Assembly (NCBI RefSeq): GCF_964063345.1
Contig: NZ_OZ061318.1
Location: forward strand, 186,001-250,000
Direction of reading: 5' to 3'
Origin: Pseudomonas lini
Lineage (GTDB): Bacteria > Pseudomonadota > Gammaproteobacteria > Pseudomonadales > Pseudomonadaceae
DNA length: 64,000 bases
Below, piece by piece: positions 1-64,000 of this stretch (its first letter is position 1; each line of letters starts with the position of its first letter). The position numbers and the translations under genes are program-made. The notes below the pieces were generated by a model, which worked only from the letters and a program-made list of their open reading frames with translations, did not search any database and was not told the DNA's origin.

Positions 1-80
1 AACATGCCCAAAGAGCCCCTGCAGGGGCAGTCCAGCCCGAGTATTTGAGGCTATAAAGCAGGTATTGCGTTGATTAACAA

Positions 81-116
81 AGCTGGGGCTCGGGCAACCG
101 ACCCCGGCTTTTTTTT
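81..116 (+). terminator. Rho-independent terminator of a gene left of the window
   Basis: An 8-bp stem (agctgggg at 81-88 against ccccggct at 102-109, one G-T pair) is followed by an unbroken run of eight T at 109-116. It ends transcription entering from the left edge. Bases 1-80 probably hold the last codons of that upstream gene, but all three plus frames close between 46 and 73, so the frame cannot be chosen. Confidence 0.7.
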
Positions 117-185
117 AGCCGGCTCAGATGTTTTTCGGGGATCCGGATAGCCTGGTTTGATCCTGATTTTTGTTTTGGGGCTGAC

Positions 186-270
186 GGCCTCTTCGCGGGC
201 TAGCCTCGCTCCTACGGGGATTTGTGCACGCCGCCGGTCCAATGTGAGAGCGAGCCTGCTCGCGATGGCC
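186..270. repeat. Diverged REP pair
   Basis: Two inverted copies of the Pseudomonas REP core lie here: 'cttcgcgggctagcctcgct' near 190 and 'gagcgagcctgctcgcgatg' near 248, about 40 bases apart. It is a more diverged version of the REPINs found elsewhere in the window. It sits between the left-edge terminator and mexE; no gene is seen in 117-482. Confidence 0.6.
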
Positions 271-382
271 ACGACGCGGTTGGTGCCACCTCCTTTACAC
301 TCCCTGCAACACTGATTTGTCATCATTTCATTTGATAGCCCATTAATGGAAGGTGCATGCTAGAGGGCTGCCTTTGGGCTTA

Positions 383-399
383 TATCATTCTGAATGATA
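383..399. promoter_or_regulatory. Perfect palindrome upstream of mexE, candidate operator
   Basis: The 17-bp sequence tatcattctgaatgata is a perfect 8-1-8 inverted repeat with the T-N-A form expected of LysR- or TetR-type operators. It lies 84 bp before the mexE start codon. In P. aeruginosa mexEF-oprN is activated by the LysR protein MexT; whether this site is a MexT site or binds another protein is inference, since no regulator gene is adjacent. Confidence 0.4.
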
Positions 400-482
400 G
401 TTACCTTCGCCCCATTCGATTCGTGCCATACACCCCCCGCCAAGCATCATCCGCCCATCTCAATACATTGGCGGATGAATCC

Positions 483-1736
483 ATGGAACATTCACTCAAA
501 CATTTGCGCTTCCCCTTGGCCTTGTTGGCCGTGCTGGTGATGAGCGCTTGCGGCAAGACTCCGGACGCTGCCGCCACCATGCCTGCGGCCAAAGTCAGCG
601 TGGCCAAGGTGCTGGAACAACCGGTCAACGAGTGGGACGAATTCACCGGGCGCCTTGAAGCGCCGGAAACGGTAGAGATTCGTCCACGGGTTTCCGGCCA
701 GATCGATGACGTGGCCTTCACTGAAGGCGCATTGGTCAAGAAAGGCGATCTGTTGTTCCAGATCGACCCGCGCCCCTTCCAGGCTGAGGTCCGCCGCCTC
801 GAAGCCCTGGTTGCCCAGGCTCGCGCCACCGCCACCCGCAGCGAAAACGAATCCCAGCGCGGCGAACGCCTGCGCACCAGCAACGCGATTTCCGCTGAAC
901 TCGCCGACTCGCGCACCAGCGCGGCTCAAGAAGCCCGCGCCGCCGTCGGCGCCCTCCAGGCCCAACTGGACCTGGCAAAACTGAACCTGAGTTTCACCCG
1001 CGTCACTGTGCCTATCAGCGGCCGTGTCAGCCGTGCGGAAATCACCGCCGGCAACCTCGTTACCGCCGATACCACCGCGCTCACCAGCGTGGTGTCCACC
1101 GACAAGGTCTACGCCTACTTCGACGCCGACGAGCGTGTCTTCCTTAAATACACCCAGCTCGCCCGCCAGGGCCAACGCGGCGCAACCACGCCGGTGTACC
1201 TCGGCCTGTCCAATGAAGACGGCAACCCGCACCAGGGCCAGATGAACTTTGTCGATAACCAGGTCAACCCGAAGACCGGCACCATCCGCGGTCGTGCGGT
1301 GTTCGACAACAGCGACGGCACCTACACCCCGGGGCTTTATGCACGCCTGAAACTGGTGGGCAGCGGCACTTACTCCGCGGTGTTGATCAACGACGAAGCG
1401 GTCGGTACCGACCTGGGTAAAAAGTTCGTGCTGGTGATGGATGCCGACAACAAAACGGCTTACCGCCCTGTCGAGCTGGGTCCGAAGATCGAAGGTCTGC
1501 GCATCGTGCGCAGCGGCCTGAACAAGGACGACACCATCATCGTCAAGGGCTTGCAGCGGGTTCGCCCTGGCTCACCGGTCACCCCTGAAGTGATCCCGAT
1601 GGCTAGCCAGGAAACCCTCGCGGCCCTCGCACAACAACGACAAGCGCTGGAAGCCAGCAACCTGCCCCAAGTCGCACCTGCCAAGGTCGCGCCGGGTACG
1701 GTTGTGAAAGTGGCTGCTGCGACTCCACGCGGTTAA
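483..1736 (+). CDS. mexE: RND efflux periplasmic adaptor lipoprotein MexE
   Basis: Membrane-fusion adaptor that links the inner-membrane pump MexF to the outer-membrane channel OprN. From the ATG at 483 the protein has 417 residues, close to P. aeruginosa MexE. It begins with a lipoprotein signal ending VMSAC (lipid-anchored Cys23), then the HlyD-like biotinyl-lipoyl region (FEGALVKKGD-type stretch near residue 80), an alpha-hairpin around 105-175 and a beta-barrel. The open frame extends up to 357, but that extension lacks a signal peptide and would run through the palindrome at 383-399, so 483 is preferred. It is first of a three-gene operon: mexF follows after 15 bp and mexF overlaps oprN. 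Substrates in P. aeruginosa include chloramphenicol, fluoroquinolones and quorum-signal precursors; specificity here is inferred. Confidence 0.93.
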   Translation: MEHSLKHLRFPLALLAVLVMSACGKTPDAAATMPAAKVSVAKVLEQPVNEWDEFTGRLEAPETVEIRPRVSGQIDDVAFTEGALVKKGDLLFQIDPRPFQAEVRRLEALVAQARATATRSENESQRGERLRTSNAISAELADSRTSAAQEARAAVGALQAQLDLAKLNLSFTRVTVPISGRVSRAEITAGNLVTADTTALTSVVSTDKVYAYFDADERVFLKYTQLARQGQRGATTPVYLGLSNEDGNPHQGQMNFVDNQVNPKTGTIRGRAVFDNSDGTYTPGLYARLKLVGSGTYSAVLINDEAVGTDLGKKFVLVMDADNKTAYRPVELGPKIEGLRIVRSGLNKDDTIIVKGLQRVRPGSPVTPEVIPMASQETLAALAQQRQALEASNLPQVAPAKVAPGTVVKVAAATPRG

Positions 1737-1751
1737 GGGACAATTACTCCG

Positions 1752-4700
1752 ATGAATTTTTCCCAATTCTTCATTTCACGGCCGATCTTCGCAGCGGTAC
1801 TGTCGCTGCTGATCCTGATCGCCGGCGCCATCTCGCTGTTCCAGTTGCCGATCAGCGAATACCCGGAAGTCGTGCCACCGACCGTTGTGGTCCGTGCCAA
1901 CTTCCCGGGCGCCAACCCTAAAGTCATCGGTGAAACCGTGGCCGCTCCTTTGGAGCAAGCCATCACCGGCGTCGAGAACATGCTGTACATGTCCTCGCAG
2001 TCCACCGCTGACGGCAAGATCACCCTGACCATCACCTTCGCTTTGGGCACTGACCTGGACAACGCGCAAGTGCAGGTTCAGAACCGCGTGACCCGCAGCG
2101 AGCCGAAGCTTCCCGAAGAAGTGACGCGCATCGGTATCACCGTCGACAAAGCGTCGCCCGACCTGACCATGGTTGTGCACTTGACCTCGCCGGACAAACG
2201 CTACGACATGCTCTACCTGTCCAACTACGCCTTGCTCAACATCAAGGATGAGCTGGCGCGTCTGGGCGGTGTCGGTGATGTGCAGCTGTTCGGGATGGGC
2301 GACTACTCCCTGCGGGTGTGGCTGGATCCGAACAAAACCGCTTCGCGCAACCTGACCGCGACCGATGTGGTCACCGCGATTCGGGAACAGAACCGTCAGG
2401 TGGCGGCCGGTGCCCTGGGTGCCCCGCCAGCACCGAATGCCACGGCGTTCCAGCTGTCGATCAACACGCAAGGTCGTCTGGTTTCTGAGGAAGAGTTCGA
2501 GAACATCATCATTCGCTCCGGCGAAAATGGTGAAATCACTCGCCTGAAAGACATCGCCCGCGTCGAACTCGGCTCCAGCCAATACGCCCTGCGCTCCCTG
2601 CTGGACAACCAGCCGGCGGTGGCGATCCCGATCTTCCAGCGCCCTGGCTCCAACGCGATCCAGATCTCCAACGATGTTCGGGAGAAAATGGCCGAGCTGA
2701 AGAAGAACTTCCCGGAAGGCATGGACTTCAGCATCGTCTATGACCCGACGATCTTCGTGCGCGGCTCTATCGAAGCGGTGGTTCACACCCTCTTCGAAGC
2801 GCTGATTCTGGTTGTGCTCGTGGTGATCCTGTTCCTGCAAACCTGGCGCGCCTCGATCATCCCGTTGGTGGCGGTGCCGGTTTCGTTGATCGGTACATTT
2901 GCCGTGATGCACCTGTTCGGCTTCTCATTGAACGCCCTGTCGCTGTTCGGGCTGGTACTGGCCATCGGTATCGTGGTCGACGATGCGATTGTGGTGGTGG
3001 AGAACGTCGAGCGAAACATCGGGCTCGGATTAACCCCTGTAGAAGCCACCAAGCGTGCGATGCGCGAAGTGACCGGTCCGATCATTGCGACGGCGCTGGT
3101 GCTGTGTGCGGTGTTTATCCCGGCCGCGTTCATCTCCGGCTTGACCGGGCAGTTCTATAAACAGTTCGCCCTGACGATTGCGATCTCGACCGTGATCTCG
3201 GCCTTCAACTCGTTGACCTTGTCGCCGGCTCTGGCTGCGGTATTGCTCAAGAGTCATGACGCGCCGAAAGACCGTTTTTCCAAGGTTCTGGACAAAATCT
3301 TCGGCGGCTGGTTGTTCCGTCCGTTCAACCGTTTCTTTGACAAGGCCAGCCACGGCTATGTCGGCACCGTGGGCCGGGTTATCCGCAGCAGCGGTATCGC
3401 CCTGCTTGTGTACGCCGGCCTGATGGTGTTGACGTTCTTCGGTTTCTCCAACACCCCGACCGGTTTCGTACCCGGCCAGGACAAGCAATACCTGGTGGCC
3501 TTCGCGCAACTGCCGGATGCCGCGAGCCTGGACCGTACCGAAGACGTGATCAAGCGCATGTCCGACCTGGCCCTGAAACAGCCTGGCGTGGAAAGCGCGG
3601 TGGCCTTCCCGGGTCTGTCGATCAACGGCTTCACCAACAGCCCTAACTCCGGCATCGTGTTCGTCACCCTCAAACCGTTCGACGAGCGTAAGGATCCGAG
3701 CATGTCCGCCGGTGCGATTGCCGGTGCATTGAACGGCCAGTACGCGGGGATTCAGGAAGCCTACATGGCGATCTTCCCGCCGCCGCCGGTACAAGGCCTG
3801 GGGACCATTGGCGGTTTCCGCCTGCAGATCGAAGACCGGGGCAACCTGGGCTATGACGAGCTGTACAAAGAAACCATGAACATCATCACCAAAAGCCACA
3901 GCGTGCCGGAACTGGCTGGCCTGTTCACCAGCTACACCGTGAACGTGCCGCAGGTCGATGCCGCCATCGACCGAGAAAAAGCCAAGACCCACGGCGTTGC
4001 CGTCAGTGACATCTTCGACACCCTGCAGATCTACCTGGGTTCGCTGTATGCCAACGACTTCAACCGTTTCGGTCGCACCTACCAGGTCAACGTTCAGGCT
4101 GAGCAACAGTTCCGCCTCGAATCGGACCAGATCGGTCAGCTGAAAGTACGTAACAACCGGGGCGAGATGATCCCGCTGGCGACCTTCATCAAGGTCAGCG
4201 ACACCTCGGGGCCGGACCGCGTGATGCACTACAACGGCTTCATCACCGCTGAAATCAACGGTGCGGCAGCCCCCGGCTATAGCTCTGGCCAAGCCGAAAA
4301 AGCCATCGAGAAACTGCTCAAGGACGAATTGCCCAACGGCATGACCTACGAGTGGACCGACCTGACCTACCAGCAGATTCTGTCCGGCAACACGGCGCTG
4401 TTCGTGTTCCCGCTCTGCGTACTGCTGGCGTTCCTGGTACTCGCGGCGCAATACGAAAGCTGGAGCCTGCCACTGGCGGTAATCCTGATCGTACCGATGA
4501 CCCTGCTGTCGGCCATTACTGGTGTGATTGCCTCGGGCGGCGACAACAACATCTTCACCCAGATCGGCTTGATCGTACTGGTGGGACTTGCGTGTAAGAA
4601 CGCGATTCTGATCGTCGAGTTTGCCAAGGATAAACAGGAAGAAGGCCTCGGCCCGCTGGCCGCGGTGCTGGAAGCTTGCCGTCTGCGTCTGCGGCCGATC

Positions 4701-4943
4701 CTGATGACCTCCTTCGCGTTCATCATGGGTGTTGTGCCTCTGGTTTTCTCCAGCGGTGCCGGTGCCGAAATGCGTCATGCCATGGGTGTGGCGGTGTTCT
4801 CCGGGATGCTCGGGGTGACCTTCTTCGGTCTGTTGCTGACGCCGGTGTTCTACGTACTGATTCGCAACTTTGTGGAGCGCGGTGAAGCGCGCAAAGCGGC
4901 CAAGGCGCTGAAATTGGAAAAGCAACTGGAGGCGCAACAATGA
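1752..4943 (+). CDS. mexF: RND multidrug efflux pump MexF
   Basis: Proton-driven inner-membrane pump of the HAE1 family. It has 1063 residues, the full length for the family. Twelve membrane helices are expected: one at residues 10-30, two blocks near 340-560 and 870-1040, and two large periplasmic loops. The conserved helix-4 stretch GIVVDDAIVVVENVER carries the acidic proton-relay residues. The N-terminus MNFSQFFISRPIFA is typical of MexF. The stop codon overlaps the start of oprN by 4 bp, so translation of the last two genes is coupled. No frameshift or missing motif is seen. Confidence 0.95.
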   Translation: MNFSQFFISRPIFAAVLSLLILIAGAISLFQLPISEYPEVVPPTVVVRANFPGANPKVIGETVAAPLEQAITGVENMLYMSSQSTADGKITLTITFALGTDLDNAQVQVQNRVTRSEPKLPEEVTRIGITVDKASPDLTMVVHLTSPDKRYDMLYLSNYALLNIKDELARLGGVGDVQLFGMGDYSLRVWLDPNKTASRNLTATDVVTAIREQNRQVAAGALGAPPAPNATAFQLSINTQGRLVSEEEFENIIIRSGENGEITRLKDIARVELGSSQYALRSLLDNQPAVAIPIFQRPGSNAIQISNDVREKMAELKKNFPEGMDFSIVYDPTIFVRGSIEAVVHTLFEALILVVLVVILFLQTWRASIIPLVAVPVSLIGTFAVMHLFGFSLNALSLFGLVLAIGIVVDDAIVVVENVERNIGLGLTPVEATKRAMREVTGPIIATALVLCAVFIPAAFISGLTGQFYKQFALTIAISTVISAFNSLTLSPALAAVLLKSHDAPKDRFSKVLDKIFGGWLFRPFNRFFDKASHGYVGTVGRVIRSSGIALLVYAGLMVLTFFGFSNTPTGFVPGQDKQYLVAFAQLPDAASLDRTEDVIKRMSDLALKQPGVESAVAFPGLSINGFTNSPNSGIVFVTLKPFDERKDPSMSAGAIAGALNGQYAGIQEAYMAIFPPPPVQGLGTIGGFRLQIEDRGNLGYDELYKETMNIITKSHSVPELAGLFTSYTVNVPQVDAAIDREKAKTHGVAVSDIFDTLQIYLGSLYANDFNRFGRTYQVNVQAEQQFRLESDQIGQLKVRNNRGEMIPLATFIKVSDTSGPDRVMHYNGFITAEINGAAAPGYSSGQAEKAIEKLLKDELPNGMTYEWTDLTYQQILSGNTALFVFPLCVLLAFLVLAAQYESWSLPLAVILIVPMTLLSAITGVIASGGDNNIFTQIGLIVLVGLACKNAILIVEFAKDKQEEGLGPLAAVLEACRLRLRPILMTSFAFIMGVVPLVFSSGAGAEMRHAMGVAVFSGMLGVTFFGLLLTPVFYVLIRNFVERGEARKAAKALKLEKQLEAQQ

Positions 4944-6361
4944 GCCTGAAAGCCTTCCTGCCGAGCCTTCTGGTACTGGCCCTGAGTGCCTGCGCCGTTG
5001 GCCCGGACTACAAAACCCCAGCGACGGAGGCGGCCAACATCACGGCCGCCACCGATGGCAGCGCCGGTCAGAAGAACTTCGACCGCGCCCGTTTCGAAGG
5101 CATCTGGTGGCAGCAGTTCGAGGATCCGACCCTCAACCAGTTGGTGACGCAATCCTTGCAAGGCAACCGCGATTTGCGCGTAGCCTTCGCTCGCTGGAAA
5201 GCGGCCCGGGCAATTCGCGATGACGCCAGCAATGACGCCATGCCGACCATCACCAGCCGTGCGAGCAGTGATTTGGCCAAAGGACAGATTCCCGGCCAAA
5301 CCACTAAACGCGTCAGCAGTGAACGCTATGACCTGGGCCTGGACATGGCCTGGGAACTGGACTTGTTCGGTCGCATCCAGCGCAACCTGGAATCCAGCGA
5401 CGCCGAACAGCAGGCGGCCGAAGCCGACCTTTACCAACTGCAAGTCACCATGATTGCCGAACTGGTGGACGCCTATGGCCAACTGCGCGGCGCGCAGTTG
5501 CGGGAAAAGATCGCCCTAGCCAACCTGAACAACCAGCAAGAGTCGCGCAAGATCACCGAAAGCCTGCGTGATGCCGGTGTCGGCGATCAGCTGGACGTGG
5601 TTCGCGCCGATGCACGCTTGGCCTCTGTCGAAGCCAGCGTGCCGCAACTGCAGGCCGAACAGGTGCGTCAGCGCAACCGCATCGCCACCCTGCTGGGTGA
5701 GCGTCCGGACAAGCTCACCGTCGACCTGAGTCCAAAAGACTTGCCGGCGATCGCCAAGGCCCTGCCGATCGGTGATCCGGGCGAACTGCTGCAGCGGCGT
5801 CCGGACATCCTCAGCGCCGAACGCAAACTGGCGGCCGCCACCGCCCGTATCGGTGTGGCCAAGGCTGATTTGTTCCCACGGGTCAGCCTCAGCGGCTTCC
5901 TCGGCTTCACCGCCGGGCGCGGTTCGCAGATCGGCTCCTCGGCGGCCAACGCTTGGGCACTGGGCCCAAGCATTACCTGGGCGGCATTCGACCTGGGCAG
6001 CGTGCGCGCCCGTTTGCGCGGTGCCGATGCTGAAGCCGAAGGCGCCCTGGCGACCTACGAGCAGCAAGTACTGTTGGCGTTGGAAGAATCGGAAAACGCC
6101 TTCAGCGATTACGGTAAACGTCAGCAGCGCCTGATCTCGCTGATTCGTCAAAGCGAATCAAGCCGCGCCGCTGCCGATCTCGCCGACATTCGCTACCGCG
6201 AAGGCACCGTGGACTTCCTCGTGCTGCTCGATGCCCAGCGCGAGCGCCTGGCAGCCGAAGACACCCAGGCCCAGGCCGAAGTCGATTTGTATCGCGGCAT
6301 TGTCGCCATCTACAAAGCCCTCGGCGGCGGCTGGCAGCCAGAGACGGTCGCCAGCAAGTAA
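4940..6361 (+). CDS. oprN: Outer-membrane efflux channel OprN (NodT/TolC family)
   Basis: Outer-membrane factor of the MexEF-OprN pump, 473 residues as in P. aeruginosa OprN. It has a lipoprotein signal with lipobox ALSAC (Cys18) followed by the 'AVGPDYKTP' start common to this family, then two OEP repeats of long helices and beta-strands (about 60-260 and 270-465). The ATGA overlap with mexF places it as the last gene of the operon; a strong terminator follows 48 bp downstream. It may also serve the adjacent convergent FUSC/AaeA-like system, which has no channel gene of its own here, but that is inference. Confidence 0.93.
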   Translation: MSLKAFLPSLLVLALSACAVGPDYKTPATEAANITAATDGSAGQKNFDRARFEGIWWQQFEDPTLNQLVTQSLQGNRDLRVAFARWKAARAIRDDASNDAMPTITSRASSDLAKGQIPGQTTKRVSSERYDLGLDMAWELDLFGRIQRNLESSDAEQQAAEADLYQLQVTMIAELVDAYGQLRGAQLREKIALANLNNQQESRKITESLRDAGVGDQLDVVRADARLASVEASVPQLQAEQVRQRNRIATLLGERPDKLTVDLSPKDLPAIAKALPIGDPGELLQRRPDILSAERKLAAATARIGVAKADLFPRVSLSGFLGFTAGRGSQIGSSAANAWALGPSITWAAFDLGSVRARLRGADAEAEGALATYEQQVLLALEESENAFSDYGKRQQRLISLIRQSESSRAAADLADIRYREGTVDFLVLLDAQRERLAAEDTQAQAEVDLYRGIVAIYKALGGGWQPETVASK

Positions 6362-6408
6362 CGTTTCAAAGAGCTCCTTTGGTTGGCCGCAACCAACCAA
6401 TTCTTTTT

Positions 6409-6443
6409 GCCCCGCGCCTCATTCGGTCGCGGGGCTTTTTTTT
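6409..6443 (+). terminator. Rho-independent terminator of mexEF-oprN
   Basis: Perfect 8-bp stem gccccgcg / cgcggggc (6409-6416 and 6428-6435) followed by eight T residues. It closes the mexE-mexF-oprN transcript. T residues on the 5' side also provide a short U-run for transcription from the other strand. Confidence 0.85.
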
Positions 6444-6477
6444 GTCTGCACACCATGGCTCAAACACCACAATCCCC

Positions 6478-6570
6478 TTTGGGAGCGGGCTTGCCCACGA
6501 TGACGATTGCACATTCAGCATTGATGTTGGCTGACCCACCGCCATCGCGGGCAAGCCCGCTCCCACAGGG
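6478..6570. repeat. REPIN (paired inverted REP)
   Basis: Inverted pair 'gggagcgggcttgcccacga' and 'tcgcgggcaagcccgctccc' around a loop of about 40 bases. The right arm ends one base before the TAA stop codon of the minus-strand adaptor gene, so it lies at the 3' end of both converging operons. Confidence 0.85.
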
Positions 6571-7536
6571 TTAGCGGTGTTCTTGAGTCTCGCGGCTTTC
6601 CATGACGGTGACGGTGGCAGTGGTCCCGGCACGCAGGCGGTTTTTAGCGACATAGTCAGCATCGATCTGAATCCGCACCGGTACCCGCTGCGCCAGCTTG
6701 ACCCAGGTGTAACTGGGGTTGATGCTCGCCAGCAGGCGACTGCCGGGGGAGTTCTCGCGGTCGGCTATAGCAAAAGCGATGCTTTGTACGGTGCCGCCGA
6801 AGGTCTCGCCGCTCATCAACTCGACCCTGACCCGGTCGCCCTCCTCGATTCGCGGCAGCTTTGTTTCTTCAAAGTAGCCGCTGACATAAAACGAGTCGCT
6901 GTCCACCAGCGCCAACAACGCTCCCCCGGCGGTGGCGTAATCGCCCTGACGAGTCAGCAGGTTGGTCACGTAACCGCTGACAGGTGCTGCGACCCGCGTG
7001 CGCTGCAAGTCCAGTTCGGCCTGGGTCAACGCGGCAATCGCCAGTTGCACATTGGCTTGAGCCAGCCCCAGGTTGGCCTGATTGCGCAACAGCTCCGCCT
7101 GCGCCACCGCCACTTCGGTACTGGATTTTTCCCATTCTTCGCCGGAGATCGCGAAACCCTGTTTGAGGGTTCGACGGCGACGCTCTTCGCTTTGGCGCTG
7201 CCTGAGCAGCGCTTCGCTAGAGACAATCGTCGCTTCAGATTGGCCCAGCGTGGCTTTTGCGACTTCCACCGCGCGCTTGGCATGCTCCACTGCCAGCGTA
7301 TAACGAGCCGGGTCGATCTCCAGCAACAACTGGCCTTTCTCGACATGCTGGTTGTCTTGAACACCCAGGCTGACGATGCGCCCCGAGACATCGGCAGACA
7401 ACGTCACCACATCGGCGCGAACCCGCGCATCCCGAGTCCAGGGCGCGCGGGTGTAATGTTCCCAGGCGAACCAGCCGAGGATAAAGGCCAGCAATACCAC
7501 CGCCACAGTCACGAGTCGGGCAAGGATCTTCTTCAA
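6571..7536 (-). CDS. HlyD/AaeA-like periplasmic adaptor of a FUSC efflux system
   Basis: Membrane-fusion protein of 321 residues with one N-terminal membrane helix (about residues 8-26), a barrel-sandwich lipoyl domain (GVQDNQHVEKGQLLLEIDP near 58-76), a coiled-coil hairpin (about 80-185) and a C-terminal beta-barrel. Its relatives (AaeA, EmrA) carry substrates across the periplasm for AaeB/FUSC or MFS pumps. It is the last gene of a minus-strand trio: FUSC protein, DUF1656 protein, then this, with only 4 bp to the DUF1656 stop. By family, aromatic carboxylic acids are likely substrates; the actual substrate is unknown. Confidence 0.85.
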   Translation of the reverse strand: MKKILARLVTVAVVLLAFILGWFAWEHYTRAPWTRDARVRADVVTLSADVSGRIVSLGVQDNQHVEKGQLLLEIDPARYTLAVEHAKRAVEVAKATLGQSEATIVSSEALLRQRQSEERRRRTLKQGFAISGEEWEKSSTEVAVAQAELLRNQANLGLAQANVQLAIAALTQAELDLQRTRVAAPVSGYVTNLLTRQGDYATAGGALLALVDSDSFYVSGYFEETKLPRIEEGDRVRVELMSGETFGGTVQSIAFAIADRENSPGSRLLASINPSYTWVKLAQRVPVRIQIDADYVAKNRLRAGTTATVTVMESRETQEHR

Positions 7537-7540
7537 GGCA

Positions 7541-7741
7541 TCAAGCTCCCATCACCAGAATCAGCGTCGCACAAACGCACGCGTACAACGAGCCTTCGAA
7601 CAGGGCCTCATGCCAGACAAAACGCAGCACGCCAAAGCGGCGCAAGATCCAGTCCAGCAGCAGGAAAATGGGCAGGGACAGCAGCAACGCCTGGGCAATC
7701 GGCGGCAAGTAGACGCCCCCCAATTCAAAATCAATGGGCAA
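7541..7741 (-). CDS. DUF1656 small membrane protein (AaeX-like)
   Basis: A protein of about 66 residues starting with the DUF1656 hallmark 'PIDFELGGVYLPP', with two membrane helices (about 13-30 and 43-62). The start is a TTG at 7741, with a good ribosome site (aaggag) about 9 bases upstream; a longer open frame exists to 7810 but lies inside the FUSC gene and lacks family similarity. It overlaps the end of the FUSC gene by 11 bp. DUF1656 proteins accompany FUSC/AaeB pumps and AaeA adaptors; their precise role is not known. Confidence 0.8.
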   Translation of the reverse strand: MPIDFELGGVYLPPIAQALLLSLPIFLLLDWILRRFGVLRFVWHEALFEGSLYACVCATLILVMGA

Positions 7742-9878
7742 GGGCTGGCTCTCCTTCGGTTTGGACGGGTTGAAAGTGTTGGCGATGTCGCTCCAGAAAC
7801 GACACCACAATCAACAACGCCACGCGCATCCTGAATACCGACCACAGGTGTTCATGAACGTCTAAATGCAAGTCGTCCATTTCATCGCCCAAGACACGCA
7901 AGTTTCCGAGCAGCTGCTCAAGGTCAATCCCGGGTCGCCCGGAGATCAATCGGCCTGTCTCACGCACGGCAGCCAGCAAACGGTTTGGCTGGTCTGTAGT
8001 CAGCAACGTGTTGCTTTGCCCCTGTTGCCTGAGCTGGTTCAAAGCCACACCCAGTGCCATGCACCCAAGGCTGACTTCGAACAGCTCGCTGGAGCGCTTG
8101 TCGTTGGTAGCCGGCAATAATCCCAGCATCATGGTCAGGCGATCGACCATACGGCTTTCAAACGCAAATTGTTGTTCATCGGTGGCGGGCGTCTTCAGCA
8201 AAGCGTAGACCTGCTCGCAGTTTTCATTGAACAGTCGACGCATCCGCAAAACGGGCCTGAAGGGGAAGATCAAGGCGTAGACACTGAGCGCCAGCGCGGC
8301 TGCGCTGATATACGCACCGGCAAACTCGAACCACTGAATGGCACTGTTTTGGCCGCTTCCTGTGTTTTGCGGGCCCAGCAACAGTATTGTCGTTAGCCCA
8401 AGACCGATGCCTGTGCCAGTGGTTGACGGATTGGCCAGTCCCACCGCGACGGCATACAGCAATGGGGCAAGCAACAAGGCGAGTAACTCGAAGTTACTGA
8501 TCATCGGTATCAGCATGAACAGATAGAGCGCCGACACCACCAAGGCCAGACCCAGCCCTCTGGCAAAGCTTTGTGCGGCCAGCAACGGCCGCGGAAAAGT
8601 CGCCATCAGCGAACAGAGAATCCCCACCACAATCATCCCGCCACGGGCCCCGTCCCAAGCGGTCTCGATCCAGATCAACCCGGCCACCAGCAACGCGAAA
8701 AATGCCCGGATTGCATTCATTGCCGCCAAGGTGAAGTCCAGATGCAGCGGATTTTCCTGGCCACGGAACACGCAACTGGCTTCACGCCCTTCCTGGATCG
8801 CGTCGCTCAGTTCCAGAATCTGCGCCAGTTGCTCTAGCATCCGTGCCTGCTCCCAACGCAGTGCCCAAGCCAATGAACGCAGGGTGGCAGGCATCGTCTC
8901 GGTGAGTTGTTCGGCCTTGTAGGCCTGGTCATCGAAACGCTGTTGCAGCGCGGCGAAATGGTGCCGCGCCTCGCTCGACAACGAGCGCCCTTGCAGAGCC
9001 AGTTCATCGAGAAACGCCAGTTCTTCGGCGCGCAAACGCTGTATCTCTTCCGCCAACGCGCCTTCCCAGCGTTCGGTGAGCAGTTGCCGCTGGTGACGCA
9101 GGGCCGTCAACCGCGAAGTCAGCAGCACCAATTGATTGCCAAGTAACTGCACCAGACTATTGGCGCTGCGCAACCGTGGCGCATCGTAATATAAATGCCG
9201 ACGCACCCCCTCCAGAGCACTGATTGCGCCGAGCAGCTGCATCTGTCGCCGATGAAAATCGACCTCGCTTTCTTCGGTTCGGATGACGGCAGCAGCGTGT
9301 GTCGCGAGCAGCTTGATGATCTGATCGATCTTGGCGAAGTAGTCCCGCGCCACAGCTTCCGGCCGCGCTGTGAGAAGGCTGACCACGCAGACGCAAGCCA
9401 CCGCCAACAGCGTCTCGGTGACACGAGTGACGGCTAGCAGAAACGTGCCTTCCTGATCGGGGACCGCCAGCAGCGCCACGACCACCGCCGTGTACCCGCT
9501 CAGAACAAAGGCCTGGGAACTTGTGTAGCGCAACAAGGTGCCGCCGGCGGTACAGAATGCCAACCACAAGGCCAGGGTGAGGATGAAAGGCAGCGGAGCC
9601 TGGGGAAAGATCGCCATGATCAACACCGCCACCACTGCTCCGAACGTGGTGCCGATGACCTGGCCGAAACTTCGGGCCAGGGCCATGCCGCCCAATGGCT
9701 GGCTGACGATGACCACCGCCATGATCGACCACTTGGGCTGCTCAAGGTCGAACAGGAAGGCCAGATACAATGTCAGCAGCCCGGCCACAATGGTCCTCAG
9801 GGCGAACAGTAGCACCTCACGTCCGGGGTTGAGTATCGCCTTGAAATACTGAAGCAGCGGTTGCATGGGAGCGCTCAT
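7731..9878 (-). CDS. FUSC-family (AaeB-like) inner-membrane transporter
   Basis: Large aromatic-acid exporter type membrane protein, 715 residues from the ATG at 9878, which has GGAG 9 bases upstream; alternative starts at 9905 and 9953 would add up to 25 residues. It shows the two-fold FUSC pattern: a hydrophobic block of about six helices (25-180), a cytoplasmic helical region (190-350), and a second hydrophobic block (about 380-530) followed by a soluble tail. The family exports aromatic carboxylates or similar toxic acids with an HlyD-like partner, here encoded two genes downstream. The substrate cannot be read from sequence. Confidence 0.85.
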   Translation of the reverse strand: MSAPMQPLLQYFKAILNPGREVLLFALRTIVAGLLTLYLAFLFDLEQPKWSIMAVVIVSQPLGGMALARSFGQVIGTTFGAVVAVLIMAIFPQAPLPFILTLALWLAFCTAGGTLLRYTSSQAFVLSGYTAVVVALLAVPDQEGTFLLAVTRVTETLLAVACVCVVSLLTARPEAVARDYFAKIDQIIKLLATHAAAVIRTEESEVDFHRRQMQLLGAISALEGVRRHLYYDAPRLRSANSLVQLLGNQLVLLTSRLTALRHQRQLLTERWEGALAEEIQRLRAEELAFLDELALQGRSLSSEARHHFAALQQRFDDQAYKAEQLTETMPATLRSLAWALRWEQARMLEQLAQILELSDAIQEGREASCVFRGQENPLHLDFTLAAMNAIRAFFALLVAGLIWIETAWDGARGGMIVVGILCSLMATFPRPLLAAQSFARGLGLALVVSALYLFMLIPMISNFELLALLLAPLLYAVAVGLANPSTTGTGIGLGLTTILLLGPQNTGSGQNSAIQWFEFAGAYISAAALALSVYALIFPFRPVLRMRRLFNENCEQVYALLKTPATDEQQFAFESRMVDRLTMMLGLLPATNDKRSSELFEVSLGCMALGVALNQLRQQGQSNTLLTTDQPNRLLAAVRETGRLISGRPGIDLEQLLGNLRVLGDEMDDLHLDVHEHLWSVFRMRVALLIVVSFLERHRQHFQPVQTEGEPALAH

Positions 9879-10057
9879 TAAGTCATCTCCAGCAAGCGTA
9901 GTCATTGCTTCAGTGCCTCGACAGGTTTCAGTGTCGACAAAACCTGTAGGCAAATTCGCCGACGACTACGTATTGACCTAAGCCAGGGTTTGACTCACAG
10001 CCCGGCCTGACCGAAGCTGGTGGCTTTGCAAAAGCCTGCCAGCTCCCGGATTCCTGC

Positions 10058-11113
10058 ATGCCTCAGTCCCGCCGCTACTTGCTCATCAGCCTCTGCGTAG
10101 TGTTTGCCCTCGCCCTCGCCTGGTTTTTCCTGCGTAGTACGACGCCCGTGGTACCTGCGGCGATCAAGCATGGCTACAGCGAAGCGCTGGCGCAGGCACG
10201 CGCGGGTCAACCGGGGGCGGCGCGGGTGCTTTACCAGCAATTGGGTCGTCCTGACCTGTCGACCAAGCGCCGTGTCTGGCTGCATGCCGAACTGCCCAAC
10301 TACCCGAGCCCCCAGGCCCTGAAGCTCGCGGATGCGGACCTGCAACATCCATCGGCGGAGGTGCGTATCGCAGCGATCAAAAGCATCAATGGGCTGGTGC
10401 CCAGTGGGCAGCGCAGCCTGTTGCTGGGGCCCTTGCTCGATGACAGCGACCCGAGCGTCCGGTTTGCGGCGGTCAATGCCTTATTGGGTCTGACGCCGGA
10501 TGAGCTGGGCTTGTACTTCGGCCCCTTGGAGCAAGCCATCGATGTCTGGGAGCAGCTCCTCAAGCGTCAACCGGAAAGCGCCGAAACCCAATACCAAATC
10601 GCGCGCCTGCACTTGCACAATGCCGAGCTGAAGGACGCGCAGCAGGCCTTGGAGCGCACGTTGCAACTGGCGCCCGGCAACCTGCCGGCACTGGTGATGC
10701 AGATCGAAGTGCTGGATAGACAGGGCCAAAGCGATGCCGCCAGGCAATTGTTGGCGAAACAGTTAAAGGCCCAGCCTGACTCGGCCTATCTGCAACATGC
10801 GCTGGGGCTCTGGTTGCTGCATCACGGGCAAAGTGAGTTCGCCCTGCTCGGCTTGTCCAAAGCCGTGGAGCTTGAGCCGGACAACAAGGATTACCGCTAC
10901 GACCTGGCCACCACGCTGCATGGTGAGCAAGAGCTGGAGGCTGCACAGAACCAGTTGCAGGAAATCGTTCAACGCCACCCGGCCGATCGCAAGGCGCGCG
11001 TGCTGCTGATCAACTACTGGAAGGAAAGCGGACAGTTGCAGAACGTGCAGATCCTGCTGGCACAGCTGGAACAGCTAAACCCCGACGATCCGGCGCTGCA
11101 GCAAGGTCTTTAA
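10058..11113 (+). CDS. Membrane-anchored HEAT/TPR repeat protein
   Basis: A 351-residue protein with an N-terminal membrane anchor (about residues 7-24, RYLLISLCVVFALALAWFF), then HEAT-like helices (about 85-145, HPSAEVRIAAIKSI and DPSVRFAAVNAL) and TPR units from about 160 to the end (repeats such as PESAETQYQIARLHLHNAEL, then PDNKDYRYDLATTL). The repeat domain should face the periplasm and act as a protein-binding scaffold. It stands alone, divergent from the FUSC operon and convergent with the response-regulator cluster. The specific partner is unknown. Confidence 0.75.
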   Translation: MPQSRRYLLISLCVVFALALAWFFLRSTTPVVPAAIKHGYSEALAQARAGQPGAARVLYQQLGRPDLSTKRRVWLHAELPNYPSPQALKLADADLQHPSAEVRIAAIKSINGLVPSGQRSLLLGPLLDDSDPSVRFAAVNALLGLTPDELGLYFGPLEQAIDVWEQLLKRQPESAETQYQIARLHLHNAELKDAQQALERTLQLAPGNLPALVMQIEVLDRQGQSDAARQLLAKQLKAQPDSAYLQHALGLWLLHHGQSEFALLGLSKAVELEPDNKDYRYDLATTLHGEQELEAAQNQLQEIVQRHPADRKARVLLINYWKESGQLQNVQILLAQLEQLNPDDPALQQGL

Positions 11114-11185
11114 TCAAGATCAAAAGATCAAAAGATCGAAAATCAAGATCAAAAGATCGCAGCCTTCGGCAGCTCCTACAGGGGC
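11112..11185. repeat. gatcaaaa tandem repeats joined to a single REP
   Basis: From 11112 to about 11158 the sequence is built from imperfect copies of 'aagatcaaaa', followed by 'gatcgcagccttcggcagct' and 'cctacagg', a REP class different from the paired REPINs. It fills the gap between two converging genes. No terminator with a T-run is evident. Confidence 0.6.
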
Positions 11186-11210
11186 CGGCTGGTCAACGAT
11201 ATAGCTGCCT

Positions 11211-11588
11211 TCAGGACAGCATGTCCTGCATGATCTGTTGCAACACATCCAGATCGAACGGCTTGGCCAGGATCGGCGCTTTGCGGGTGATCGGACTGTC
11301 GGTCTCGCGAATTTCCTGCGGATAGCCGCTGATGAAGATGACCTTGAGCTCCGGTCGCAGCTTCACGGCGGGTTCGGCGATCTGCACGCCAGAGATTCCC
11401 CCCGGCAAGCGGAAGTCGGTGATCATCATGTCCAGATGCGGTTTGCTCGCCAGAATTTCAAAGGCCTGCTCGCCGTTTTCGGCTTGCAGCACCCGGTAAC
11501 CCTCACCCGACAAGTAAGCAGACAGCACCATCAAGATCGAAGGGTCATCCTCGACGATCAGTACCACATCTTGTGCATCTTCGCTCAT
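11211..11588 (-). CDS. Single-domain response regulator
   Basis: A receiver (REC) domain protein without an output domain, 125 residues from the ATG at 11588 (AAAGG seven bases upstream). An alternative GTG at 11636 would add 16 residues and overlap the preceding gene by 4 bp. Acidic pocket VEDD, phosphorylatable Asp in MMITDFRLPGG, and a Lys in the ILAKPFD loop are all present. It is last in the minus-strand signalling block and probably receives phosphate from the REC-kinase just upstream. Confidence 0.85.
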   Translation of the reverse strand: MSEDAQDVVLIVEDDPSILMVLSAYLSGEGYRVLQAENGEQAFEILASKPHLDMMITDFRLPGGISGVQIAEPAVKLRPELKVIFISGYPQEIRETDSPITRKAPILAKPFDLDVLQQIMQDMLS

Positions 11589-11632
11589 GGAAAGCCTTTG
11601 TTCGATCAATAGCTGCTGATACGACCGTGAGG

Positions 11633-12847
11633 TCACTCAGAGGTTGCGTTTACCTGGCTGTTTTCCTGCAGCGGCAGACAAACGCGAAACAAGGCGCCTT
11701 CGCCAATCCGGCTCTCGACGGTGATGGAGCCACCATGGGCGGCGACAATCTGCTCCGAAATAAACAGCCCCAGGCCCAGCCCGGCTACAACGGCCTTGGC
11801 GCTAACCCTTTCGAACTGCTGAAAAATGCGCTGCTGATTCTCTTCACTGATCCCGATACCGCGATCCTGAACCTCAACCCACGCTTGCCCGTCCTGATTG
11901 TACACGCGTACGTCGATCTGGCTCTTGGCGCCATAACGCAGCGCGTTGGTCAACAAGTTGGAAATCACTTGTTCGATACGGAACTCGTCCCAGTGGCCCA
12001 TCACGGGCTGGTTGGCCGTCAAGGTAACCGACGACTCCGCGGCCTCGACCTGCGGTGCAAAGTTTTGCAGAAGGTTGTTCACCAGTGGCACCAAGTCAAA
12101 CCGACTGGGGCGAATCGACAGCTTGCCGGTGCGGATCCGCGACACATCGAGCATGTCTTCAATCAGACGGATCAGGCTTTTGATTTGCCGCTCGTCGCGG
12201 TCGACCATCGCGTGCATCTTGTCCATCGTGAATGCCGCGGCGTTATCCCGGGCCAGGTGCATTTTGCGCAACTGGGTTTCGAGAATCAGGCCATTGAGCG
12301 GCGTACGGACTTCGTGAGCCACGATAGACATGAAGTCATCACGCATGCGCACCGCTTGCTCCAGCTCATTCTGGGTGTTCTGCAACTGTTCGAGCAGCGC
12401 CTCCTGCTCCCGGCGACTTTGCTCCAGCGCTTCGACCTGATGCTTCATCGCTTTGCTCTGGCGATACAAGTCGACGAAGACATTGACCTTGCTCTTCACC
12501 GCGTGAACGTCCAGCGGCTTGTGCAAAAAGTCTACCGCCCCGCTTTCGTAGCCCTTGAACGCGTAATTAAGCTCGCGGCCGGCGGCACTGACGAACACGA
12601 TCGGGATGTTTTTGGTTTTTTCCGTGCCGCGCATCAACTCGGCCAGCTCGAAACCGTTCATGCCAGGCATCTGCACATCGAGAATAGCCATGGCGAACTC
12701 GTGTTGCAGCAATAGCGACAAAGCTTCGTCGGCGGACAGGGCTTTGTAGACGATACGGTCTTCACGCCTGATCAAGGCTTCGAGCGCCAGAAGGTTCTCC
12801 GGCAAGTCGTCGACGATCAGTAATTTGGCCTGGATATTCCCTAACAT
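11633..12847 (-). CDS. Receiver-histidine kinase hybrid (REC-HisKA-HATPase)
   Basis: Cytoplasmic two-component protein of 404 residues. An N-terminal receiver domain (about 8-125, phosphoacceptor Asp in AILDVQMPGMNG) is joined by a coiled coil to HisKA (VAHEVRTPLNG, His near 176) and a HATPase domain (LLTNALRYG; DRGIGI; GLGLGLFISE). There are no membrane helices, so it takes its input from phosphorylation by another kinase. Its ATG has AAGGAA upstream, and the start overlaps the end of a 28-codon ORF. Its stop codon overlaps the alternative GTG of the downstream regulator gene. Confidence 0.9.
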   Translation of the reverse strand: MLGNIQAKLLIVDDLPENLLALEALIRREDRIVYKALSADEALSLLLQHEFAMAILDVQMPGMNGFELAELMRGTEKTKNIPIVFVSAAGRELNYAFKGYESGAVDFLHKPLDVHAVKSKVNVFVDLYRQSKAMKHQVEALEQSRREQEALLEQLQNTQNELEQAVRMRDDFMSIVAHEVRTPLNGLILETQLRKMHLARDNAAAFTMDKMHAMVDRDERQIKSLIRLIEDMLDVSRIRTGKLSIRPSRFDLVPLVNNLLQNFAPQVEAAESSVTLTANQPVMGHWDEFRIEQVISNLLTNALRYGAKSQIDVRVYNQDGQAWVEVQDRGIGISEENQQRIFQQFERVSAKAVVAGLGLGLFISEQIVAAHGGSITVESRIGEGALFRVCLPLQENSQVNATSE

Positions 12848-12927
12848 GCGATTCCTTCCAGTCCGATAAGCAGACGGCCGATGCCTCGAAGATCCAGCGA
12901 ATGAGTATCCAGCACTGCCCTATTCAT
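12841..12927 (-). other. 28-codon ORF coupled to cheR and the REC-kinase gene
   Basis: An ORF of 28 codons starts with an ATG that shares ATGA with the cheR stop codon and ends with TAG seven bases into the kinase gene, so it exactly bridges the two genes in gene-like fashion. It matches no family I recognise. It could be a translational coupler, or the scar of a lost gene; related Pseudomonas clusters often have cheB beside cheR (established pattern, not checked here). It may also be chance. Confidence 0.3.
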
Positions 12928-13739
12928 GATTTGCGGTATATCCGTTCGGGTTTGACCAATGCTTCAAATTGATTGCCATAGACCGAGAAATCCAGGGTCT
13001 CTTTACTGCCCAATGCCAGAAACCCCCGATGACACAGGGATTCATGAAACAAGCCAAACGCGCGACCCTGTAGTTTTTTGTTGAAGTAAATCAATACATT
13101 ACGACACGAAATTAATTGAGTTTCCGAGAACACGCTGTCGGTGGCCAGGCTGTGATCGGCGAAGGTCACGTTGTCGCACAGGCTCTTGTCGAAAATGGCA
13201 TAACCATAGGCCGCCGTGTAGTAATCGGCGAATGATCGCTGCCCACCTGCCTGCTGGTAGTTGTGAGTGTAGGCCCGGACATTCTCCAGGGAAAAAATCC
13301 CCTGCCTGGCTTTATCCAGCGAGCGCGGGTTGATGTCCGTGGCATAGAGGATGGTGCGATCCAGCAGGCCTTCTTCGCGGAGCAAAATCGCCATCGAATA
13401 GACCTCTTCGCCGGTGCTGCAACCAGCGATCCAGACCTTGATCGATGGATAGGTCCTGAGCAGCGGCATCACTTCCTGACGCAGCGCCAGGAAGTGTGAA
13501 GGGTCGCGGAACATTTCGCTGACCGGGATCGTCAGCAATTGCAGCAGTTGCATGAACGCGATCGGATCGTACAGAACCTTCTCTTGCAGCGCCGAGATGG
13601 TCTTGCACTCGAACTGATTCAAGGCGTGATTGACCCGGCGTTTGATCGACACGCTGGAGTAGTCGCGAAAGTCGTAGCTGTACTTGAGGTAAATCGCCTC
13701 AATCAGCAAGCGCAATTCGATTTCCGTACTGCGCTCCAT
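12924..13739 (-). CDS. CheR-type protein-glutamate O-methyltransferase
   Basis: S-adenosylmethionine-dependent methyltransferase of 271 residues. An N-terminal helical CheR domain (about 1-75) is followed by a Rossmann fold with the SAM motif VWIAGCSTGEEVYSMA (about 105-120) and the CheR signature NVLIYFNKKLQ (about 214-224). It lacks the beta-subdomain TPR extension of some paralogues. No cheB methylesterase gene and no receptor gene are adjacent; here it probably serves the neighbouring hybrid kinase system rather than flagellar chemotaxis. The ribosome site is supplied by the end of the palindromic element just upstream. Confidence 0.85.
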   Translation of the reverse strand: MERSTEIELRLLIEAIYLKYSYDFRDYSSVSIKRRVNHALNQFECKTISALQEKVLYDPIAFMQLLQLLTIPVSEMFRDPSHFLALRQEVMPLLRTYPSIKVWIAGCSTGEEVYSMAILLREEGLLDRTILYATDINPRSLDKARQGIFSLENVRAYTHNYQQAGGQRSFADYYTAAYGYAIFDKSLCDNVTFADHSLATDSVFSETQLISCRNVLIYFNKKLQGRAFGLFHESLCHRGFLALGSKETLDFSVYGNQFEALVKPERIYRKS

Positions 13740-13740
13740 T

Positions 13741-13898
13741 AGTGTCCTGCCTCGCGAATATGTCCCTTTTTGGGGAGTGGCTGATGTTGCCAGACAAGGC
13801 GCCGCGACAAGTCATAGCTGGCTATGGCGAGGCGCGGCAACGCAGTATGGCGACAACAGACGCCGCCAAAAATAAACATACTCGCGAGGCAGGACACT
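13741..13898. mobile_element. 158-bp palindromic MITE-like element
   Basis: The 23-bp ends at 13741-13763 and 13876-13898 are inverted copies with one mismatch (beginning agtgtcctgcctcgcga). Pairing continues imperfectly to the exact centre at 13819/13820, where catagc-tg-gctatg forms the tip, so almost the whole unit folds into one long hairpin. It lies exactly between the hybrid kinase stop codon, whose last base pair falls in the element, and the cheR start codon two bases outside it. No coding capacity; a non-autonomous transposable element is the best reading. Confidence 0.65.
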
Positions 13899-16800
13899 TA
13901 TATACGTTCCATCTTCGGCAGCCACACACGGATCAACGAGAACAGGCGATCCAGGTCGATGGGTTTGGCCAGGTAATCATTGGCGCCGGCCTGCAAGCAG
14001 CGCACCTGATCGTCCTTCATGGCCTTGGCCGTCACCGCAATGATCGGCAGCTTGCGCCAGCGCGGGTCCTTGCGGATGTTGAGGGTGGCGTCAAAACCAT
14101 CCATCTCCGGCATCATCACGTCCATCAGCACCAGATCGATGTCCTCGACTTCATTCAATTTTTCGATCGCTTCACGGCCGTTACGGCCAATGACCACGAT
14201 TGCGCCCTTCTGCTCCAGCGCACTGGTGAGGGCGAAAATGTTGCGTACATCATCGTCCACCAGCAGCACTTTACGTCCCTCGAAAACCTTGTCGCGGCTG
14301 CGAGCGGTCTTGAGCATCGTCTGGCGCTCCTGGGACAAACGGGATTCGACCTTGTGCAGAAAGAGTGTCACTTCGTCCAGCAGCCGCTCGGGGGAGCGCG
14401 CGCCCTTGATGATGATCGAGCGCGAATACTTGCGCAGCTCGGCCTCTTCGTCGCGGGTCAGGTTACGTCCGGTATAGACGATCACAGGCGGGAACGAGCA
14501 GATATCCTCGGTAGACATGCGTTTGAGCAAGTCGTTGCCGAGCATGTCGGGCAACTTCAGGTCGATGATCATGCAGTCGAAAATCGTGCTGCGCAGCAGG
14601 TCGAGCGCATCCTGCGCCAGGCCGACAGCGGTGATTTCGATGTCCTCGTCGCCGATCAGCCGGGCAATGCTGTCGCGTTGCACATCGTCGTCTTCGACCA
14701 GCAATATCCGTTTGACCTTCTGCGTCAGTTTGGCTTCGAGGCGGGCAAACACAGCCTTGAGTTCCTCACGCGTGGTGGGCTTGACCGCATAACCGATGGC
14801 GCCCATATGCATGGCGGCCTCGACGCGGTCTTCGACCGAAATCACGTGCACCGGGATGTGTCGGGTTTCGGCATGCTCTTTCAAACGCTGCAATACCGTC
14901 AGCCCGGAATGATCCGGCAGGCGCATGTCCAGCAGGATCGCATCGGGAATGAACTGCCTGGCCAGGTCGTAGCCTTCGTCGGCGCCGTGGGCTACCAGGC
15001 ACTGATAACCCAGTTCATGGGCCAGGTCGTAGAGAATGTGCGCAAAGTTTGGCTCATCCTCCACGACCAGAATGCAGCGAGTGGCGAATGGCGCCTTGTT
15101 GCGATCATCGTCGAAACGCGGAATGTCGACGTCGGCAATCAGCGGCACAGGCGCAGTCACCACGGCGCTTTTGGGCATGACCACCGGCGTGGCTTTGATC
15201 GTCTCGACAGGCGCATCGCCCGGCTCGACGTAGTGCTGCGGCAACACCAGGGCGAACACACTGCCCTGCCCAGGCATGCTGGTCACACTGATGGAGCCGC
15301 CCAATAACGTGGCCAGATCACGAGAGATCGACAGGCCCAGGCCGGTGCCGCCGTAACGACGATTGGTGGTGCCATCGGCCTGACGGAAGGCTTCGAAAAT
15401 GCTCTCCTGCTGATCCGGGGCAATACCGATGCCGGAATCTCGGACAATAAAGGCGATACCGTTGTCCGGCTGAGCAGCGACGCTCAGGTTGATCGTGCCC
15501 TTTTCGGTGAACTTCACCGCGTTGGACAGCAGATTCTTGATCACTTGCTCCAGCCGCTGGCGGTCGGTGAACAGCATCAGCGGTGCATCGGCCTGTAACT
15601 GGATCTGGAAATCCAGGTTCTTTTCCGCAGCCATCGGCTGGAACATGCCACGCAGGCCTTCCACCAGACGCGCAACATTGGTGTTCTCCGGACGTACCTC
15701 AAGCTTGCCGGCCTCGACCTTGGAAATGTCGAGAATGTCGTTGATCAGGTTAAGTAAGTCGTTGCCGGCGGAATAGATCGAGTCGGCGAACTTGACCTGT
15801 TCGGCACTGAGGTTTTCCTGCGGATTTTCCGCCAGCAGTTTGGCCAGGATCAACGAACTGTTCAGTGGCGTGCGCAGCTCGTGGGACATGTTGGCAAGGA
15901 ATTCGGATTTGTACTTGCTGGAACGCTGCAACTCTTCGGCGCGCGCTTCAAGCTCAACCTGGGCCTGATTCAGTTCAGTGTTCTTCAGATCCATGGCATC
16001 ACGCTGCGCGGCCAGGATCTGCCCCTGTTCGGCGAGTTGTTCATTGGTTTGCTCCAGCGCTACCTGCTGGGTTTCCAGGTGGGCCTGGGATTCCTTGAGA
16101 ATCCGCGACTGCTCTTCCAGCTCTTCGTTGGCGGTCTTGAGTTCTTCTTGCTGAACTTGCAGCTCTTCGTTGAGGTGCTGGGTTTCGGCCAGCACTTCCT
16201 GCAAGCGCTGGCGATAGCGGGCGGCCTCGATCGAGGTGCCGATGTTGCCGGCAATCAATTCGAGCAGTTCGACATCACGATCCGTCAGCGGCCGCAGGAA
16301 ACCCAGTTCGATCACACCGTTGACCCGATCGTCGTCGCTGGTCGGCACCACCAGCACGCTGTGCGGTAAACCTTCACCCAGACCGGAGCTGACTTTGAAG
16401 TAGTCGCCCGGTACGTCATCAAGCCGAATCAAGCGCGCCTGTTGCGCCACCTGGCCGACAATCCCTTCGCCACTGTAGATCTGCTGTTCAAGCGCTTCCT
16501 GTTCCCGGGAGAAACCGTAAGACGCGATGCGTTTCAGGCCACCATGGTCCTCACGGACATAGATTGCCGCAACAGCCGTCCCTAAATATTGGGCGCAGAA
16601 CTGCAAAATGTTGCGCCCCAACAGATTGAGGGATAGCTGCCCCAGGACTTGCTCTGCCAGTTCGGTCTGACCGTTGCGTAACCAGGCTTGCTGTTCCAGA
16701 CGCCGGGCACTGGCCTGTTGCCCAGCGAGGTTGGCGCTGTAGCTTCGGGACAGTTTGAGCAAGTCCCGACGGCCAATGTAGGCCAGCAACCCGCTGATAC

Positions 16801-17389
16801 CGGCCACGAACAGCAGATAAAGGCCAATACTCCAGATCGTGGTTTCGCGCACTTCCTCGTTGCGAGTGGCACGCAACTGCTGTTCCAAATCGATCACATC
16901 TTCGAATTGCTTGCGGATCTCATCGGTCAGCCGCTTGCCGCGCCCGGCCTTGACGGCGCCACGGTAGTCACCGCTGGCGCGTTGCAAATCGATCATCGAT
17001 TGCGCGTAATTGGCCCATTCCGTCTGCAAGGCCTGGAGCCGGCGCAGACGATCGGTCTGGACCGGATTATCGGCGGTCAATTCGAGCAAGGTATCGAGAG
17101 CGACGGCGATTCTCGGCTTGGCCGTCTCGTAGGGATCAAGGAAATGTTCGTCGCCGCTGAGCAAGAACCCGCGCATGCCGGTTTCCAGATCGACGGTCAG
17201 CTTTATTGCCTCATTGGCATTATTGATCACCCGGTCGGTGTGCTGGACCCACTGGATCACCGACAGCAGATAGGAAATCAGCGAAACGAAGAACACCGCG
17301 CTGATGACGCCCACCCCCAATGGCAGGCTGACGTTGCGGCTCAGGAGTTTACGGAATCGTTGCTCATCAACCGAGGACGCAGAGGTCAT
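13898..17389 (-). CDS. CHASE3-GAF hybrid histidine kinase with three receiver domains
   Basis: Membrane sensor kinase of 1163 residues from the ATG at 17389 (AAGG upstream). Order: membrane helix (about 20-42), CHASE3 sensor (about 50-185), second helix (about 195-215), GAF (about 260-400), long coiled coil (405-520), HisKA ([12 protein letters not shown]), HATPase ([11 protein letters not shown]), then three receivers with acceptor Asp in [19 protein letters not shown] and [11 protein letters not shown]. The longer frame to 17476 is not supported by a ribosome site. It heads the block with cheR, the REC-kinase and a response regulator, suggesting a multi-step phosphorelay with methylation-type adaptation. 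Confidence 0.9.
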
Positions 17390-17647
17390 GGGGAAGCCTT
17401 GTCGTACTGTTGAAAAGCATCGAGTCTGCCCCAAAACGGCCGAGCTCATCCATTTTTCTGACATGTTTCGCGGCAAAAACCTGCATTTAGCTGCTCTGGG
17501 GCAAAGGAGCGGTTATTCTCTGCAGCTCTTGTACGGCTATTGTTTTTGTAACGCGCCGGCACCTTGTCATGATTCGTCACTTACTCATGCAAAAGCCCTG
17601 TGATTTCGATCGACGAAACCGCACATTCAATCTTTGAGAGCCCCACT

Positions 17648-18016
17648 ATGCCCGCTGACACCTCCACCATCCTAGTCGTCGAAGACGATGCCATCGTGCG
17701 TACGCTGATCGTCGATGTACTGGAGGAGCTCGAGTTCACGGTGCTTGCGGCGGATGGCTGTGAAATGGCGCTGGAGTTCATCAACGATGAAGACCAGGAC
17801 ATCGACTTGCTGATGACGGATGTGGGGTTGCCGGTCATGGACGGTCGGGAATTGGCCAAACAGGCGCGGATGCTGCGTCCCGAGTTGCCAATCCTGTTCG
17901 CCAGCGGCTATGCCGAGAGCATTGAGGTGCCTGACGGTATGCATGTCATCGGCAAGCCGTTCTCCATCGATCAGTTGCGGGACAAGGTCAGGGGCATGCT
18001 CACACCCCAGCTTTAA
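17648..18016 (+). CDS. Single-domain response regulator
   Basis: A 122-residue receiver domain with acidic pocket VEDD, phosphorylation site in LLMTDVGLPVMDG and the conserved Lys in VIGKPFS. It is divergent from the hybrid kinase gene and is a likely partner of that system. The ATG at 17648 fits the domain start; an in-frame GTG at 17600 would add 16 residues without family similarity. It is followed after 50 bp by a glycosyltransferase gene. Confidence 0.8.
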   Translation: MPADTSTILVVEDDAIVRTLIVDVLEELEFTVLAADGCEMALEFINDEDQDIDLLMTDVGLPVMDGRELAKQARMLRPELPILFASGYAESIEVPDGMHVIGKPFSIDQLRDKVRGMLTPQL

Positions 18017-18066
18017 TTCCCCCGTTTCTCCCCTGCCCTCTACTCTGCACCAAGGAATACCCCTCA

Positions 18067-19359
18067 ATGAGTCAGCCCCGCGCAACCAAAGTCCTGGTGA
18101 TTGGTTACGTCTGGCCCGAGCCCCGCTCTTCTGCGGCCAGTGGGCATGTGATGCAAATTCTCGATACGTTCCTGCAGCAAGGCTGGGACATCACCTTCAG
18201 CAGCCCGGCCGGCACCGGTGAGCACCGGGCAGATTTGACGGCGTTGGGCATTCGCGAAGTGCCGATCGAGTTGAATAACAGCAGTTTCGACACCTTTGTC
18301 AATGAACTGGCACCGGATATCGTGTTGTTCGACCAGTTCATGATGGAAGAACAGTTCGGCTGGCGAGTAGAGAAACACTGCCCCGATGCTCTGCGTGTAC
18401 TGGAGACCTCCGACCTGCAAAGCCTGCGACATGCCCGGCACCAGCGGCTCAAGGAGCGCTTGAAGGCCAGTGATGACACCAATGACTTCAGTGAGTTGTT
18501 CGCCCCGGCATTGCCAGAAGAGTTCGAGCTCATGGCCGATACCGATCTGGCAAAACGAGAGATCGCCGCGCTGTATCGCTGTGACTTGAACCTGATGATC
18601 TCCGAAGTCGAGATCGAACTGCTGGTCGAGCAGTTCAAACTGCCACGCAACTTGCTGCACTGGTGTCCGCTGATGGTCGATGCGCCGAGTGTGCCGCCGC
18701 CAGCCTTTGAAGATCGTGCGCATTTCCTCAGTATTGGTAACTTCCGGCACGCGCCCAACTGGGATGCCGTGCTCTGGATGAAAACCACGATCTGGCCGCT
18801 GATCCGTGCGCAGTTGCCAGAGGCGCAACTGCATATCTATGGCGCCTATACGCCGCCCAAAGCCACCGCGCTGCACAATGCGGCCCAAGGGTTTCATGTG
18901 ATGAACTGGGCAGAAGATGCCTTGCAAGTCATGTCCGCGGCCCGGGTGTGCCTGGCGCCATTACGCTTCGGTGCGGGTATCAAAGGCAAGATCGTCGACG
19001 CCATGCTGTGCGGCACACCCAATGTCACCACCCCGATTGGCGCAGAAGCGATGCACGGCGAACAGCCGTGGCCGGGCGCCGTTACCCGAACTGCGCGTGA
19101 GTTCGCCGATTGTGCCGTGCAGCTTTATACCGATAAGGTTTGCTGGATGAAGGCCCAGGAAAATGGGCAATCTCTGTTAGCCAATCGTTACCAGCAATCC
19201 GTTCATGGGGCCGCTCTAATCGAAAAACTGCTTTATAGCCAACAGCATCTCGCACACATCAGAAGAGATAACTTTACTGGCGGCATGCTGCGCCACCATC
19301 AACATAAAAGTACGCAATATATGGCGCAGTGGATTGAAGCGAAAAATAGAAATCAATAA
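18067..19359 (+). CDS. Glycosyltransferase (GT-B fold, GT4-like)
   Basis: A 430-residue soluble protein with an N-terminal Rossmann half (KVLVIGYVWPEPRSSAASGH, about 8-27) and a C-terminal sugar-nucleotide half: FLSIGNFRHAPNWDAVLW near 218-235, then LAPLRFGAGIKGKIVDAM with the E/G-rich binding loop near 297-314. Members transfer sugars from nucleotide donors to glycans, lipids or proteins; no acceptor can be named. It follows a response regulator and has no neighbouring polysaccharide genes. Confidence 0.75.
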   Translation: MSQPRATKVLVIGYVWPEPRSSAASGHVMQILDTFLQQGWDITFSSPAGTGEHRADLTALGIREVPIELNNSSFDTFVNELAPDIVLFDQFMMEEQFGWRVEKHCPDALRVLETSDLQSLRHARHQRLKERLKASDDTNDFSELFAPALPEEFELMADTDLAKREIAALYRCDLNLMISEVEIELLVEQFKLPRNLLHWCPLMVDAPSVPPPAFEDRAHFLSIGNFRHAPNWDAVLWMKTTIWPLIRAQLPEAQLHIYGAYTPPKATALHNAAQGFHVMNWAEDALQVMSAARVCLAPLRFGAGIKGKIVDAMLCGTPNVTTPIGAEAMHGEQPWPGAVTRTAREFADCAVQLYTDKVCWMKAQENGQSLLANRYQQSVHGAALIEKLLYSQQHLAHIRRDNFTGGMLRHHQHKSTQYMAQWIEAKNRNQ

Positions 19360-19524
19360 GCACTGACTTTCAATCGGCGCGCCACAGCCTAATAACATTA
19401 TTTGCATAACGTTTTTTATTGGCTGTTTCGCTCGCCTACCTTATAAATATCACCCGCCTTCTTACAGACACTAAGCGCGGTACTTTTTTATTATCACCGT
19501 TTAACCCATGCAAGGATGCATACC

Positions 19525-20382
19525 ATGAACGATTACACTTTTAGCCGTTGGATGGCGAACACCCCTGGCATTGACTCAATGACACTCAACGAGTTGATCC
19601 TGCCTGGCGCCCACAACGCTGGCGTAGACAAAAAGGCAACTTACGTGACGCCCGGTGTTTCTCACTGGGCTGCTTGCCAAAACAACTCCTTTTACGACCA
19701 ATTGAATAACGGTGCACGCGCGCTTGATGTAAGAGTCGAATACAACCTCGACGCCAGAGGGGTTGGCACATTCTGGTTCCAGCACAACGGCTTCCGATCA
19801 TCCCGGTCGCTGGAAAACCTGGTCATGCAGGTGAGTCGTTTTCTTCAGGAGAACCCCGACGAATTCGTCTTGCTCGACTTCCATGAATTGAAATCCGCCC
19901 AAGCCCCCTTTGATTACAAGGAGTTCAACCGATTTCTCCTGACACATCTGGACCAGAGAATCATCCCGTTTGGTAACCGATACATGAACCTCGGTCAACT
20001 GAAGCGGGACAGTCGTACCCAGCGGGTATGGATTGCTGCCGAGTACCATCCGGATCTGGATCAACACTGGTTACTCTCCAGCATTCAACACGAATGGAGC
20101 GGTGAATCGCTGACCAGTGTCGAGGAGGTGCGAGCGCTTATCGCTCGCGTGACGCAAAACCCTCCGTCATCCCGGGTGCCATGGTCACTCTCCGCAACCA
20201 GTTATACGGCACCCGGTGGCCCCACAGACATCAAGGAGCACCTTGATCTATGGTTCGACCCCGCCCCCGACAGCTGGATCTTGAAATGCAGCATTATTAA
20301 CGCGGACTTCTTTGAAGAATCGAAACTCGTGTCCAATTGCCGCACCGCTAACATAATCAAAGCCCAGGCGCTCAATAAATAG
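19525..20382 (+). CDS. PI-PLC X-domain phosphodiesterase, no signal peptide
   Basis: A 285-residue protein from the ATG at 19525 (AAGG nine bases upstream; an ATG at 19516 is the alternative). It shows the phosphatidylinositol-specific phospholipase C core: first catalytic His in LPGAHNAG (His30), second in FWFQHNG (His87), plus ALDVR and FVLLDFHEL. There is no signal peptide or membrane segment. Base composition is visibly less GC-rich than both neighbours, and a 165-bp AT-rich stretch precedes it, suggesting horizontal origin. Whether it acts on phosphoinositides, another lipid, or as an injected effector is not known. Confidence 0.7.
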   Translation: MNDYTFSRWMANTPGIDSMTLNELILPGAHNAGVDKKATYVTPGVSHWAACQNNSFYDQLNNGARALDVRVEYNLDARGVGTFWFQHNGFRSSRSLENLVMQVSRFLQENPDEFVLLDFHELKSAQAPFDYKEFNRFLLTHLDQRIIPFGNRYMNLGQLKRDSRTQRVWIAAEYHPDLDQHWLLSSIQHEWSGESLTSVEEVRALIARVTQNPPSSRVPWSLSATSYTAPGGPTDIKEHLDLWFDPAPDSWILKCSIINADFFEESKLVSNCRTANIIKAQALNK

Positions 20383-20538
20383 ATGCCTCTAGGGGTTGTG
20401 TCAGATGTGCCGGTTTTTCACGCACTGGGCGATGGGAGTAAGCCCTTTGTAAGCCACCCAGCGTGCGATCGCTACACTGGCGTTCCGCACGACGAAAGAG
20501 GCATGATCAACGGGCGATAACAATAAAAGTGTCCCGAT

Positions 20539-21444
20539 ATGAGCCGACCAGCCAGAGTTACCGATCCTTCCTACGAATTGATGGACGACCACAACGGGTT
20601 GTCTATCATCTATCGTCAGCACGGCTTCCCCTGCCCTTTGGTGCGCTGGCATTTCCACAAGGAATACGAACTGCACCTGATTGTCGCCAGCTCCGGCAAG
20701 GTGTTCATCGGTGACTACATCGGTAATTTCTACCCGGAAACGCTGTTTTTGACCGGACCCAACCTGCCCCACAACTGGATCAGCCAGGTCGCCGAAGACG
20801 AAGTGGTGCCCAAGCGCGACATGCTGGTCAATTTCACTGACGAACTGTTTGAAAGCGGCCATCAGGTGTTCGCCGAACTCAAGACGCTCGCACCCTTGCT
20901 GGAGCGCGCGCAGTACGGCATCGAGTTTCGCTGCAAGCGCACGATCCGCCAGGCCATGACCTTGATGCAGCGCATCGCTGATACCAAGGGCATGACTCGG
21001 CTGGGGCACTTTTTCATTCTGCTGGAGTTGCTGGCAGCGTCCGATGATTATCAGTTGCTGTCCGGTGCGACGACGCCGCAATTGGCCGATGAACACAATA
21101 TCGACCGCACCAACCGGGCGGTGGATTACATCTTTGCCCATTACGCCCGGGAACTGCCGCTGGAAGAAGTCGCCGAGCACCTGGGCCTGAAGCCGACCTA
21201 CTTCAGCCGAGTGTTCAAACAGGCCACCGGGCGCTGCTTCATCGAATTCGTCAATCGCCTGCGCATCAGTAAATCCTGCGAGCTGCTGGCCGATGGCGAC
21301 AAAACGGTGACCGATGTGTGTTTCGAATCGGGCTTCAATAATATTTCCAACTTCAACCGGCGCTTCCAACAGCTCAAGGGCATGACGCCGTCGCACTACC
21401 GGCGGTTGGCGGTGCAGCGTTTGACTGAGCAAAACCTGGGCTGA
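20539..21444 (+). CDS. mtlR: AraC-family activator of the mannitol/arabitol operon, MtlR
   Basis: Transcription factor of 301 residues: an N-terminal cupin-like ligand domain (about 20-130, RWHFHKEYELHLIV) and a C-terminal double helix-turn-helix (about 190-290, LEEVAEHLGLKPTYFSRVFK and VCFESGFNNISNFNRRF). In P. fluorescens MtlR activates mtlEFGKDYZ in response to mannitol, arabitol or sorbitol. It is encoded immediately upstream of mtlE in the same direction, as in that species, with a 323-bp gap that holds a decayed REP pair and candidate operator repeats. Confidence 0.88.
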   Translation: MSRPARVTDPSYELMDDHNGLSIIYRQHGFPCPLVRWHFHKEYELHLIVASSGKVFIGDYIGNFYPETLFLTGPNLPHNWISQVAEDEVVPKRDMLVNFTDELFESGHQVFAELKTLAPLLERAQYGIEFRCKRTIRQAMTLMQRIADTKGMTRLGHFFILLELLAASDDYQLLSGATTPQLADEHNIDRTNRAVDYIFAHYARELPLEEVAEHLGLKPTYFSRVFKQATGRCFIEFVNRLRISKSCELLADGDKTVTDVCFESGFNNISNFNRRFQQLKGMTPSHYRRLAVQRLTEQNLG

Positions 21445-21474
21445 AGGCCTTGGTCATGTGGTGATTTTCAGATC

Positions 21475-21545
21475 GCCTTCGCGGGCAAGTCGGATCGCCG
21501 CACCGCTCGCGCCTACAAGAGCAAGGCTTGCCCGCGAAAGGGCCG
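21475..21545. repeat. Diverged REP pair downstream of mtlR
   Basis: 'cgccttcgcgggcaagtcgg' near 21474 and 'gcaaggcttgcccgcgaaag' near 21521 are inverted halves with a short, damaged loop. It occupies the first part of the mtlR-mtlE gap. Confidence 0.6.
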
Positions 21546-21612
21546 CTGAAACCTGTACAAATTCAATGACCGCCCGCCTCTGCAAAGCCTGTCCTTGCAT
21601 CTCCCGCTCAAA

Positions 21613-21644
21613 AGTCCAGTGCAAAAAAGTATCGGTCACAGTGC
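21613..21644 (+). promoter_or_regulatory. Candidate MtlR operator upstream of mtlE
   Basis: Two direct repeats, agtccagtgc (21613-21622) and ggtcacagtgc (21634-21644), lie about 21-22 bp apart, two helical turns, as AraC-family dimers prefer. They are about 125 bp before the mtlE ATG. The assignment to MtlR is inference from position and family habit. Confidence 0.35.
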
Positions 21645-21767
21645 GATGGATGATTTGTCAGCCCATCGATAGAAGGCTGTAATCAGTGCACATTCTTCCT
21701 CCGCAGGAAGACACAAAAACAATAACTGTCCTTCTGTAACCCGCCGGGTGCAGAAAAGGAGTGCACG

Positions 21768-23078
21768 ATGCAACCTTCGGTAAAAGCTCTGCTTGCTCTC
21801 ACCTGCATGACCCTCAGTAGCGTCAGCCTCGGCGCCCTGACCCTGACCATTGCCACCGTCAACAACAGCGACATGATCCGCATGCAAAAACTCTCGAAAA
21901 CCTTCGAGGCCGAGCATCCGGACATCAAGCTCAATTGGGTGGTGCTCGAAGAAAACGTCCTGCGCCAACGCCTGACTACCGACATCGCTACCCAGGGCGG
22001 ACAGTTCGATGTGTTGACCATCGGCATGTACGAAGCCGCACTCTGGGGCGCCAAGGGTTGGCTTGAACCGATGAAGGACTTGCCGGCCACCTACGCCCTC
22101 GACGACGTGTTCCCTTCGGTCCGTGAAGGCCTTTCGGTCAAGGGCACGCTCTATGCCCTGCCGTTCTACGCAGAAAGCTCCATCACCTATTACCGCACCG
22201 ATCTGTTCAAGGACGCCGGGCTGACCATGCCCGAACGCCCGACCTGGACTCAGATCAGTGAATTTGCCAGCAAACTCACCAATAAAGACAAAGAACAGTA
22301 CGGCATCTGCCTGCGCGGCAAGGCTGGCTGGGGCGAGAACATGGCGCTGATCACCACTGTCGCCAATGCTTACGGCGCACGCTGGTTCGATGAAAAATGG
22401 CAGCCAGAATTCACCGGGCCCGAGTGGAAGAATGCGCTGAACTTCTATGTCGACACCATGAAGAAGTCCGGCCCGCCGGGCGCATCGAGCAACGGCTTCA
22501 ACGAAAACCTGGCGCTGTTCAACAGTGGCAAGTGTGCGATCTGGGTCGATGCCAGCGTCGCCGGTTCATTCGTCACCGACAAGACCCAAAGCAAGGTCAG
22601 CGATCACGTCGGCTTCACCTACGCACCGCATGAAACCACCGACAAAGGGTCGGCCTGGTTGTATTCCTGGGCACTGGCCATTCCGACCAGTTCCAAGGCC
22701 AAGGACGCGGCGAAAACGTTCAGCGCCTGGGCCACCTCCAAGGAATACGGTGCCCTGGTCGCAGAAAAAGACGGCATCGCCAACGTGCCGCCAGGCACTC
22801 GCGCCTCGACCTACACCGAGGCCTACATGAATGCCGCGCCGTTCGCCAAGGTGACGCTGGAATCGCTGAAAGCGGCGGACCCGAGTAAACCGTCGCTCAA
22901 ACCCGTGCCCTACATCGGCATCCAGTTGGTGACCATCCCTGAATTCCAGGCCGTGGGCACCCAGGTCGGCAAGCTGTTTTCGGCAGCGCTGATCGCCCAG
23001 ACCACGGTCGACCAGGCCCTGACCGCCGCCCAGTCAACCACCGAACGTGAGATGAAGCGCGCCGGTTACCCCAAGTAA
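21768..23078 (+). CDS. mtlE: Polyol ABC transporter substrate-binding protein MtlE
   Basis: Periplasmic binding protein of the CUT1 class, 436 residues, with a Sec signal peptide of about 22 residues (ending SVSLG) and a bilobed SBP fold (TIATVNNSDMIRMQKLS at the mature start; a YALPFYAESSITYYR hinge region). It captures mannitol, glucitol or arabitol for MtlFG-K. The ATG has AAAGGAG upstream. First gene of the operon; a REPIN follows directly before mtlF, an arrangement that can lower expression of downstream genes relative to this abundant protein. Confidence 0.92.
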   Translation: MQPSVKALLALTCMTLSSVSLGALTLTIATVNNSDMIRMQKLSKTFEAEHPDIKLNWVVLEENVLRQRLTTDIATQGGQFDVLTIGMYEAALWGAKGWLEPMKDLPATYALDDVFPSVREGLSVKGTLYALPFYAESSITYYRTDLFKDAGLTMPERPTWTQISEFASKLTNKDKEQYGICLRGKAGWGENMALITTVANAYGARWFDEKWQPEFTGPEWKNALNFYVDTMKKSGPPGASSNGFNENLALFNSGKCAIWVDASVAGSFVTDKTQSKVSDHVGFTYAPHETTDKGSAWLYSWALAIPTSSKAKDAAKTFSAWATSKEYGALVAEKDGIANVPPGTRASTYTEAYMNAAPFAKVTLESLKAADPSKPSLKPVPYIGIQLVTIPEFQAVGTQVGKLFSAALIAQTTVDQALTAAQSTTEREMKRAGYPK

Positions 23079-23090
23079 CCATCCCCTTAC

Positions 23091-23186
23091 CCTGTGGGAG
23101 CGGGCTTGCCCGCGATAGCGATGGATCAGTCATGAAGATGTGTCTGGTGTACCGGCCGCTTCGCGGGCAAGCCCGCTCCCACAGGG
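23091..23186. repeat. REPIN between mtlE and mtlF
   Basis: Inverted arms 'cctgtgggagcgggcttgcc' and 'gggcaagcccgctcccacag' enclose a loop of about 45 bases. It lies 12 bp after the mtlE stop inside the operon. Confidence 0.88.
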
Positions 23187-23252
23187 TTAGCGTCGATGTC
23201 GGGAATACCTACTGTCCTGAACATGTATCTGCACTTAATCGGTTCTATCGCC

Positions 23253-24179
23253 ATGAATATTTCAACTGTCAAAGCTCACATGGACATCCCCCAACCGGTG
23301 CGTAAAAGCCGGTTGAGCAACCCCGGCTGGTTTCTGGTCAGCCCCTCGGTAGCGTTGTTGCTGCTGTGGATGATCGTGCCGCTGGGCATGACCGTTTACT
23401 TTTCAATGATTCGCTACAACCTGCTCTACCCCGGTGAAAACCAGTTCGTGGGGCTAGAGAACTTCAGCTACTTTCTGAGCGACTCGGGCTTCCTGCCCGG
23501 CGCCACCAACACCCTGTTGCTGGTGGGCAGCGTGCTGCTGATCAGCGTGGTGTTCGGTGTGTTGATCAGCGCGTTGCTGGAGGCCAGTGAGTTTCTCGGT
23601 CGAGGCATCGTGCGGGTGATGTTGATCTCGCCGTTCTTCATCATGCCCACCGTCGGTGCGCTGATCTGGAAAAACCTGATTTTCCATCCGGTCTCGGGGA
23701 TTCTCGCCTACCTCTGGAAGCTGTTCGGCGCGCAGCCGGTGGACTGGCTGGCGCACTACCCGCTGCTGTCGATCATCATCATTGTTTCCTGGCAATGGCT
23801 GCCCTTCGCGATCCTGATCCTGATGACCGCCATGCAGTCCCTCGATCAGGAGCAGAAAGAAGCCGCACGCCTGGACGGTGCCGGTCCCATCGCGATTTTC
23901 TGGCACCTGACCCTGCCGCACCTGGCCCGGCCAATCGCGGTGGTGGTGATGATTGAAACCATCTTCCTGCTGTCTGTGTTCGCCGAAATTTTCACCACCA
24001 CCAACGGTGGTCCCGGCTACGCCTCGACCAACCTCGCCTACCTGATCTACAACCAGGCGCTGGTGCAGTTCGACGTCGGCATGGCGTCCGCCGGTGGTTT
24101 GATTGCGGTGTTGATTGCCAACGTCGCGGCCATCGTGCTGGTACGAATGATCGGCAAAAACCTGACAGACAAAGCCTGA
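23253..24179 (+). CDS. mtlF: Polyol ABC transporter permease MtlF
   Basis: Inner-membrane permease of the MalF type, 308 residues from the ATG at 23253. Six membrane helices are visible (first at about 25-50, PSVALLLLWMIVPLGMTVYF) with the EAA loop that contacts the ATPase (EAARLDGAGPIAIFWHLTLP near 205-224). The open frame reaches 23196, but the shorter start fits the family. It forms a heterodimer with MtlG, whose gene begins 10 bp downstream. Confidence 0.9.
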   Translation: MNISTVKAHMDIPQPVRKSRLSNPGWFLVSPSVALLLLWMIVPLGMTVYFSMIRYNLLYPGENQFVGLENFSYFLSDSGFLPGATNTLLLVGSVLLISVVFGVLISALLEASEFLGRGIVRVMLISPFFIMPTVGALIWKNLIFHPVSGILAYLWKLFGAQPVDWLAHYPLLSIIIIVSWQWLPFAILILMTAMQSLDQEQKEAARLDGAGPIAIFWHLTLPHLARPIAVVVMIETIFLLSVFAEIFTTTNGGPGYASTNLAYLIYNQALVQFDVGMASAGGLIAVLIANVAAIVLVRMIGKNLTDKA

Positions 24180-24189
24180 GGCCTGCGCC

Positions 24190-25020
24190 ATGACTCTTCA
24201 ACAATCCCGCCGCCTGCAAAGCCTGCTGCTCGGCACTCTGGCCTGGGCCATCGCCATCCTGATTTTCTTCCCGATCTTCTGGATGGTGCTGACCAGTTTT
24301 AAAACCGAAATTGATGCGTTCGCCACGCCGCCGCAGTTCATCTTCACGCCGACGCTTGCGAACTACCTGCACATCAACGAGCGCAGCGACTACTTCAGCT
24401 TCGCCTGGAACTCGGTGGTGATTTCTTTCAGCGCCACAGCCCTGTGCCTGCTGATCGCGGTGCCGGCGGCCTACTCGATGGCGTTCTACGAAACCCAGCG
24501 CACCAAAGGCACGCTGCTGTGGATGCTCTCGACCAAGATGCTGCCGCCGGTGGGCGTGCTGATGCCGATCTACCTGCTGGCCAAGAGTTTCGGCTTGCTG
24601 GACACGCGGATCGCGCTGATCGTGATCTACACGCTGATCAACCTGCCGATCGTGGTCTGGATGATTTACACCTACTTCAAAGACATCCCCAAAGACATCC
24701 TCGAAGCCGCACGCCTGGACGGCGCAACGCTGTGGCAGGAAATGGTTCGGGTGTTGCTGCCGATCGCCAAGGGCGGCCTGGCTTCCACGGTTTTACTGTC
24801 GCTGATCCTGTGCTGGAACGAAGCATTCTGGTCGCTGAACCTGACCTCATCGAAGGCCGCGCCACTGACCGCGTTGATCGCCTCGTATTCGAGTCCTGAA
24901 GGTCTGTTCTGGGCCAAGTTGTCGGCGGTGTCGACCCTGGCCTGTGCGCCGATCCTGATCTTCGGCTGGATCAGCCAGAAACAATTGGTCCGCGGCCTGT
25001 CGTTTGGCGCCGTGAAATGA
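24190..25020 (+). CDS. mtlG: Polyol ABC transporter permease MtlG
   Basis: Second permease of the CUT1 importer, MalG type, 276 residues, with six membrane helices and the EAA loop EAARLDGATLWQEMVRVLLP (about 175-194). A GAGG ribosome site overlaps the end of the mtlF region. It pairs with MtlF and the ATPase MtlK; a REPIN separates it from mtlK. Confidence 0.9.
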   Translation: MTLQQSRRLQSLLLGTLAWAIAILIFFPIFWMVLTSFKTEIDAFATPPQFIFTPTLANYLHINERSDYFSFAWNSVVISFSATALCLLIAVPAAYSMAFYETQRTKGTLLWMLSTKMLPPVGVLMPIYLLAKSFGLLDTRIALIVIYTLINLPIVVWMIYTYFKDIPKDILEAARLDGATLWQEMVRVLLPIAKGGLASTVLLSLILCWNEAFWSLNLTSSKAAPLTALIASYSSPEGLFWAKLSAVSTLACAPILIFGWISQKQLVRGLSFGAVK

Positions 25021-25051
25021 ATGTCCCCGGATCCCTGATCTGACACAAAAC

Positions 25052-25146
25052 CCTGTGGGAGCGGGCTCGCCCGCGATGGCGTCGGCAAATTCAACCTGGA
25101 TGTCGGCTGCTAAATCGCCATCGCGGGCAAGCCCGCTCCCACAAAA
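25052..25146. repeat. REPIN between mtlG and mtlK
   Basis: Inverted arms 'ctgtgggagcgggctcgccc' and 'gcgggcaagcccgctcccac' about 40 bases apart, in the 168-bp gap between the permease and ATPase genes. Confidence 0.88.
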
Positions 25147-25188
25147 GGCTCACCAGGCGCAATTGAATTAACTCAAGCGGAGGCCCCC

Positions 25189-26292
25189 ATGGCCAACCTG
25201 AAAATCAAAAATCTGCAAAAAGGCTTCGAAGGTTTTTCCATCATCAAAGGCATCGACCTCGAAGTGAATGACAAGGAATTCGTGGTGTTCGTCGGCCCGT
25301 CAGGCTGCGGCAAATCCACCCTGTTGCGGCTGATCGCCGGCCTGGAAGAAGTCAGTGGCGGCACCATCGAACTGGATGGCCGCGACATCACCGAAGTCAG
25401 CCCGGCCAAGCGCGACCTGGCGATGGTGTTCCAGACCTACGCCCTGTACCCGCACATGAGCGTGCGCAAAAACATGTCGTTCGCGCTGGACCTGGCCGGT
25501 GTAGCAAAAGCCGAAGTCGAGAAAAAAGTCGGCGAAGCGGCGCGCATCCTTGAACTCGGGCCGATGCTGGAGCGCAAGCCGAAGCAACTGTCCGGTGGTC
25601 AGCGTCAACGCGTGGCCATCGGCCGGGCCATCGTGCGCAACCCGAAAATCTTCCTGTTCGACGAACCGCTGTCCAACCTCGACGCCGCCCTGCGGGTGCA
25701 GATGCGCCTGGAACTGTTGCGCCTGCACAAAGAACTGCAAGCCACGATGATCTACGTGACCCACGACCAGGTCGAAGCCATGACCATGGCCGACAAAGTC
25801 GTCGTCCTCAATGGCGGCAAGATCGAGCAAGTCGGTTCGCCACTGGACCTGTATCACCAGCCGGCCAATCTGTTTGTCGCAGGCTTCCTCGGCACGCCGA
25901 AAATGGGCTTCCTCAAGGGCAAAGTCACCCGCGTTAACGGCCAAAGCTGTGAAGTACTGCTGGACGCCGGAACCCGCATCACCCTGCCGCTCAGCGGTGC
26001 CAACCTGAGTGTCGGCGGCGCCGTGACCTTAGGGATTCGTCCGGAGCATCTGCAACTGGCGCAACCCGGTGACTGCACGCTGCAAGTCACGGCCGACGTC
26101 AGCGAACGCTTGGGCAGCGACACCTTTTGCCACGTCCTGACGTCTTCCGGCGAAGCGCTGACCATGCGCGTTCGCGGCGATCTGGCCAGCCGTTATGGCG
26201 AGACCCTGAGCCTGCATCTGGACGCTGAACACTGCCATTTATTCGATGCCGACGGCGTGGCGCTGACCCGCCCACTGCGCGCCGCAGCCTGA
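25189..26292 (+). CDS. mtlK: Polyol ABC transporter ATP-binding protein MtlK
   Basis: MalK-type ATPase of 367 residues: Walker [10 protein letters not shown] (about 37-45), Q-loop [11 protein letters not shown], signature [14 protein letters not shown] (about 134-147), Walker [13 protein letters not shown] and switch His in YVTHDQ, then a C-terminal TOBE/OB domain (about 240-360) that often receives regulatory signals. GGAGG upstream of the ATG. It powers the MtlEFG importer. Confidence 0.92.
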
Positions 26293-26306
26293 TCCGAGAG
26301 CATGCG

Positions 26307-27779
26307 ATGAAACTGAATAAACAGAACCTCAACCGCCTCGCCCGCGAGGTGGCCCTGCCCGCTTACAGCCTGAACGACACCCGCCAAGGCATCGCGCACA
26401 TTGGCGTCGGCGGTTTCCACCGCGCGCATCAGGCGTATTACACCGACGCCTTGATGAATACCGGCGAAGCACTGGACTGGGCGATTTGCGGGGTAGGCCT
26501 GCGCGCCGAGGACCGCCGCGCCCGGGACGATCTCAAAGAGCAGGACTATCTGTTTACCCTGTTCGAACTCGGCGACGCCGACGACGCCGAAGTGCGGGTT
26601 ATCGGCGCCATCCGCGACATGCTGCTGGCCGAAGACAGCGCCGAGGCGTTGATCGACAAACTCGCCGATCCAGACATCCGTATCGTCTCGCTGACCATCA
26701 CCGAAGGCGGCTATTGCATCGATGACAGCAACGGCGAGTTCATGGCGCACCTGCCGCAGATCCAGCATGATCTGGCTCACCCGAACGCACCGAAAACCGT
26801 GTTCGGTTTCCTCTGCGCCGCACTGGCCAAACGGCGTGCAGCCGGTACGCCCGCGTTCACACTGATGTCTTGCGATAACCTGCCGCACAACGGTGCCGTG
26901 ACCCGTAAAGCACTGCTGGCTTTCGCCGCCCTGCGCGATGCCGATCTGCGCGACTGGATCGAGCGCCATGTCAGCTTCCCTAACGCGATGGTCGACCGCA
27001 TCACGCCGATGACCAGTACCGAGCATCGTCTGCAACTGGCCGACAAACATGCGGTCGATGACGCTTGGCCGGTGGTCTGCGAACCGTTTGTGCAATGGGT
27101 GCTGGAAGACAAGTTCGTCAACGGTCGCCCGGCCTGGGAGAAGGTCGGCGTACAGTTCACCGACGACGTCACGCCTTACGAAGAGATGAAGATCAAACTG
27201 CTCAATGGCAGCCATCTGGCTTTGACCTATCTGGGCTTTTTGAAGGGTTACCGCTTCGTTCACGAAACCATGAACGACCCGCTGTTCGTGCGCTACATGC
27301 GCGCCTATATGGACCTGGACGTGACGCCGCAACTGGCGCCGGTGCCGGGGATCGACCTGACCGAGTACAAAAACACCCTGGTGGCGCGCTTCTCCAACCA
27401 GGCGATTGCCGATCAGCTGGAGCGGGTGTGTTCGGATGGCTCGTCGAAGTTTCCGAAGTTCACCGTGCCGACGATCAATCGCTTGATTGCCGACGGACAG
27501 GAGACCAAGCGTGCGGCGCTGGTGGTCGCGGCGTGGGCGCTGTACCTCAAAGGCGTGGATGAGCATGGCCAGACCTATGCAATTGCGGATCCGCGGGCGG
27601 CGTTCTGTCAGGCGCTGGTGGCCGATGATGTGTTGATCACTCAGCGGTTGCTGGAAGTTGAGGAGATTTTCGGGACCGCGATTCCGCGGTCTCCGGAGTT
27701 CGTCGCTGCGTTCGAGTGGTGCTGTAACAGCTTGCGGGAGGTTGGGGTGACCCGAACTTTGGAGCGGATTCTGGCGTAA
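26307..27779 (+). CDS. mtlD: Mannitol 2-dehydrogenase MtlD
   Basis: NAD-dependent long-chain polyol dehydrogenase of 490 residues that oxidises mannitol to fructose and arabitol to xylulose in P. fluorescens. The N-terminal nucleotide-binding region includes IAHIGVGGFHRAHQ (about 30-43), and the C-terminal catalytic domain includes the Lys/Asn/His constellation around KIKLLNGSHLAL (about 294-305). It begins 14 bp after mtlK. Its products feed the fructokinase and xylulokinase encoded downstream. Confidence 0.93.
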   Translation: MKLNKQNLNRLAREVALPAYSLNDTRQGIAHIGVGGFHRAHQAYYTDALMNTGEALDWAICGVGLRAEDRRARDDLKEQDYLFTLFELGDADDAEVRVIGAIRDMLLAEDSAEALIDKLADPDIRIVSLTITEGGYCIDDSNGEFMAHLPQIQHDLAHPNAPKTVFGFLCAALAKRRAAGTPAFTLMSCDNLPHNGAVTRKALLAFAALRDADLRDWIERHVSFPNAMVDRITPMTSTEHRLQLADKHAVDDAWPVVCEPFVQWVLEDKFVNGRPAWEKVGVQFTDDVTPYEEMKIKLLNGSHLALTYLGFLKGYRFVHETMNDPLFVRYMRAYMDLDVTPQLAPVPGIDLTEYKNTLVARFSNQAIADQLERVCSDGSSKFPKFTVPTINRLIADGQETKRAALVVAAWALYLKGVDEHGQTYAIADPRAAFCQALVADDVLITQRLLEVEEIFGTAIPRSPEFVAAFEWCCNSLREVGVTRTLERILA

Positions 27780-27801
27780 GCCCCTGCGGTGGAATTGCTG
27801 T

Positions 27802-27900
27802 CGTCATCGCGGGCAAGCCCGCTCCCACAGGGGGCGAGGTTGGTCACAGATCTGTGTTCCACCACGGACCACTGTGGGAGCGGGCTTGCCCGCGATGGCT
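27802..27900. repeat. REPIN between mtlD and the xylulokinase gene
   Basis: Arms in the opposite order to the other mtl REPINs: 'catcgcgggcaagcccgctc' first and 'gtgggagcgggcttgcccgc' second. It fills the mtlD-xylB gap, which is 185 bp. Confidence 0.88.
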
Positions 27901-27964
27901 GACTGACAAACAACGTAAATGTTGAATGTGCACTGATATCGACCTGACGATCCAAGGATCTTCC

Positions 27965-29461
27965 ATGGCAAACCAACAATTATTCCTCGGCATCGACTGC
28001 GGCACCCAAGGCACCAAAGCCGTTGTCCTCGACGCGCACAGCGGCCAGGTACTCGGTCAAGGCGCCGCTGCCCACAGCCTCATCTGCGGCGCCAATGGTC
28101 GTCGCGAGCAAGACACCGCCCAATGGCTGGAAGCCTTTACCCTGGCCACCCGCCGCGCGCTGCTCGCAGCGAATGTAGATGGTCAAGACATCCTCGGCAT
28201 CGGCGTTTCCGGCCAGCAGCATGGCCTGGTGCTGCTCGACGATCGGGGCCAAGTGCTGCGCCCGGCCAAGCTCTGGTGCGACACCGAGTCCACACCGGAG
28301 AACGATCGCTTGCTCGCCCATCTGGGCGGCGAAAAAGGCTCACTGGAACGCCTCGGCGTAGTCATCGCGCCGGGCTACACCGTGTCCAAACTGCTCTGGA
28401 CCAAAGAACAGCACCCGGAGGTATTTGCCCGAATCGCCCGCATCCTGCTGCCCCATGACTACCTCAACTACTGGCTCACCGGCCGCAGTTGCAGCGAGTA
28501 TGGCGATGCCTCGGGCACCGGTTATTTCAACGTGCGCACCCGCCAGTGGGACTTGCAACTGCTGCGCGACATCGACCCCACCGGGCGCCTGCAAGCCGCG
28601 CTCCCGGAGTTGGTCGATGCGCACCAACCGGTCGGCACGATCCTCCCGAGTATGGCCGAGCACCTCGGCATCAACCCCAAGGCGCTGGTCTCCAGCGGCG
28701 GCGGCGACAACATGATGGGCGCAATCGGCACCGGCAATATAAAGCCCGGCGCGATCACCATGAGCCTCGGCTCGTCGGGAACGGTTTACGCTTATGCCGA
28801 GCAAGCGAACGTCAGCCCGGATGCTTCGGTCGCGACGTTCTGCTCCTCCAGCGGCGGCTGGCTGCCATTGATCTGCACGATGAACCTGACCAATGCCACC
28901 GGCGTGATTCGCGAGTTGTTCGAACTGGATATCGAGGCGTTCAACGCCTTGGTCGCGCAAGCGCCGATCGGTGCCGACGGCGTGTGCATGCTGCCGTTCC
29001 TCAATGGCGAACGCGTGCCCGCCCTGCCCCATGCCAGCGGCAGCCTGCTGGGGCTGACCATGACCAACCTGACCCGGGCCAACCTGTGCCGCGCCGTGGT
29101 GGAAGGCACCACATTCGGTTTGCGTTACGGGCTGGACCTGCTGCGCCAGAATGGCTTACAAAGCCGCAGCATCTGCCTGATCGGCGGCGGCTCGAAGAGC
29201 CCGGTGTGGCGACAGATCGTCGCTGACATCATGAATACGCCAGTGATTTGTACCGAGCAAAGTGAAGCCGCGGCCCTCGGCGCAGCGATTCAGGCGGCGT
29301 GGTGCAAATCCTGGGCAAACGGTCACGAAGACAGCCTGGCGGACTTGTGCGAGCGTTGCGTAAAGCTCGATCTGGCCAGTGGAACCTTACCGATTGCAGC
29401 AAATGTGGTGGCCTGTCAGCAGGCCTATGAACGCTATCAACAGCATGTCGCAACCCTTTAA
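27965..29461 (+). CDS. xylB: Xylulokinase (MtlY/XylB)
   Basis: FGGY-family carbohydrate kinase of 498 residues from the ATG at 27965 (AAGGA upstream; a longer frame starts at 27926). The two actin-like halves are visible: N-terminal FLGIDCGTQGTKAVVLD (about 6-22) with the catalytic-Asp region near DHGLVLLDD-type sequence, and C-terminal SLGSSGTVYAY and LIGGGSKSPVWRQIVAD (about 400-416). It phosphorylates D-xylulose made from D-arabitol by MtlD. Confidence 0.9.
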   Translation: MANQQLFLGIDCGTQGTKAVVLDAHSGQVLGQGAAAHSLICGANGRREQDTAQWLEAFTLATRRALLAANVDGQDILGIGVSGQQHGLVLLDDRGQVLRPAKLWCDTESTPENDRLLAHLGGEKGSLERLGVVIAPGYTVSKLLWTKEQHPEVFARIARILLPHDYLNYWLTGRSCSEYGDASGTGYFNVRTRQWDLQLLRDIDPTGRLQAALPELVDAHQPVGTILPSMAEHLGINPKALVSSGGGDNMMGAIGTGNIKPGAITMSLGSSGTVYAYAEQANVSPDASVATFCSSSGGWLPLICTMNLTNATGVIRELFELDIEAFNALVAQAPIGADGVCMLPFLNGERVPALPHASGSLLGLTMTNLTRANLCRAVVEGTTFGLRYGLDLLRQNGLQSRSICLIGGGSKSPVWRQIVADIMNTPVICTEQSEAAALGAAIQAAWCKSWANGHEDSLADLCERCVKLDLASGTLPIAANVVACQQAYERYQQHVATL

Positions 29462-29474
29462 AGAGTGAACAATT

Positions 29475-30419
29475 ATGTATTTGGTATGTGGCGAAGCGCT
29501 GTTCGATTTCTTCAGCGAAGACGATGCCAACGGCTTGGCGTCCAAAGTGAATTTCAAGGCGATTGCCGGTGGCTCGCCGTTCAACGTGGCGGTGGGTTTG
29601 CGCCGTTTGGGTGTGGACGCCGCGCTGTTTGGCGGGCTGTCGACCGATTACCTCGGCCGACGTTTGCAGCAGGTGCTGCAGGACGAAGGTGTACGCCCGG
29701 ACTACCTCGTGGACTTTGCCGCGCCGACTACGTTGGCGATGGTCGCCGTCGGTGCCAATGGCTCGCCCCATTACAGCTTTCGTGGCGAAGGCTGTGCTGA
29801 TCGGCAGTTAAGCCTGGCGCATCTGCCAGAGCTGGGACCTGATGTACGCGGTTTGCACGTCGGTTCGTTCTCGGTGGTGGTGCAACCGATTGCCGATACG
29901 TTATTGGCATTGGTACAACGGGAAAGCGGCAAACGCCTGATCAGCCTCGACCCGAACGTGCGCCTGAATCCCGAGCCGAACATCGAGTTGTGGCGCTCGC
30001 GGATTGCCACGCTGGTAGAGCTGGCCGACATGATCAAGGTCAGCGACGAAGACTTGAGCCTGTTGTACCCCGAGCAAGATCCTCAGCGCGTTATCGATAG
30101 CTGGCTGGAGCATCGCTGTCACTTGGTGTTCCTGACCCGTGGCGGCGAAGGAGCAACGGTGTTCAGCCGCGCCCACGGTTCGTGGTCGGTGCCGGCCTGT
30201 TCGGTAAAAATTGCCGACACCGTGGGGGCTGGCGATACGTTTCAAGCGGCGCTGATTACCTGGTTGACCGAGCAGCAACTGGATTCGGTTGAAGGTTTGC
30301 AACAGCTGAGCTGCGAGCAAATTGACGCGATGCTCAGGTTTGCAGTGAGCGCTGCGGCGTTGACTTGCAGCAAGACCGGGCCGGATTTGCCTTATCGACG
30401 GCAGTTAGAAATGCGCTGA
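29475..30419 (+). CDS. mtlZ: Fructokinase MtlZ (PfkB family)
   Basis: Ribokinase-like sugar kinase of 314 residues that makes fructose 6-phosphate from the fructose released by MtlD. It has the PfkB substrate motif AGGSPFNVAVGLRRLG (about 30-45), SLDPNVR, and the C-terminal anion-hole motif DTVGAGDTFQAAL (about 250-262) with the catalytic Asp. Last gene of the polyol operon, 13 bp after xylB; a REPIN follows 11 bp beyond the stop. Confidence 0.92.
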   Translation: MYLVCGEALFDFFSEDDANGLASKVNFKAIAGGSPFNVAVGLRRLGVDAALFGGLSTDYLGRRLQQVLQDEGVRPDYLVDFAAPTTLAMVAVGANGSPHYSFRGEGCADRQLSLAHLPELGPDVRGLHVGSFSVVVQPIADTLLALVQRESGKRLISLDPNVRLNPEPNIELWRSRIATLVELADMIKVSDEDLSLLYPEQDPQRVIDSWLEHRCHLVFLTRGGEGATVFSRAHGSWSVPACSVKIADTVGAGDTFQAALITWLTEQQLDSVEGLQQLSCEQIDAMLRFAVSAAALTCSKTGPDLPYRRQLEMR

Positions 30420-30430
30420 ATGTCAGGGCC

Positions 30431-30529
30431 TCATCGCGAGCAGGCTCGCTCCCACAGTAGATCTTCAGTGGAGACAGGTTTGGGGGTCGGCAACGATCCA
30501 ATGTGGGAGCGAGCCTGCTCGCGATGGCG
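30431..30529. repeat. REPIN after mtlZ
   Basis: Arms 'catcgcgagcaggctcgctc' and 'gggagcgagcctgctcgcga', a slightly different REP variant (agcagg/cctgct) from the majority in this window. Located at the 3' end of the polyol operon. Confidence 0.85.
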
Positions 30530-30610
30530 GAGCAACTTACAATCAATCGCTCCCGGTACTGCCTTTAGAGCGCTGACAGAACTTTCATCACGACAGGCGG
30601 CATGCAACCC

Positions 30611-30627
30611 GGTTAACCATCGCTTAA
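30611..30627 (+). promoter_or_regulatory. OmpR/PhoP-type direct repeat before the DUF2790 gene
   Basis: GGTTAA (30611-30616), five bases, GCTTAA (30622-30627): an 11-bp-phased direct repeat like the boxes of OmpR/PhoP-class regulators. It is about 115 bp upstream of the DUF2790 start codon. No clean -10 follows at the ideal distance, so confidence is low. Confidence 0.25.
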
Positions 30628-30742
30628 CTCCACGGTCCAAAACTTTACTGGACCGCACGCCCTCAGCTCCCTCTGACGCCCAGTGCGGCAGGTTCGACGT
30701 TCTTCAGCCGAACTGACTTCCTCTCTGCACTGGAGACCCATC

Positions 30743-31006
30743 ATGAACATGCGAACACTGCTGATAACCACCGCCCTCGCCTGCACCGCGTTCGCAGGTC
30801 TTGCTCAGGCCAACGAGACGTCGTCCCAGGCCGTGCCCTATCACTACGGCATGCCGCTTCATGTGGGCAAAGTCGTTTCCTTGACTGAGCCGCAGACGCT
30901 GGAATGCCAAGTGGTGATGGCCGACATGAAGTACATCGACAAGTCGGGCAAGCCTGCGGAAATTACGTACCGAAAACTTTCTGACGCGTGCAGTTATCAG
31001 AACTGA
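30743..31006 (+). CDS. DUF2790 small periplasmic protein
   Basis: An 87-residue protein with a signal peptide (MNMRTLLITTALACTAFAGL...AQA, cleaved near 25) and the DUF2790 core YHYGMPLHVGKVVSL, ending with two Cys (CQVV, ACSYQN). These proteins are common and multi-copy in Pseudomonas, are periplasmic and are often stress-induced; no biochemical role is established. The ATG at 30743 is chosen because the signal peptide starts there; the frame is open from 30683. Confidence 0.8.
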   Translation: MNMRTLLITTALACTAFAGLAQANETSSQAVPYHYGMPLHVGKVVSLTEPQTLECQVVMADMKYIDKSGKPAEITYRKLSDACSYQN

Positions 31007-31094
31007 CAGAAGATTCTGATTCGCTGCTTGGCGGTAGGCCTGTGAGGATTCTGACGCTATGCTCTGGCGTCCCTCACTGTCGAAAGGATTCGCC

Positions 31095-31493
31095 ATGCAG
31101 TTCTCGTTTCGCACGCTGTCGACGTTCACCGCCGCGCTTTGTTTTCTGCTGGCGCTGGTCTGGGGTTTGATGCCGCAATCGTTGCTGGCGATCTGGAGCA
31201 TCGAGTATTCGTCCGCGGCGGGTTTTGTCGCCAGGCGCAGTGCGGTGCTGTTCGGCGCGTTGGGGGTGATGTTTTATCTCGTGCGGCATGCACCGCCCTC
31301 GGCGGCACGAAGCGCAATGTGCAACGGGTTTATGGTGGGGTGTTTCGGTTTGGCAGCGCTGGGCTTCGGCGAATGGCTCAATGGTCATGCCGGGCCGGGT
31401 ATTTTGCTGGCGATTGTGGTGGAGTTAGCACTGGGCCTGGGGTTTATCCAGACCCGGCGTGTGTCGCTCGAACTCGGTGAAACGGCCGGTTAA
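31095..31493 (+). CDS. Small four-helix membrane protein
   Basis: A 132-residue hydrophobic protein with about four membrane helices (8-30, 45-65, 75-95, 100-120) and no soluble domain. The ATG at 31095 has AAAGGA eight bases upstream. Similar short proteins are annotated as hypothetical in pseudomonads; no function can be given. Its TAA stop overlaps that of the converging DUF1652 gene in a TTAA. Confidence 0.65.
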   Translation: MQFSFRTLSTFTAALCFLLALVWGLMPQSLLAIWSIEYSSAAGFVARRSAVLFGALGVMFYLVRHAPPSAARSAMCNGFMVGCFGLAALGFGEWLNGHAGPGILLAIVVELALGLGFIQTRRVSLELGETAG

Positions 31494-31759
31494 TGGGCTT
31501 TTGACGTCGGGTGCAACAGCTGGCTATGCCTGTTGTGCTCAAGGTCGGTGCGTAACTCGGCGATCAGATTGTTGATCTCCCGACATCCATTGAGGCGTTG
31601 AGCATCTATGCCGGTGACGCATAGGTCGAGATGATCTGTCTCGACGTCCGAATACACCTTGACGGTCATCGACAGGTCCGGCGACAGCGTGCATTGGCAG
31701 CGTTTCGGGAGAAAACTGCTTTCAACGATATTGCGTAGTTCCAAGGCAGAAAGAAACAT
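31490..31759 (-). CDS. DUF1652 domain protein
   Basis: An 89-residue cytoplasmic protein starting MFLSALELRNIVESSFLP, the typical DUF1652 opening, with a Cys pair in KRCQCT. Start at 31759 with GAGGG five bases upstream. DUF1652 proteins are small, Pseudomonas-specific and of unknown function. It converges on the upstream membrane protein gene with a 4-bp overlap. Confidence 0.75.
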   Translation of the reverse strand: MFLSALELRNIVESSFLPKRCQCTLSPDLSMTVKVYSDVETDHLDLCVTGIDAQRLNGCREINNLIAELRTDLEHNRHSQLLHPTSKAH

Positions 31760-32149
31760 GGCCACCCTCTCGGTTTGTGAGATTGCCAATCAAAAATCAA
31801 TGTCGGTCGGAGCTCAAATCGCCCGTTGCTTTTTCTTCCGTGGAGGGCCTGATTGTTCCGGTGTCCGATCGCTTTCTTGTTTCAGCGTTGACTCAGCAGG
31901 AATCGTGGCCAGCTCAAGACAGCTACAGCATAAAACATGCCCAGAATTTCGCTCTGCACCTCGTCGGCAAATCAAGGATTCAGGAGAGTTGGCAACACAT
32001 CGCGTCATGCAAAATGCAAGAAAGGCCTGTTTCGAGACCTGTATTTTGCAAACACCCCGATGGCGGATTTGCATTGGGTGAGGACGGCAGTGAGAATGCG
32101 GCCCATCCATTCAGTATCCGCTGACCCCGCATACACGCAAGGAGGCATC
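31760..32149. other. 390-bp gap between DUF1652 gene and ecotin gene
   Basis: It holds the divergent promoter region of both genes. Several short frames are open but none has a ribosome site or recognisable product. No REP, terminator or RNA gene is seen. Confidence 0.5.
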
Positions 32150-32632
32150 ATGGGTGCTTTGCCGCTTAACACGACCGTCGGGCTGATAATTGCCGTTTTG
32201 TCGTCCGTAGCCCACGCCGCAACCCTCGAAGACGTCGCGCCGTATCCCAAGCCCGAGAGCGGTTTTACCCGCCAGGTCATTCACCTCGCCCCGCAACAAC
32301 AGGAAGACGGTTATCAAGTCGAGATCCTGGCCGGCAAGACCCTGACCGTCGACTGCAACCGTCAGCGCCTGGGCGGCATGCTTGAGGAAAAAAATCTCGA
32401 GGGCTGGGGCTATGCGTTTTACCGGCTGGAAAAAGTCACCGGCCCAATGAGCACACTGATGGCCTGCCCGGATGGCAAGAGCAAAAAGGACTTCGTGCCG
32501 GTGGTCGGTGACGGTTTCAAGCTGCGTTACAACAGCAAGCTGCCGATCGTGCTCTACGTGCCCAAAGACGTCGAAGTGCGCTACCGGATCTGGTCGGCGT
32601 CGAGCCATGTCGAAAAAGCCGTTCAGGAATAA
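32150..32632 (+). CDS. eco: Ecotin, periplasmic serine-protease inhibitor
   Basis: Inhibitor of trypsin-fold proteases, 160 residues with a signal peptide cleaved after AHA (23). It aligns closely with E. coli ecotin: [46 protein letters not shown]. The disulphide pair corresponds to Cys69-Cys106, with the same 37-residue spacing as in E. coli. The reactive loop reads STLMAC, so the P1 residue is Leu103 where E. coli has Met. The start has an excellent GGAGG site. It protects the cell from host or predator proteases. Confidence 0.93.
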
Positions 32633-32662
32633 CCGGTCCATCACGCCACAGGAGTGCCCATC

Positions 32663-32968
32663 TTGATTACCTGTCACGTCAAATATGTGATCGACCCCTA
32701 TCAACTGACCGAATTCGAAGCCTACGCCAAAGCCTGGCTCGGCATCGTCGAACGTTTGGGCGGTACTCACCACGGGTACTTCCTGCCTTCCGAGGGCGCG
32801 AGCAATATCGCCTACTGCCTGTTCAGTTTTCCGTCACTGGCGGACTACGAAAGCTACCGACATATTGCGATGACCGACCCAGAAAGCACGGAACTGGTGG
32901 CTTCGTTAGTCGAGAAGAAGTTCATTGTGAGCTACGAGCGGACCTTTTTGCGTCCGCTGCTGGCCTGA
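32663..32968 (+). CDS. NIPSNAP-family protein
   Basis: A 101-residue dimeric alpha/beta-barrel (NIPSNAP) protein. The start is TTG at 32663, giving an N-terminus (M)ITCHVKYVIDPYQL, with GGAG eight bases upstream; a GTG at 32654 would lie inside that ribosome site. The product keeps the usual FPSLADYESYRH segment. Role unknown; the fold is related to ferredoxin-like monooxygenases. It follows ecotin by 30 bp, possibly co-transcribed. Confidence 0.8.
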   Translation: MITCHVKYVIDPYQLTEFEAYAKAWLGIVERLGGTHHGYFLPSEGASNIAYCLFSFPSLADYESYRHIAMTDPESTELVASLVEKKFIVSYERTFLRPLLA

Positions 32969-32987
32969 GCCTGACGTCTGAGCCTCC

Positions 32988-34001
32988 TCACGCCGACACG
33001 CGGCTCAATGCGGCGCGCTCGGCCACATGCCGCAAACTGTCGAAATTGATGTTTGCTCCAGAATCAATGGCCACCAGGGTCTGCCCCCGTGCACCGGTTT
33101 GCGCCACGTACTGCTTGATCCCGGCCACGGCCAGGGCGCCGGAAGGTTCGGTGATCGAGCGGGTATCGTCGTAGATGTTCTTGATGGCGGCGCAGAGTTC
33201 GTCGTTGCTGACAGTCATTACCTCATCGACGCAAAACCGGCAGACCTCGAAACCATGGGCGCCGATCTCAGCGACGGCCACGCCATCGGCGAAGGTACCG
33301 ACAGTTGGCAGCACAACCCGTTTGCCGGCCTGTAATGCAGCCTGCAAGCAGGCGGAATGTTCCGACTCGACGCCGATGATGCGGACTTCCGGGCGTAGGT
33401 ATTTGACGTACGCGGCAATCCCGGCGATCAAGCCACCTCCGCCCACCGGAACGAAGATCGCGTCCAGCGGCCCTTGGTGTTGGCGCAGGATTTCCATGGC
33501 GACGGTGCCCTGTCCGGCGATCACGTCCGGATCGTCGAAAGGCGAGACAAAGGTGCGACCGGTTTGCCGTGCCAGGCTCAGCGCGTACTCCAGGGCAAAC
33601 GGAAAACTCTCACCATGCAGCACCGCATCCGCTCCTCGGCTGCGAACCCCGTGCACCTTCAATTCCGGAGTCGTGCAGGGCATGACAATGGTTGCGGCGA
33701 TCCCGAGTTCGCGGGCCGCCAACGCTACGCCTTGGGCATGATTGCCCGCCGAGGCCGTGATCACACCACGGGCTTTCTGTTCATCGCTCAGGTTCACCAG
33801 TTTGTTGTAGGCGCCGCGGATCTTGAAGGAAAAGGTCGGTTGCAAGTCTTCGCGCTTGAGCAGGATCTGATTGCCCAATGTCTCGGACAAGGCTGGTGCC
33901 GCTTGCAATGGCGTGCGCACGGCAAGTTCATAAACCGGCGCGGCGAGGATCTTTTTTACGTAGTGCTCAAGCAAGCTCTGCTGGGCGGGGGTGCTGCTCA
34001 T
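32988..34001 (-). CDS. ilvA: Threonine dehydratase, catalytic domain only
   Basis: PLP-dependent enzyme of 337 residues that deaminates threonine to 2-oxobutanoate, first step to isoleucine. PLP Lys lies in TFSFKIRGAYNK (about 56-67); the phosphate-binding glycine loop is VGGGGLIAG (about 185-193). It ends SGANINFDSLRHVAER, which is IlvA-like rather than TdcB-like, and stops where full-length IlvA (about 500 residues) would continue into its ACT-like isoleucine-sensing domain. A good AGGAG precedes the ATG. The 150-nt leader upstream carries a leader-peptide attenuator, the likely means of control. Confidence 0.88.
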   Translation of the reverse strand: MSSTPAQQSLLEHYVKKILAAPVYELAVRTPLQAAPALSETLGNQILLKREDLQPTFSFKIRGAYNKLVNLSDEQKARGVITASAGNHAQGVALAARELGIAATIVMPCTTPELKVHGVRSRGADAVLHGESFPFALEYALSLARQTGRTFVSPFDDPDVIAGQGTVAMEILRQHQGPLDAIFVPVGGGGLIAGIAAYVKYLRPEVRIIGVESEHSACLQAALQAGKRVVLPTVGTFADGVAVAEIGAHGFEVCRFCVDEVMTVSNDELCAAIKNIYDDTRSITEPSGALAVAGIKQYVAQTGARGQTLVAIDSGANINFDSLRHVAERAALSRVSA

Positions 34002-34043
34002 GGTCGTCTCCTGACTTTGATCGGAGCCCAGGAGACAGAAAGT

Positions 34044-34067
34044 AAAAACCCGCCTCTAGGGCGGGTT
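34044..34067 (-). terminator. Attenuator terminator in the ilvA leader
   Basis: On the minus strand an 8-bp perfect stem aacccgcc / ggcgggtt with a 5-base loop runs directly into TTTTT. It lies between the leader ORF and the ilvA start. Its 5' arm (cccgcc) can instead pair with ggcggg in the last sense codons of the leader ORF (34090-34095), giving a mutually exclusive antiterminator. Confidence 0.8.
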
Positions 34068-34085
34068 GGGTGCTGCAGTCGTGAG

Positions 34086-34151
34086 CTAGCCCGCCAAATA
34101 AGGAATGGCGGTAATAATGCTTGGCTGGCAGCGCAATACGGTGGAAGTCAT
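34086..34151 (-). CDS. Leader peptide of the ilvA attenuator
   Basis: A 21-codon ORF, MTSTVLRCQPSIITAIPYLA plus Gly, with three Thr and three Ile codons, an Ile-Ile-Thr-Ala-Ile cluster at codons 12-16, ending TAG 84 bases before the ilvA start. There is no Shine-Dalgarno sequence; the promoter -10 (taattt) ends seven bases before the ATG, so the predicted transcript begins at about the A of the start codon and would be leaderless. Ribosome stalling at Ile codons would expose ggcggg for antitermination. Confidence 0.7.
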   Translation of the reverse strand: MTSTVLRCQPSIITAIPYLAG

Positions 34152-34157
34152 GGTTGG

Positions 34158-34186
34158 AAATTAGCCGGACGCTGATGGCAAGTCAA
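34158..34186 (-). promoter_or_regulatory. Sigma-70 promoter of ilvA
   Basis: Minus-strand ttgact (34186-34181), a 17-bp spacer and taattt (34163-34158), near-consensus in both boxes and optimal in spacing. The predicted start point is at 34151 or within one or two bases, at the leader-peptide ATG. Confidence 0.75.
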
Positions 34187-34249
34187 TGGCCAATTTTCAA
34201 GGGCCGCTGTAGGCTGGCGATTCTGCTCATTGTCCCAAGGAAGGAAACC

Positions 34250-34585
34250 ATGAAGTCTGTCGCCCTGCCCCTCATTGCCTTGATCGCTTTCGCCGGCTAC
34301 ACCGTTTCGGTGATGCTGCAGGCCGAGCAGTCGTTGCTCGACTTCGGCATCAGCCTGATGTCGCGGCCCGATACCGCGCAGGTGGTGATCGATTTGTACC
34401 TGTTGGCGACACTTGCCGGTATCTGGATGTACAAGGATGCGCGCAAGCGTGGGCAGTCGGGGTTGTCGGTGGTTCCCTATCTGTTGGTGACGGCGATTTT
34501 TGTGTCTGTCGGGCCGTTGTTGTATCTGGTGGTGCGAGGTCTTCAGGGGCGGAAAAACGCCGTCAGCGCAGCTCAAGAGGTCTGA
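34250..34585 (+). CDS. Small membrane protein, DUF2834-like
   Basis: A 111-residue protein with three membrane helices (about 4-22, 43-62, 74-96) separated by a basic loop (YKDARKRGQS). AAGGAA precedes the ATG at 34250. The VVIDLYLLATLAGIWMYKDA region resembles DUF2834 proteins, but the match is from memory and tentative. Divergent from ilvA. Confidence 0.6.
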   Translation: MKSVALPLIALIAFAGYTVSVMLQAEQSLLDFGISLMSRPDTAQVVIDLYLLATLAGIWMYKDARKRGQSGLSVVPYLLVTAIFVSVGPLLYLVVRGLQGRKNAVSAAQEV

Positions 34586-34625
34586 TCCGGAATTTGTGGG
34601 AATGCCGGCAAGTCAAGACGCAGAA

Positions 34626-34719
34626 CCTGTGGGAGCGTGGCTTGCCCGCGAAGAACGATGACGCGTAGTACCGGAAAAATCGCGGTGCATTCTTCGCGGG
34701 CAAGCCACGCTCCCACAGG
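34626..34719. repeat. REPIN between DUF2834-like gene and aldose dehydrogenase
   Basis: Arms 'cctgtgggagcgtggcttgc' and 'gcgggcaagccacgctccca' carrying the gtggc/gccac variant. It lies between two converging genes and probably acts as their shared 3' boundary. Confidence 0.87.
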
Positions 34720-34760
34720 ATTTTCGTTGCTCAAATTTCTTGATTCACCGTTGATGCGTA

Positions 34761-35912
34761 TTACTTCAACCCAACCTTGTACAACACACCATCGCCCTCA
34801 TCCGTCAGCAAATACAGATAACCATCCGGCCCCTGCCGTACATCGCGAATCCGTTTGTCGAGTTCACCGAGCAGCCGCTCTTCGTGAACGACTTTATCGC
34901 CTTCGAACTGCAGGCGGATCAGCTCCTGGCTCACCAGCGCCCCGATAAACACGTTGTGCTGCCAAGCCTTGAAGCGATCGCCATCGTAGAAGGCCATGCC
35001 GCTGAGACCGGGGGATTTTTCCCAGACATGGTGCGGGCCCACGGTGCCTTCAGCGGTTTCGCCCTTGGCTTCCGGAATTGGCAGGCCGGAATAGTTGATG
35101 CCATGGGTTGCCAGCGGCCAGCCGTAATTCTTGCCGCGTTCGATGATGTTGATCTCGTCGCCGCCCCGGGGGCCGTGTTCGTTTTCCCAGAGCGTGCCAC
35201 TCCAGGGATTGAGTGCCGCCCCTTGCGGGTTTCGATTGCCGTAGGACCAGATTTCCGGGCGAACGCCTTTTTGCCCGACAAAAGGGTTGTCCTTTGGCAC
35301 CTTGCCGTCTGGATAGATCCGCACGATCTTGCCTTGCAGCTTGTCGAGATCCTGCGCCGTGGGCCGGTCGTTATTCTCGCCCAGGGTGATGAACAGATAA
35401 CCGTCGCGGTCGAACACCAGTCGCGAGCCGAAGTGATTGCCGACCGAGAGCTTGGGCTCCTGTCGGAAGATCACCCTGAAATCCCTGATGGCTGCCAGGT
35501 CCTCGGACAACCGTCCGCGACCGACCGCGGTGCCGGCCTTGCCGCCCTCACCGCCTCCTTCGGCATAAGACAGATAGACCATACGGTCTTGCTTGAAATC
35601 GGGCGACAACACCACATCGAGCAATCCGCCCTGCCCCTTGGCCCAGACCTGAGGCACGCCGCTGAGCGGGCCCGAGAGTTTGCCGTCGGCGCTGATCAGC
35701 CGAAGGTTGCCGGGCCGCTCGGTCACCAGCATCCCTTGGCGATCGGGCAGAAACGCCAGCGCCCAAGGGTGTTCCAGGCCTTTAACGATCGGCGTGAGCT
35801 CAAGGGTGCCCTGCTCGCTTTTAAAATCCTGTGTCGGCGCCGCGAAAACGGACGCCGTGACTGTAAATAATGCGCTGGCACAGAAAGTGGCCAAGAGGGT
35901 TTTACGCAACAT
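34761..35912 (-). CDS. PQQ-dependent aldose sugar dehydrogenase (YliI-like)
   Basis: Soluble periplasmic six-bladed beta-propeller quinoprotein, 383 residues, with a signal peptide of about 24 residues (ending VFA-AP). Family marks include LEHPWALAFLPDRQGMLVTERPG (catalytic-loop region), VGNHFGSRLVFDRDGYLFITLG with the conserved His, and WENEHGPRGGDEIN for Ca/PQQ binding. It oxidises aldoses to lactones, passing electrons to the respiratory chain. A second secreted small protein gene lies upstream in the same direction, 51 bp away. Confidence 0.88.
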   Translation of the reverse strand: MLRKTLLATFCASALFTVTASVFAAPTQDFKSEQGTLELTPIVKGLEHPWALAFLPDRQGMLVTERPGNLRLISADGKLSGPLSGVPQVWAKGQGGLLDVVLSPDFKQDRMVYLSYAEGGGEGGKAGTAVGRGRLSEDLAAIRDFRVIFRQEPKLSVGNHFGSRLVFDRDGYLFITLGENNDRPTAQDLDKLQGKIVRIYPDGKVPKDNPFVGQKGVRPEIWSYGNRNPQGAALNPWSGTLWENEHGPRGGDEINIIERGKNYGWPLATHGINYSGLPIPEAKGETAEGTVGPHHVWEKSPGLSGMAFYDGDRFKAWQHNVFIGALVSQELIRLQFEGDKVVHEERLLGELDKRIRDVRQGPDGYLYLLTDEGDGVLYKVGLK

Positions 35913-35963
35913 GCACGATTCCTTTTGTCGTCAAAATAGCTGGCAACACCTCTGTCCTGCCGT

Positions 35964-36338
35964 TCAACGGTAGTTGCGGTCCGAGTCCCGGGGTGGTGGA
36001 TTGGGAATGGCTGAATTAGGAATAAATGTCGGCTGGCTGGTGGGAGCCGGTCGATCTTGCGGATAGCGGTTGCCGATACCACCGTTATCCAGCGTTGGCG
36101 GTCGTGGCACAGGCACCGTGCCTGGCCCGCGAATCACCGGGATGCTTGGCTGGGTGCCTTGCATGCTGTTGGGATTGGCCCGGCGAATCGGGCTGTTATA
36201 GGGATTGTTGTTGGTACTACCCGGCAGGTTTTGCGCCAGCAGCAAGGGCGAGGACGGCGATGCGGCGCCTGCCAGCGCCAAAGGGCTTAGCACGCCACTC
36301 AATGCCAGCGCGATGACGCCGAGCACACATCGGTTCAT
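35964..36338 (-). CDS. Proline/asparagine-rich secreted protein
   Basis: A 124-residue protein with a signal peptide (cleaved after LALA, about 23) and a low-complexity mature part rich in Pro, Asn, Arg and Ser (PGTVPVPRPPTLDNGGIGN). No domain recognised. The ATG at 36338 has GAGG nine bases upstream. Possibly intrinsically disordered; function unknown. Confidence 0.6.
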   Translation of the reverse strand: MNRCVLGVIALALSGVLSPLALAGAASPSSPLLLAQNLPGSTNNNPYNSPIRRANPNSMQGTQPSIPVIRGPGTVPVPRPPTLDNGGIGNRYPQDRPAPTSQPTFIPNSAIPNPPPRDSDRNYR

Positions 36339-36548
36339 GAGGACCTCTCTAAATGAGCGTGTCACGCTTCATGGATGAATAAAGCCACGCTACGCCCAGG
36401 GTTCGAATTTGTTAACCAAAACCTGCTCCACAAGATGTAACACGAGTTAACCGCACCGCCGATCCGCCCGCAGGACCGGGCCGCCGCCGACTGAAACTTT
36501 TGCCCTTGGCCACAGGTCACCAGAACATCAATCGACGAGATCACGACG

Positions 36549-37409
36549 ATGGCACGGGCAATCTGGAAAGGCGCAATCAGTTTCGGTCTGGTGCACATCC
36601 CCGTGGCACTGGTTTCGGCGACGTCTTCGCGCGGGATCGATTTCAACTGGCTCGACAGCCGCAGCATGGATCCGGTCGGCTACAAGCGCATCAACAAGGT
36701 CACCGGCAAGGAAGTTACCCAAGAGCACATCGTCAAAGGGATCGAGTACGAAAAAGGACGTTACGTGGTGCTCAGTGAGGAGGAGATTCGCTCGGCGCAT
36801 CCACTGTCGACCCAGACCATCGACATTTTTGCCTTTGTCGCCAGCGAGCAGATCCCCCTGCAAAACATCGACACGCCCTACTACCTGGCGCCGGACAAAC
36901 GCGGCGGCAAGGTCTATGCGCTGTTGCGCGAAACCCTCAGCAAAACCGACAAGGTCGCCCTGGCCCGAGTGGTGTTGCATTCGCGCCAGCACTTGGCGGC
37001 CCTCATGCCGCTGGAATCAGCCATGATGCTGGTGATGCTGCGCTGGCCCGCGGAAGTGCGCAGCCTTGATCAATTGGAGTTAGGCAGTGAAGTAACCAAG
37101 CCTGATCTGGCCAAAGGTGAGCTGGATATGGCCAAACGGCTGGTGGAAGACATGAGTGCCGACTGGACGCCCGAGGAGTACCGCGACAGTTTCGAAGACA
37201 AGATCATGGCGCTGGTCGAGAAGAAGGCGAATGAAGGCAAGATCGAAGATGTCGAAACAGTGACGGGTGAAGAGGTGCGTAAAACCGCCGATGTTATCGA
37301 TCTGACCGAACTGCTCAAACGCAGTCTTGGTGGCAAGGGGGGCGGTAAAGCGACAGCAAAAGCCAAAACGACTACAGACAAAAAAGCTACGAAGCATTCT
37401 CGTGGCTGA
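36549..37409 (+). CDS. ku: Ku, bacterial NHEJ end-binding protein
   Basis: Homodimeric DNA-end-binding protein of non-homologous end joining, 286 residues, the usual length. The start MARAIWKGAISFGLVHIPVAL is diagnostic, the beta-barrel/bridge core spans about 1-250, and the tail is Lys-rich (GKGGGKATAKAKTTTDKKA). No ligD gene lies in the window, so its ligase partner must be elsewhere if the pathway is complete. Confidence 0.93.
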   Translation: MARAIWKGAISFGLVHIPVALVSATSSRGIDFNWLDSRSMDPVGYKRINKVTGKEVTQEHIVKGIEYEKGRYVVLSEEEIRSAHPLSTQTIDIFAFVASEQIPLQNIDTPYYLAPDKRGGKVYALLRETLSKTDKVALARVVLHSRQHLAALMPLESAMMLVMLRWPAEVRSLDQLELGSEVTKPDLAKGELDMAKRLVEDMSADWTPEEYRDSFEDKIMALVEKKANEGKIEDVETVTGEEVRKTADVIDLTELLKRSLGGKGGGKATAKAKTTTDKKATKHSRG

Positions 37410-37452
37410 CCGGTCACAGTAGCACTCATAAATTATGCGGTGAACATACCGG

Positions 37453-37550
37453 CCTCATCGCGGGCAAGCCCGCTCCCACAGGTTTCGGAGGCGTTCGCAG
37501 AATTTGTATTCGACGCGGATACTGTGGGAGCGGGCTTGCCCGCGATGGCG
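37453..37550. repeat. REPIN between ku and lpxO
   Basis: Arms 'catcgcgggcaagcccgctc' and 'gtgggagcgggcttgcccgc' in the gap between two converging genes. Confidence 0.88.
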
Positions 37551-37571
37551 TCATGCGTCACAACGCAAAAC

Positions 37572-38483
37572 TCAGATCAAAACAAAAACCGCCAGCAATC
37601 CACCAAAAATCGCCCACTTCTCCAGGTAGTAGCGAGTGCGGTTACGTTTCTTGAGCGCTTTGCCGCGCAGGCGAATCTTGTAGATTCTGGCGAACAGGCG
37701 GTTGATACCACCGACCTTGTCGCCGGCATCGTTCGGCGCACCCGCCGCCGCCATCACCGTGCGGCTGAACCAGCGGTTGAACGCCGTCGCCCAGCGATAC
37801 TTCATCGGCCGCTCAACGTCACAGAACAGGATGATGCGATTCTGCGCAGTGGTGTTTTCGGCGTAGTGAATGAAGGTCTCATCGAACATCACCGCCTCGC
37901 CGTCGCGCCAATGGTAGCTCTCACCGTCGACGTTGATGTAGCAACCGGCGTCGTTCGGCGTCTCCAGCCCCAAATGATAACGGTATGAACCGGCATACGG
38001 ATCGCGGTGACGGACCAGTTTCGAACCCGGCGGCAGTTCGGCGAACATCGCGGCCTTGATCGAGCCGATGCTTTGCACCAATTCAGTCGTGCGCGGGCAG
38101 AGTTTGGCGGCAGACGGGTGACTGTCGCCGTACCACTTAAGGTAGAAACGCTTCCAGCCACTTTTGAAAAACGAATTGAAACCAACGTCGTCGTATTGAT
38201 TCGAACGCTTGATCTCCCCGGCCTTGAGCAGATTCTGGCCTTCGGCGCGAATCTCTTCCCAATGAGCCTGCAAAGGGCTCAAGTCAGGAAAGTCTGCCGG
38301 ATTGAGATAAGGCTTACTGGGCGTTTTCGAGAACAGATAAAGGAAGCAATTGATCGGTGCCAGAAACGTCGAGTGGTCACTCAGTTGGCGGCCTAATTTG
38401 TGGCGCACCTTTCCGCGCAAGTGAACATACGCGATGGAGATGACATAAATAGCGGCAATGATAAGTTTCACGAAAATCGTCAC
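37572..38483 (-). CDS. lpxO: Lipid A 2-hydroxylase LpxO (Asp/Asn beta-hydroxylase family)
   Basis: Fe(II)/2-oxoglutarate dioxygenase that hydroxylates secondary acyl chains of lipid A at the inner membrane. It has 303 residues: an N-terminal membrane helix (about 4-21), the catalytic jelly roll with iron ligands in VRHRDPYAGSYRYHLG (His159, Asp161) and DETFIHYAEN (His206), and a C-terminal hydrophobic helix (about 288-303). Promoter region 38563-38595 resembles PhoP-controlled promoters, fitting PhoP control of lpxO in Salmonella. Confidence 0.88.
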   Translation of the reverse strand: MTIFVKLIIAAIYVISIAYVHLRGKVRHKLGRQLSDHSTFLAPINCFLYLFSKTPSKPYLNPADFPDLSPLQAHWEEIRAEGQNLLKAGEIKRSNQYDDVGFNSFFKSGWKRFYLKWYGDSHPSAAKLCPRTTELVQSIGSIKAAMFAELPPGSKLVRHRDPYAGSYRYHLGLETPNDAGCYINVDGESYHWRDGEAVMFDETFIHYAENTTAQNRIILFCDVERPMKYRWATAFNRWFSRTVMAAAGAPNDAGDKVGGINRLFARIYKIRLRGKALKKRNRTRYYLEKWAIFGGLLAVFVLI

Positions 38484-38562
38484 ACGTCAGAAATGAACAA
38501 ATTGCGTCCCGATGGTGCGTTCTTGAGGCATACCGACGGTCGGCACAGGGTCGAAAAATGGC

Positions 38563-38595
38563 ATTTTAGCCAAACTCTGTAACTAATAGTTAACC
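38563..38595 (-). promoter_or_regulatory. PhoP-box-like promoter of lpxO
   Basis: Minus strand: ggttaa-ctatt-agttac (38595-38579), two half-sites in 11-bp phase, then 10 bases, then a -10 hexamer taaaat (38568-38563). This geometry, box just upstream of the -10 in place of a -35, matches PhoP-activated promoters. It is about 80 bp upstream of the lpxO start. Confidence 0.45.
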
Positions 38596-38843
38596 TTCAA
38601 CTGTGAAAATGTGTCTACGTTATTTGAGTACGGTTCGCGAACCGCTCTCTCGATAGTAGCCTCATGCCATACCACCATTCGTCGCGTATGTAAATATAGC
38701 GCCCAATATATGACGGTAACTGGCTTAGGCTTTGCAGAGCTGAATGTAGCGGCCCCAGAACGACGTAATTCTGACGCGGCGGCAATTAAATTAACGCTTA
38801 AGGACTCCAGCGATACGCTTGGTCAGTCACCGGGAGATGTAAC

Positions 38844-39047
38844 GTGTCAACTCTCAATGAAATCGCAGCGAACCACGCGAGAATGGCTAAGGCAAAAGAA
38901 GAAGAGTCGACCGGACTGTATGAGCAACACGTTCAAATAATGGGAAGTTTCGAAATCCCATCCCTTGATGAACAACCACACATGCCACTGCACCTCATCA
39001 CTGGAGGGCAGGACAAGCACCTCGGACTAGCCACTGGCTACTTGTGA
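38844..39047 (+). CDS. Hypothetical 67-residue protein
   Basis: GTG start with GGGAG eight bases upstream gives MSTLNEIAANHARMAKAKEE and a short acidic/neutral tail. No domain recognised, no membrane helix. It lies in the lower-GC, gene-poor stretch that ends with an integrase remnant, so it may be a leftover of a mobile island. Confidence 0.35.
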   Translation: MSTLNEIAANHARMAKAKEEESTGLYEQHVQIMGSFEIPSLDEQPHMPLHLITGGQDKHLGLATGYL

Positions 39048-39266
39048 GTCTCGACCTGGTCAGGCACCGACTTGTCGCACGCTGTTCAACGTGCGGCAAA
39101 GCCAGGCTTTCAACTGCTGCCAGCAAGTCGTTTACAGCGGGCAGATAGCGACTACTTCATAGTCACTTTCCCTTGGTTGGGAGGAAGGAATACTAATTCA
39201 TCAGTCGGCAGTAGTTTTGACGGCAACCCTCTTCCCCTCCAACAACGCCCGCATGCATTGATACCG

Positions 39267-39410
39267 TCAAGCTCGTTTATTCCCCTTTGCCCAGCCGACC
39301 ACCATTAAACCCAGGCCGAGAATCCATAGACCAGGCGCAGTGATAGCGAGACCGCAGATAGCCATTGGCAGCCCAGTCAGAAAAATCGGGTTTCGAAACG
39401 CCTTATCCAT
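39267..39410 (-). CDS. Small membrane protein (47 residues)
   Basis: MDKAFRNPIFLTGLPMAICG and then GLWILGLGLMVVGWAKGNKR: two short hydrophobic helices with a charged end. The ATG at 39410 has AAGGAG nine bases upstream, which decides the start against longer in-frame options. It is downstream of the Excalibur-domain gene on the same strand, 64 bp away. Function unknown. Confidence 0.55.
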   Translation of the reverse strand: MDKAFRNPIFLTGLPMAICGLAITAPGLWILGLGLMVVGWAKGNKRA

Positions 39411-39474
39411 AGCACTCTCTCCTTTAAGAATTTCTCTCATTAAACCACTAAGCCTGTTGCTGAGCGGCAAATAG

Positions 39475-39768
39475 TCATTGGCACCACTGCGACTCACAGG
39501 GAATTGCGTCGTTGTCGCCGTCCATTTTCATTCCTGGGCAATTTTGCAGAAAGTTCTTGGCCTCTGCGCATGAGGTCATCTGCGAACAATATTTGCGTCC
39601 ATCACATTTGAATGGCGCTGAAACAGGCTTCGGCGCAGTCACGACTATAGAGACTTCTTTAGAGATTTCTTCGGGATTCGATAGTTGAGCCGCAGCCCAG
39701 GACTGTAGTTCAGGGGAAAGCTTCCAAGCCAACAGACCAACAATAAGCATCACCAAAATCAGTTTCAT
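39475..39768 (-). CDS. Excalibur calcium-binding domain protein, membrane-anchored
   Basis: A 97-residue protein with an N-terminal membrane anchor (KLILVMLIVGLLAW) and a C-terminal Excalibur domain: FKCDGRKYCSQMTSC, AKNFLQNCPG, then DGDNDAIPCESQWC with the EF-hand-like D-x-D-x-D loop and six Cys. Excalibur domains are extracellular and are frequent in proteins with DUF1294 or nuclease domains. ATG at 39768 or at 39783. Confidence 0.7.
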   Translation of the reverse strand: MKLILVMLIVGLLAWKLSPELQSWAAAQLSNPEEISKEVSIVVTAPKPVSAPFKCDGRKYCSQMTSCAEAKNFLQNCPGMKMDGDNDAIPCESQWCQ

Positions 39769-39783
39769 TTTGATCCCACCCAT

Positions 39784-40283
39784 GATGCGAGACTGTTTGC
39801 GTTCTCACGCTGCCTGCTTTCCAGCGTAACCCATTAGTCCACTCATAGCCTGCCGGGGGAATGGCGGGCGAGGAGCGCGTCTTGGGTGAGTAACCAGAGA
39901 GAGTATCTGCGAGTCGCTATCGATCAGATGATCTGCGGTGATGAAAACTAAGCGCCTGCGCACCCGAAAATCCCGAGCCCTGACGAAGAAGAATAGCCCC
40001 CTCCCCACCTTCTGCTGTCACGAGAGGTATGGAGAGACAAATCTGAATAGGTGCCCACCCTGACCAAAGTGCTGGCCATTCAGCAATCCATCTGAAACAC
40101 ACCAGGCCGGGCAAGCAGTGCTGACTTTACCCAGAGCCACGCCAAGTGTCCCGAACACAACACTGAACAAAAATAACATTGAGGTACGAACAAAAGGAGC
40201 GCCCCTAGGTTTGCCCGCCCCCTGAATGAGCCACCCCATCAGACAGACCCCGATTCTGCACAAACCGGGACCGAACCCTGAAG
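39784..40283. other. Gene-poor stretch before the integrase remnant
   Basis: No supported gene. Short frames exist on both strands, one on the minus strand (about 40018-40236) with a hydrophobic segment, but none has a good start or known family. Composition is lower in GC than the window average. Read together with 38.6-39.8 kb it looks like a decayed insertion. Confidence 0.4.
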
Positions 40284-40463
40284 ATGCTGGCGACACGTTA
40301 TCGCCCACCGTACAACTGCCGTCACACTTATGCGACAATATGCGCAATGTCTGGCATGAATCCCGCCTTTATTGCCCAACAGCTTGGACACAGCGTCCAG
40401 ATGCTGCACTCGACTTATGCGCGCTGGTTGAACTCTAGCGGTGACTGGGGAGAGATGGAGTGA
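40284..40463 (+). pseudogene. 3' fragment of a tyrosine recombinase (phage-type integrase)
   Basis: In frame with the TGA at 40461 the sequence reads RYRPPYNCRHTYATI, GMNPAFIAQQLGHSVQMLHS and TYARWLNSS: the C-terminal catalytic part of a phage/ICE integrase, with R-H, the LGH motif and the nucleophile Tyr in STYARW. About 59 codons remain of a gene normally near 400 codons; the N-terminal and core-binding parts are gone. It marks the former edge of a mobile element. Confidence 0.8.
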
Positions 40464-40534
40464 ATCTCCAGAATGTCCCAGGAATGGCCCAAGTGCCAAA
40501 TGCGTAGCTCGCAACCCATTGATAGGTAAAGTAA

Positions 40535-42124
40535 TTGATCTCCACAGCTAACATCACGATGCAGTTCGGCGCCAAGCCGCTATTCGAAAACGTTTCGGTC
40601 AAATTCGGTGCGGGTAACCGCTACGGCCTGATCGGCGCCAACGGTTGCGGCAAGTCGACTTTCATGAAAATCCTCGGTAGCGACCTCGAGCCGTCCGGCG
40701 GCCAGGTCATGCTCGAGCCGAACGTGCGTCTGGGTAAATTGCGCCAGGACCAGTTCGCCTACGAAGAATTCACCGTGATCGACACCGTGATCATGGGTCA
40801 CGAAGAGCTGTGGAAGGTCAAGGCCGAGCGCGACCGCATCTACTCGCTGCCGGAAATGACCGAAGAAGACGGCATGGCCGTGGCCGAGCTGGAAACCGAA
40901 TTCGCCGAAATGGACGGCTACACCGCCGAATCCCGTGCTGGCGAATTGCTGCTGGGCCTGGGTATCGGCATTGAGCAGCACTTTGGTCCGATGAGCGAAG
41001 TGTCCCCTGGCTGGAAACTGCGTGTGTTGCTGGCGCAGGCACTGTTCTCCGATCCTGAAGTGCTGTTGCTCGACGAACCGACCAACCACCTGGACATCAA
41101 CACCATCCGCTGGCTGGAAAACATTCTGACCCAGCGCTCCAGCCTGATGATCATCATCTCCCACGACCGTCACTTCCTGAACAGCGTGTGCACCCACATG
41201 GCTGACCTGGACTACGGCGAGCTGCGCCTGTTCCCGGGCAACTACGACGAGTACATGACCGTGGCGACCCAGTCCCGCGAGCAACTGCTGTCGGACAACG
41301 CCAAGAAGAAGGCGCAGATTTCCGAGCTGCAATCGTTCGTCAGCCGCTTCTCGGCCAACGCCTCGAAAGCCAAGCAAGCGACCTCCCGCGCCAAAGCGAT
41401 CGACAAAATCCAGCTGGCCGAGGTCAAACCTTCGAGCCGTGTCAGCCCGTTCATTCGTTTTGAACAAACCAAGAAGCTGCACCGTCAGGCGGTCATCGTC
41501 GAGCGCATGGCCAAAGGCTTCGATGGCAAGACCCTGTTCAAGGACTTCAGCTTCCAGGTTGAAGCCGGCGAGCGCGTGGCGATCATCGGCCCGAACGGTA
41601 TCGGTAAAACCACTCTGCTGCGTACCCTGGTCAACGAACTGACCCCGGATGCCGGTACTGTGAAGTGGACCGACGCCGCGGAATTGGGCTATTACGCCCA
41701 GGACCACGCTCACGACTTCGAAGACGACTGCAACCTGTTCGACTGGATGGGCCAGTGGACCCAGGGCGGCGAGCAAATCGTTCGCGGCACCCTCGGTCGC
41801 ATGCTGTTTTCCAACGACGAGATCCTCAAGTCGGTCAAGGTCATCTCCGGTGGTGAGCAAGGTCGCATGCTGTTCGGCAAATTGATCCTGCAAAAGCCGA
41901 ACGTGCTGATCATGGACGAACCGACCAACCACTTGGACATGGAATCCATCGAAGCGCTGAACCTGGCGCTGGAGAACTACCCGGGCACGCTGATCTTCGT
42001 CAGCCACGACCGTGAGTTCGTATCGTCCCTGGCCACCCGCATCATCGAGTTGAGCGCCGATGGCGTGATCGACTTCAGCGGCACCTATGATGACTACCTG
42101 CGTAGTCAGGGTGTTTTGATGTAA
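40535..42124 (+). CDS. ybiT: ABC-F ATPase, YbiT type
   Basis: Ribosome-associated ABC-F protein of 529 residues with two ATPase domains and no membrane part. Walker [10 protein letters not shown] (about 35-43) and GPNGIGKTT (about 350-358); Walker B with DEPTNHLD twice; linker (P-site tRNA interaction motif) about 240-315; second signature SGGEQGR. Start is TTG at 40535 with AGG upstream. Such proteins act at the ribosome E site to relieve stalled translation. Confidence 0.88.
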
Positions 42125-42249
42125 GACGGCTGCAAGCTTCAAGTGAAAAGCCCTGTCCTGGTGATGGGGCTGATCGTTAGCCTGCTTCCTTTTATTACCC
42201 ACCCACGCCATGATGCAGTTCTCCTACCGCCGCCCGCGAACGAGCTCTC

Positions 42250-43437
42250 ATGTCTGTGCAGCAGCTGCCCCCGCAAAGCTCCATGGCGATCACTCTGCAG
42301 ATCGTCTCCATCGTTTTCTATACCTTTATTGCCTTCCTCTGCATCGGCCTGCCGATTGCGGTGTTGCCGGGGTATGTCCATGAACAGTTGGGGTTCAGCG
42401 CCATCGTGGCGGGGCTGACCATTGGCTCCCAATACCTGGCCACCCTGCTCAGTCGGCCCATGGCCGGGCGTCTGTCGGACAGCATCGGCACCAAACGGGC
42501 GATTGTTTATGGCTTGTCGGGGATTGCATTGAGCGGCGTTCTGACATTGCTGTCGACCCTGCTGCAAAGTGTGCCGTTGTTGAGCCTGATCATCCTGATC
42601 GCCGGCCGATTGCTGCTGGGCATCGCTCAAGGGTTGATCGGGGTCGGCACGATCAGCTGGTGCATGGGCCAGGTTGGTGCCGAGCACACGGCGCGTTCGA
42701 TTTCCTGGAACGGCATCGCCTCGTACGGCGCCATCGCCATCGGCGCGCCGCTGGGCGTGGTGATGGTCGCTGAACTGGGGTTCGCCAGCCTCGGGATCGC
42801 GCTGTCGTTACTGGCCTTGATGGCGTTGCTGTTGATCCGCAACAAACCTTCGGTACCGGTGATTCGCGGCGAGCGCCTGCCGTTCTGGGCAGTGTTCGGG
42901 CGTATTGCGCCCTTCGGCGCGAGCCTCAGCCTGGCGTCCATCGGTTACGGCACACTCACCACTTTTATTACCCTGTATTACGTCAGCCTTGGCTGGACCG
43001 GCGCGGCTTATTGCCTGACGGTATTCGGTGTCTGCTTCATTCTGGCGCGACTGTTGTTCATATCCAGCATCAGCCGTTTCGGCGGCTTCACCTCCGCCAT
43101 CGCCTGCATGACCATTGAAACCGTGGGGCTGGTCCTGCTGTGGCTGGCGCCCTCGACGGGTTATGCCTTGATCGGCGCTGGGCTGACCGGGTTCGGCCTG
43201 TCGCTGGTGTATCCGGCGCTGGGAGTGGAAGCGATCAAGCAAGTGCCCAATTCCAGTCGCGGAGCGGGTTTGAGTGCTTATGCGGTGTTTTTCGATCTGG
43301 CGCTGGCGATTGCCGGACCGCTGATGGGCGCGGTGGCGTTGAACCTGGGGTATTCGTGGATTTTCTTTAGTGCGGCGTTGTTGTCGATAACCGGGCTCGG
43401 TTTGACCTTGTTACTGAAACACCGCGCAATGGTCTAA
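42250..43437 (+). CDS. MFS transporter (YhhS/YfcJ-like)
   Basis: Major facilitator with 395 residues and twelve predicted helices; the loop 2-3 motif appears as GRLSDSIGTKRA (about 76-87). Resembles the YhhS/YfcJ arabinose-type exporter group of uncharacterised drug or sugar exporters. It stands alone after ybiT, 125 bp away. Substrate unknown. Confidence 0.8.
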   Translation: MSVQQLPPQSSMAITLQIVSIVFYTFIAFLCIGLPIAVLPGYVHEQLGFSAIVAGLTIGSQYLATLLSRPMAGRLSDSIGTKRAIVYGLSGIALSGVLTLLSTLLQSVPLLSLIILIAGRLLLGIAQGLIGVGTISWCMGQVGAEHTARSISWNGIASYGAIAIGAPLGVVMVAELGFASLGIALSLLALMALLLIRNKPSVPVIRGERLPFWAVFGRIAPFGASLSLASIGYGTLTTFITLYYVSLGWTGAAYCLTVFGVCFILARLLFISSISRFGGFTSAIACMTIETVGLVLLWLAPSTGYALIGAGLTGFGLSLVYPALGVEAIKQVPNSSRGAGLSAYAVFFDLALAIAGPLMGAVALNLGYSWIFFSAALLSITGLGLTLLLKHRAMV

Positions 43438-43451
43438 GCCTGCCGCATATC

Positions 43452-43546
43452 CCCTGTGGGAGCGGGCTTGCTCGCGAATGCGGTGGGTCAGACACATTAA
43501 TGTCGACTGACACGCCCTCTTCGCGAGCAAGCCCGCTCCCACAAGG
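43452..43546. repeat. REPIN after the MFS gene
   Basis: Arms 'ctgtgggagcgggcttgctc' and 'gcgagcaagcccgctcccac' between two converging genes. The loop (gtgggtcagacacattaatg) resembles the loops of the REPINs at 6478, 49987 and 51309. Confidence 0.88.
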
Positions 43547-43557
43547 GTTCCGGGACA

Positions 43558-44595
43558 TTATTGATCTGCGGTCTGCATCCCGGCGCGGGTGGGTTTGCCC
43601 AAGGCATGGGAGAAGAACCGTCCCGCTTCGGAAATCATGTTGCGGTGAATATCCTTGCGGTCGACGCCGTCGGCATCGGTGCACAGTGCCGGCATGGCGG
43701 CGATCTGTTCTTCATTGCACGGTGCCATGAACACGAAATGCCCTGCCCCGGCCAGCAATTTGAAGTCCGGTGCGGTCGGCAGTTTACGCGCAAGGGCTGC
43801 AGCGTTTTTGTCGAACGCCACCAGTTTGTCGCCATCACCGCTGTATAGCAGCACCGGCACATGCACGTCGGCCAGGGTATGGCGGCCGAACTTCAGGCTC
43901 AGCGGCGCCATCAGCAGCAAGGCATGCACGCGCGGGTCCGCCACTGGCTGCAAGTCATCACGATCGACGATCAGTTCGCCTTGAGTGTTGCAGGCATCGT
44001 GATCATCCGGGCGCTCCTGGCAATAACGGCGCAGACGATTCAGATCCGGGGTGGCACCGGACAGGATCAACGCGGTCTCGCCGCCCGCCGAATAGCCAAT
44101 CACCCCAACCTGCTCGGCATTGACGAAGGGCGCAAGCATCCGGTCGCCCAAGGTCGCGGTAATGGCTTCAGAAATCTGGATCGGCCGCCCATAAAGGTTG
44201 CTCAAGGTGCCGAGGCGGCTGTGGTCTTTGGAGTTGTCGCCGGGATGGATCACCGCCACTACCACAAAACCCTTGCGTGCCAATGAGGTGGCGAGGTCGT
44301 GCAGGGCCAGTGGGGTTCCGGTGTTGCCGTGGGACAGCATCAGCATCGGGAAACGCCCGATGGCGACTTTGGTGTCTTCACCGGCTTCGACCGAGTAGCC
44401 CTCGAGCGTACTGGAATGTTCCTTTTCACTGGACGGGTAAAAGGCGATGGCACGCATCGGCTGCAAGTCCAGCGGATCAAGGAAGGTCATCTCATGGAAA
44501 CCGACGCTCCAGTGAGGATGCGGCGCAGGCATGGCGTGCACTGAGTTCAGGCTGCCCAGCAGACAAATCAGTAGCGTTGCACAAAGACGCACCAT
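43558..44595 (-). CDS. Secreted alpha/beta-hydrolase
   Basis: A 345-residue protein with a signal peptide (LCATLLICLLGSLNSVHA) and an alpha/beta-hydrolase fold like the PAF-acetylhydrolase/dienelactone-hydrolase group. The nucleophile elbow is VIGYSAGGE (Ser about 165), with an oxyanion segment LMLSHGNTGTPLAL and a late catalytic His in GAGHFVFMAPC. Starts at 44595 and 44607 are both possible. Substrate, probably an ester or lipid, is unknown. Confidence 0.78.
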   Translation of the reverse strand: MVRLCATLLICLLGSLNSVHAMPAPHPHWSVGFHEMTFLDPLDLQPMRAIAFYPSSEKEHSSTLEGYSVEAGEDTKVAIGRFPMLMLSHGNTGTPLALHDLATSLARKGFVVVAVIHPGDNSKDHSRLGTLSNLYGRPIQISEAITATLGDRMLAPFVNAEQVGVIGYSAGGETALILSGATPDLNRLRRYCQERPDDHDACNTQGELIVDRDDLQPVADPRVHALLLMAPLSLKFGRHTLADVHVPVLLYSGDGDKLVAFDKNAAALARKLPTAPDFKLLAGAGHFVFMAPCNEEQIAAMPALCTDADGVDRKDIHRNMISEAGRFFSHALGKPTRAGMQTADQ

Positions 44596-44680
44596 GGGAT
44601 GCCCCACCTTATTACCTGACCGCAGATGTTAACCCTCGACTGCATAACCTGGGCCAGAGACTGATAACCGCCAGAAACAA

Positions 44681-44724
44681 AAAACTCCGTACCTGGCCAT
44701 CACGATGACCAGAATACAGAGTTT
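44681..44724 (-). terminator. Terminator of azoR
   Basis: On the minus strand aaactctgtattctggtca pairs, with two G-U pairs and one bulge, to tggccaggtacggagttt, running into TTTTTT. It lies 40 bp after the azoR stop codon. Confidence 0.75.
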
Positions 44725-44764
44725 CAGGGGTATTGCCCGAGCTGTTTACGACTTTACGCAAGCC

Positions 44765-45376
44765 TTACGCGGCAGCGAACAATTGCTCGCTGATGTGCGC
44801 CTGAGCGTCGCTCATGGCTTTGCTGCGCACTTCATCACCGTAGGCCAGGCCATGGGCGCGGACGAACTCGATGTCGGTGATGCCGAGGAAGCCGAACAGC
44901 ACTTTCAGATAATCTTCGTGCGCAACACCGGTCGCTTGACCGGCATGCAGACCGCCGGCAGTCGACACGATGACTACTTTCTTGCCGCCGCACAGGCCTT
45001 CAGGGCCGGCTTCGGTGTAGCGAAAAGTCTGACCGGCCACGGCGATGCGGTCGATCCAGGCCTTGAGTTGGGTCGGGATCGTGAAGTTGTACATCGGCGC
45101 GGCAATCACGACGGCATCGGCGGCGATGAATTCGGCCAAGGCCTGCGCGCTCAGATCGGCTTCGTGCTGTTGCGCGGCGTTGCGCAGTTCAGCGGCGGTG
45201 CCGGCGGCAACCAGGGTGGTGGCAGAGAAATGACTGATGGCATCGGCGGCCAGGTCGCGGTAAGTCACCACAACGCCAGGCTCGGCGGCTTGCCAGGTTT
45301 TGACGACTTCGCCACTCAGCTGACGGGAAGCCGAGTTGTCACCCAGAATGCTCGAATCAATATGCAGTAATTTCAT
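44765..45376 (-). CDS. azoR: FMN-dependent NADH-azoreductase AzoR
   Basis: Flavodoxin-fold quinone/azo reductase of 203 residues starting [20 protein letters not shown], diagnostic for AzoR; FMN-binding loops [14 protein letters not shown] (about 94-107) and STAGG (about 138-142). The frame is open far upstream, but the family start is the ATG at 45376. It reduces quinones in two-electron steps and protects against thiol or quinone stress. A LysR regulator is transcribed divergently from a 129-bp gap. Confidence 0.92.
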
Positions 45377-45505
45377 GTGGGATCTCCAAAGTGAGGATCG
45401 CCACCGGCGATCTGATGGAAACAATCCTACCGACGAAACCAATAGATGATTAGTCGGCAGCAATGCGATAGTTTGTCCCACTGATAGAACAGTCGAGCTT
45501 AAACC

Positions 45506-46414
45506 ATGCAAGATCTCAACGACCTCTACTACTTTGCCAAGGTGGTCGAAGCCGGTGGTTTCGCAGCGGCCGGGCGTTTGTTGGGGGTTCCCAAATCGCG
45601 GTTGTCGCGACGCATCGCCGAGCTGGAAGAACGCCTGGGCGCGCGCCTGCTGCAACGCACCACCCGCCAACTCAACCTGACCGCCGTGGGCGAGCGTTAC
45701 TTGCGCCATTGTCAGGCGATGCTGCTGGAAGCCGAGATGGCCGACGAAGCGGTGGCCAGCATGTCCAGCGAACCCCGAGGGCGCCTACGAGTGTCCTGTC
45801 CCGTCGGATTGGCCCACGAAATTCTGCCTGGGGTGATCAGTAACTTCCTGGAGAAATTCCCTCAGGTTCAGCTGGAGATGATGTTGCTCAACCGTCGGGT
45901 TGACCTGATTAACGAGGGCGTCGACGTCGCCTTGAGAGTGCGGGATCTGGGTGATGAAGATCCATTGCTGGTCACCCGCCGCCTGCGTCAGGCTCAGATG
46001 CTGATGGTTGCCAGCCCTGCATTTTTGCTCGGCCGTGAAATCAATCATCCCGAAGACCTGAAAAATCTGCCCGTGCTCGGCGCTCTGGAAGCCGACCGCA
46101 TGGTGCACATCCGCATGTTTGATCAAACAGGTAAAAGCTATGATCTGAGCCTGGAAGCGCGATTGGGGATCGACGATTTCATCGTGCGCAAAGCCTGCAC
46201 CCTCAGCGGCCAGGGTTTTACCATGCTGCCCATGATGCATTGCGAGCAGGAGCTGAAAAACGGCGAGCTGGTGCAACTGTTACCTGACTGGTCATTGCCG
46301 GGCGGCTGGCTGCAAGCCGTCTACCCTCATCGACGCGGGGTGATGCCGGCCGTGCGTGCCTGGATCGACCATCTGATCGAATCATTCAATGCTTGTGGGG
46401 ACAGACTGTTATGA
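45506..46414 (+). CDS. LysR-family regulator, divergent from azoR
   Basis: A 302-residue LysR protein with N-terminal helix-turn-helix ([27 protein letters not shown], shown here as residues about 9-35) and a C-terminal periplasmic-binding-like effector domain. Similar regulators next to azoR respond to quinones or electrophiles; control of azoR is inferred from divergence. Its stop codon overlaps the YjbR gene start (ATGA). Confidence 0.85.
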
Positions 46415-46770
46415 AAGCGGGACTAATGAGCGAAGAGGACGTCGCGCAATTCTGCCTGGCGTTGCCCGGTGCGCGGGAGGATTACAAGTGGGGTGGCGTG
46501 CGGGTGTTTTCGATTGCCGGGAACAAGATGTTCGCCTTGCAGAACTTGCGGGGGCAGTCGCTGGCGTTCAAGGTCGACAAGGACCTGTTCCTGGGCCATT
46601 GCGACCGGCCGGGCATTCACCCGGCGCCGTATCTGGCCCGGGCCCAGTGGGTCATCATGGAAACGCCCTACCCGCTGGGCACCGAAGAGCTGCAAGGCTT
46701 GCTGCAACGTTCCCACCAACTAGTGGTGAGCAAGTTGCCCAAGCGCACGCAGGTCGGCTTGCTGCTTTAA
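46411..46770 (+). CDS. MmcQ/YjbR-family protein
   Basis: A 119-residue CyaY-like fold protein (MmcQ/YjbR): ALPGAREDYKWGGVRVFSIA and YLARAQWVIMETPYPL are typical. The start at 46411 shares ATGA with the LysR stop; 46426 is an alternative. Members are small, putative DNA-binding proteins of unknown function. Converges with a DUF1294 gene, 6 bp apart. Confidence 0.8.
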   Translation: MKAGLMSEEDVAQFCLALPGAREDYKWGGVRVFSIAGNKMFALQNLRGQSLAFKVDKDLFLGHCDRPGIHPAPYLARAQWVIMETPYPLGTEELQGLLQRSHQLVVSKLPKRTQVGLLL

Positions 46771-46776
46771 AGGGCT

Positions 46777-47208
46777 TTAAAGCACTGCAAACAGGTTAGC
46801 GCCCAGAAACAGCTGATCGATCCAGAACACCTGATGCATCAGCACGATGAGCCAGAACACCAACTGAAACGAGACTTTGCGGGTCTTGTGCCGAAACGCT
46901 TGCTGGGCCAGCAAGGCACCCGGCCAACCACCCGCCAGCTCCACCGCGTGCAACACGTTCTCCGGCGTGCGCCAACTGTCGGCGCGGGCCTTGTGCTTGT
47001 CGCTCCAGTACAGGAAAAACGCCAGCACGCTGACGATGCCGTAGGCCGCCAGGGGAATCACCGACACCCCGCGCAGCCACAGCGACACCGAGCCAAACAA
47101 CGGCACTGCGCACAGCACAGCGAACACCAGCAGTTTCAGCCGCAGGTTCTGAATGGCCCCCCCGGACTTGCGTCCGGGGTTATTGTTGCGCGTACTGGAA
47201 TCGTTCAT
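46777..47208 (-). CDS. DUF1294 membrane protein
   Basis: A 143-residue protein with about four membrane helices and the DUF1294 core: [19 protein letters not shown] and [19 protein letters not shown], followed by a final helix. In many bacteria DUF1294 is fused to a cold-shock domain; here it is free-standing. It overlaps uppP by ATGA and is thus translationally coupled to it. Confidence 0.82.
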
Positions 47209-48035
47209 GGCTTGACTGCTGTCCAGTCGACCCAGCCGAATTGCCAGGTGGCCAGGATTACCAGACCGAACGCAATGCGATACCAGGCGAACGCCGCGTA
47301 ACTGTGGCTGGCGATGAATTTGAGCAAGCCCCGCACGGCGATCATCGCAAAGATAAACGCAGTGACGAAGCCAATGGCGAACACCGGAAAATCAGCCGGC
47401 ACAAACAGGTTGCGGTATTTGTAGCCCGAGTACACCGCCGCGCCGACCATGGTTGGCATGGCGAGGAAGAACGAGAACTCGGTGGCCGTCTTGCGCGACA
47501 ACCCGAACAGCAAACCGCCAATGATCGTCGAGCCAGAACGCGAGGTCCCCGGAATCATCGCCAGGCATTGGGCGAAGCCGACCTTCAGGGCATCTTTCCA
47601 GGTGATGTCGTCGACACTTTCAGCATGCACTTCATGTTGACGGCGTTCAGCCCACAACATGACGATCCCGCCCACGACCAATGCGGTGGCCACGGTAATC
47701 GGGTTGAACAGATACTCGTGAATCAAGTCGGCGAAAATCACCCCCAATACCACGGCCGGCAGGAAGGCAATCAACAGGTTCGCGGTAAAGCGTCGAGCGC
47801 TGGGCTGCGTCGGCAAACCGATGACCACGTCGAAGATTTTGCGGCGAAACTCCCAGACCACCGCCAGGATCGCCCCGAGCTGAATAATGATGTTGAAGGC
47901 CATGGCCCGCTCGCCCCCAAAGTTGAGCAAGTCCGCCACAATGATCTGGTGCCCGGTACTGGAAATGGGCAAGAACTCCGTCAGCCCTTCTACAACGCCT
48001 AAAATCAATGCCTGAAAGGCCGTCCAAAGATCCAT
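47205..48035 (-). CDS. uppP: Undecaprenyl-diphosphatase UppP (BacA)
   Basis: Integral membrane phosphatase that recycles the C55 lipid carrier for peptidoglycan and O-antigen and gives bacitracin tolerance. It has 276 residues from the ATG at 48035 (GGGGG upstream). Catalytic motifs: [14 protein letters not shown] (about 17-30) and PGTSRSGST (about 163-171). About eight helices. Confidence 0.93.
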
Positions 48036-48327
48036 CAATCCCCCAAGAAGCAATGCCCCAGGCATGCCCCGTTAATATTTTTAAGCATTCAATTGCGATC
48101 AGCGTAGCTGACATCCCGCGCGCGCAAAGATCCCCACAAAACCGTAAAAATTCCGTGAAAAACAAACTGGAACTCAGGTTTTTTCGCGCGGGGCCGAAAT
48201 CCTATCAGACACGCCCTGTTTTCGCTGCCGCGTAATAGGACCTGAGTCGAATAGGCCCCATTGGCAAAGTGTGGTTGGATGCTGGCGATCATTTATTACA
48301 AGAACAAGAAACCGGAGTAACAGCGTT

Positions 48328-49962
48328 ATGAACAGCTTGCGCAGTGTATCGATCAGCCGACGCTTGTGGCTCATCTTGATCGTGGCCGTGGTGATGCTAT
48401 TGACGTTGGGCGTGCTGATGCTCAAGCAAATTCACGACGACCTTTATCAGGCCAAGGCTCAGAAAACCCAGCATGTGGTGCAGACTGCCAGTGGCATCCT
48501 CACCTATTACCACAGCCTGGAAACCGCCGGCACCCTCACCCGCGACGCCGCGCAAAAACAGGCACTGACTGCCGTGCGCGGTCTGCGCTACGACCAGAAC
48601 GATTATTTCTGGATCAATGATCTGACGCCCGTCATGGTCATGCACCCGACCAATCCGAAACTCGAAGGCCAGAACCTCTCGACGATCCGAGACCCGGACG
48701 GTTTCGCGCTGTTCAACGAGATGGTCGCCATCGCCAAGGCCAAGGGTGCGGGCATGGTCGATTACCGCTGGCCGAAACCGGGCGCCAGTGCACCGGTGGA
48801 AAAAACCTCTTACGTGAAACTGTTCGAGCCTTGGGGTTGGGTGATCGGTTCGGGCGTATACATCGATGACATGCAGGCCGAGTTTTATGCTCAGGTCTGG
48901 AAGGCCTCTTTCGTGGGACTGGTGATTGCCCTGATCATGGCGTTGCTGGTGATCATGATTGCCCGCAGCATCGTGCGCCCATTGCAGGAAACCGTGAACG
49001 CCATGGCCAACATCGCCAGCGGTGAAAGCGACCTGACCCGCAGCCTCGATACCCACGGCCAGGACGAAGTCACGCAACTGGCCCGGCACTTCAACGCCTT
49101 TACCGCCAAACTGCGCCTGGTGATCAGTCAGCTGCAAACCTCCGCCAGCGCACTGGGCCAGTCTTCCAGCGAACTGGGCAACGATGCCGCGCAAGCTCAG
49201 CAACGCAGCCAACAGCAATCCCAACAAATGGAACTGGTGGCGACCGCGATCAACGAAGTGACCTACGGCGTGCAGGACGTGGCCAAAAACGCCGAGCACG
49301 CGGCCAGCGAAATGCGCAATGCCGAGTCTCAGGCGCAACAGGGGCAGGTCAATATCGACGGCAGCTTGCAGCAGATCGACAAGCTGTCTTCGACCATCGA
49401 TCAAGCCGTCGAAGTGATTCGCACGCTGGCCAACGAAAGCACGCAAATCGGCAGCGTTCTGGAAGTAATCCGCTCCATCGCCGAGCAAACCAACTTGCTG
49501 GCCCTCAACGCCGCCATCGAAGCCGCCCGGGCCGGCGAGCAAGGTCGCGGGTTTGCGGTGGTCGCCGATGAAGTGCGCCTGCTGGCACAGCGCACCCAGA
49601 AGTCCACGGCGGAAATCCAGTCGATGATCGAACGCCTGCAAAGCCATTCCGAAGCGGCGGTCAAGGTGATTGGCGACAGCAGCCGTGCGTCGCAACTGAC
49701 CATCGAACAGGCCGGCCTGGCGGGCGCCAGCCTGAATGCCATCGGCCAGGCCTTGCGCAACCTCAACGGGTTGAACGCTTCGATTGCCAGTGCGACCTTG
49801 CAGCAGGCCCACGTGGTGGAAGACATCAATCAGAACGTCACCCAGGCAGCAGGGTTGTCCCATAGCACGGCACTGGCGGCCGAACAATCGAGCGTGGCCA
49901 GCGTTCACCTCAAGGAACTGAGCGAACAGCTGAACGGGTTGCTGAAGCAGTTTCGGGTGTAA
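48328..49962 (+). CDS. Methyl-accepting chemotaxis protein with single Cache domain
   Basis: Transmembrane chemoreceptor of 544 residues: helix 1 (about 13-32), periplasmic sCache_2 sensor (about 40-190; [27 protein letters not shown]), helix 2 (about 192-213), HAMP (about 215-265) and a long signalling coiled coil with the hairpin tip [20 protein letters not shown]. No C-terminal NWETF-type pentapeptide. Ligand unknown; sCache_2 receptors often bind C2/C3 carboxylates. ATG at 48328 with CGGAG upstream. Confidence 0.9.
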
Positions 49963-49986
49963 CTCCGTCCCAGCATCCCCGCTGTC

Positions 49987-50083
49987 CCCTGTGGGAGCGA
50001 GGCTTGCCCGCGAAAGCGGTGTGTCAGGCGACATCAATATTGACTGTACCGCCGCCATCGCGGGCAAGCCTCGCTCCCACAGG
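49987..50083. repeat. REPIN between chemoreceptor and pnuC
   Basis: Arms 'ctgtgggagcgaggcttgcc' and 'gggcaagcctcgctcccaca'. The loop is almost the same as that of the REPIN at 51309. Confidence 0.88.
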
Positions 50084-50194
50084 GATTGCGTTTGATTGCC
50101 TGGCATTGGCAAGCCCTCTTCCCCACAACAAGCCCATTCCCCACAATCCGGGTACAATTCGCCCCCCTCATTTTTACGACACCAAGGAACCTCC

Positions 50195-50758
50195 ATGTCC
50201 GGGCTTGAACTGTTTGCTGCCGCCCTCGGCGTGATTGCCGTATGGCTGACGGTCAAACAGAACCCTTGGTGCTGGCCGATCGGCCTGGTCATGGTGCTGC
50301 TGTATAGCTGGATTTTTTTTGAGGTGAAGCTGTATTCAGACATGCTGCTGCAAGTGATCTACGCCGCGTTGCAGCTCTATGGCTGGTGGCAGTGGACTCA
50401 GGGGACCGCGACTCATGGCAAGCGGCAGGTCAGCCAGCTGGATGGCAAATCCATCGTGCTCGGCCTGACCGTGGGCGCGGTCGGCAGTCTGCTGCTGGGC
50501 GCCGCGATGGCTCACTGGACCGATGCCGCCCAGCCTTGGCTCGATGCGGCGTTGACCGGTTTTAGCCTGGTGGCGCAGTTATGGATGGCGCAAAAACGTC
50601 TGCAATGCTGGCCGCTATGGATCGCGCTGGACATCATCTTTGTTGGTCTCTTCATCTATAAAGCGCTGTACCTGACCGCCGGCCTCTATGGGGTATTCGC
50701 ATTGCTGGCGGTGCACGGCTGGCGGACATGGCGCACCGACCCGGCGTTGCGCACATGA
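50195..50758 (+). CDS. pnuC: Nicotinamide riboside transporter PnuC
   Basis: A 187-residue SWEET-like membrane protein with about seven helices: AALGVIAVWLTVKQNPWCWPIG at the start, the QLYGWWQW signature (about 62-69) and RLQCWPLWIALD near 140-151. It imports nicotinamide riboside by facilitated diffusion. Start at 50195 (AAGGAA upstream). Overlaps the next gene by ATGA, so import and phosphorylation are coupled. Confidence 0.9.
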   Translation: MSGLELFAAALGVIAVWLTVKQNPWCWPIGLVMVLLYSWIFFEVKLYSDMLLQVIYAALQLYGWWQWTQGTATHGKRQVSQLDGKSIVLGLTVGAVGSLLLGAAMAHWTDAAQPWLDAALTGFSLVAQLWMAQKRLQCWPLWIALDIIFVGLFIYKALYLTAGLYGVFALLAVHGWRTWRTDPALRT

Positions 50759-51279
50759 AAGTGCTGGTACTCACGGGGCCTGAATCCAGCGGCAAGAGCT
50801 GGTTGGCCGCCGAACTGCAACAGCAATTCGGCGGCGCGCTGGTGGGCGAATACGTGCGCTGGTTCATTGAGCAGGAGGCACGAGACACGTGCCTGGCCGA
50901 TATCCCCGAAATCGCTCGCGGTCAGTTGCAGTGGGAGGACAACGCCCGCGCCCTCGGGCCGCCGTTGCTGATTCTCGACACGCACTTGCTGAGTAACATG
51001 CTCTGGAGCCAGACCCTGTTCGGAGATTGCCCGGCCTGGCTCGAGCAGGCGCTGCTGGCTCGGCACTATGACTTGCACTTGCTGCTGTCGCCCGAACAGG
51101 TCGCCTGGACCGATGACGGTCAGCGTTGTCAGCCCGAGCTGGATGAACGCCGGTCTTTTTTCAACGCGACTCAGGCATGGCTGGAGCAACATCGGCAGCC
51201 TGTTCAAGTGCTTCAGGGCGATTGGGCCGAACGCCGGCTTCAGGCAATACAAGCCGTCGCGTTACTGCTCGAGCGCTGA
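50755..51279 (+). CDS. NadR-like nicotinamide riboside kinase
   Basis: A 174-residue AAA/P-loop kinase resembling the C-terminal domain of NadR: Walker A LTGPESSGKSWLA (about 6-18), FGGALVGEYVRWF (about 25-37), and LLILDTHLLSN. It lacks the adenylyltransferase and repressor domains of E. coli NadR. By trapping imported riboside as NMN it pulls uptake through PnuC. Confidence 0.82.
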   Translation: MKVLVLTGPESSGKSWLAAELQQQFGGALVGEYVRWFIEQEARDTCLADIPEIARGQLQWEDNARALGPPLLILDTHLLSNMLWSQTLFGDCPAWLEQALLARHYDLHLLLSPEQVAWTDDGQRCQPELDERRSFFNATQAWLEQHRQPVQVLQGDWAERRLQAIQAVALLLER

Positions 51280-51308
51280 TTTTCCTTATTTCGGCCAACA
51301 CCCAAATC

Positions 51309-51401
51309 CCTGTGGGAGCGGGCTTGCCCGCGATAGCGGTGTATCAGGCAAAATCAATGTTGACTGTGCCGCCGCCTTCGCGGGCAAGCCCGCTCCCACA
51401 G
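51309..51401. repeat. REPIN before the fap operon
   Basis: Arms 'ctgtgggagcgggcttgccc' and 'gcgggcaagcccgctcccac' at the 3' end of the pnuC operon. Confidence 0.88.
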
Positions 51402-51516
51402 TGATTGCGTTGATCTGACGGGCACTGGCCAAATACCCCAGCATTTGTTGCAGTATTTTTGCAAAATTCGTCCGTTTCTGAAACACGCGCCCCCTCTCAA
51501 ACAGCCCGTTTCAACG

Positions 51517-51534
51517 CTGGTCATCGTCTTGCCA
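51517..51534 (+). promoter_or_regulatory. Second sigma-54-like site upstream of fapA
   Basis: ctggtcatcgtcttgcca: GG and GC ten bases apart, TTGC good, the -24 region poor. It lies about 243 bp before fapA and is weaker by position than the site at 51704-51720. Confidence 0.25.
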
Positions 51535-51703
51535 TGCGATGTGTTAAAGCGCCGATACATCACCGCACAAAGCTTGGATCCAGAGTGTTTGCGATCCTTT
51601 ATCACTTTGCCGCCCCGGCGGTTGTCTCAGACCTGAAACAGCACCCTCCATCGACTCACTAGCCTTGATCGATAACCCTCTGAATCAAAACAACAATCAA
51701 AAT

Positions 51704-51720
51704 CCGGCACAGCTTTCGCT
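51704..51720 (+). promoter_or_regulatory. Sigma-54-like promoter of the fap operon
   Basis: ccggcacagctttcgct has a perfect GGCAC -24 block and GC at -12 with the required ten-base interval, followed by TTT. Predicted start point near 51731, 46 bp before the fapA GTG. The rest of 51402-51776 is non-coding and AT-rich enough to hold activator sites. Confidence 0.45.
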
Positions 51721-51776
51721 TTCCCCCTTCCCAAGGCTGACTAGGGCCAGCCCATAACAAAGAAGGAATTGCCGCC

Positions 51777-52214
51777 GTGGGGACATTTGATAAAAGCATC
51801 TATAGCCTTCTGCTGATCGGATGCGTACTGGGCTCAAGTGTCAGCCTGCCCGTACAGGCTGATAACGGCATCATTATCATCAAACGAGATGTCCAACCGC
51901 GCATGGCAACGCGTGCGCCGGTGATTCCCGATCCTAGCCCCACGACCGCCAATGCCAACCCGTCCAAACAAGTCCTCAGGCAAACCAACGAATTGAGCGA
52001 CGGCGACTTTGCCAGCGTCGCCAGTGGTGCAGGCATCTCCCGCCTGGTCACGCAAAACACCAACAACCTGAGCGGCAATATCACCAACCAGTCCCAGCTT
52101 TCCAACCTCCCCTCTGGACGTTCTGGAAATTCGGGCAACGGTATTGCCAACATGGTCAATTCAAACATCCAGCAAGGCCTGGGTGCTCTGAGAGTCGTAA
52201 CGGGAGACCGTTAA
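51777..52214 (+). CDS. fapA: FapA, functional amyloid operon protein
   Basis: Periplasmic protein of 145 residues, first gene of fapABCDEF. GTG start with AAGGAA upstream; signal peptide ends SLPVQA (about 28). The mature protein carries IIIIKRDVQPRM and a C-terminal half with NNLSGNITNQSQLSNL similar to the fibre repeats. FapA is reported to influence the FapB/FapC balance, acting as a chaperone. fapB starts one base after its stop codon. Confidence 0.88.
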   Translation: MGTFDKSIYSLLLIGCVLGSSVSLPVQADNGIIIIKRDVQPRMATRAPVIPDPSPTTANANPSKQVLRQTNELSDGDFASVASGAGISRLVTQNTNNLSGNITNQSQLSNLPSGRSGNSGNGIANMVNSNIQQGLGALRVVTGDR

Positions 52215-52215
52215 G

Positions 52216-52788
52216 ATGAATCGTACGCTGCTGATGCTCGCCATGTTTTGCAGTGCATCGACCTTTGCCCAATCTCCCGTCATCAATAATGCCGAAATCG
52301 ACGGCTCGGGCATGCAGCACCAGGGCAACCTCTCGGTCAACCAGGCGGCGGGCGATCAGCAGCAACAGGCCAATGCCCGGGCCATCGCCATCGGCAACAA
52401 CGCCAGTGCTACCACACAGATTCGCCAACGGCTGCGTACGCAGGTCGACCCCAGGATCGATGCTCGATCGAGCATTCAAGGCGACTCCTTCAGCCACGGC
52501 AACGGCGTACTGGGCGTCAACCAGAGCGCGGGCGCCAGCAACCAGCAAGCCAATGCCCTGCGGATAAGCGTCAGTACCCAGCCGCAAAGCATCGACGACA
52601 GCGTCCTCATGCAGCAGAACGTGATGCTGATCACCAACTCCGATCCAACTGACTCTGCACCAGGTTATCGCCAGGTCGCTACCAGCGATCAGGCATTCAC
52701 CGGTAGCCGTGGGGTGATCCAGTTGAATCAGAGCGCCGGGGTGGGAAACCAAACGGCCAACACCCTGAGCGTACGGGTCACGGATTGA
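52216..52788 (+). CDS. fapB: FapB, amyloid nucleator/minor fibre subunit
   Basis: Secreted fibre protein of 190 residues with signal peptide (MFCSASTFA). Three imperfect amyloid repeats can be seen: GNLSVNQAAGDQQQQANA (about 36-53), GNGVLGVNQSAGASNQQANA (about 95-114), and GVIQLNQSAGVGNQTANTLS (about 168-187). It is a homologue of FapC thought to nucleate fibres. No Cys in the mature part. Confidence 0.9.
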   Translation: MNRTLLMLAMFCSASTFAQSPVINNAEIDGSGMQHQGNLSVNQAAGDQQQQANARAIAIGNNASATTQIRQRLRTQVDPRIDARSSIQGDSFSHGNGVLGVNQSAGASNQQANALRISVSTQPQSIDDSVLMQQNVMLITNSDPTDSAPGYRQVATSDQAFTGSRGVIQLNQSAGVGNQTANTLSVRVTD

Positions 52789-52840
52789 CCCAAACAGGTA
52801 GGAAACAACACTTAACCTAAAATAAGTACGGAGAATCACC

Positions 52841-54148
52841 ATGAAACCTTCGATGGCACTCAAGCCTCTGGTTTTCGCAATTGCTGCGGTCATGGCTGTT
52901 GCTGTACAAGCTGGGCAAAACGATTGGCGTGACAATGACCACCACCATGGCCACAACAATGGCCATCAACCCCCTCCTCCAACAAAGATCCCTGTCTATG
53001 CGACTGCCAATGCGTGGGATAACCAGAGCAGTACCGGCAACCGCATCCGTAATGAAGGGACTGTCAACGAAGCTGAAATGACCAGCTCTGCCACAGGCGC
53101 CAGCGGCAACGTTGGCGTCAACGTGGCTGCCGGTAGCGGCAACCAACAAGACAACGCGTCCGCCATCGCGAATGCTGCGTCAAACTCCAGTCAGGACAAC
53201 AGCTTCGTGTTCGGCACTGCGACAGCCACCGCCGACGTCACGCAATACAGCAACAATAACAGGGTCAACAACTTCGGCAGCACAGCCTCTGCCGTGATGG
53301 GCGGATCGGGTAATGGCGGCAGCGGTAATATGGGGATCAACATTGCTGGTGGCGACCTTAACCAGCAGAAAAACACCATGGCAATTGCCAACACCAATGC
53401 CCCGCTCGGTAACGCAACAGCCACCGCCTCTGCCGATCAACAAGGTCCTGGCCTGGTCGTGAATAACAACGCTGATCGGACGTATCGCCTGGATACGATG
53501 ACCTTTACCAGAACGGCCACCGGTAGTTCCTCTCGCGATAAGTCTTCCGATTTGAGCGTTGATAAAAGCGCTTCTTCGAGCTTTGACGTGAGTGGTTCCA
53601 GGAGCGCTGATGCGAGTGGTTCCAGGAGCTCTGATGTGAGCGGCTCCAGAAGCTCGGATAGCAGCTCTTATCGCAGTGGAACTTTGAACGTTGATGTGGA
53701 CGCGTCTGCGAACGCTACCAGAACTGTTACTTGGAATAATGGCTTTGGCGATCGCACCCGCACCAGGTCTGTCGATGCATCGCTTGACGTATCGGTCGAT
53801 GCAGATTTCGACGCATCGCGCGAAAGATCGAGCGATTCCTCTTTCGAAAGATCGTTCGATAAATCGTGGGAGAAATCGTCCGCCTCCTCGTTCGAAAAAT
53901 CGGGCAGTAAAGAGTCCGAATCTTCGTACGACAAATCGAAAAGTTACAGCGAGAGCAGTTCTTTTGATTTGAGCAACACCTATTCCTATCAAGTGCTGAC
54001 TCCAACTGGCTGGGCAAACCCTGTGACCAACACTGCGTCCCTGAACGGCTCGGTGAATGGTGGCAGTGGCAACCTGGGCGTCAACGTGGCTGCCGGTGTG
54101 GGTAACCAACAAAGCAACTCGCTGGCCATTTCCAACAACTCGTTCTGA
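52841..54148 (+). CDS. fapC: FapC, major amyloid fibre subunit with a long Ser/Asp linker
   Basis: Main subunit of the extracellular Fap amyloid, 435 residues against 250 for the strain UK4 protein. Signal peptide to about 24; His-rich segment (DNDHHHGHNNGH, 31-42); repeats R1 (72-111), R2 (145-184) and R3 (397-432) with GNxGxNxAxGxxNQQ cores. Linker L1 has 33 residues, but L2 has about 212 and is dominated by Ser, Asp, Arg and Lys in short periodic motifs (SRSSDVS, SFEKS, SFDKS). A 24-bp tandem repeat lies in it. No cysteine is present. Confidence 0.9.
   Translation: MKPSMALKPLVFAIAAVMAVAVQAGQNDWRDNDHHHGHNNGHQPPPPTKIPVYATANAWDNQSSTGNRIRNEGTVNEAEMTSSATGASGNVGVNVAAGSGNQQDNASAIANAASNSSQDNSFVFGTATATADVTQYSNNNRVNNFGSTASAVMGGSGNGGSGNMGINIAGGDLNQQKNTMAIANTNAPLGNATATASADQQGPGLVVNNNADRTYRLDTMTFTRTATGSSSRDKSSDLSVDKSASSSFDVSGSRSADASGSRSSDVSGSRSSDSSSYRSGTLNVDVDASANATRTVTWNNGFGDRTRTRSVDASLDVSVDADFDASRERSSDSSFERSFDKSWEKSSASSFEKSGSKESESSYDKSKSYSESSSFDLSNTYSYQVLTPTGWANPVTNTASLNGSVNGGSGNLGVNVAAGVGNQQSNSLAISNNSF
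53585..53656 (+). repeat. Three 24-bp tandem repeats inside fapC
   Basis: Three consecutive copies of a 24-base unit starting 'ga(c/t)g(t/c)gag(t/c)gg' encode D-V/A-S-G-S-R-S-A/S. The third copy differs mainly in third codon positions. They fall in the long L2 linker of FapC and point to growth by repeat expansion. Confidence 0.8.
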
Positions 54149-54160
54149 TTGCTGTCTCTG

Positions 54161-54180
54161 GAGGCCCCCTTACGGGGGCC
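54161..54180 (+). terminator. Hairpin between fapC and fapD
   Basis: Perfect 8-bp GC-rich stem aggccccc-ttac-gggggcct, 12 bp after the fapC stop, followed by gtttc. It can act as a partial terminator or 3'-end stabiliser, so that fapC mRNA exceeds fapD-F mRNA. The T-run is short. Confidence 0.6.
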
Positions 54181-54210
54181 TGTTTCAACACCACCAGAAG
54201 GCGTCCTGAC

Positions 54211-54891
54211 ATGCGCATTATTGTCTTGGCATTTTTGCTTTGCGTGGCCAGTGTGAGCGAGGCTGCACAAATGCCGCTTTCCGTCCTGCCGGGTGGCGCG
54301 GTGGTGTATAAGCCGATCCAGAGCATGCGCGAGCGTAAATTTGCCGACCTGGTGCAACAGAAAACCGACTTCAGTTGCGGCGCAGCTGCGCTGGCGACCA
54401 TTTTGCGCCAGGCCTATTGGCTGGACGTGAATGAAGAACAGATTATCGAAGGCATGCTGGCACACTCCGATCAAGATCTTGTCCGCGTCCAGGGCTTCTC
54501 CATGCTCGACATGAAGCGTTACGTGGAAAGTATCGGCATGCGGGCCCGCGGCTACCGGGTAGCGCCAGAAACGTTGAGCGAAATCAGAATTCCGGTTGTG
54601 GTACTCCTCGATATCCGTGGCTACAAACACTTTGTGGTCATGCAAAGAGTCCATAAGGGCTGGGTGTATATCGGAGATCCGGTACTCGGTCATAAACGCT
54701 ACAAAGTCGATGACTTTATAAAAGGCTGGAACGGCATCATCTTTGCCGTGATCGGTCAGGGCTACGACAAAACCAATGCGTTGCTCGACCCACCCCTGCC
54801 ATTGACCGCCAAGAACCGCATCAACACCTTCACCCCGGTGCGAGACGCAGAGTTGATGGATTTCGGATTCATCCGAAGTGACTTCTTCTAA
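54211..54891 (+). CDS. fapD: FapD, C39-type cysteine protease of the fap system
   Basis: Periplasmic peptidase-like protein of 226 residues. Signal peptide (LLCVASVSEA) then a C39 peptidase fold with catalytic Cys56 in TDFSCGAAA, His140 in YKHFVV and Asp156 in YIGDPVLG; the triad is intact. Probably processes or releases Fap subunits during secretion through FapF. Confidence 0.88.
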   Translation: MRIIVLAFLLCVASVSEAAQMPLSVLPGGAVVYKPIQSMRERKFADLVQQKTDFSCGAAALATILRQAYWLDVNEEQIIEGMLAHSDQDLVRVQGFSMLDMKRYVESIGMRARGYRVAPETLSEIRIPVVVLLDIRGYKHFVVMQRVHKGWVYIGDPVLGHKRYKVDDFIKGWNGIIFAVIGQGYDKTNALLDPPLPLTAKNRINTFTPVRDAELMDFGFIRSDFF

Positions 54892-54923
54892 TGACAAGGA
54901 GCACGACGCTCCGGGAGCATCCA

Positions 54924-55664
54924 ATGAAGACTCCAATCTGGCTGGTCGTGGTTTGCCTGGCCGCCAGCCTGCCGACCCAGGCACAGACGTTCAAACCCAT
55001 TGAACTGAAGGATCATGAATTGGCGACCCTGCGTGGCCGCTATGTCATGCCGGGGCGGATCATCAGTTTCGGCATTGTCATGACCAGCGCTTGGCAAAAT
55101 GCCAACGGTGAAGTGATCGGGGCAACTTCCTCAATGCAAATTCAACAATCGACCATCACGCCACAGTTCTATGTGTCGATAATCAACGAAAAAGGTAATG
55201 GCTCAGCGTATTCGCAAGGCACCGGTACCGTCACTGGCGGTAGCGGCCTCAACAGCACCGAAGGCGTCACTCAAGTCGTGCGTGCTGCCGGCGACCATAA
55301 CACTGCCTACAACAACGTTGAAATCAACGTCACAAAGGCTAGCCAAGCGCCAGCAACGCAACAGCAGGGCCAGGCGTTGGCCGCAGGTTCGACGTTGGTC
55401 GGCGCCAATGGCGCGGGTTCGCTGAGCATTTCCTCGGCAGGTACGGGTGTGCAACTCAACATCGTGGCCAGCAACAACCAGGGCAATACCGTACAACGCC
55501 TGGGCCAAGGTGGGCTGATGCAGAACACGACGTTGCTCGGCGGTGGCAACCAGGTCAGCAACCTCACATCTTTCAATGTCGTGCTGCGTGACAACGTGGC
55601 GACAACCGGGTCGCTGAACGGCAACCTGGACCAGCTCAGAGGTCTTCGCACTCTCGGATTTTGA
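54924..55664 (+). CDS. fapE: FapE, minor fibre/secreted amyloid component
   Basis: A 246-residue secreted protein with signal peptide (WLVVVCLAASLPTQA). N-terminal segment LKDHELATLRGRYVMPGRIISFGI is typical of FapE; the remainder is Asn/Gln/Gly/Ser-rich, consistent with a beta-rich fibre-associated chain. Start at 54924 with GGGAG upstream; an ATG at 54891 touches the fapD stop and is less likely. Confidence 0.85.
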   Translation: MKTPIWLVVVCLAASLPTQAQTFKPIELKDHELATLRGRYVMPGRIISFGIVMTSAWQNANGEVIGATSSMQIQQSTITPQFYVSIINEKGNGSAYSQGTGTVTGGSGLNSTEGVTQVVRAAGDHNTAYNNVEINVTKASQAPATQQQGQALAAGSTLVGANGAGSLSISSAGTGVQLNIVASNNQGNTVQRLGQGGLMQNTTLLGGGNQVSNLTSFNVVLRDNVATTGSLNGNLDQLRGLRTLGF

Positions 55665-55710
55665 TCTACGCTCAGTGTCACCCGATGAAGTCAGAAGGGA
55701 CGGCTAACCC

Positions 55711-56991
55711 ATGCACCGATCGTTGACGCTCAGAGCTATCGTTTGTTTGAGTAGCCTGGCCCCGGTCACACTGCTGTACGCAGCAACGGATCCCCAGGTT
55801 GAAGCACTAAAACAAGAACTCATGGAGTTGAAACAGCGTTACGAAGCACAACAGAACGCGCTGATGGTACTCGAGCAACGCGTTCGCCAAGTCGAAGAAA
55901 CACCTGCGACACCTGCTCCCAAACGCCTGACCAAATCCCCCGCCGAAACGCCCGGGAGTGGTCAGACGGTGGCCGCCGGAGCACCGGGAACCACGGGCAG
56001 TTCATACGGCCAATCGCTCCAGGATGATTCGCAGCCTGCGCAAAGCGTTTCCAACCTGTATGACGAAGCCAGTGGCTTCTTCGGTGGCGGCAAGTTCAGC
56101 GTCGAAACCGGCCTGACCTACACGCACTACGATACCCGTGCATTGGTGCTCAACGGCTTCCTGGCACTGGACGCGATTTTCCTCGGCAACATCAACCTCG
56201 ACCGTATAAAGGCGGATAACTGGACCCTGGACCTGACCGCCCGCTACAACGTGGCACAACGTTGGCAGTTCGACATTAACGTCCCGGTGGTTTATCGCGA
56301 ATCAACGTATTCCTCCGGTGGCGCCGGTGGCGCAGGCCCGGTGACGTCGGACGCAACCGTTACCCGCGACCCGACCATCGGCGATGTGAACGTTGGCGTT
56401 GCTTACAAGTTTCTGGATGAGGCGGCCAATCTGCCCGACGCGGTCTTTACACTGCGCGTCAAGGCGCCGACCGGTAAAGACCCTTATGGCATCAAGCTGG
56501 TCAATGACCCGAACAACGATAACCTCTCGGTACCCGAGGACTTGCCTACCGGCAATGGTGTCTGGTCAATCACCCCGGGTATCTCGCTGGTCAAGAGCTT
56601 CGACCCGGCCGTGCTGTTCGGCAGCCTGGCCTACACCTACAACATGGAAGACTCTTTCAGCGACATCAGTCCTCAGGTCAACTCCAAGGTGCCCGGGGAC
56701 GTGAAACTGGGCGATTCCTGGCAGGTCGGCGCCGGCATTGCATTCGCCTTGAACGAGAAGATGAGTATGTCGTTCTCGTTCACCGACCAGTTCGCCCGCA
56801 AGAGCAAGATCAAGCCGGACGGTGGAGATTGGCAATCGATTTCCAACAGCGATTACAACTCAGCCAACTTCAACATCGGCATGACCCTGGCAGCCACCGA
56901 TAACCTGACGATCGTGCCCAACCTGGCCATCGGTCTGACCGACGACTCGCCAGACTTTTCCTTCAGCCTGAAATTCCCGTACTACTTCTAA
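55711..56991 (+). CDS. fapF: FapF, outer-membrane secretion channel for Fap subunits
   Basis: A 426-residue trimeric outer-membrane beta-barrel that exports FapB, FapC and FapE. Signal peptide (about 1-24), N-terminal coiled-coil gate ([20 protein letters not shown], about 29-48 onward), linker, then a 12-stranded barrel ending in the aromatic terminus KFPYYF. Last gene of the operon; a REPIN and a bidirectional terminator follow. Confidence 0.92.
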
Positions 56992-57007
56992 GAGTTCAGC
57001 GCAAATA

Positions 57008-57099
57008 CCTGTGGGAGCGGGCTTGCCCGCGATGACGTCGGCAGATTCGACAATGATGTAACAGACATACCGCTATCGCGGGCAAGCCCGCTCCCACAA
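57008..57099. repeat. REPIN after fapF
   Basis: Arms 'ctgtgggagcgggcttgccc' and 'gcgggcaagcccgctcccac' between the fap operon and the converging regulator gene. Confidence 0.88.
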
Positions 57100-57111
57100 G
57101 GAGTCTCATGG

Positions 57112-57149
57112 AAAAGGCCCGCTGCGATGGATGTCGCAGCGGGCCTTTT
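57112..57149. terminator. Bidirectional terminator between fapF and the regulator gene
   Basis: A 16-bp perfect stem (aaaaggcccgctgcga at 57112-57127 and its inverse at 57134-57149) with a 6-base loop. T-rich ends on both sides allow it to stop the fap transcript and the opposing regulator transcript. Confidence 0.85.
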
Positions 57150-57163
57150 CGTTTCACCGCGCC

Positions 57164-58489
57164 CTAGCGGATTTGGTGCTTATGCAGCAATCGGTAAAAA
57201 GTCGGCCGCGACACGCCCAGGACTCTGGCGGCGACGCTCAGGTTGTCGCTGTGCCGGTTCAACACATCGCACAGCGCCTGACGCTCGGCGCGGGTCTTGT
57301 AGTCTTCAAGGGTGCCCATCGGCGTGGCGAAGGCGTGTTGACTGATCAGCCCCAGGTCTCGCGCCTCGATTTGCCGTCCTTCGGCCAGAACCAGCCCGCG
57401 CCGTACCCGGTTGGCTAACTCGCGGACATTGCCCGGCCAGTCGTGCTTGCCCATGGCGATCAGCGCGTCCTCGCTGAAGCTGCGAGGACGACGGCCAGTC
57501 TCCTGGCTGTAGAAGTGGGAAAAGTGGTTGGCCAGCATCGAGAGATCGCCATGGCGTTCACGCAATGGCACGGTGATGACTTGCAGGACGTTCAAACGGT
57601 AGTACAGATCTTCGCGAAAGGACTTCTTCTCGATGGCCGCTTCAAGGTCGACGTGCGTCGCGGCCAATACCCGCACATCCACCGGAATAGGCTGATGCCC
57701 CCCTACACGCTCAATGTGTTTTTCCTGCAGGAAGCGCAGCAGATTGGCTTGCAGCTCCAGGGGGAGATCACCGATTTCATCGAGAAACAGCGTTCCGCCG
57801 TTGGCCGCCTCGATCCGCCCGACCTTGCGCTGATGAGCGCCGGTAAAGGCGCCCTTCTCGTGGCCAAACAGTTCGGACTGGATCAAGTGTTCGGGAATCG
57901 CGCCGCAGTTGATCGCCACGAACGGTTTGCTGTGACGTTGGGATTGTCGATGCAGGGTGCGAGCGACCAGTTCCTTGCCGGTCCCGCTTTCGCCGCGGAT
58001 CAGCACCGGAGATTCGGTGGGTGCCAGTTTGCTCAGCAGTTTGCGCAGTTCACGAATCGGTTTGCTGTCGCCAAGCAGTTCGTGCTCAGGCTGATCGATA
58101 TGAACCGTGCCCTGCCCGCGCAGACGCGCCATCCCGAACGCGCGGCCCAGGGTGACCTGAACCCGTGAGACATCGAACGGCAGGGTATGGAAGTCAAAAA
58201 ACCATTCGCAGACAAAGTCCCCGACATTTTGCAATCGCAGGACTTCCTGATTCAGCACTGCAATCCATTCGGTACCGCTACGGGAGATCAATTCCTTGAC
58301 GGCTTCCGGGCGCTCCAGATGAAAGGGCTGCAAACGCAACAGCCCGACGTCGCAGGTTCGTTCCGTGGCGTTTTCCAGGGTACAGCTGTCAACATCCCAA
58401 CCTACGGCGCGTAAACCCGGCAACAAACGGTGACAGTCGTCGCAAGGATCCACTACTAACAAACGTCGCAAGGCAGGCGCTTCAATCAT
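57164..58489 (-). CDS. Sigma-54-dependent activator with VpsR-like N-terminal domain
   Basis: Enhancer-binding protein of 441 residues: a receiver-like N-terminal domain (about 8-125) without the usual phospho-Asp context, an AAA+ domain with Walker A GESGTGKE (166-173) and the sigma-54 contact loop GAFTGA (213-218), and a C-terminal Fis-type helix-turn-helix (about 405-440, VAARVLGVSRPTFYRLL). It resembles VpsR, a c-di-GMP-responsive biofilm regulator. Convergent with fapF; sigma-54-like sites before fapA make it a candidate local regulator of the amyloid. Confidence 0.85.
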   Translation of the reverse strand: MIEAPALRRLLVVDPCDDCHRLLPGLRAVGWDVDSCTLENATERTCDVGLLRLQPFHLERPEAVKELISRSGTEWIAVLNQEVLRLQNVGDFVCEWFFDFHTLPFDVSRVQVTLGRAFGMARLRGQGTVHIDQPEHELLGDSKPIRELRKLLSKLAPTESPVLIRGESGTGKELVARTLHRQSQRHSKPFVAINCGAIPEHLIQSELFGHEKGAFTGAHQRKVGRIEAANGGTLFLDEIGDLPLELQANLLRFLQEKHIERVGGHQPIPVDVRVLAATHVDLEAAIEKKSFREDLYYRLNVLQVITVPLRERHGDLSMLANHFSHFYSQETGRRPRSFSEDALIAMGKHDWPGNVRELANRVRRGLVLAEGRQIEARDLGLISQHAFATPMGTLEDYKTRAERQALCDVLNRHSDNLSVAARVLGVSRPTFYRLLHKHQIR

Positions 58490-58832
58490 GACTGTTCCTT
58501 GACGCCAAATTTTAGGAAATATTATTAAAAACAGTCATTTGGCGGGCTTCGTTGTAACACTAGCAAGAAATTGACGCGGGCTTGTATCGATTGCTTATAG
58601 GGCTGTTTGCTTATTAGTTATAAGAAGTCACTTGGTTAGTCGCCTAACGAGTTGAACCTTTCATTCGGCTTTCAGAAACCGCCTGAATATCAAATCAATG
58701 AAAGAAAGTTGAATTTTCTTTTGATTGTGTGTGACCCGACCCCCACTTGCGGGCATCAGTACAAGTAACCAGCCGAACGGTAAGCCCAACCGACGGCACA
58801 TCACTTGATTGGGCATACAGAGAGAAGACCCC
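58490..58832. other. 343-bp non-coding gap
   Basis: AT-rich divergent promoter region between the sigma-54 activator and a small plus-strand gene. No convincing -24/-12 or RNA gene was found; several T/A-rich segments (58510-58530, 58605-58630) could hold sigma-70 promoters. Confidence 0.4.
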
Positions 58833-59099
58833 ATGAACGCCCCGCTCCGTATCAACGAAGCACTTTTGATTGCCGACCGCGCATTCCAACCCTTTCAATG
58901 CGTGGCCTGGGCACCACAAGACGGTAATGGCGAGCTCAGCCTGACTATCATCGATCGCACTAGCACTCGTATCAGCCGCAAACAAATTCCAAGCAGCGCC
59001 TATTCCGATCCGGCGCAACTTGAACATCTGCTGGAAGAAGCCCGTGCCGAGTTGAGCCAGGAAGGTTACACACTGCAATCGTGGTCCATGCCGCACTAA
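58833..59099 (+). CDS. Small conserved cytoplasmic protein, unknown function
   Basis: An 88-residue protein (MNAPLRINEALLIADRAFQP) with mixed alpha/beta pattern and no signal peptide or helix. Followed after 8 bp by a clear hairpin, so it is a single-gene transcript. I recognise the type as a Pseudomonas hypothetical but know no function. Confidence 0.6.
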   Translation: MNAPLRINEALLIADRAFQPFQCVAWAPQDGNGELSLTIIDRTSTRISRKQIPSSAYSDPAQLEHLLEEARAELSQEGYTLQSWSMPH

Positions 59100-59107
59100 G
59101 TATTTTC

Positions 59108-59131
59108 GCGGATTGCCTCCCGGCAATCCGC
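59108..59131 (+). terminator. Terminator of the 88-residue protein gene
   Basis: Perfect 10-bp stem gcggattgcc / ggcaatccgc with a 4-base loop, followed by a C/T-rich tract with ctcttccttttag. The T-run is interrupted, so termination may be partial. Confidence 0.65.
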
Positions 59132-59382
59132 CCCCCTCTTCCTTTTAGTTGACGATTTTCTACAGTCATCTGCGCAACACCACTCGCCTGTTTCAACTTC
59201 TAATCCGCCAGATTACTTGGCAGGCTTTTCAGTGGTTCGAAAAGACATTGTTCTGGCACAAAACGCCCCTCCTCCGGCTCATGAAAACAGTTGTGCGCCG
59301 GGACATTCAGGGATTGAATGTTTTGCTCAGGCAGTCACCGTCCGGGCACCCGGATATGGACGACTGGCAAGGAGATTCATGC

Positions 59383-60672
59383 ATGTCACCCCAGACTGCT
59401 TTTGCCTTACCTGCAACCGTGAATGGTGCCGAACGGCTCGATACGAGTTTCGCTGGCACCGGCAAGACTCAAGTGTATTTCGCCGGCAGTCTCTCCAGCA
59501 TGGCCAATGACGTTGCGATTGACCCTGTCGGCCGGTTGTTGGTGGCGGCAAAGGTCGGTACGCCGGGCGGCCAACGCTTTGGCCTGGCCCGCCTGCTTGC
59601 AGATGGTTCGGCGGATCTGGCATTCGGCAAAAAAGGCAGCATCAGCGGCCAGTTCGCACTCGGCTTCGAGGCCATGGCTGGCAAGGTACGGGCATTGCCC
59701 AACGGGCACATTCTGGTGGCCGGCCTGCACTACGAGAATGCTCACCGTACGCTGCCCGCCCTGGCGATGTTTGATCAGCAAGGCTGCCCGGTCCAGGGCT
59801 TTGGCGACAATGGACGTTGCGTGGTGCACCTTCCGGGCAATCTTTCCCGGGGTGCTCGCGACGCCTGGTTACCGCCCAGCGTGCCGAGCGCCGAAGCCTG
59901 TGATGTCTGTGTGCAGGACGACGGTCGAATCCTGCTGCTGGCCAATCATTACTTCGAACCGACCGATCACGTCGGCATGCTGATACGACTCAACGCTGAC
60001 GGCTCGCTGGACGACAGCTTCAACGGTCGCGGCTTCGTCATGGTTCGGCACTTGTTGATGAACACCTGCCTCAGTAGCCTGAAGGTGCAGCGCGATGGCC
60101 GGATACTGGTGAGCGGATCAATCAATTTTCCCGAGGAAGGTCTGCTGGCGCGTTATCACCCGGATGGCCGACTGGACGACAGCTTCGCCGTGGATGGTTT
60201 CATGACCTTCAAGGCACGGGAGCACAGCGCTCAGGTCTGCCAGATCGTCCAGCATGAAAATGGTGACTTGCATTGCTTTGGCAGCAGTCGCGACCCGATG
60301 CATTGCCTGTCTCTGAAAGTTCACAGTAATGGCCGACCCGATATTCATTGCAACGGTGGCCAGCCAAAGCTATTGGGCGTCGGCCGCAGTGGCTGCCGCT
60401 GGATCGCCGCCAAGACTCAACCGGATGGACGTGTGCTGACAGTTGGATCGACGGTCGGCGAGATCGAAGCCGATTTCATTTTTGCCCGATATTTACCCAG
60501 TGGGCAGCTGGATCGCAGTTTTGCCAAGGGCATTGGCTGGTGTCGCACACGCCTGGGTCGCGGTTCGCATACCGCTACTTCATTGGCCATTCAGGCCGAT
60601 GGCTGCATTGTCATAGGCGGCTATTCACTGGACGGAAACTGCCGCGCGATCGTCGCGCGTTATCAGTGTTAG
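59383..60672 (+). CDS. Delta-60 repeat protein (beta-propeller-like)
   Basis: A 429-residue protein composed of repeated units of about 55-60 residues with L-x-x-D-G-x-x-D-x-S/A-F signatures, for example RLNADGSLDDSFNGRGFV, RYHPDGRLDDSFAVDGFM and RYLPSGQLDRSFAKGIGW. The ATG at 59383 has AAGGAG nine bases upstream; the frame is open to 59149. No signal peptide is visible, unusual for a family often found in surface proteins. Ends within 80 bp of nhaB. Role unknown. Confidence 0.7.
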   Translation: MSPQTAFALPATVNGAERLDTSFAGTGKTQVYFAGSLSSMANDVAIDPVGRLLVAAKVGTPGGQRFGLARLLADGSADLAFGKKGSISGQFALGFEAMAGKVRALPNGHILVAGLHYENAHRTLPALAMFDQQGCPVQGFGDNGRCVVHLPGNLSRGARDAWLPPSVPSAEACDVCVQDDGRILLLANHYFEPTDHVGMLIRLNADGSLDDSFNGRGFVMVRHLLMNTCLSSLKVQRDGRILVSGSINFPEEGLLARYHPDGRLDDSFAVDGFMTFKAREHSAQVCQIVQHENGDLHCFGSSRDPMHCLSLKVHSNGRPDIHCNGGQPKLLGVGRSGCRWIAAKTQPDGRVLTVGSTVGEIEADFIFARYLPSGQLDRSFAKGIGWCRTRLGRGSHTATSLAIQADGCIVIGGYSLDGNCRAIVARYQC

Positions 60673-60750
60673 GCCAACGTCATTTGCCTGCACTTGATCT
60701 TCTGTGGCTCTTACGGCAAGTTGCGCGCTTCTTAATACAAGGAGTAGCCG

Positions 60751-62253
60751 ATGTCCGGTTCAATGGCCCAGGCCTTCGCGCATAACTTTCTCGGGCACTC
60801 ACCTCGCTGGTACAAGGCGAGCATCGTCGGCTTCCTGATTCTCAATGCCCTGGTGTTGTGGACGGTCGGTCCGGTGGCGGCCGGCTGGCTGTTGGTGCTG
60901 GAGTTCATCTTCACCCTGGCCATGGCGCTCAAGTGTTACCCGCTGATGCCCGGCGGCTTGCTGCTGATCGAAGCACTGCTGCTGAAAATGACCACGCCCC
61001 AGGCGCTTTATGACGAGCTGGTGCACAACTTCCCGGTGATCCTGCTGCTGATGTTCATGGTGGCGGGCATCTATTTCATGAAAGACCTGCTGCTGTTTCT
61101 TTTCTCGCGTCTGCTGTTGGGGGTTCGCTCCAAGGCGCTATTGGCCTTGATGTTCTGTTTCCTGTCCGCGTTTCTGTCGGCGTTTCTCGATGCGCTGACC
61201 GTGACGGCAGTCATCATCAGTGCCTCCGTGGGGTTTTATTCGGTGTATCACCGTGTCGCCTCCGGCCACGATCCGCGCGAGGATGCCGAGTTCAGCGACG
61301 ACCGGCATTTACCCAGCCTTCATCATGCCGACCTCGAACAGTTCCGCGCCTTCTTGCGCAGCCTGCTGATGCACGGTGCTGTCGGCACCGCGCTGGGTGG
61401 TGTGTGTACGCTGGTTGGCGAGCCGCAGAACCTGCTGATCGGTCATGAGATGGGGTGGCACTTCGCTGAGTTCTTTCTGAAAATCGCCCCGGTGTCGTTG
61501 CCGGTACTGGCAGCCGGTCTGGTGACCTGTGTGCTGCTCGAGAAACTGCGCTGGTTCGGCTATGGCACGTTGCTGCCGGACAATGTACGTGCGGTGCTGG
61601 CCAACTACGCCGCCGAAGACAACGCCCAACGCACTTCCCGTCAACGCGCTGCGTTGCTGGTACAAGGGATGGCGGCGCTGATTCTGATTGCAGGGCTGGC
61701 GTTTCACATTGCCGAAGTGGGCCTGATCGGTTTGATGGTAATCGTGCTGATCACCGCATTCACCGGCATCACCGACGAACACCGCATCGGCAACGCATTC
61801 AGGGATGCAATGCCGTTCACGGCGCTGCTGGTGGTGTTTTTCGCAGTGGTGGCCGTGATTCACGATCAGCAATTGTTCACGCCGCTGATCCAGTGGGTGC
61901 TGGCGCTGCCGGCAGATCAGCAGCCGGGCATGTTGTTTATTGCCAATGGCTTGCTGTCGGCCATCAGCGACAACGTATTCGTGGCAACCATTTACATCAC
62001 CGAAGTGAAACAGGCGTTCATCTCCGGCCACATGAGCCGCGAGCACTTTGAAACCCTGGCGATTGCGATCAATACCGGTACGAACCTGCCAAGCGTGGCA
62101 ACACCCAATGGCCAGGCGGCGTTCCTGTTCCTGCTGACCTCGGCGATTGCTCCGCTGATTCGCCTGTCGTACGGACGGATGGTGTGGATGGCGCTGCCTT
62201 ACACCGTGGTGATGGGTGTGTTGGGCTGGTATGCGGTGAGCTACTGGCTGTAA
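60751..62253 (+). CDS. nhaB: Na+/H+ antiporter NhaB
   Basis: Inner-membrane sodium/proton antiporter of 500 residues with about 12 helices, full length for NhaB. Family stretches include [10 protein letters not shown] at the start, [17 protein letters not shown] (about 146-162) and [14 protein letters not shown] (about 405-418). AAGGAG precedes the ATG. Contributes to sodium and pH homeostasis. Confidence 0.93.
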
Positions 62254-62262
62254 CACCGGCCA

Positions 62263-62356
62263 AATGTGGGAGCGGGCTTGCTCGCGAAGGCGATGTGTCA
62301 TTCAACAACAATGTTGAATGTGACGGCCTCTTCGTGAGCAAGCTCGCTCCCACATT
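62263..62356. repeat. REPIN after nhaB
   Basis: Arms 'aatgtgggagcgggcttgct' and 'agcaagctcgctcccacatt' with one mismatch, between two converging genes. Confidence 0.85.
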
Positions 62357-62368
62357 GGTTTTGTGTCG

Positions 62369-63190
62369 TTATCGAGGGAGGATGTATTGCTCGATCGCCT
62401 GGGCCGCGCCGTCTTCGGTATTGGCCCCGGTCACCACGTCGGCCTGACGCTTCACCGCCTCCTCCGCCTGGCCCATGACGATCGACAATCCGGCCCGGTG
62501 AAACATCGCCGGGTCATTGCCGCCGTCACCAAGAGCGGCAGTCTGTTCCAGCGGCACGCCGAGAAACTCGGCCAGTGTCGCCAATGCCTCGCCCTTGTTG
62601 GCTTTCATCGCGGTCACGTCCAGATAGATCGGTTGTGAACGCGAGACCTGCGCCTGCCCTTCGACCTTGGGCAGCAACTGCGCTTCCAGTTCGATCAACA
62701 GTTCGGCGTTGTTGCTGGCGGCGACGATTTTGTCGATGTGTGCCAGGTAAGGCTCAAAACTTTCGACCACCACTGGCGGATAACCCAGGCCGTGCTGCTC
62801 TCGCGGGACCATCGGGCCGTATGGATCCTTCAACAGCCAGTCGCCGCCACTGAACACCCAGACTTCAATGTCCGGCTGATCGGCAAACAGCGCCAAAGCC
62901 GTCAGCGCCGCCGCTGCCGGCAAATAATGCGCAACCAGCAAACTACCATCCGGATTTACGATTGTGCCGCCATTGAAGGCCGCCGTCGGCAGATCGACAC
63001 CCAGGGCTTCGATCTGCTGCAACATGGCTTTGGGCGGTCGCCCGGTGGCCAGGCTGAACAGCACGCCGGCCTCGCGCAAGGCGCGGACCGCTTCGATTGT
63101 GCGCTGACTGAGGCTGTGATCAGGGAGCAGTAAAGTGCCGTCCATGTCACTGAGCAGAAAACGGATGGGTTGTTGCGTTACGTCACTCAC
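62369..63190 (-). CDS. Cof-type HAD-IIB sugar-phosphatase
   Basis: A 273-residue HAD phosphatase: nucleophile motif I LLSDMDGTLL (about 13-22), motif II SLATGRP, motif III Lys in MKANKGEAL, motif IV ALGDGGNDPAMF (about 217-228) and a type IIB cap. It dephosphorylates small sugar phosphates or PLP-like compounds. Overlaps the end of zwf by 8 bp, so it is the distal gene of a pentose-phosphate operon. Confidence 0.88.
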   Translation of the reverse strand: MSDVTQQPIRFLLSDMDGTLLLPDHSLSQRTIEAVRALREAGVLFSLATGRPPKAMLQQIEALGVDLPTAAFNGGTIVNPDGSLLVAHYLPAAAALTALALFADQPDIEVWVFSGGDWLLKDPYGPMVPREQHGLGYPPVVVESFEPYLAHIDKIVAASNNAELLIELEAQLLPKVEGQAQVSRSQPIYLDVTAMKANKGEALATLAEFLGVPLEQTAALGDGGNDPAMFHRAGLSIVMGQAEEAVKRQADVVTGANTEDGAAQAIEQYILPR

Positions 63191-64000
63191 CGACGCTATG
63201 CCAAACGCGGCCGTCGCGAGTCAGCAGCTCGTCAGCGGTTTGTGGCCCATCTTCGCCGGCCGCGTAGCTCTCCACCGTTGCGTCCTGCTCCCAAGCGTCG
63301 AGGAATGGCTGCACGGCGCGCCAGCCGTTCTCGATGTTGTCGGCACGCTGGAACAGTGTCTGATCGCCGGTCAGGCAGTCGTAGATCAGGGTTTCATAGC
63401 CGGTCGATGGCTGCATCTCGAAGAAATCCTTGTAGGCAAAGCCCAGCTCGATGTTGGCCATGTTCAACGCCGGCCCCGGCCGCTTGGCCAGCAGATCGAA
63501 CCACATGCCTTCGTTGGGTTGAATCTGGATCCGCAGGTAGGTCGGCTGCAACTCATCGACCTCGGTGTCGCGAAACTGCGCATACGGCGCTGGCTTGAAG
63601 CAAATGACAATCTCGGTGTCGCGCGCGCTCATGCGCTTGCCGGTACGCAGGTAGAACGGCACGCCGACCCAGCGCCAGTTATCGATCATGACTTTGAGCG
63701 CGACATAGGTTTCGGTCGTGCTGTCGGGCGCCACGTTGGCTTCCTCGCGGTAACCGGGCAGCGGCTCCCCGTCGATCTGGCCAGCGGTGTATTGGCCGCG
63801 CACCGAGTTGGCTCGCGCTTCCTCGGTCGACCAGGGGCGGATCGCGCCGACGACTTTGGCTTTTTCGCCGCGTACCGCATCGGCGCCAAAAGCGGCTGGT
63901 GGTTCCATGGCCACCATCGCCAATAATTGGAACAGGTGATTGGGCACCATGTCCCGCAGGGCGCCGGTGACCTCATAAAAACTGCCACGGGTTTCCACGC
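63183..64000 (-). CDS. zwf: Glucose-6-phosphate dehydrogenase, C-terminal part (cut by window edge)
   Basis: The last 272 or so residues of an enzyme of about 490; the 5' half lies beyond base 64000. It oxidises glucose 6-phosphate to 6-phosphogluconolactone. Visible: GALRDMVPNHLFQLLAMVAM, RGQYTAGQIDGEPLPGYREE, and WRWVGVPFYLRTGKRM, which binds substrate. The frame is intact to its TGA at 63183-63185. Confidence 0.92.
   Translation of the reverse strand, partial: VETRGSFYEVTGALRDMVPNHLFQLLAMVAMEPPAAFGADAVRGEKAKVVGAIRPWSTEEARANSVRGQYTAGQIDGEPLPGYREEANVAPDSTTETYVALKVMIDNWRWVGVPFYLRTGKRMSARDTEIVICFKPAPYAQFRDTEVDELQPTYLRIQIQPNEGMWFDLLAKRPGPALNMANIELGFAYKDFFEMQPSTGYETLIYDCLTGDQTLFQRADNIENGWRAVQPFLDAWEQDATVESYAAGEDGPQTADELLTRDGRVWHSVGE

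Follow-up and report, generated by a model that had tools for sequence, protein, structure and literature searches.

What lies between the promoter and the coding sequence of an ilvA-type threonine dehydratase gene in Pseudomonas lini, and how could it govern that gene? The window, the whole stretch of DNA analyzed here, comprises 64,000 nucleotides, and the gene lies on its minus strand. A first-pass annotation, made from the letters of the sequence, had read the region ahead of this gene as a leaderless leader peptide followed by an attenuator. Comparison within the Pseudomonadaceae supports that overall reading of attenuation ahead of a threonine dehydratase gene. In our judgment the element is very probably an isoleucine-responsive, ribosome-mediated transcription attenuator whose sensor peptide is leaderless or nearly so. 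The computations show that the ORF with its codons, the stems, and the distance to the promoter are conserved in the family, and which gene follows. The features of the locus, all on the minus strand, are as follows.

34181..34186, minus strand: -35 hexamer TTGACT (sequence re-read).
34158..34163, minus strand: -10 hexamer TAATTT, 17 bp past the -35 hexamer (sequence re-read).
34086..34151, minus strand: leader ORF MTSTVLRCQPSIITAIPYLAG with its stop codon, presumed leaderless; sensor codons Ile12-Ile13 (sequence and comparison).
34045..34121, minus strand: match to Rfam RF00624 (P9, Pseudomonas sRNA), 86.3 bits (covariance model, cut-off 43).
34106..34111, minus strand: segment 1, CCGCCA, 5' arm of the pause hairpin; pairs with segment 2, with compensatory changes in alignments A1 and A2.
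34090..34096, minus strand: segment 2, TGGCGGG, partner of segment 1 or segment 3.
34060..34067, minus strand: segment 3, AACCCGCC, 3' arm of the antiterminator or 5' arm of the terminator (terminator scan and alignments).
34047..34054, minus strand: segment 4, GGCGGGTT, 3' arm of the terminator, the T-run continuing to 34044 (terminator scan and alignment).
34005..34037, minus strand: hairpin burying the ilvA Shine-Dalgarno (SD) sequence (AGGAG, 34012-34008); fold of -15.5 kcal/mol.
32988..34001, minus strand: ilvA-type threonine dehydratase, 337 aa, catalytic domain only (TIGR01124 and Pfam PALP).

The region carries a catalogued RNA. RF00624 matched at full length (E of 3.6e-17 over the whole window) and was the sole Rfam family above its cut-off in the 64-kb window. 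Rfam types the family as a gene, "Pseudomonas sRNA P9," and its source is reportedly the 2006 work of Livny et al. The RF00624 model begins within the leader ORF, leaving out the promoter and start codon, and in its consensus Ile codons are followed by Thr, Ala, Ile, and a TAG stop. The catalogued P9 sRNA is the same element as the proposed ilvA attenuator, and "P9 sRNA" would be its terminated product. One paper counts P9 among the sRNAs of P. aeruginosa detected by Livny et al. (PMC2375449); such detection as a short RNA fits a terminated leader. None of the three matches up to an E of 1 in 33700-34500 was a T-box or riboswitch of Rfam 15, and Trp_leader was rejected as an identity at 19.6 bits versus a threshold of 41.

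Of 398 Pseudomonadaceae genomes, 208 (an upper bound) had a P9 match, which was above the cut-off in 197. A second search of 30 genomes, most of whose matches were weak, added 25 loci and dropped five (L264-L268) that read as plain terminators only. The 150 best-scoring P9 loci, including that of the window, were oriented and used for the comparisons below.

Re-reading of the leader agrees with the 21-codon ORF described in the first-pass annotation: it ends at TAG (34088-34086) and carries Ile-Ile-Thr-Ala-Ile at codons 12-16. All 150 best-scoring loci had an ATG that is linked to the promoter and shares the reading frame of the Ile block. Single-base codon changes between close leader pairs numbered 1,274, with 531 synonymous and 743 non-synonymous; the synonymous share was 42% versus 23% expected, in pairs that are not independent of one another. 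This excess of synonymous change suggests that the leader ORF is coding, its translation itself being predicted. Consecutive Ile codons (II) were present in 170 of 175 Pseudomonadaceae leaders and in 18 of 19 others. The 703 Ile codons of those leaders were mostly ATT (595, with 93 ATC and 15 ATA); the 77 Ile codons of five window genes comprised 61 ATC and 16 ATT. Six leaders (L121, L139, L180, L196, L206, and L215) shift frame after the Ile codons through a one-base gap in the loop of the pause hairpin and stop a few bases on at TGA, so that the tail peptide is not conserved, unlike the Ile block and the place of the stop.

The first-pass annotation had noted both Thr and Ile codons in the leader. 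Conservation upholds the Ile codons, but Thr is not the conserved codon. Threonine was likewise rejected as the signal: Thr is present in leaders, but leaders of the P-loop type, described below, have a conserved core of Ile only. The genes behind related leaders also point to isoleucine rather than threonine as the probable signal.

The minus strand reads, in order, TTGACT (34186-34181), a 17-bp spacer, TAATTT (34163-34158), the 6 nt ccaacc, and an ATG with its A at 34151. The promoter that had been proposed ahead of the ATG is thus seen again, and its spacing is kept in the family. The distance from TTGAC to the in-frame leader ATG was 35 to 38 nt in 149 of the 150 best-scoring Pseudomonadaceae P9 loci, the window included; for the remaining locus, L033, it was read as 31, and two TTGAC sequences are present there. 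The -10 strings of these 150 loci were of 18 kinds, with TAATTT in 60 and TAGTTT in 24, and the gap from -10 to ATG was read as 6 to 8 nt in 147. No SD-like 4-mer preceded the leader ATG in any of the 150, in line with the earlier claim that the leader lacks an SD sequence. A wider set of 194 leaders (175 from Pseudomonadaceae and 19 others, leaving out L295, which is without a leader) had TTGA 34 to 39 nt ahead of the start in 187 cases and an SD-like 4-mer in 7.

In 101 thinned upstream regions, conservation was limited to the two promoter hexamers and the bases adjoining the ATG; no column upstream of -40 exceeded 0.13 bits. C occupied position -1 in 82 of the 101, as expected for a pyrimidine-purine start at the ATG. 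An automatic sigma-70 scan found no promoters and did not pick up the leader promoter; TAATTT agrees with TATAAT at only three of six positions. The pattern TTGACN18-19TANNNTN6-8ATG occurred 6 times in this genome versus 5 times for the reversed control. Since the pattern is not enriched in a single genome, the leaderless claim draws on comparison, that is, on conservation of the spacing. Leaderless messages are generally considered rare in gammaproteobacteria. The words "leaderless" and "ilv" were both absent from the main texts of start-site papers on P. aeruginosa and P. syringae.

Downstream of the sensor codons, the terminator noted earlier was seen again as an 8-bp stem (34067-34047) with a 5-nt loop and a T-run. 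The terminator scan is weak by itself, with three terminator-like sites in that kilobase versus a shuffle mean of 1.4. The fold of 34002-34152, a stretch that takes in the ilvA SD hairpin, had a z score of -3.4, matched by 1 of 200 shuffles; together with the RF00624 match, this places the observation above chance. Pairing was followed in two alignments, A1 with 125 unique Pseudomonadaceae sequences and A2 with 60 sequences from several families. For hairpins 1:2 and 3:4 together, 94.7% of cells were paired in A1, with 7 two-sided cells, and 95.2% in A2, with 31 two-sided cells; none of 500 shuffles gave as many in either case. The 5 two-sided pairs of A2 for these hairpins were reached by 2 of 500 shuffles, and the number of further pair types by 34 of 500. 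Compensatory examples in A2 include CCGCCA:TGGCGG changed to CCACCA:TGGTGG in the pause hairpin and CCCGCC:GGCGGG changed to CCCACC:GGTGGG in the terminator.

GGCGGG (34095-34090) is able to pair with CCCGCC (34065-34060), the alternative pairing that had been pointed out from the sequence. This 2:3 core was fully paired in 57 of the 60 A2 rows; the other three (L262, L293, and L295) look out of register. Covariation of 2:3 by itself is weak, with 2 two-sided pairs reached in 124 of 500 shuffles, 5 two-sided cells in 5 of 500, and the score in 35 of 500. Its column pair 32-70 in A2 was CG in 35 rows, UG in 18, UA in 4, and other in 3. The classical attenuation geometry proposed at the outset is thereby retained, with pairings 1:2, 2:3, and 3:4 kept and compensatory changes present. 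Alignment for conserved codons and compensatory changes had been suggested as a check on the attenuator, and both were found in the Pseudomonadaceae.

The order of events was modeled with a ribosome placed on the leader. When the ribosome occupies the first conserved Ile codon, the 2:3 pairing precedes segment 4 in 173 of 175 Pseudomonadaceae loci, the two failures being L197 and the broken L257. With the ribosome at the stop codon, segment 2 is hidden in 174 of 175. The same models, applied to loci beyond the family, placed 2:3 before segment 4 in 36 of 37 and covered segment 2 in 34 of 37. Taken in isolation, the terminator has the lower free energy (-13.9 kcal/mol, versus -10.2 kcal/mol for the antiterminator), and once segment 4 is present, the lowest-energy fold contains the terminator even with the ribosome stalled. 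Because the terminator wins at that point, the switch has to work kinetically, as other attenuators do. L257 is a P9 copy with a broken terminator 3' arm.

We infer the start point, ribosome stalling, antitermination, and the isoleucine response as follows. RNA polymerase would start at the first base of the leader AUG or no more than about 2 bases away, and with a start at the AUG, the leader peptide would be translated without an SD sequence. A shortage of charged tRNA-Ile would make the ribosome stall at the Ile-Ile codons and mask segment 1, leaving segment 2 free. Free segment 2 would pair with segment 3 ahead of the synthesis of segment 4, the terminator would fail, and ilvA would be transcribed. 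When isoleucine is plentiful, the ribosome would reach the stop codon and mask segment 2, and the 3:4 terminator would end the transcript; P9 would be the short RNA that results. Without translation of the leader, 1:2 would form, and termination would be predicted here too.

The gene that the leader precedes is the threonine dehydratase gene that had been named from the sequence. Its product scored 500.2 bits on TIGR01124 (biosynthetic threonine ammonia-lyase; cut-off 411.3), covering positions 2 to 320 of 499; since coverage ends at 320, the C-terminal regulatory part is missing. The same genome has a second, full-length ilvA (about 507 aa, 73% identity), at which neither P9 nor a related leader was found. 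IlvA also follows the leader in nearly all family loci read. A downstream ORF was present in 145 of the 150 best-scoring loci, and the other 5 ran off the contig. A script assigned these 145 to 75 short IlvA, 42 long IlvA, 16 IlvA with an end outside the sequence, 8 with DUF4440 first, and 4 others. By eye, three of the last group (L201, L221, and L238) begin like IlvA, and in L023 the wrong frame had been chosen over ilvA. Both the short and the long IlvA forms thus occur under P9 among relatives. An SD sequence lay ahead of 140 of the 145 downstream genes, a count that is partly circular because the choice of start favored an SD.

The four DUF4440 loci that were checked (L030, L198, L222, and L237) encode a DUF4440/SnoaL-like protein overlapping ilvA. 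In L258, L327, L328, L330, and L390, DUF4440 comes first and no ilvA is visible next. Twenty P9-negative genomes of the genus Pseudomonas were examined, out of 190 negatives in the Pseudomonadaceae, and each had one IlvA match under 1e-100, at 71 to 75% identity; no clear leader was found at these 20 ilvA loci with model R1 (described below; best E of 0.36). As these genomes have a single IlvA at that identity and no clear leader, the leader appears to go with the ilvA copy under study.

Between terminator and gene lies the hairpin whose 3' arm holds the ilvA SD sequence; most Pseudomonadaceae loci conserve it. Pairing of the SD with the upstream region had a mean z of -2.7 versus shuffles, with 90% below -1 (84 thinned loci), and a paired change separates locus groups (GTCTCC...GGAGAC versus GACTCC...GGAGTC). 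The hairpin is absent in some loci (L258 and L291). Segment 4 pairs with the region of its 5' arm with a mean z of -2.4 in 15 loci of other families. As a general switch this pairing was rejected, being weak in Pseudomonadaceae (mean z of -1.0, 69 loci). In L129, L148, and L216, a palindromic repeat is inserted between the hairpin arms, both of which are kept.

Three other accounts of the locus were weighed. P9 might be an independent trans-acting sRNA gene that merely adjoins ilvA. Its filing by Rfam as a gene, "Pseudomonas sRNA P9," and its place among the sRNAs detected in P. aeruginosa (PMC2375449) agree with such a gene, and the terminated Sinorhizobium leader rnTrpL acts in trans according to PMC7298713. 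Attenuation would equally yield a detectable short RNA, however, and the P9 RNA contains an ORF with conserved Ile codons and a conserved stop position. In addition, nearly all of the family loci that could be read have P9 ahead of ilvA, and no P9 was found in the 20 examined genomes without this ilvA copy. An independent sRNA gene is in our view highly improbable. Control at the level of translation, with the SD hairpin as the switch and the terminator secondary, would account for the conservation of that hairpin, for its paired change from GTCTCC:GGAGAC to GACTCC:GGAGTC between groups, and for the ability of segment 4 to pair near its 5' arm, best in other families (z of -2.4, 15 loci). At -15.5 kcal/mol, however, the window hairpin would form with or without the terminator, so that no switch is evident, and L258 and L291 are among the loci that lack it; we consider this account distinctly unlikely, if less so than the preceding one.

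The third account is a variant compatible with the attenuator that we favor, in which the message begins a few bases before the ATG and has a very short 5' untranslated region without an SD. A -10-to-ATG gap of 6 to 8 nt, as read in 147 of the 150 best-scoring loci, permits starts 0 to 2 nt before the A. The C at -1, directly 5' of the A in 82 of 101 thinned loci, speaks for a start at the A itself, and this variant seems rather unlikely, the most plausible of the three all the same.

Related leaders extend beyond the Pseudomonadaceae. Models R1, built from P9, and R2, which is broader, matched 43 and 56 of 390 genomes of the order, and 20 of 369 genomes of the class were matched; many of the weak matches are plain terminators. 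An Ile-rich leader with segments was recognized by eye at 37 loci in 35 genomes (32 in the order and 5 in other orders of the class). This set leaves out L333-L336, L338, L340-L345, and L347, plus some weaker matches from the order. Matches judged by eye to be non-leaders were L294, L331, L332, L337, L339, L384, L387, L389, and L391-L396, and L378 is degenerate.

The genes behind the 37 leaders encode 20 P-loop proteins, 9 IlvA, 2 citramalate-synthase-like (CimA-like) proteins, 2 isoleucyl-tRNA synthetases (IleRS), 3 DUF4440 proteins, and 1 GNAT protein; as far as is known, 24 of these 37 targets (P-loop, DUF4440, and GNAT) neither make nor charge isoleucine. Of the nine IlvA, L382 scored above NCBIfam cut-offs, L277 and the fragment in L293 scored below, and the others were named from their first residues. 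The two IleRS ORFs, both cut by the locus end, scored 788 and 773 bits on TIGR00392 (cut-off 621.4), and their leaders are weak model matches. The two CimA-like proteins are so named from their best match, which stayed under the cut-off (NF042433, 613.8 versus 950 bits for L292, cut by the locus end, and 276.9 for a fragment in L297). A GNAT match to an IleRS-GNAT model was set aside as too weak for use (63 versus 1,999 bits). The P-loop loci are L278-L282, L284-L291, L296, L298, L329, L374, L375, L377, and L381; their leaders mostly end in, for example, RIIIIP or RIIIIIP and have the same promoter spacing. The P-loop protein, of about 174 aa, is uncharacterized: "DNA topology modulation" models gave 79 bits versus a cut-off of 215, and sequence search among solved structures gave no usable relative. 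We know of no link between this protein and isoleucine.

TTGA lay 33 to 39 nt ahead of the start codon in 29 of these 37 loci, and an SD-like 4-mer was present in 7. The eight loci without the spacing are seven of the nine IlvA loci and one DUF4440 locus. Promoter spacing is thus kept in the P-loop, IleRS, and CimA-like loci and mostly not in the distant IlvA loci; together with the SD-like 4-mers, this indicates that leaderlessness is not universal. A wider proposal, which we put forward tentatively as possible but a little short of probable, is that these mostly leaderless isoleucine attenuators form a regulon beyond ilvA that takes in CimA-like, IleRS, DUF4440, and P-loop genes. The DUF4440 and P-loop proteins would then have an unrecognized part in supplying isoleucine or in charging tRNA-Ile. 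ATT, which the window genes use less than ATC, would have been chosen at the sensor site to sharpen stalling.

Ribosome-mediated attenuators of enteric bacteria control the trp, his, thr, and ilvGMEDA operons. The Pseudomonas element shares with them an abundance of the regulatory amino acid in the leader peptide, pairings 1:2, 2:3, and 3:4 that overlap, and an intrinsic terminator. Unlike them, it has no SD, an apparent start at the AUG, and ilvA as its first gene, and it matches no Rfam amino-acid leader family above threshold. Polycysteine leaderless ORFs of mycobacteria, reportedly described by Canestrari et al. in 2020, are said to be likewise leaderless short ORFs acting as amino-acid-responsive attenuators; they differ in sensing cysteine and in belonging to Actinobacteria. 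In Sinorhizobium meliloti, the trpL attenuator RNA (rnTrpL, encoding peTrpL) starts with the ATG of the leader ORF and its terminated leader is known as an sRNA (PMC7298713). The Pseudomonas element shares both traits, the start at the ATG being predicted here; the S. meliloti system differs in sensing tryptophan, in its alphaproteobacterial host, and in the trans functions reported in that source. Leaderless attenuators are thus already known elsewhere, and the Pseudomonas element would be a widely conserved new case. In the literature accessible to our search, we found no paper describing this attenuator, and the main text of a terminator survey (PMC2965389) mentions none of ilvA, isoleucine, and threonine. 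If the reading is correct, a catalogued, unexplained Pseudomonas small RNA gains a testable mechanism, a gammaproteobacterial family has throughout retained a leaderless start for a sensor peptide, and proteins of unknown function gain isoleucine-linked hypotheses.

Two further observations were made by eye. L010, L012, L017, L185, and L186 carry, between the terminator and ilvA, another short ORF preceded by an SD of its own; the TGA stop of this ORF overlaps an ATG at the start of ilvA. The window itself has an apparent REP-type element at 34620-34730, in which GTGGGAGCGTGGCTTGCCCGCGAAGAA and its complement form a long inverted repeat.
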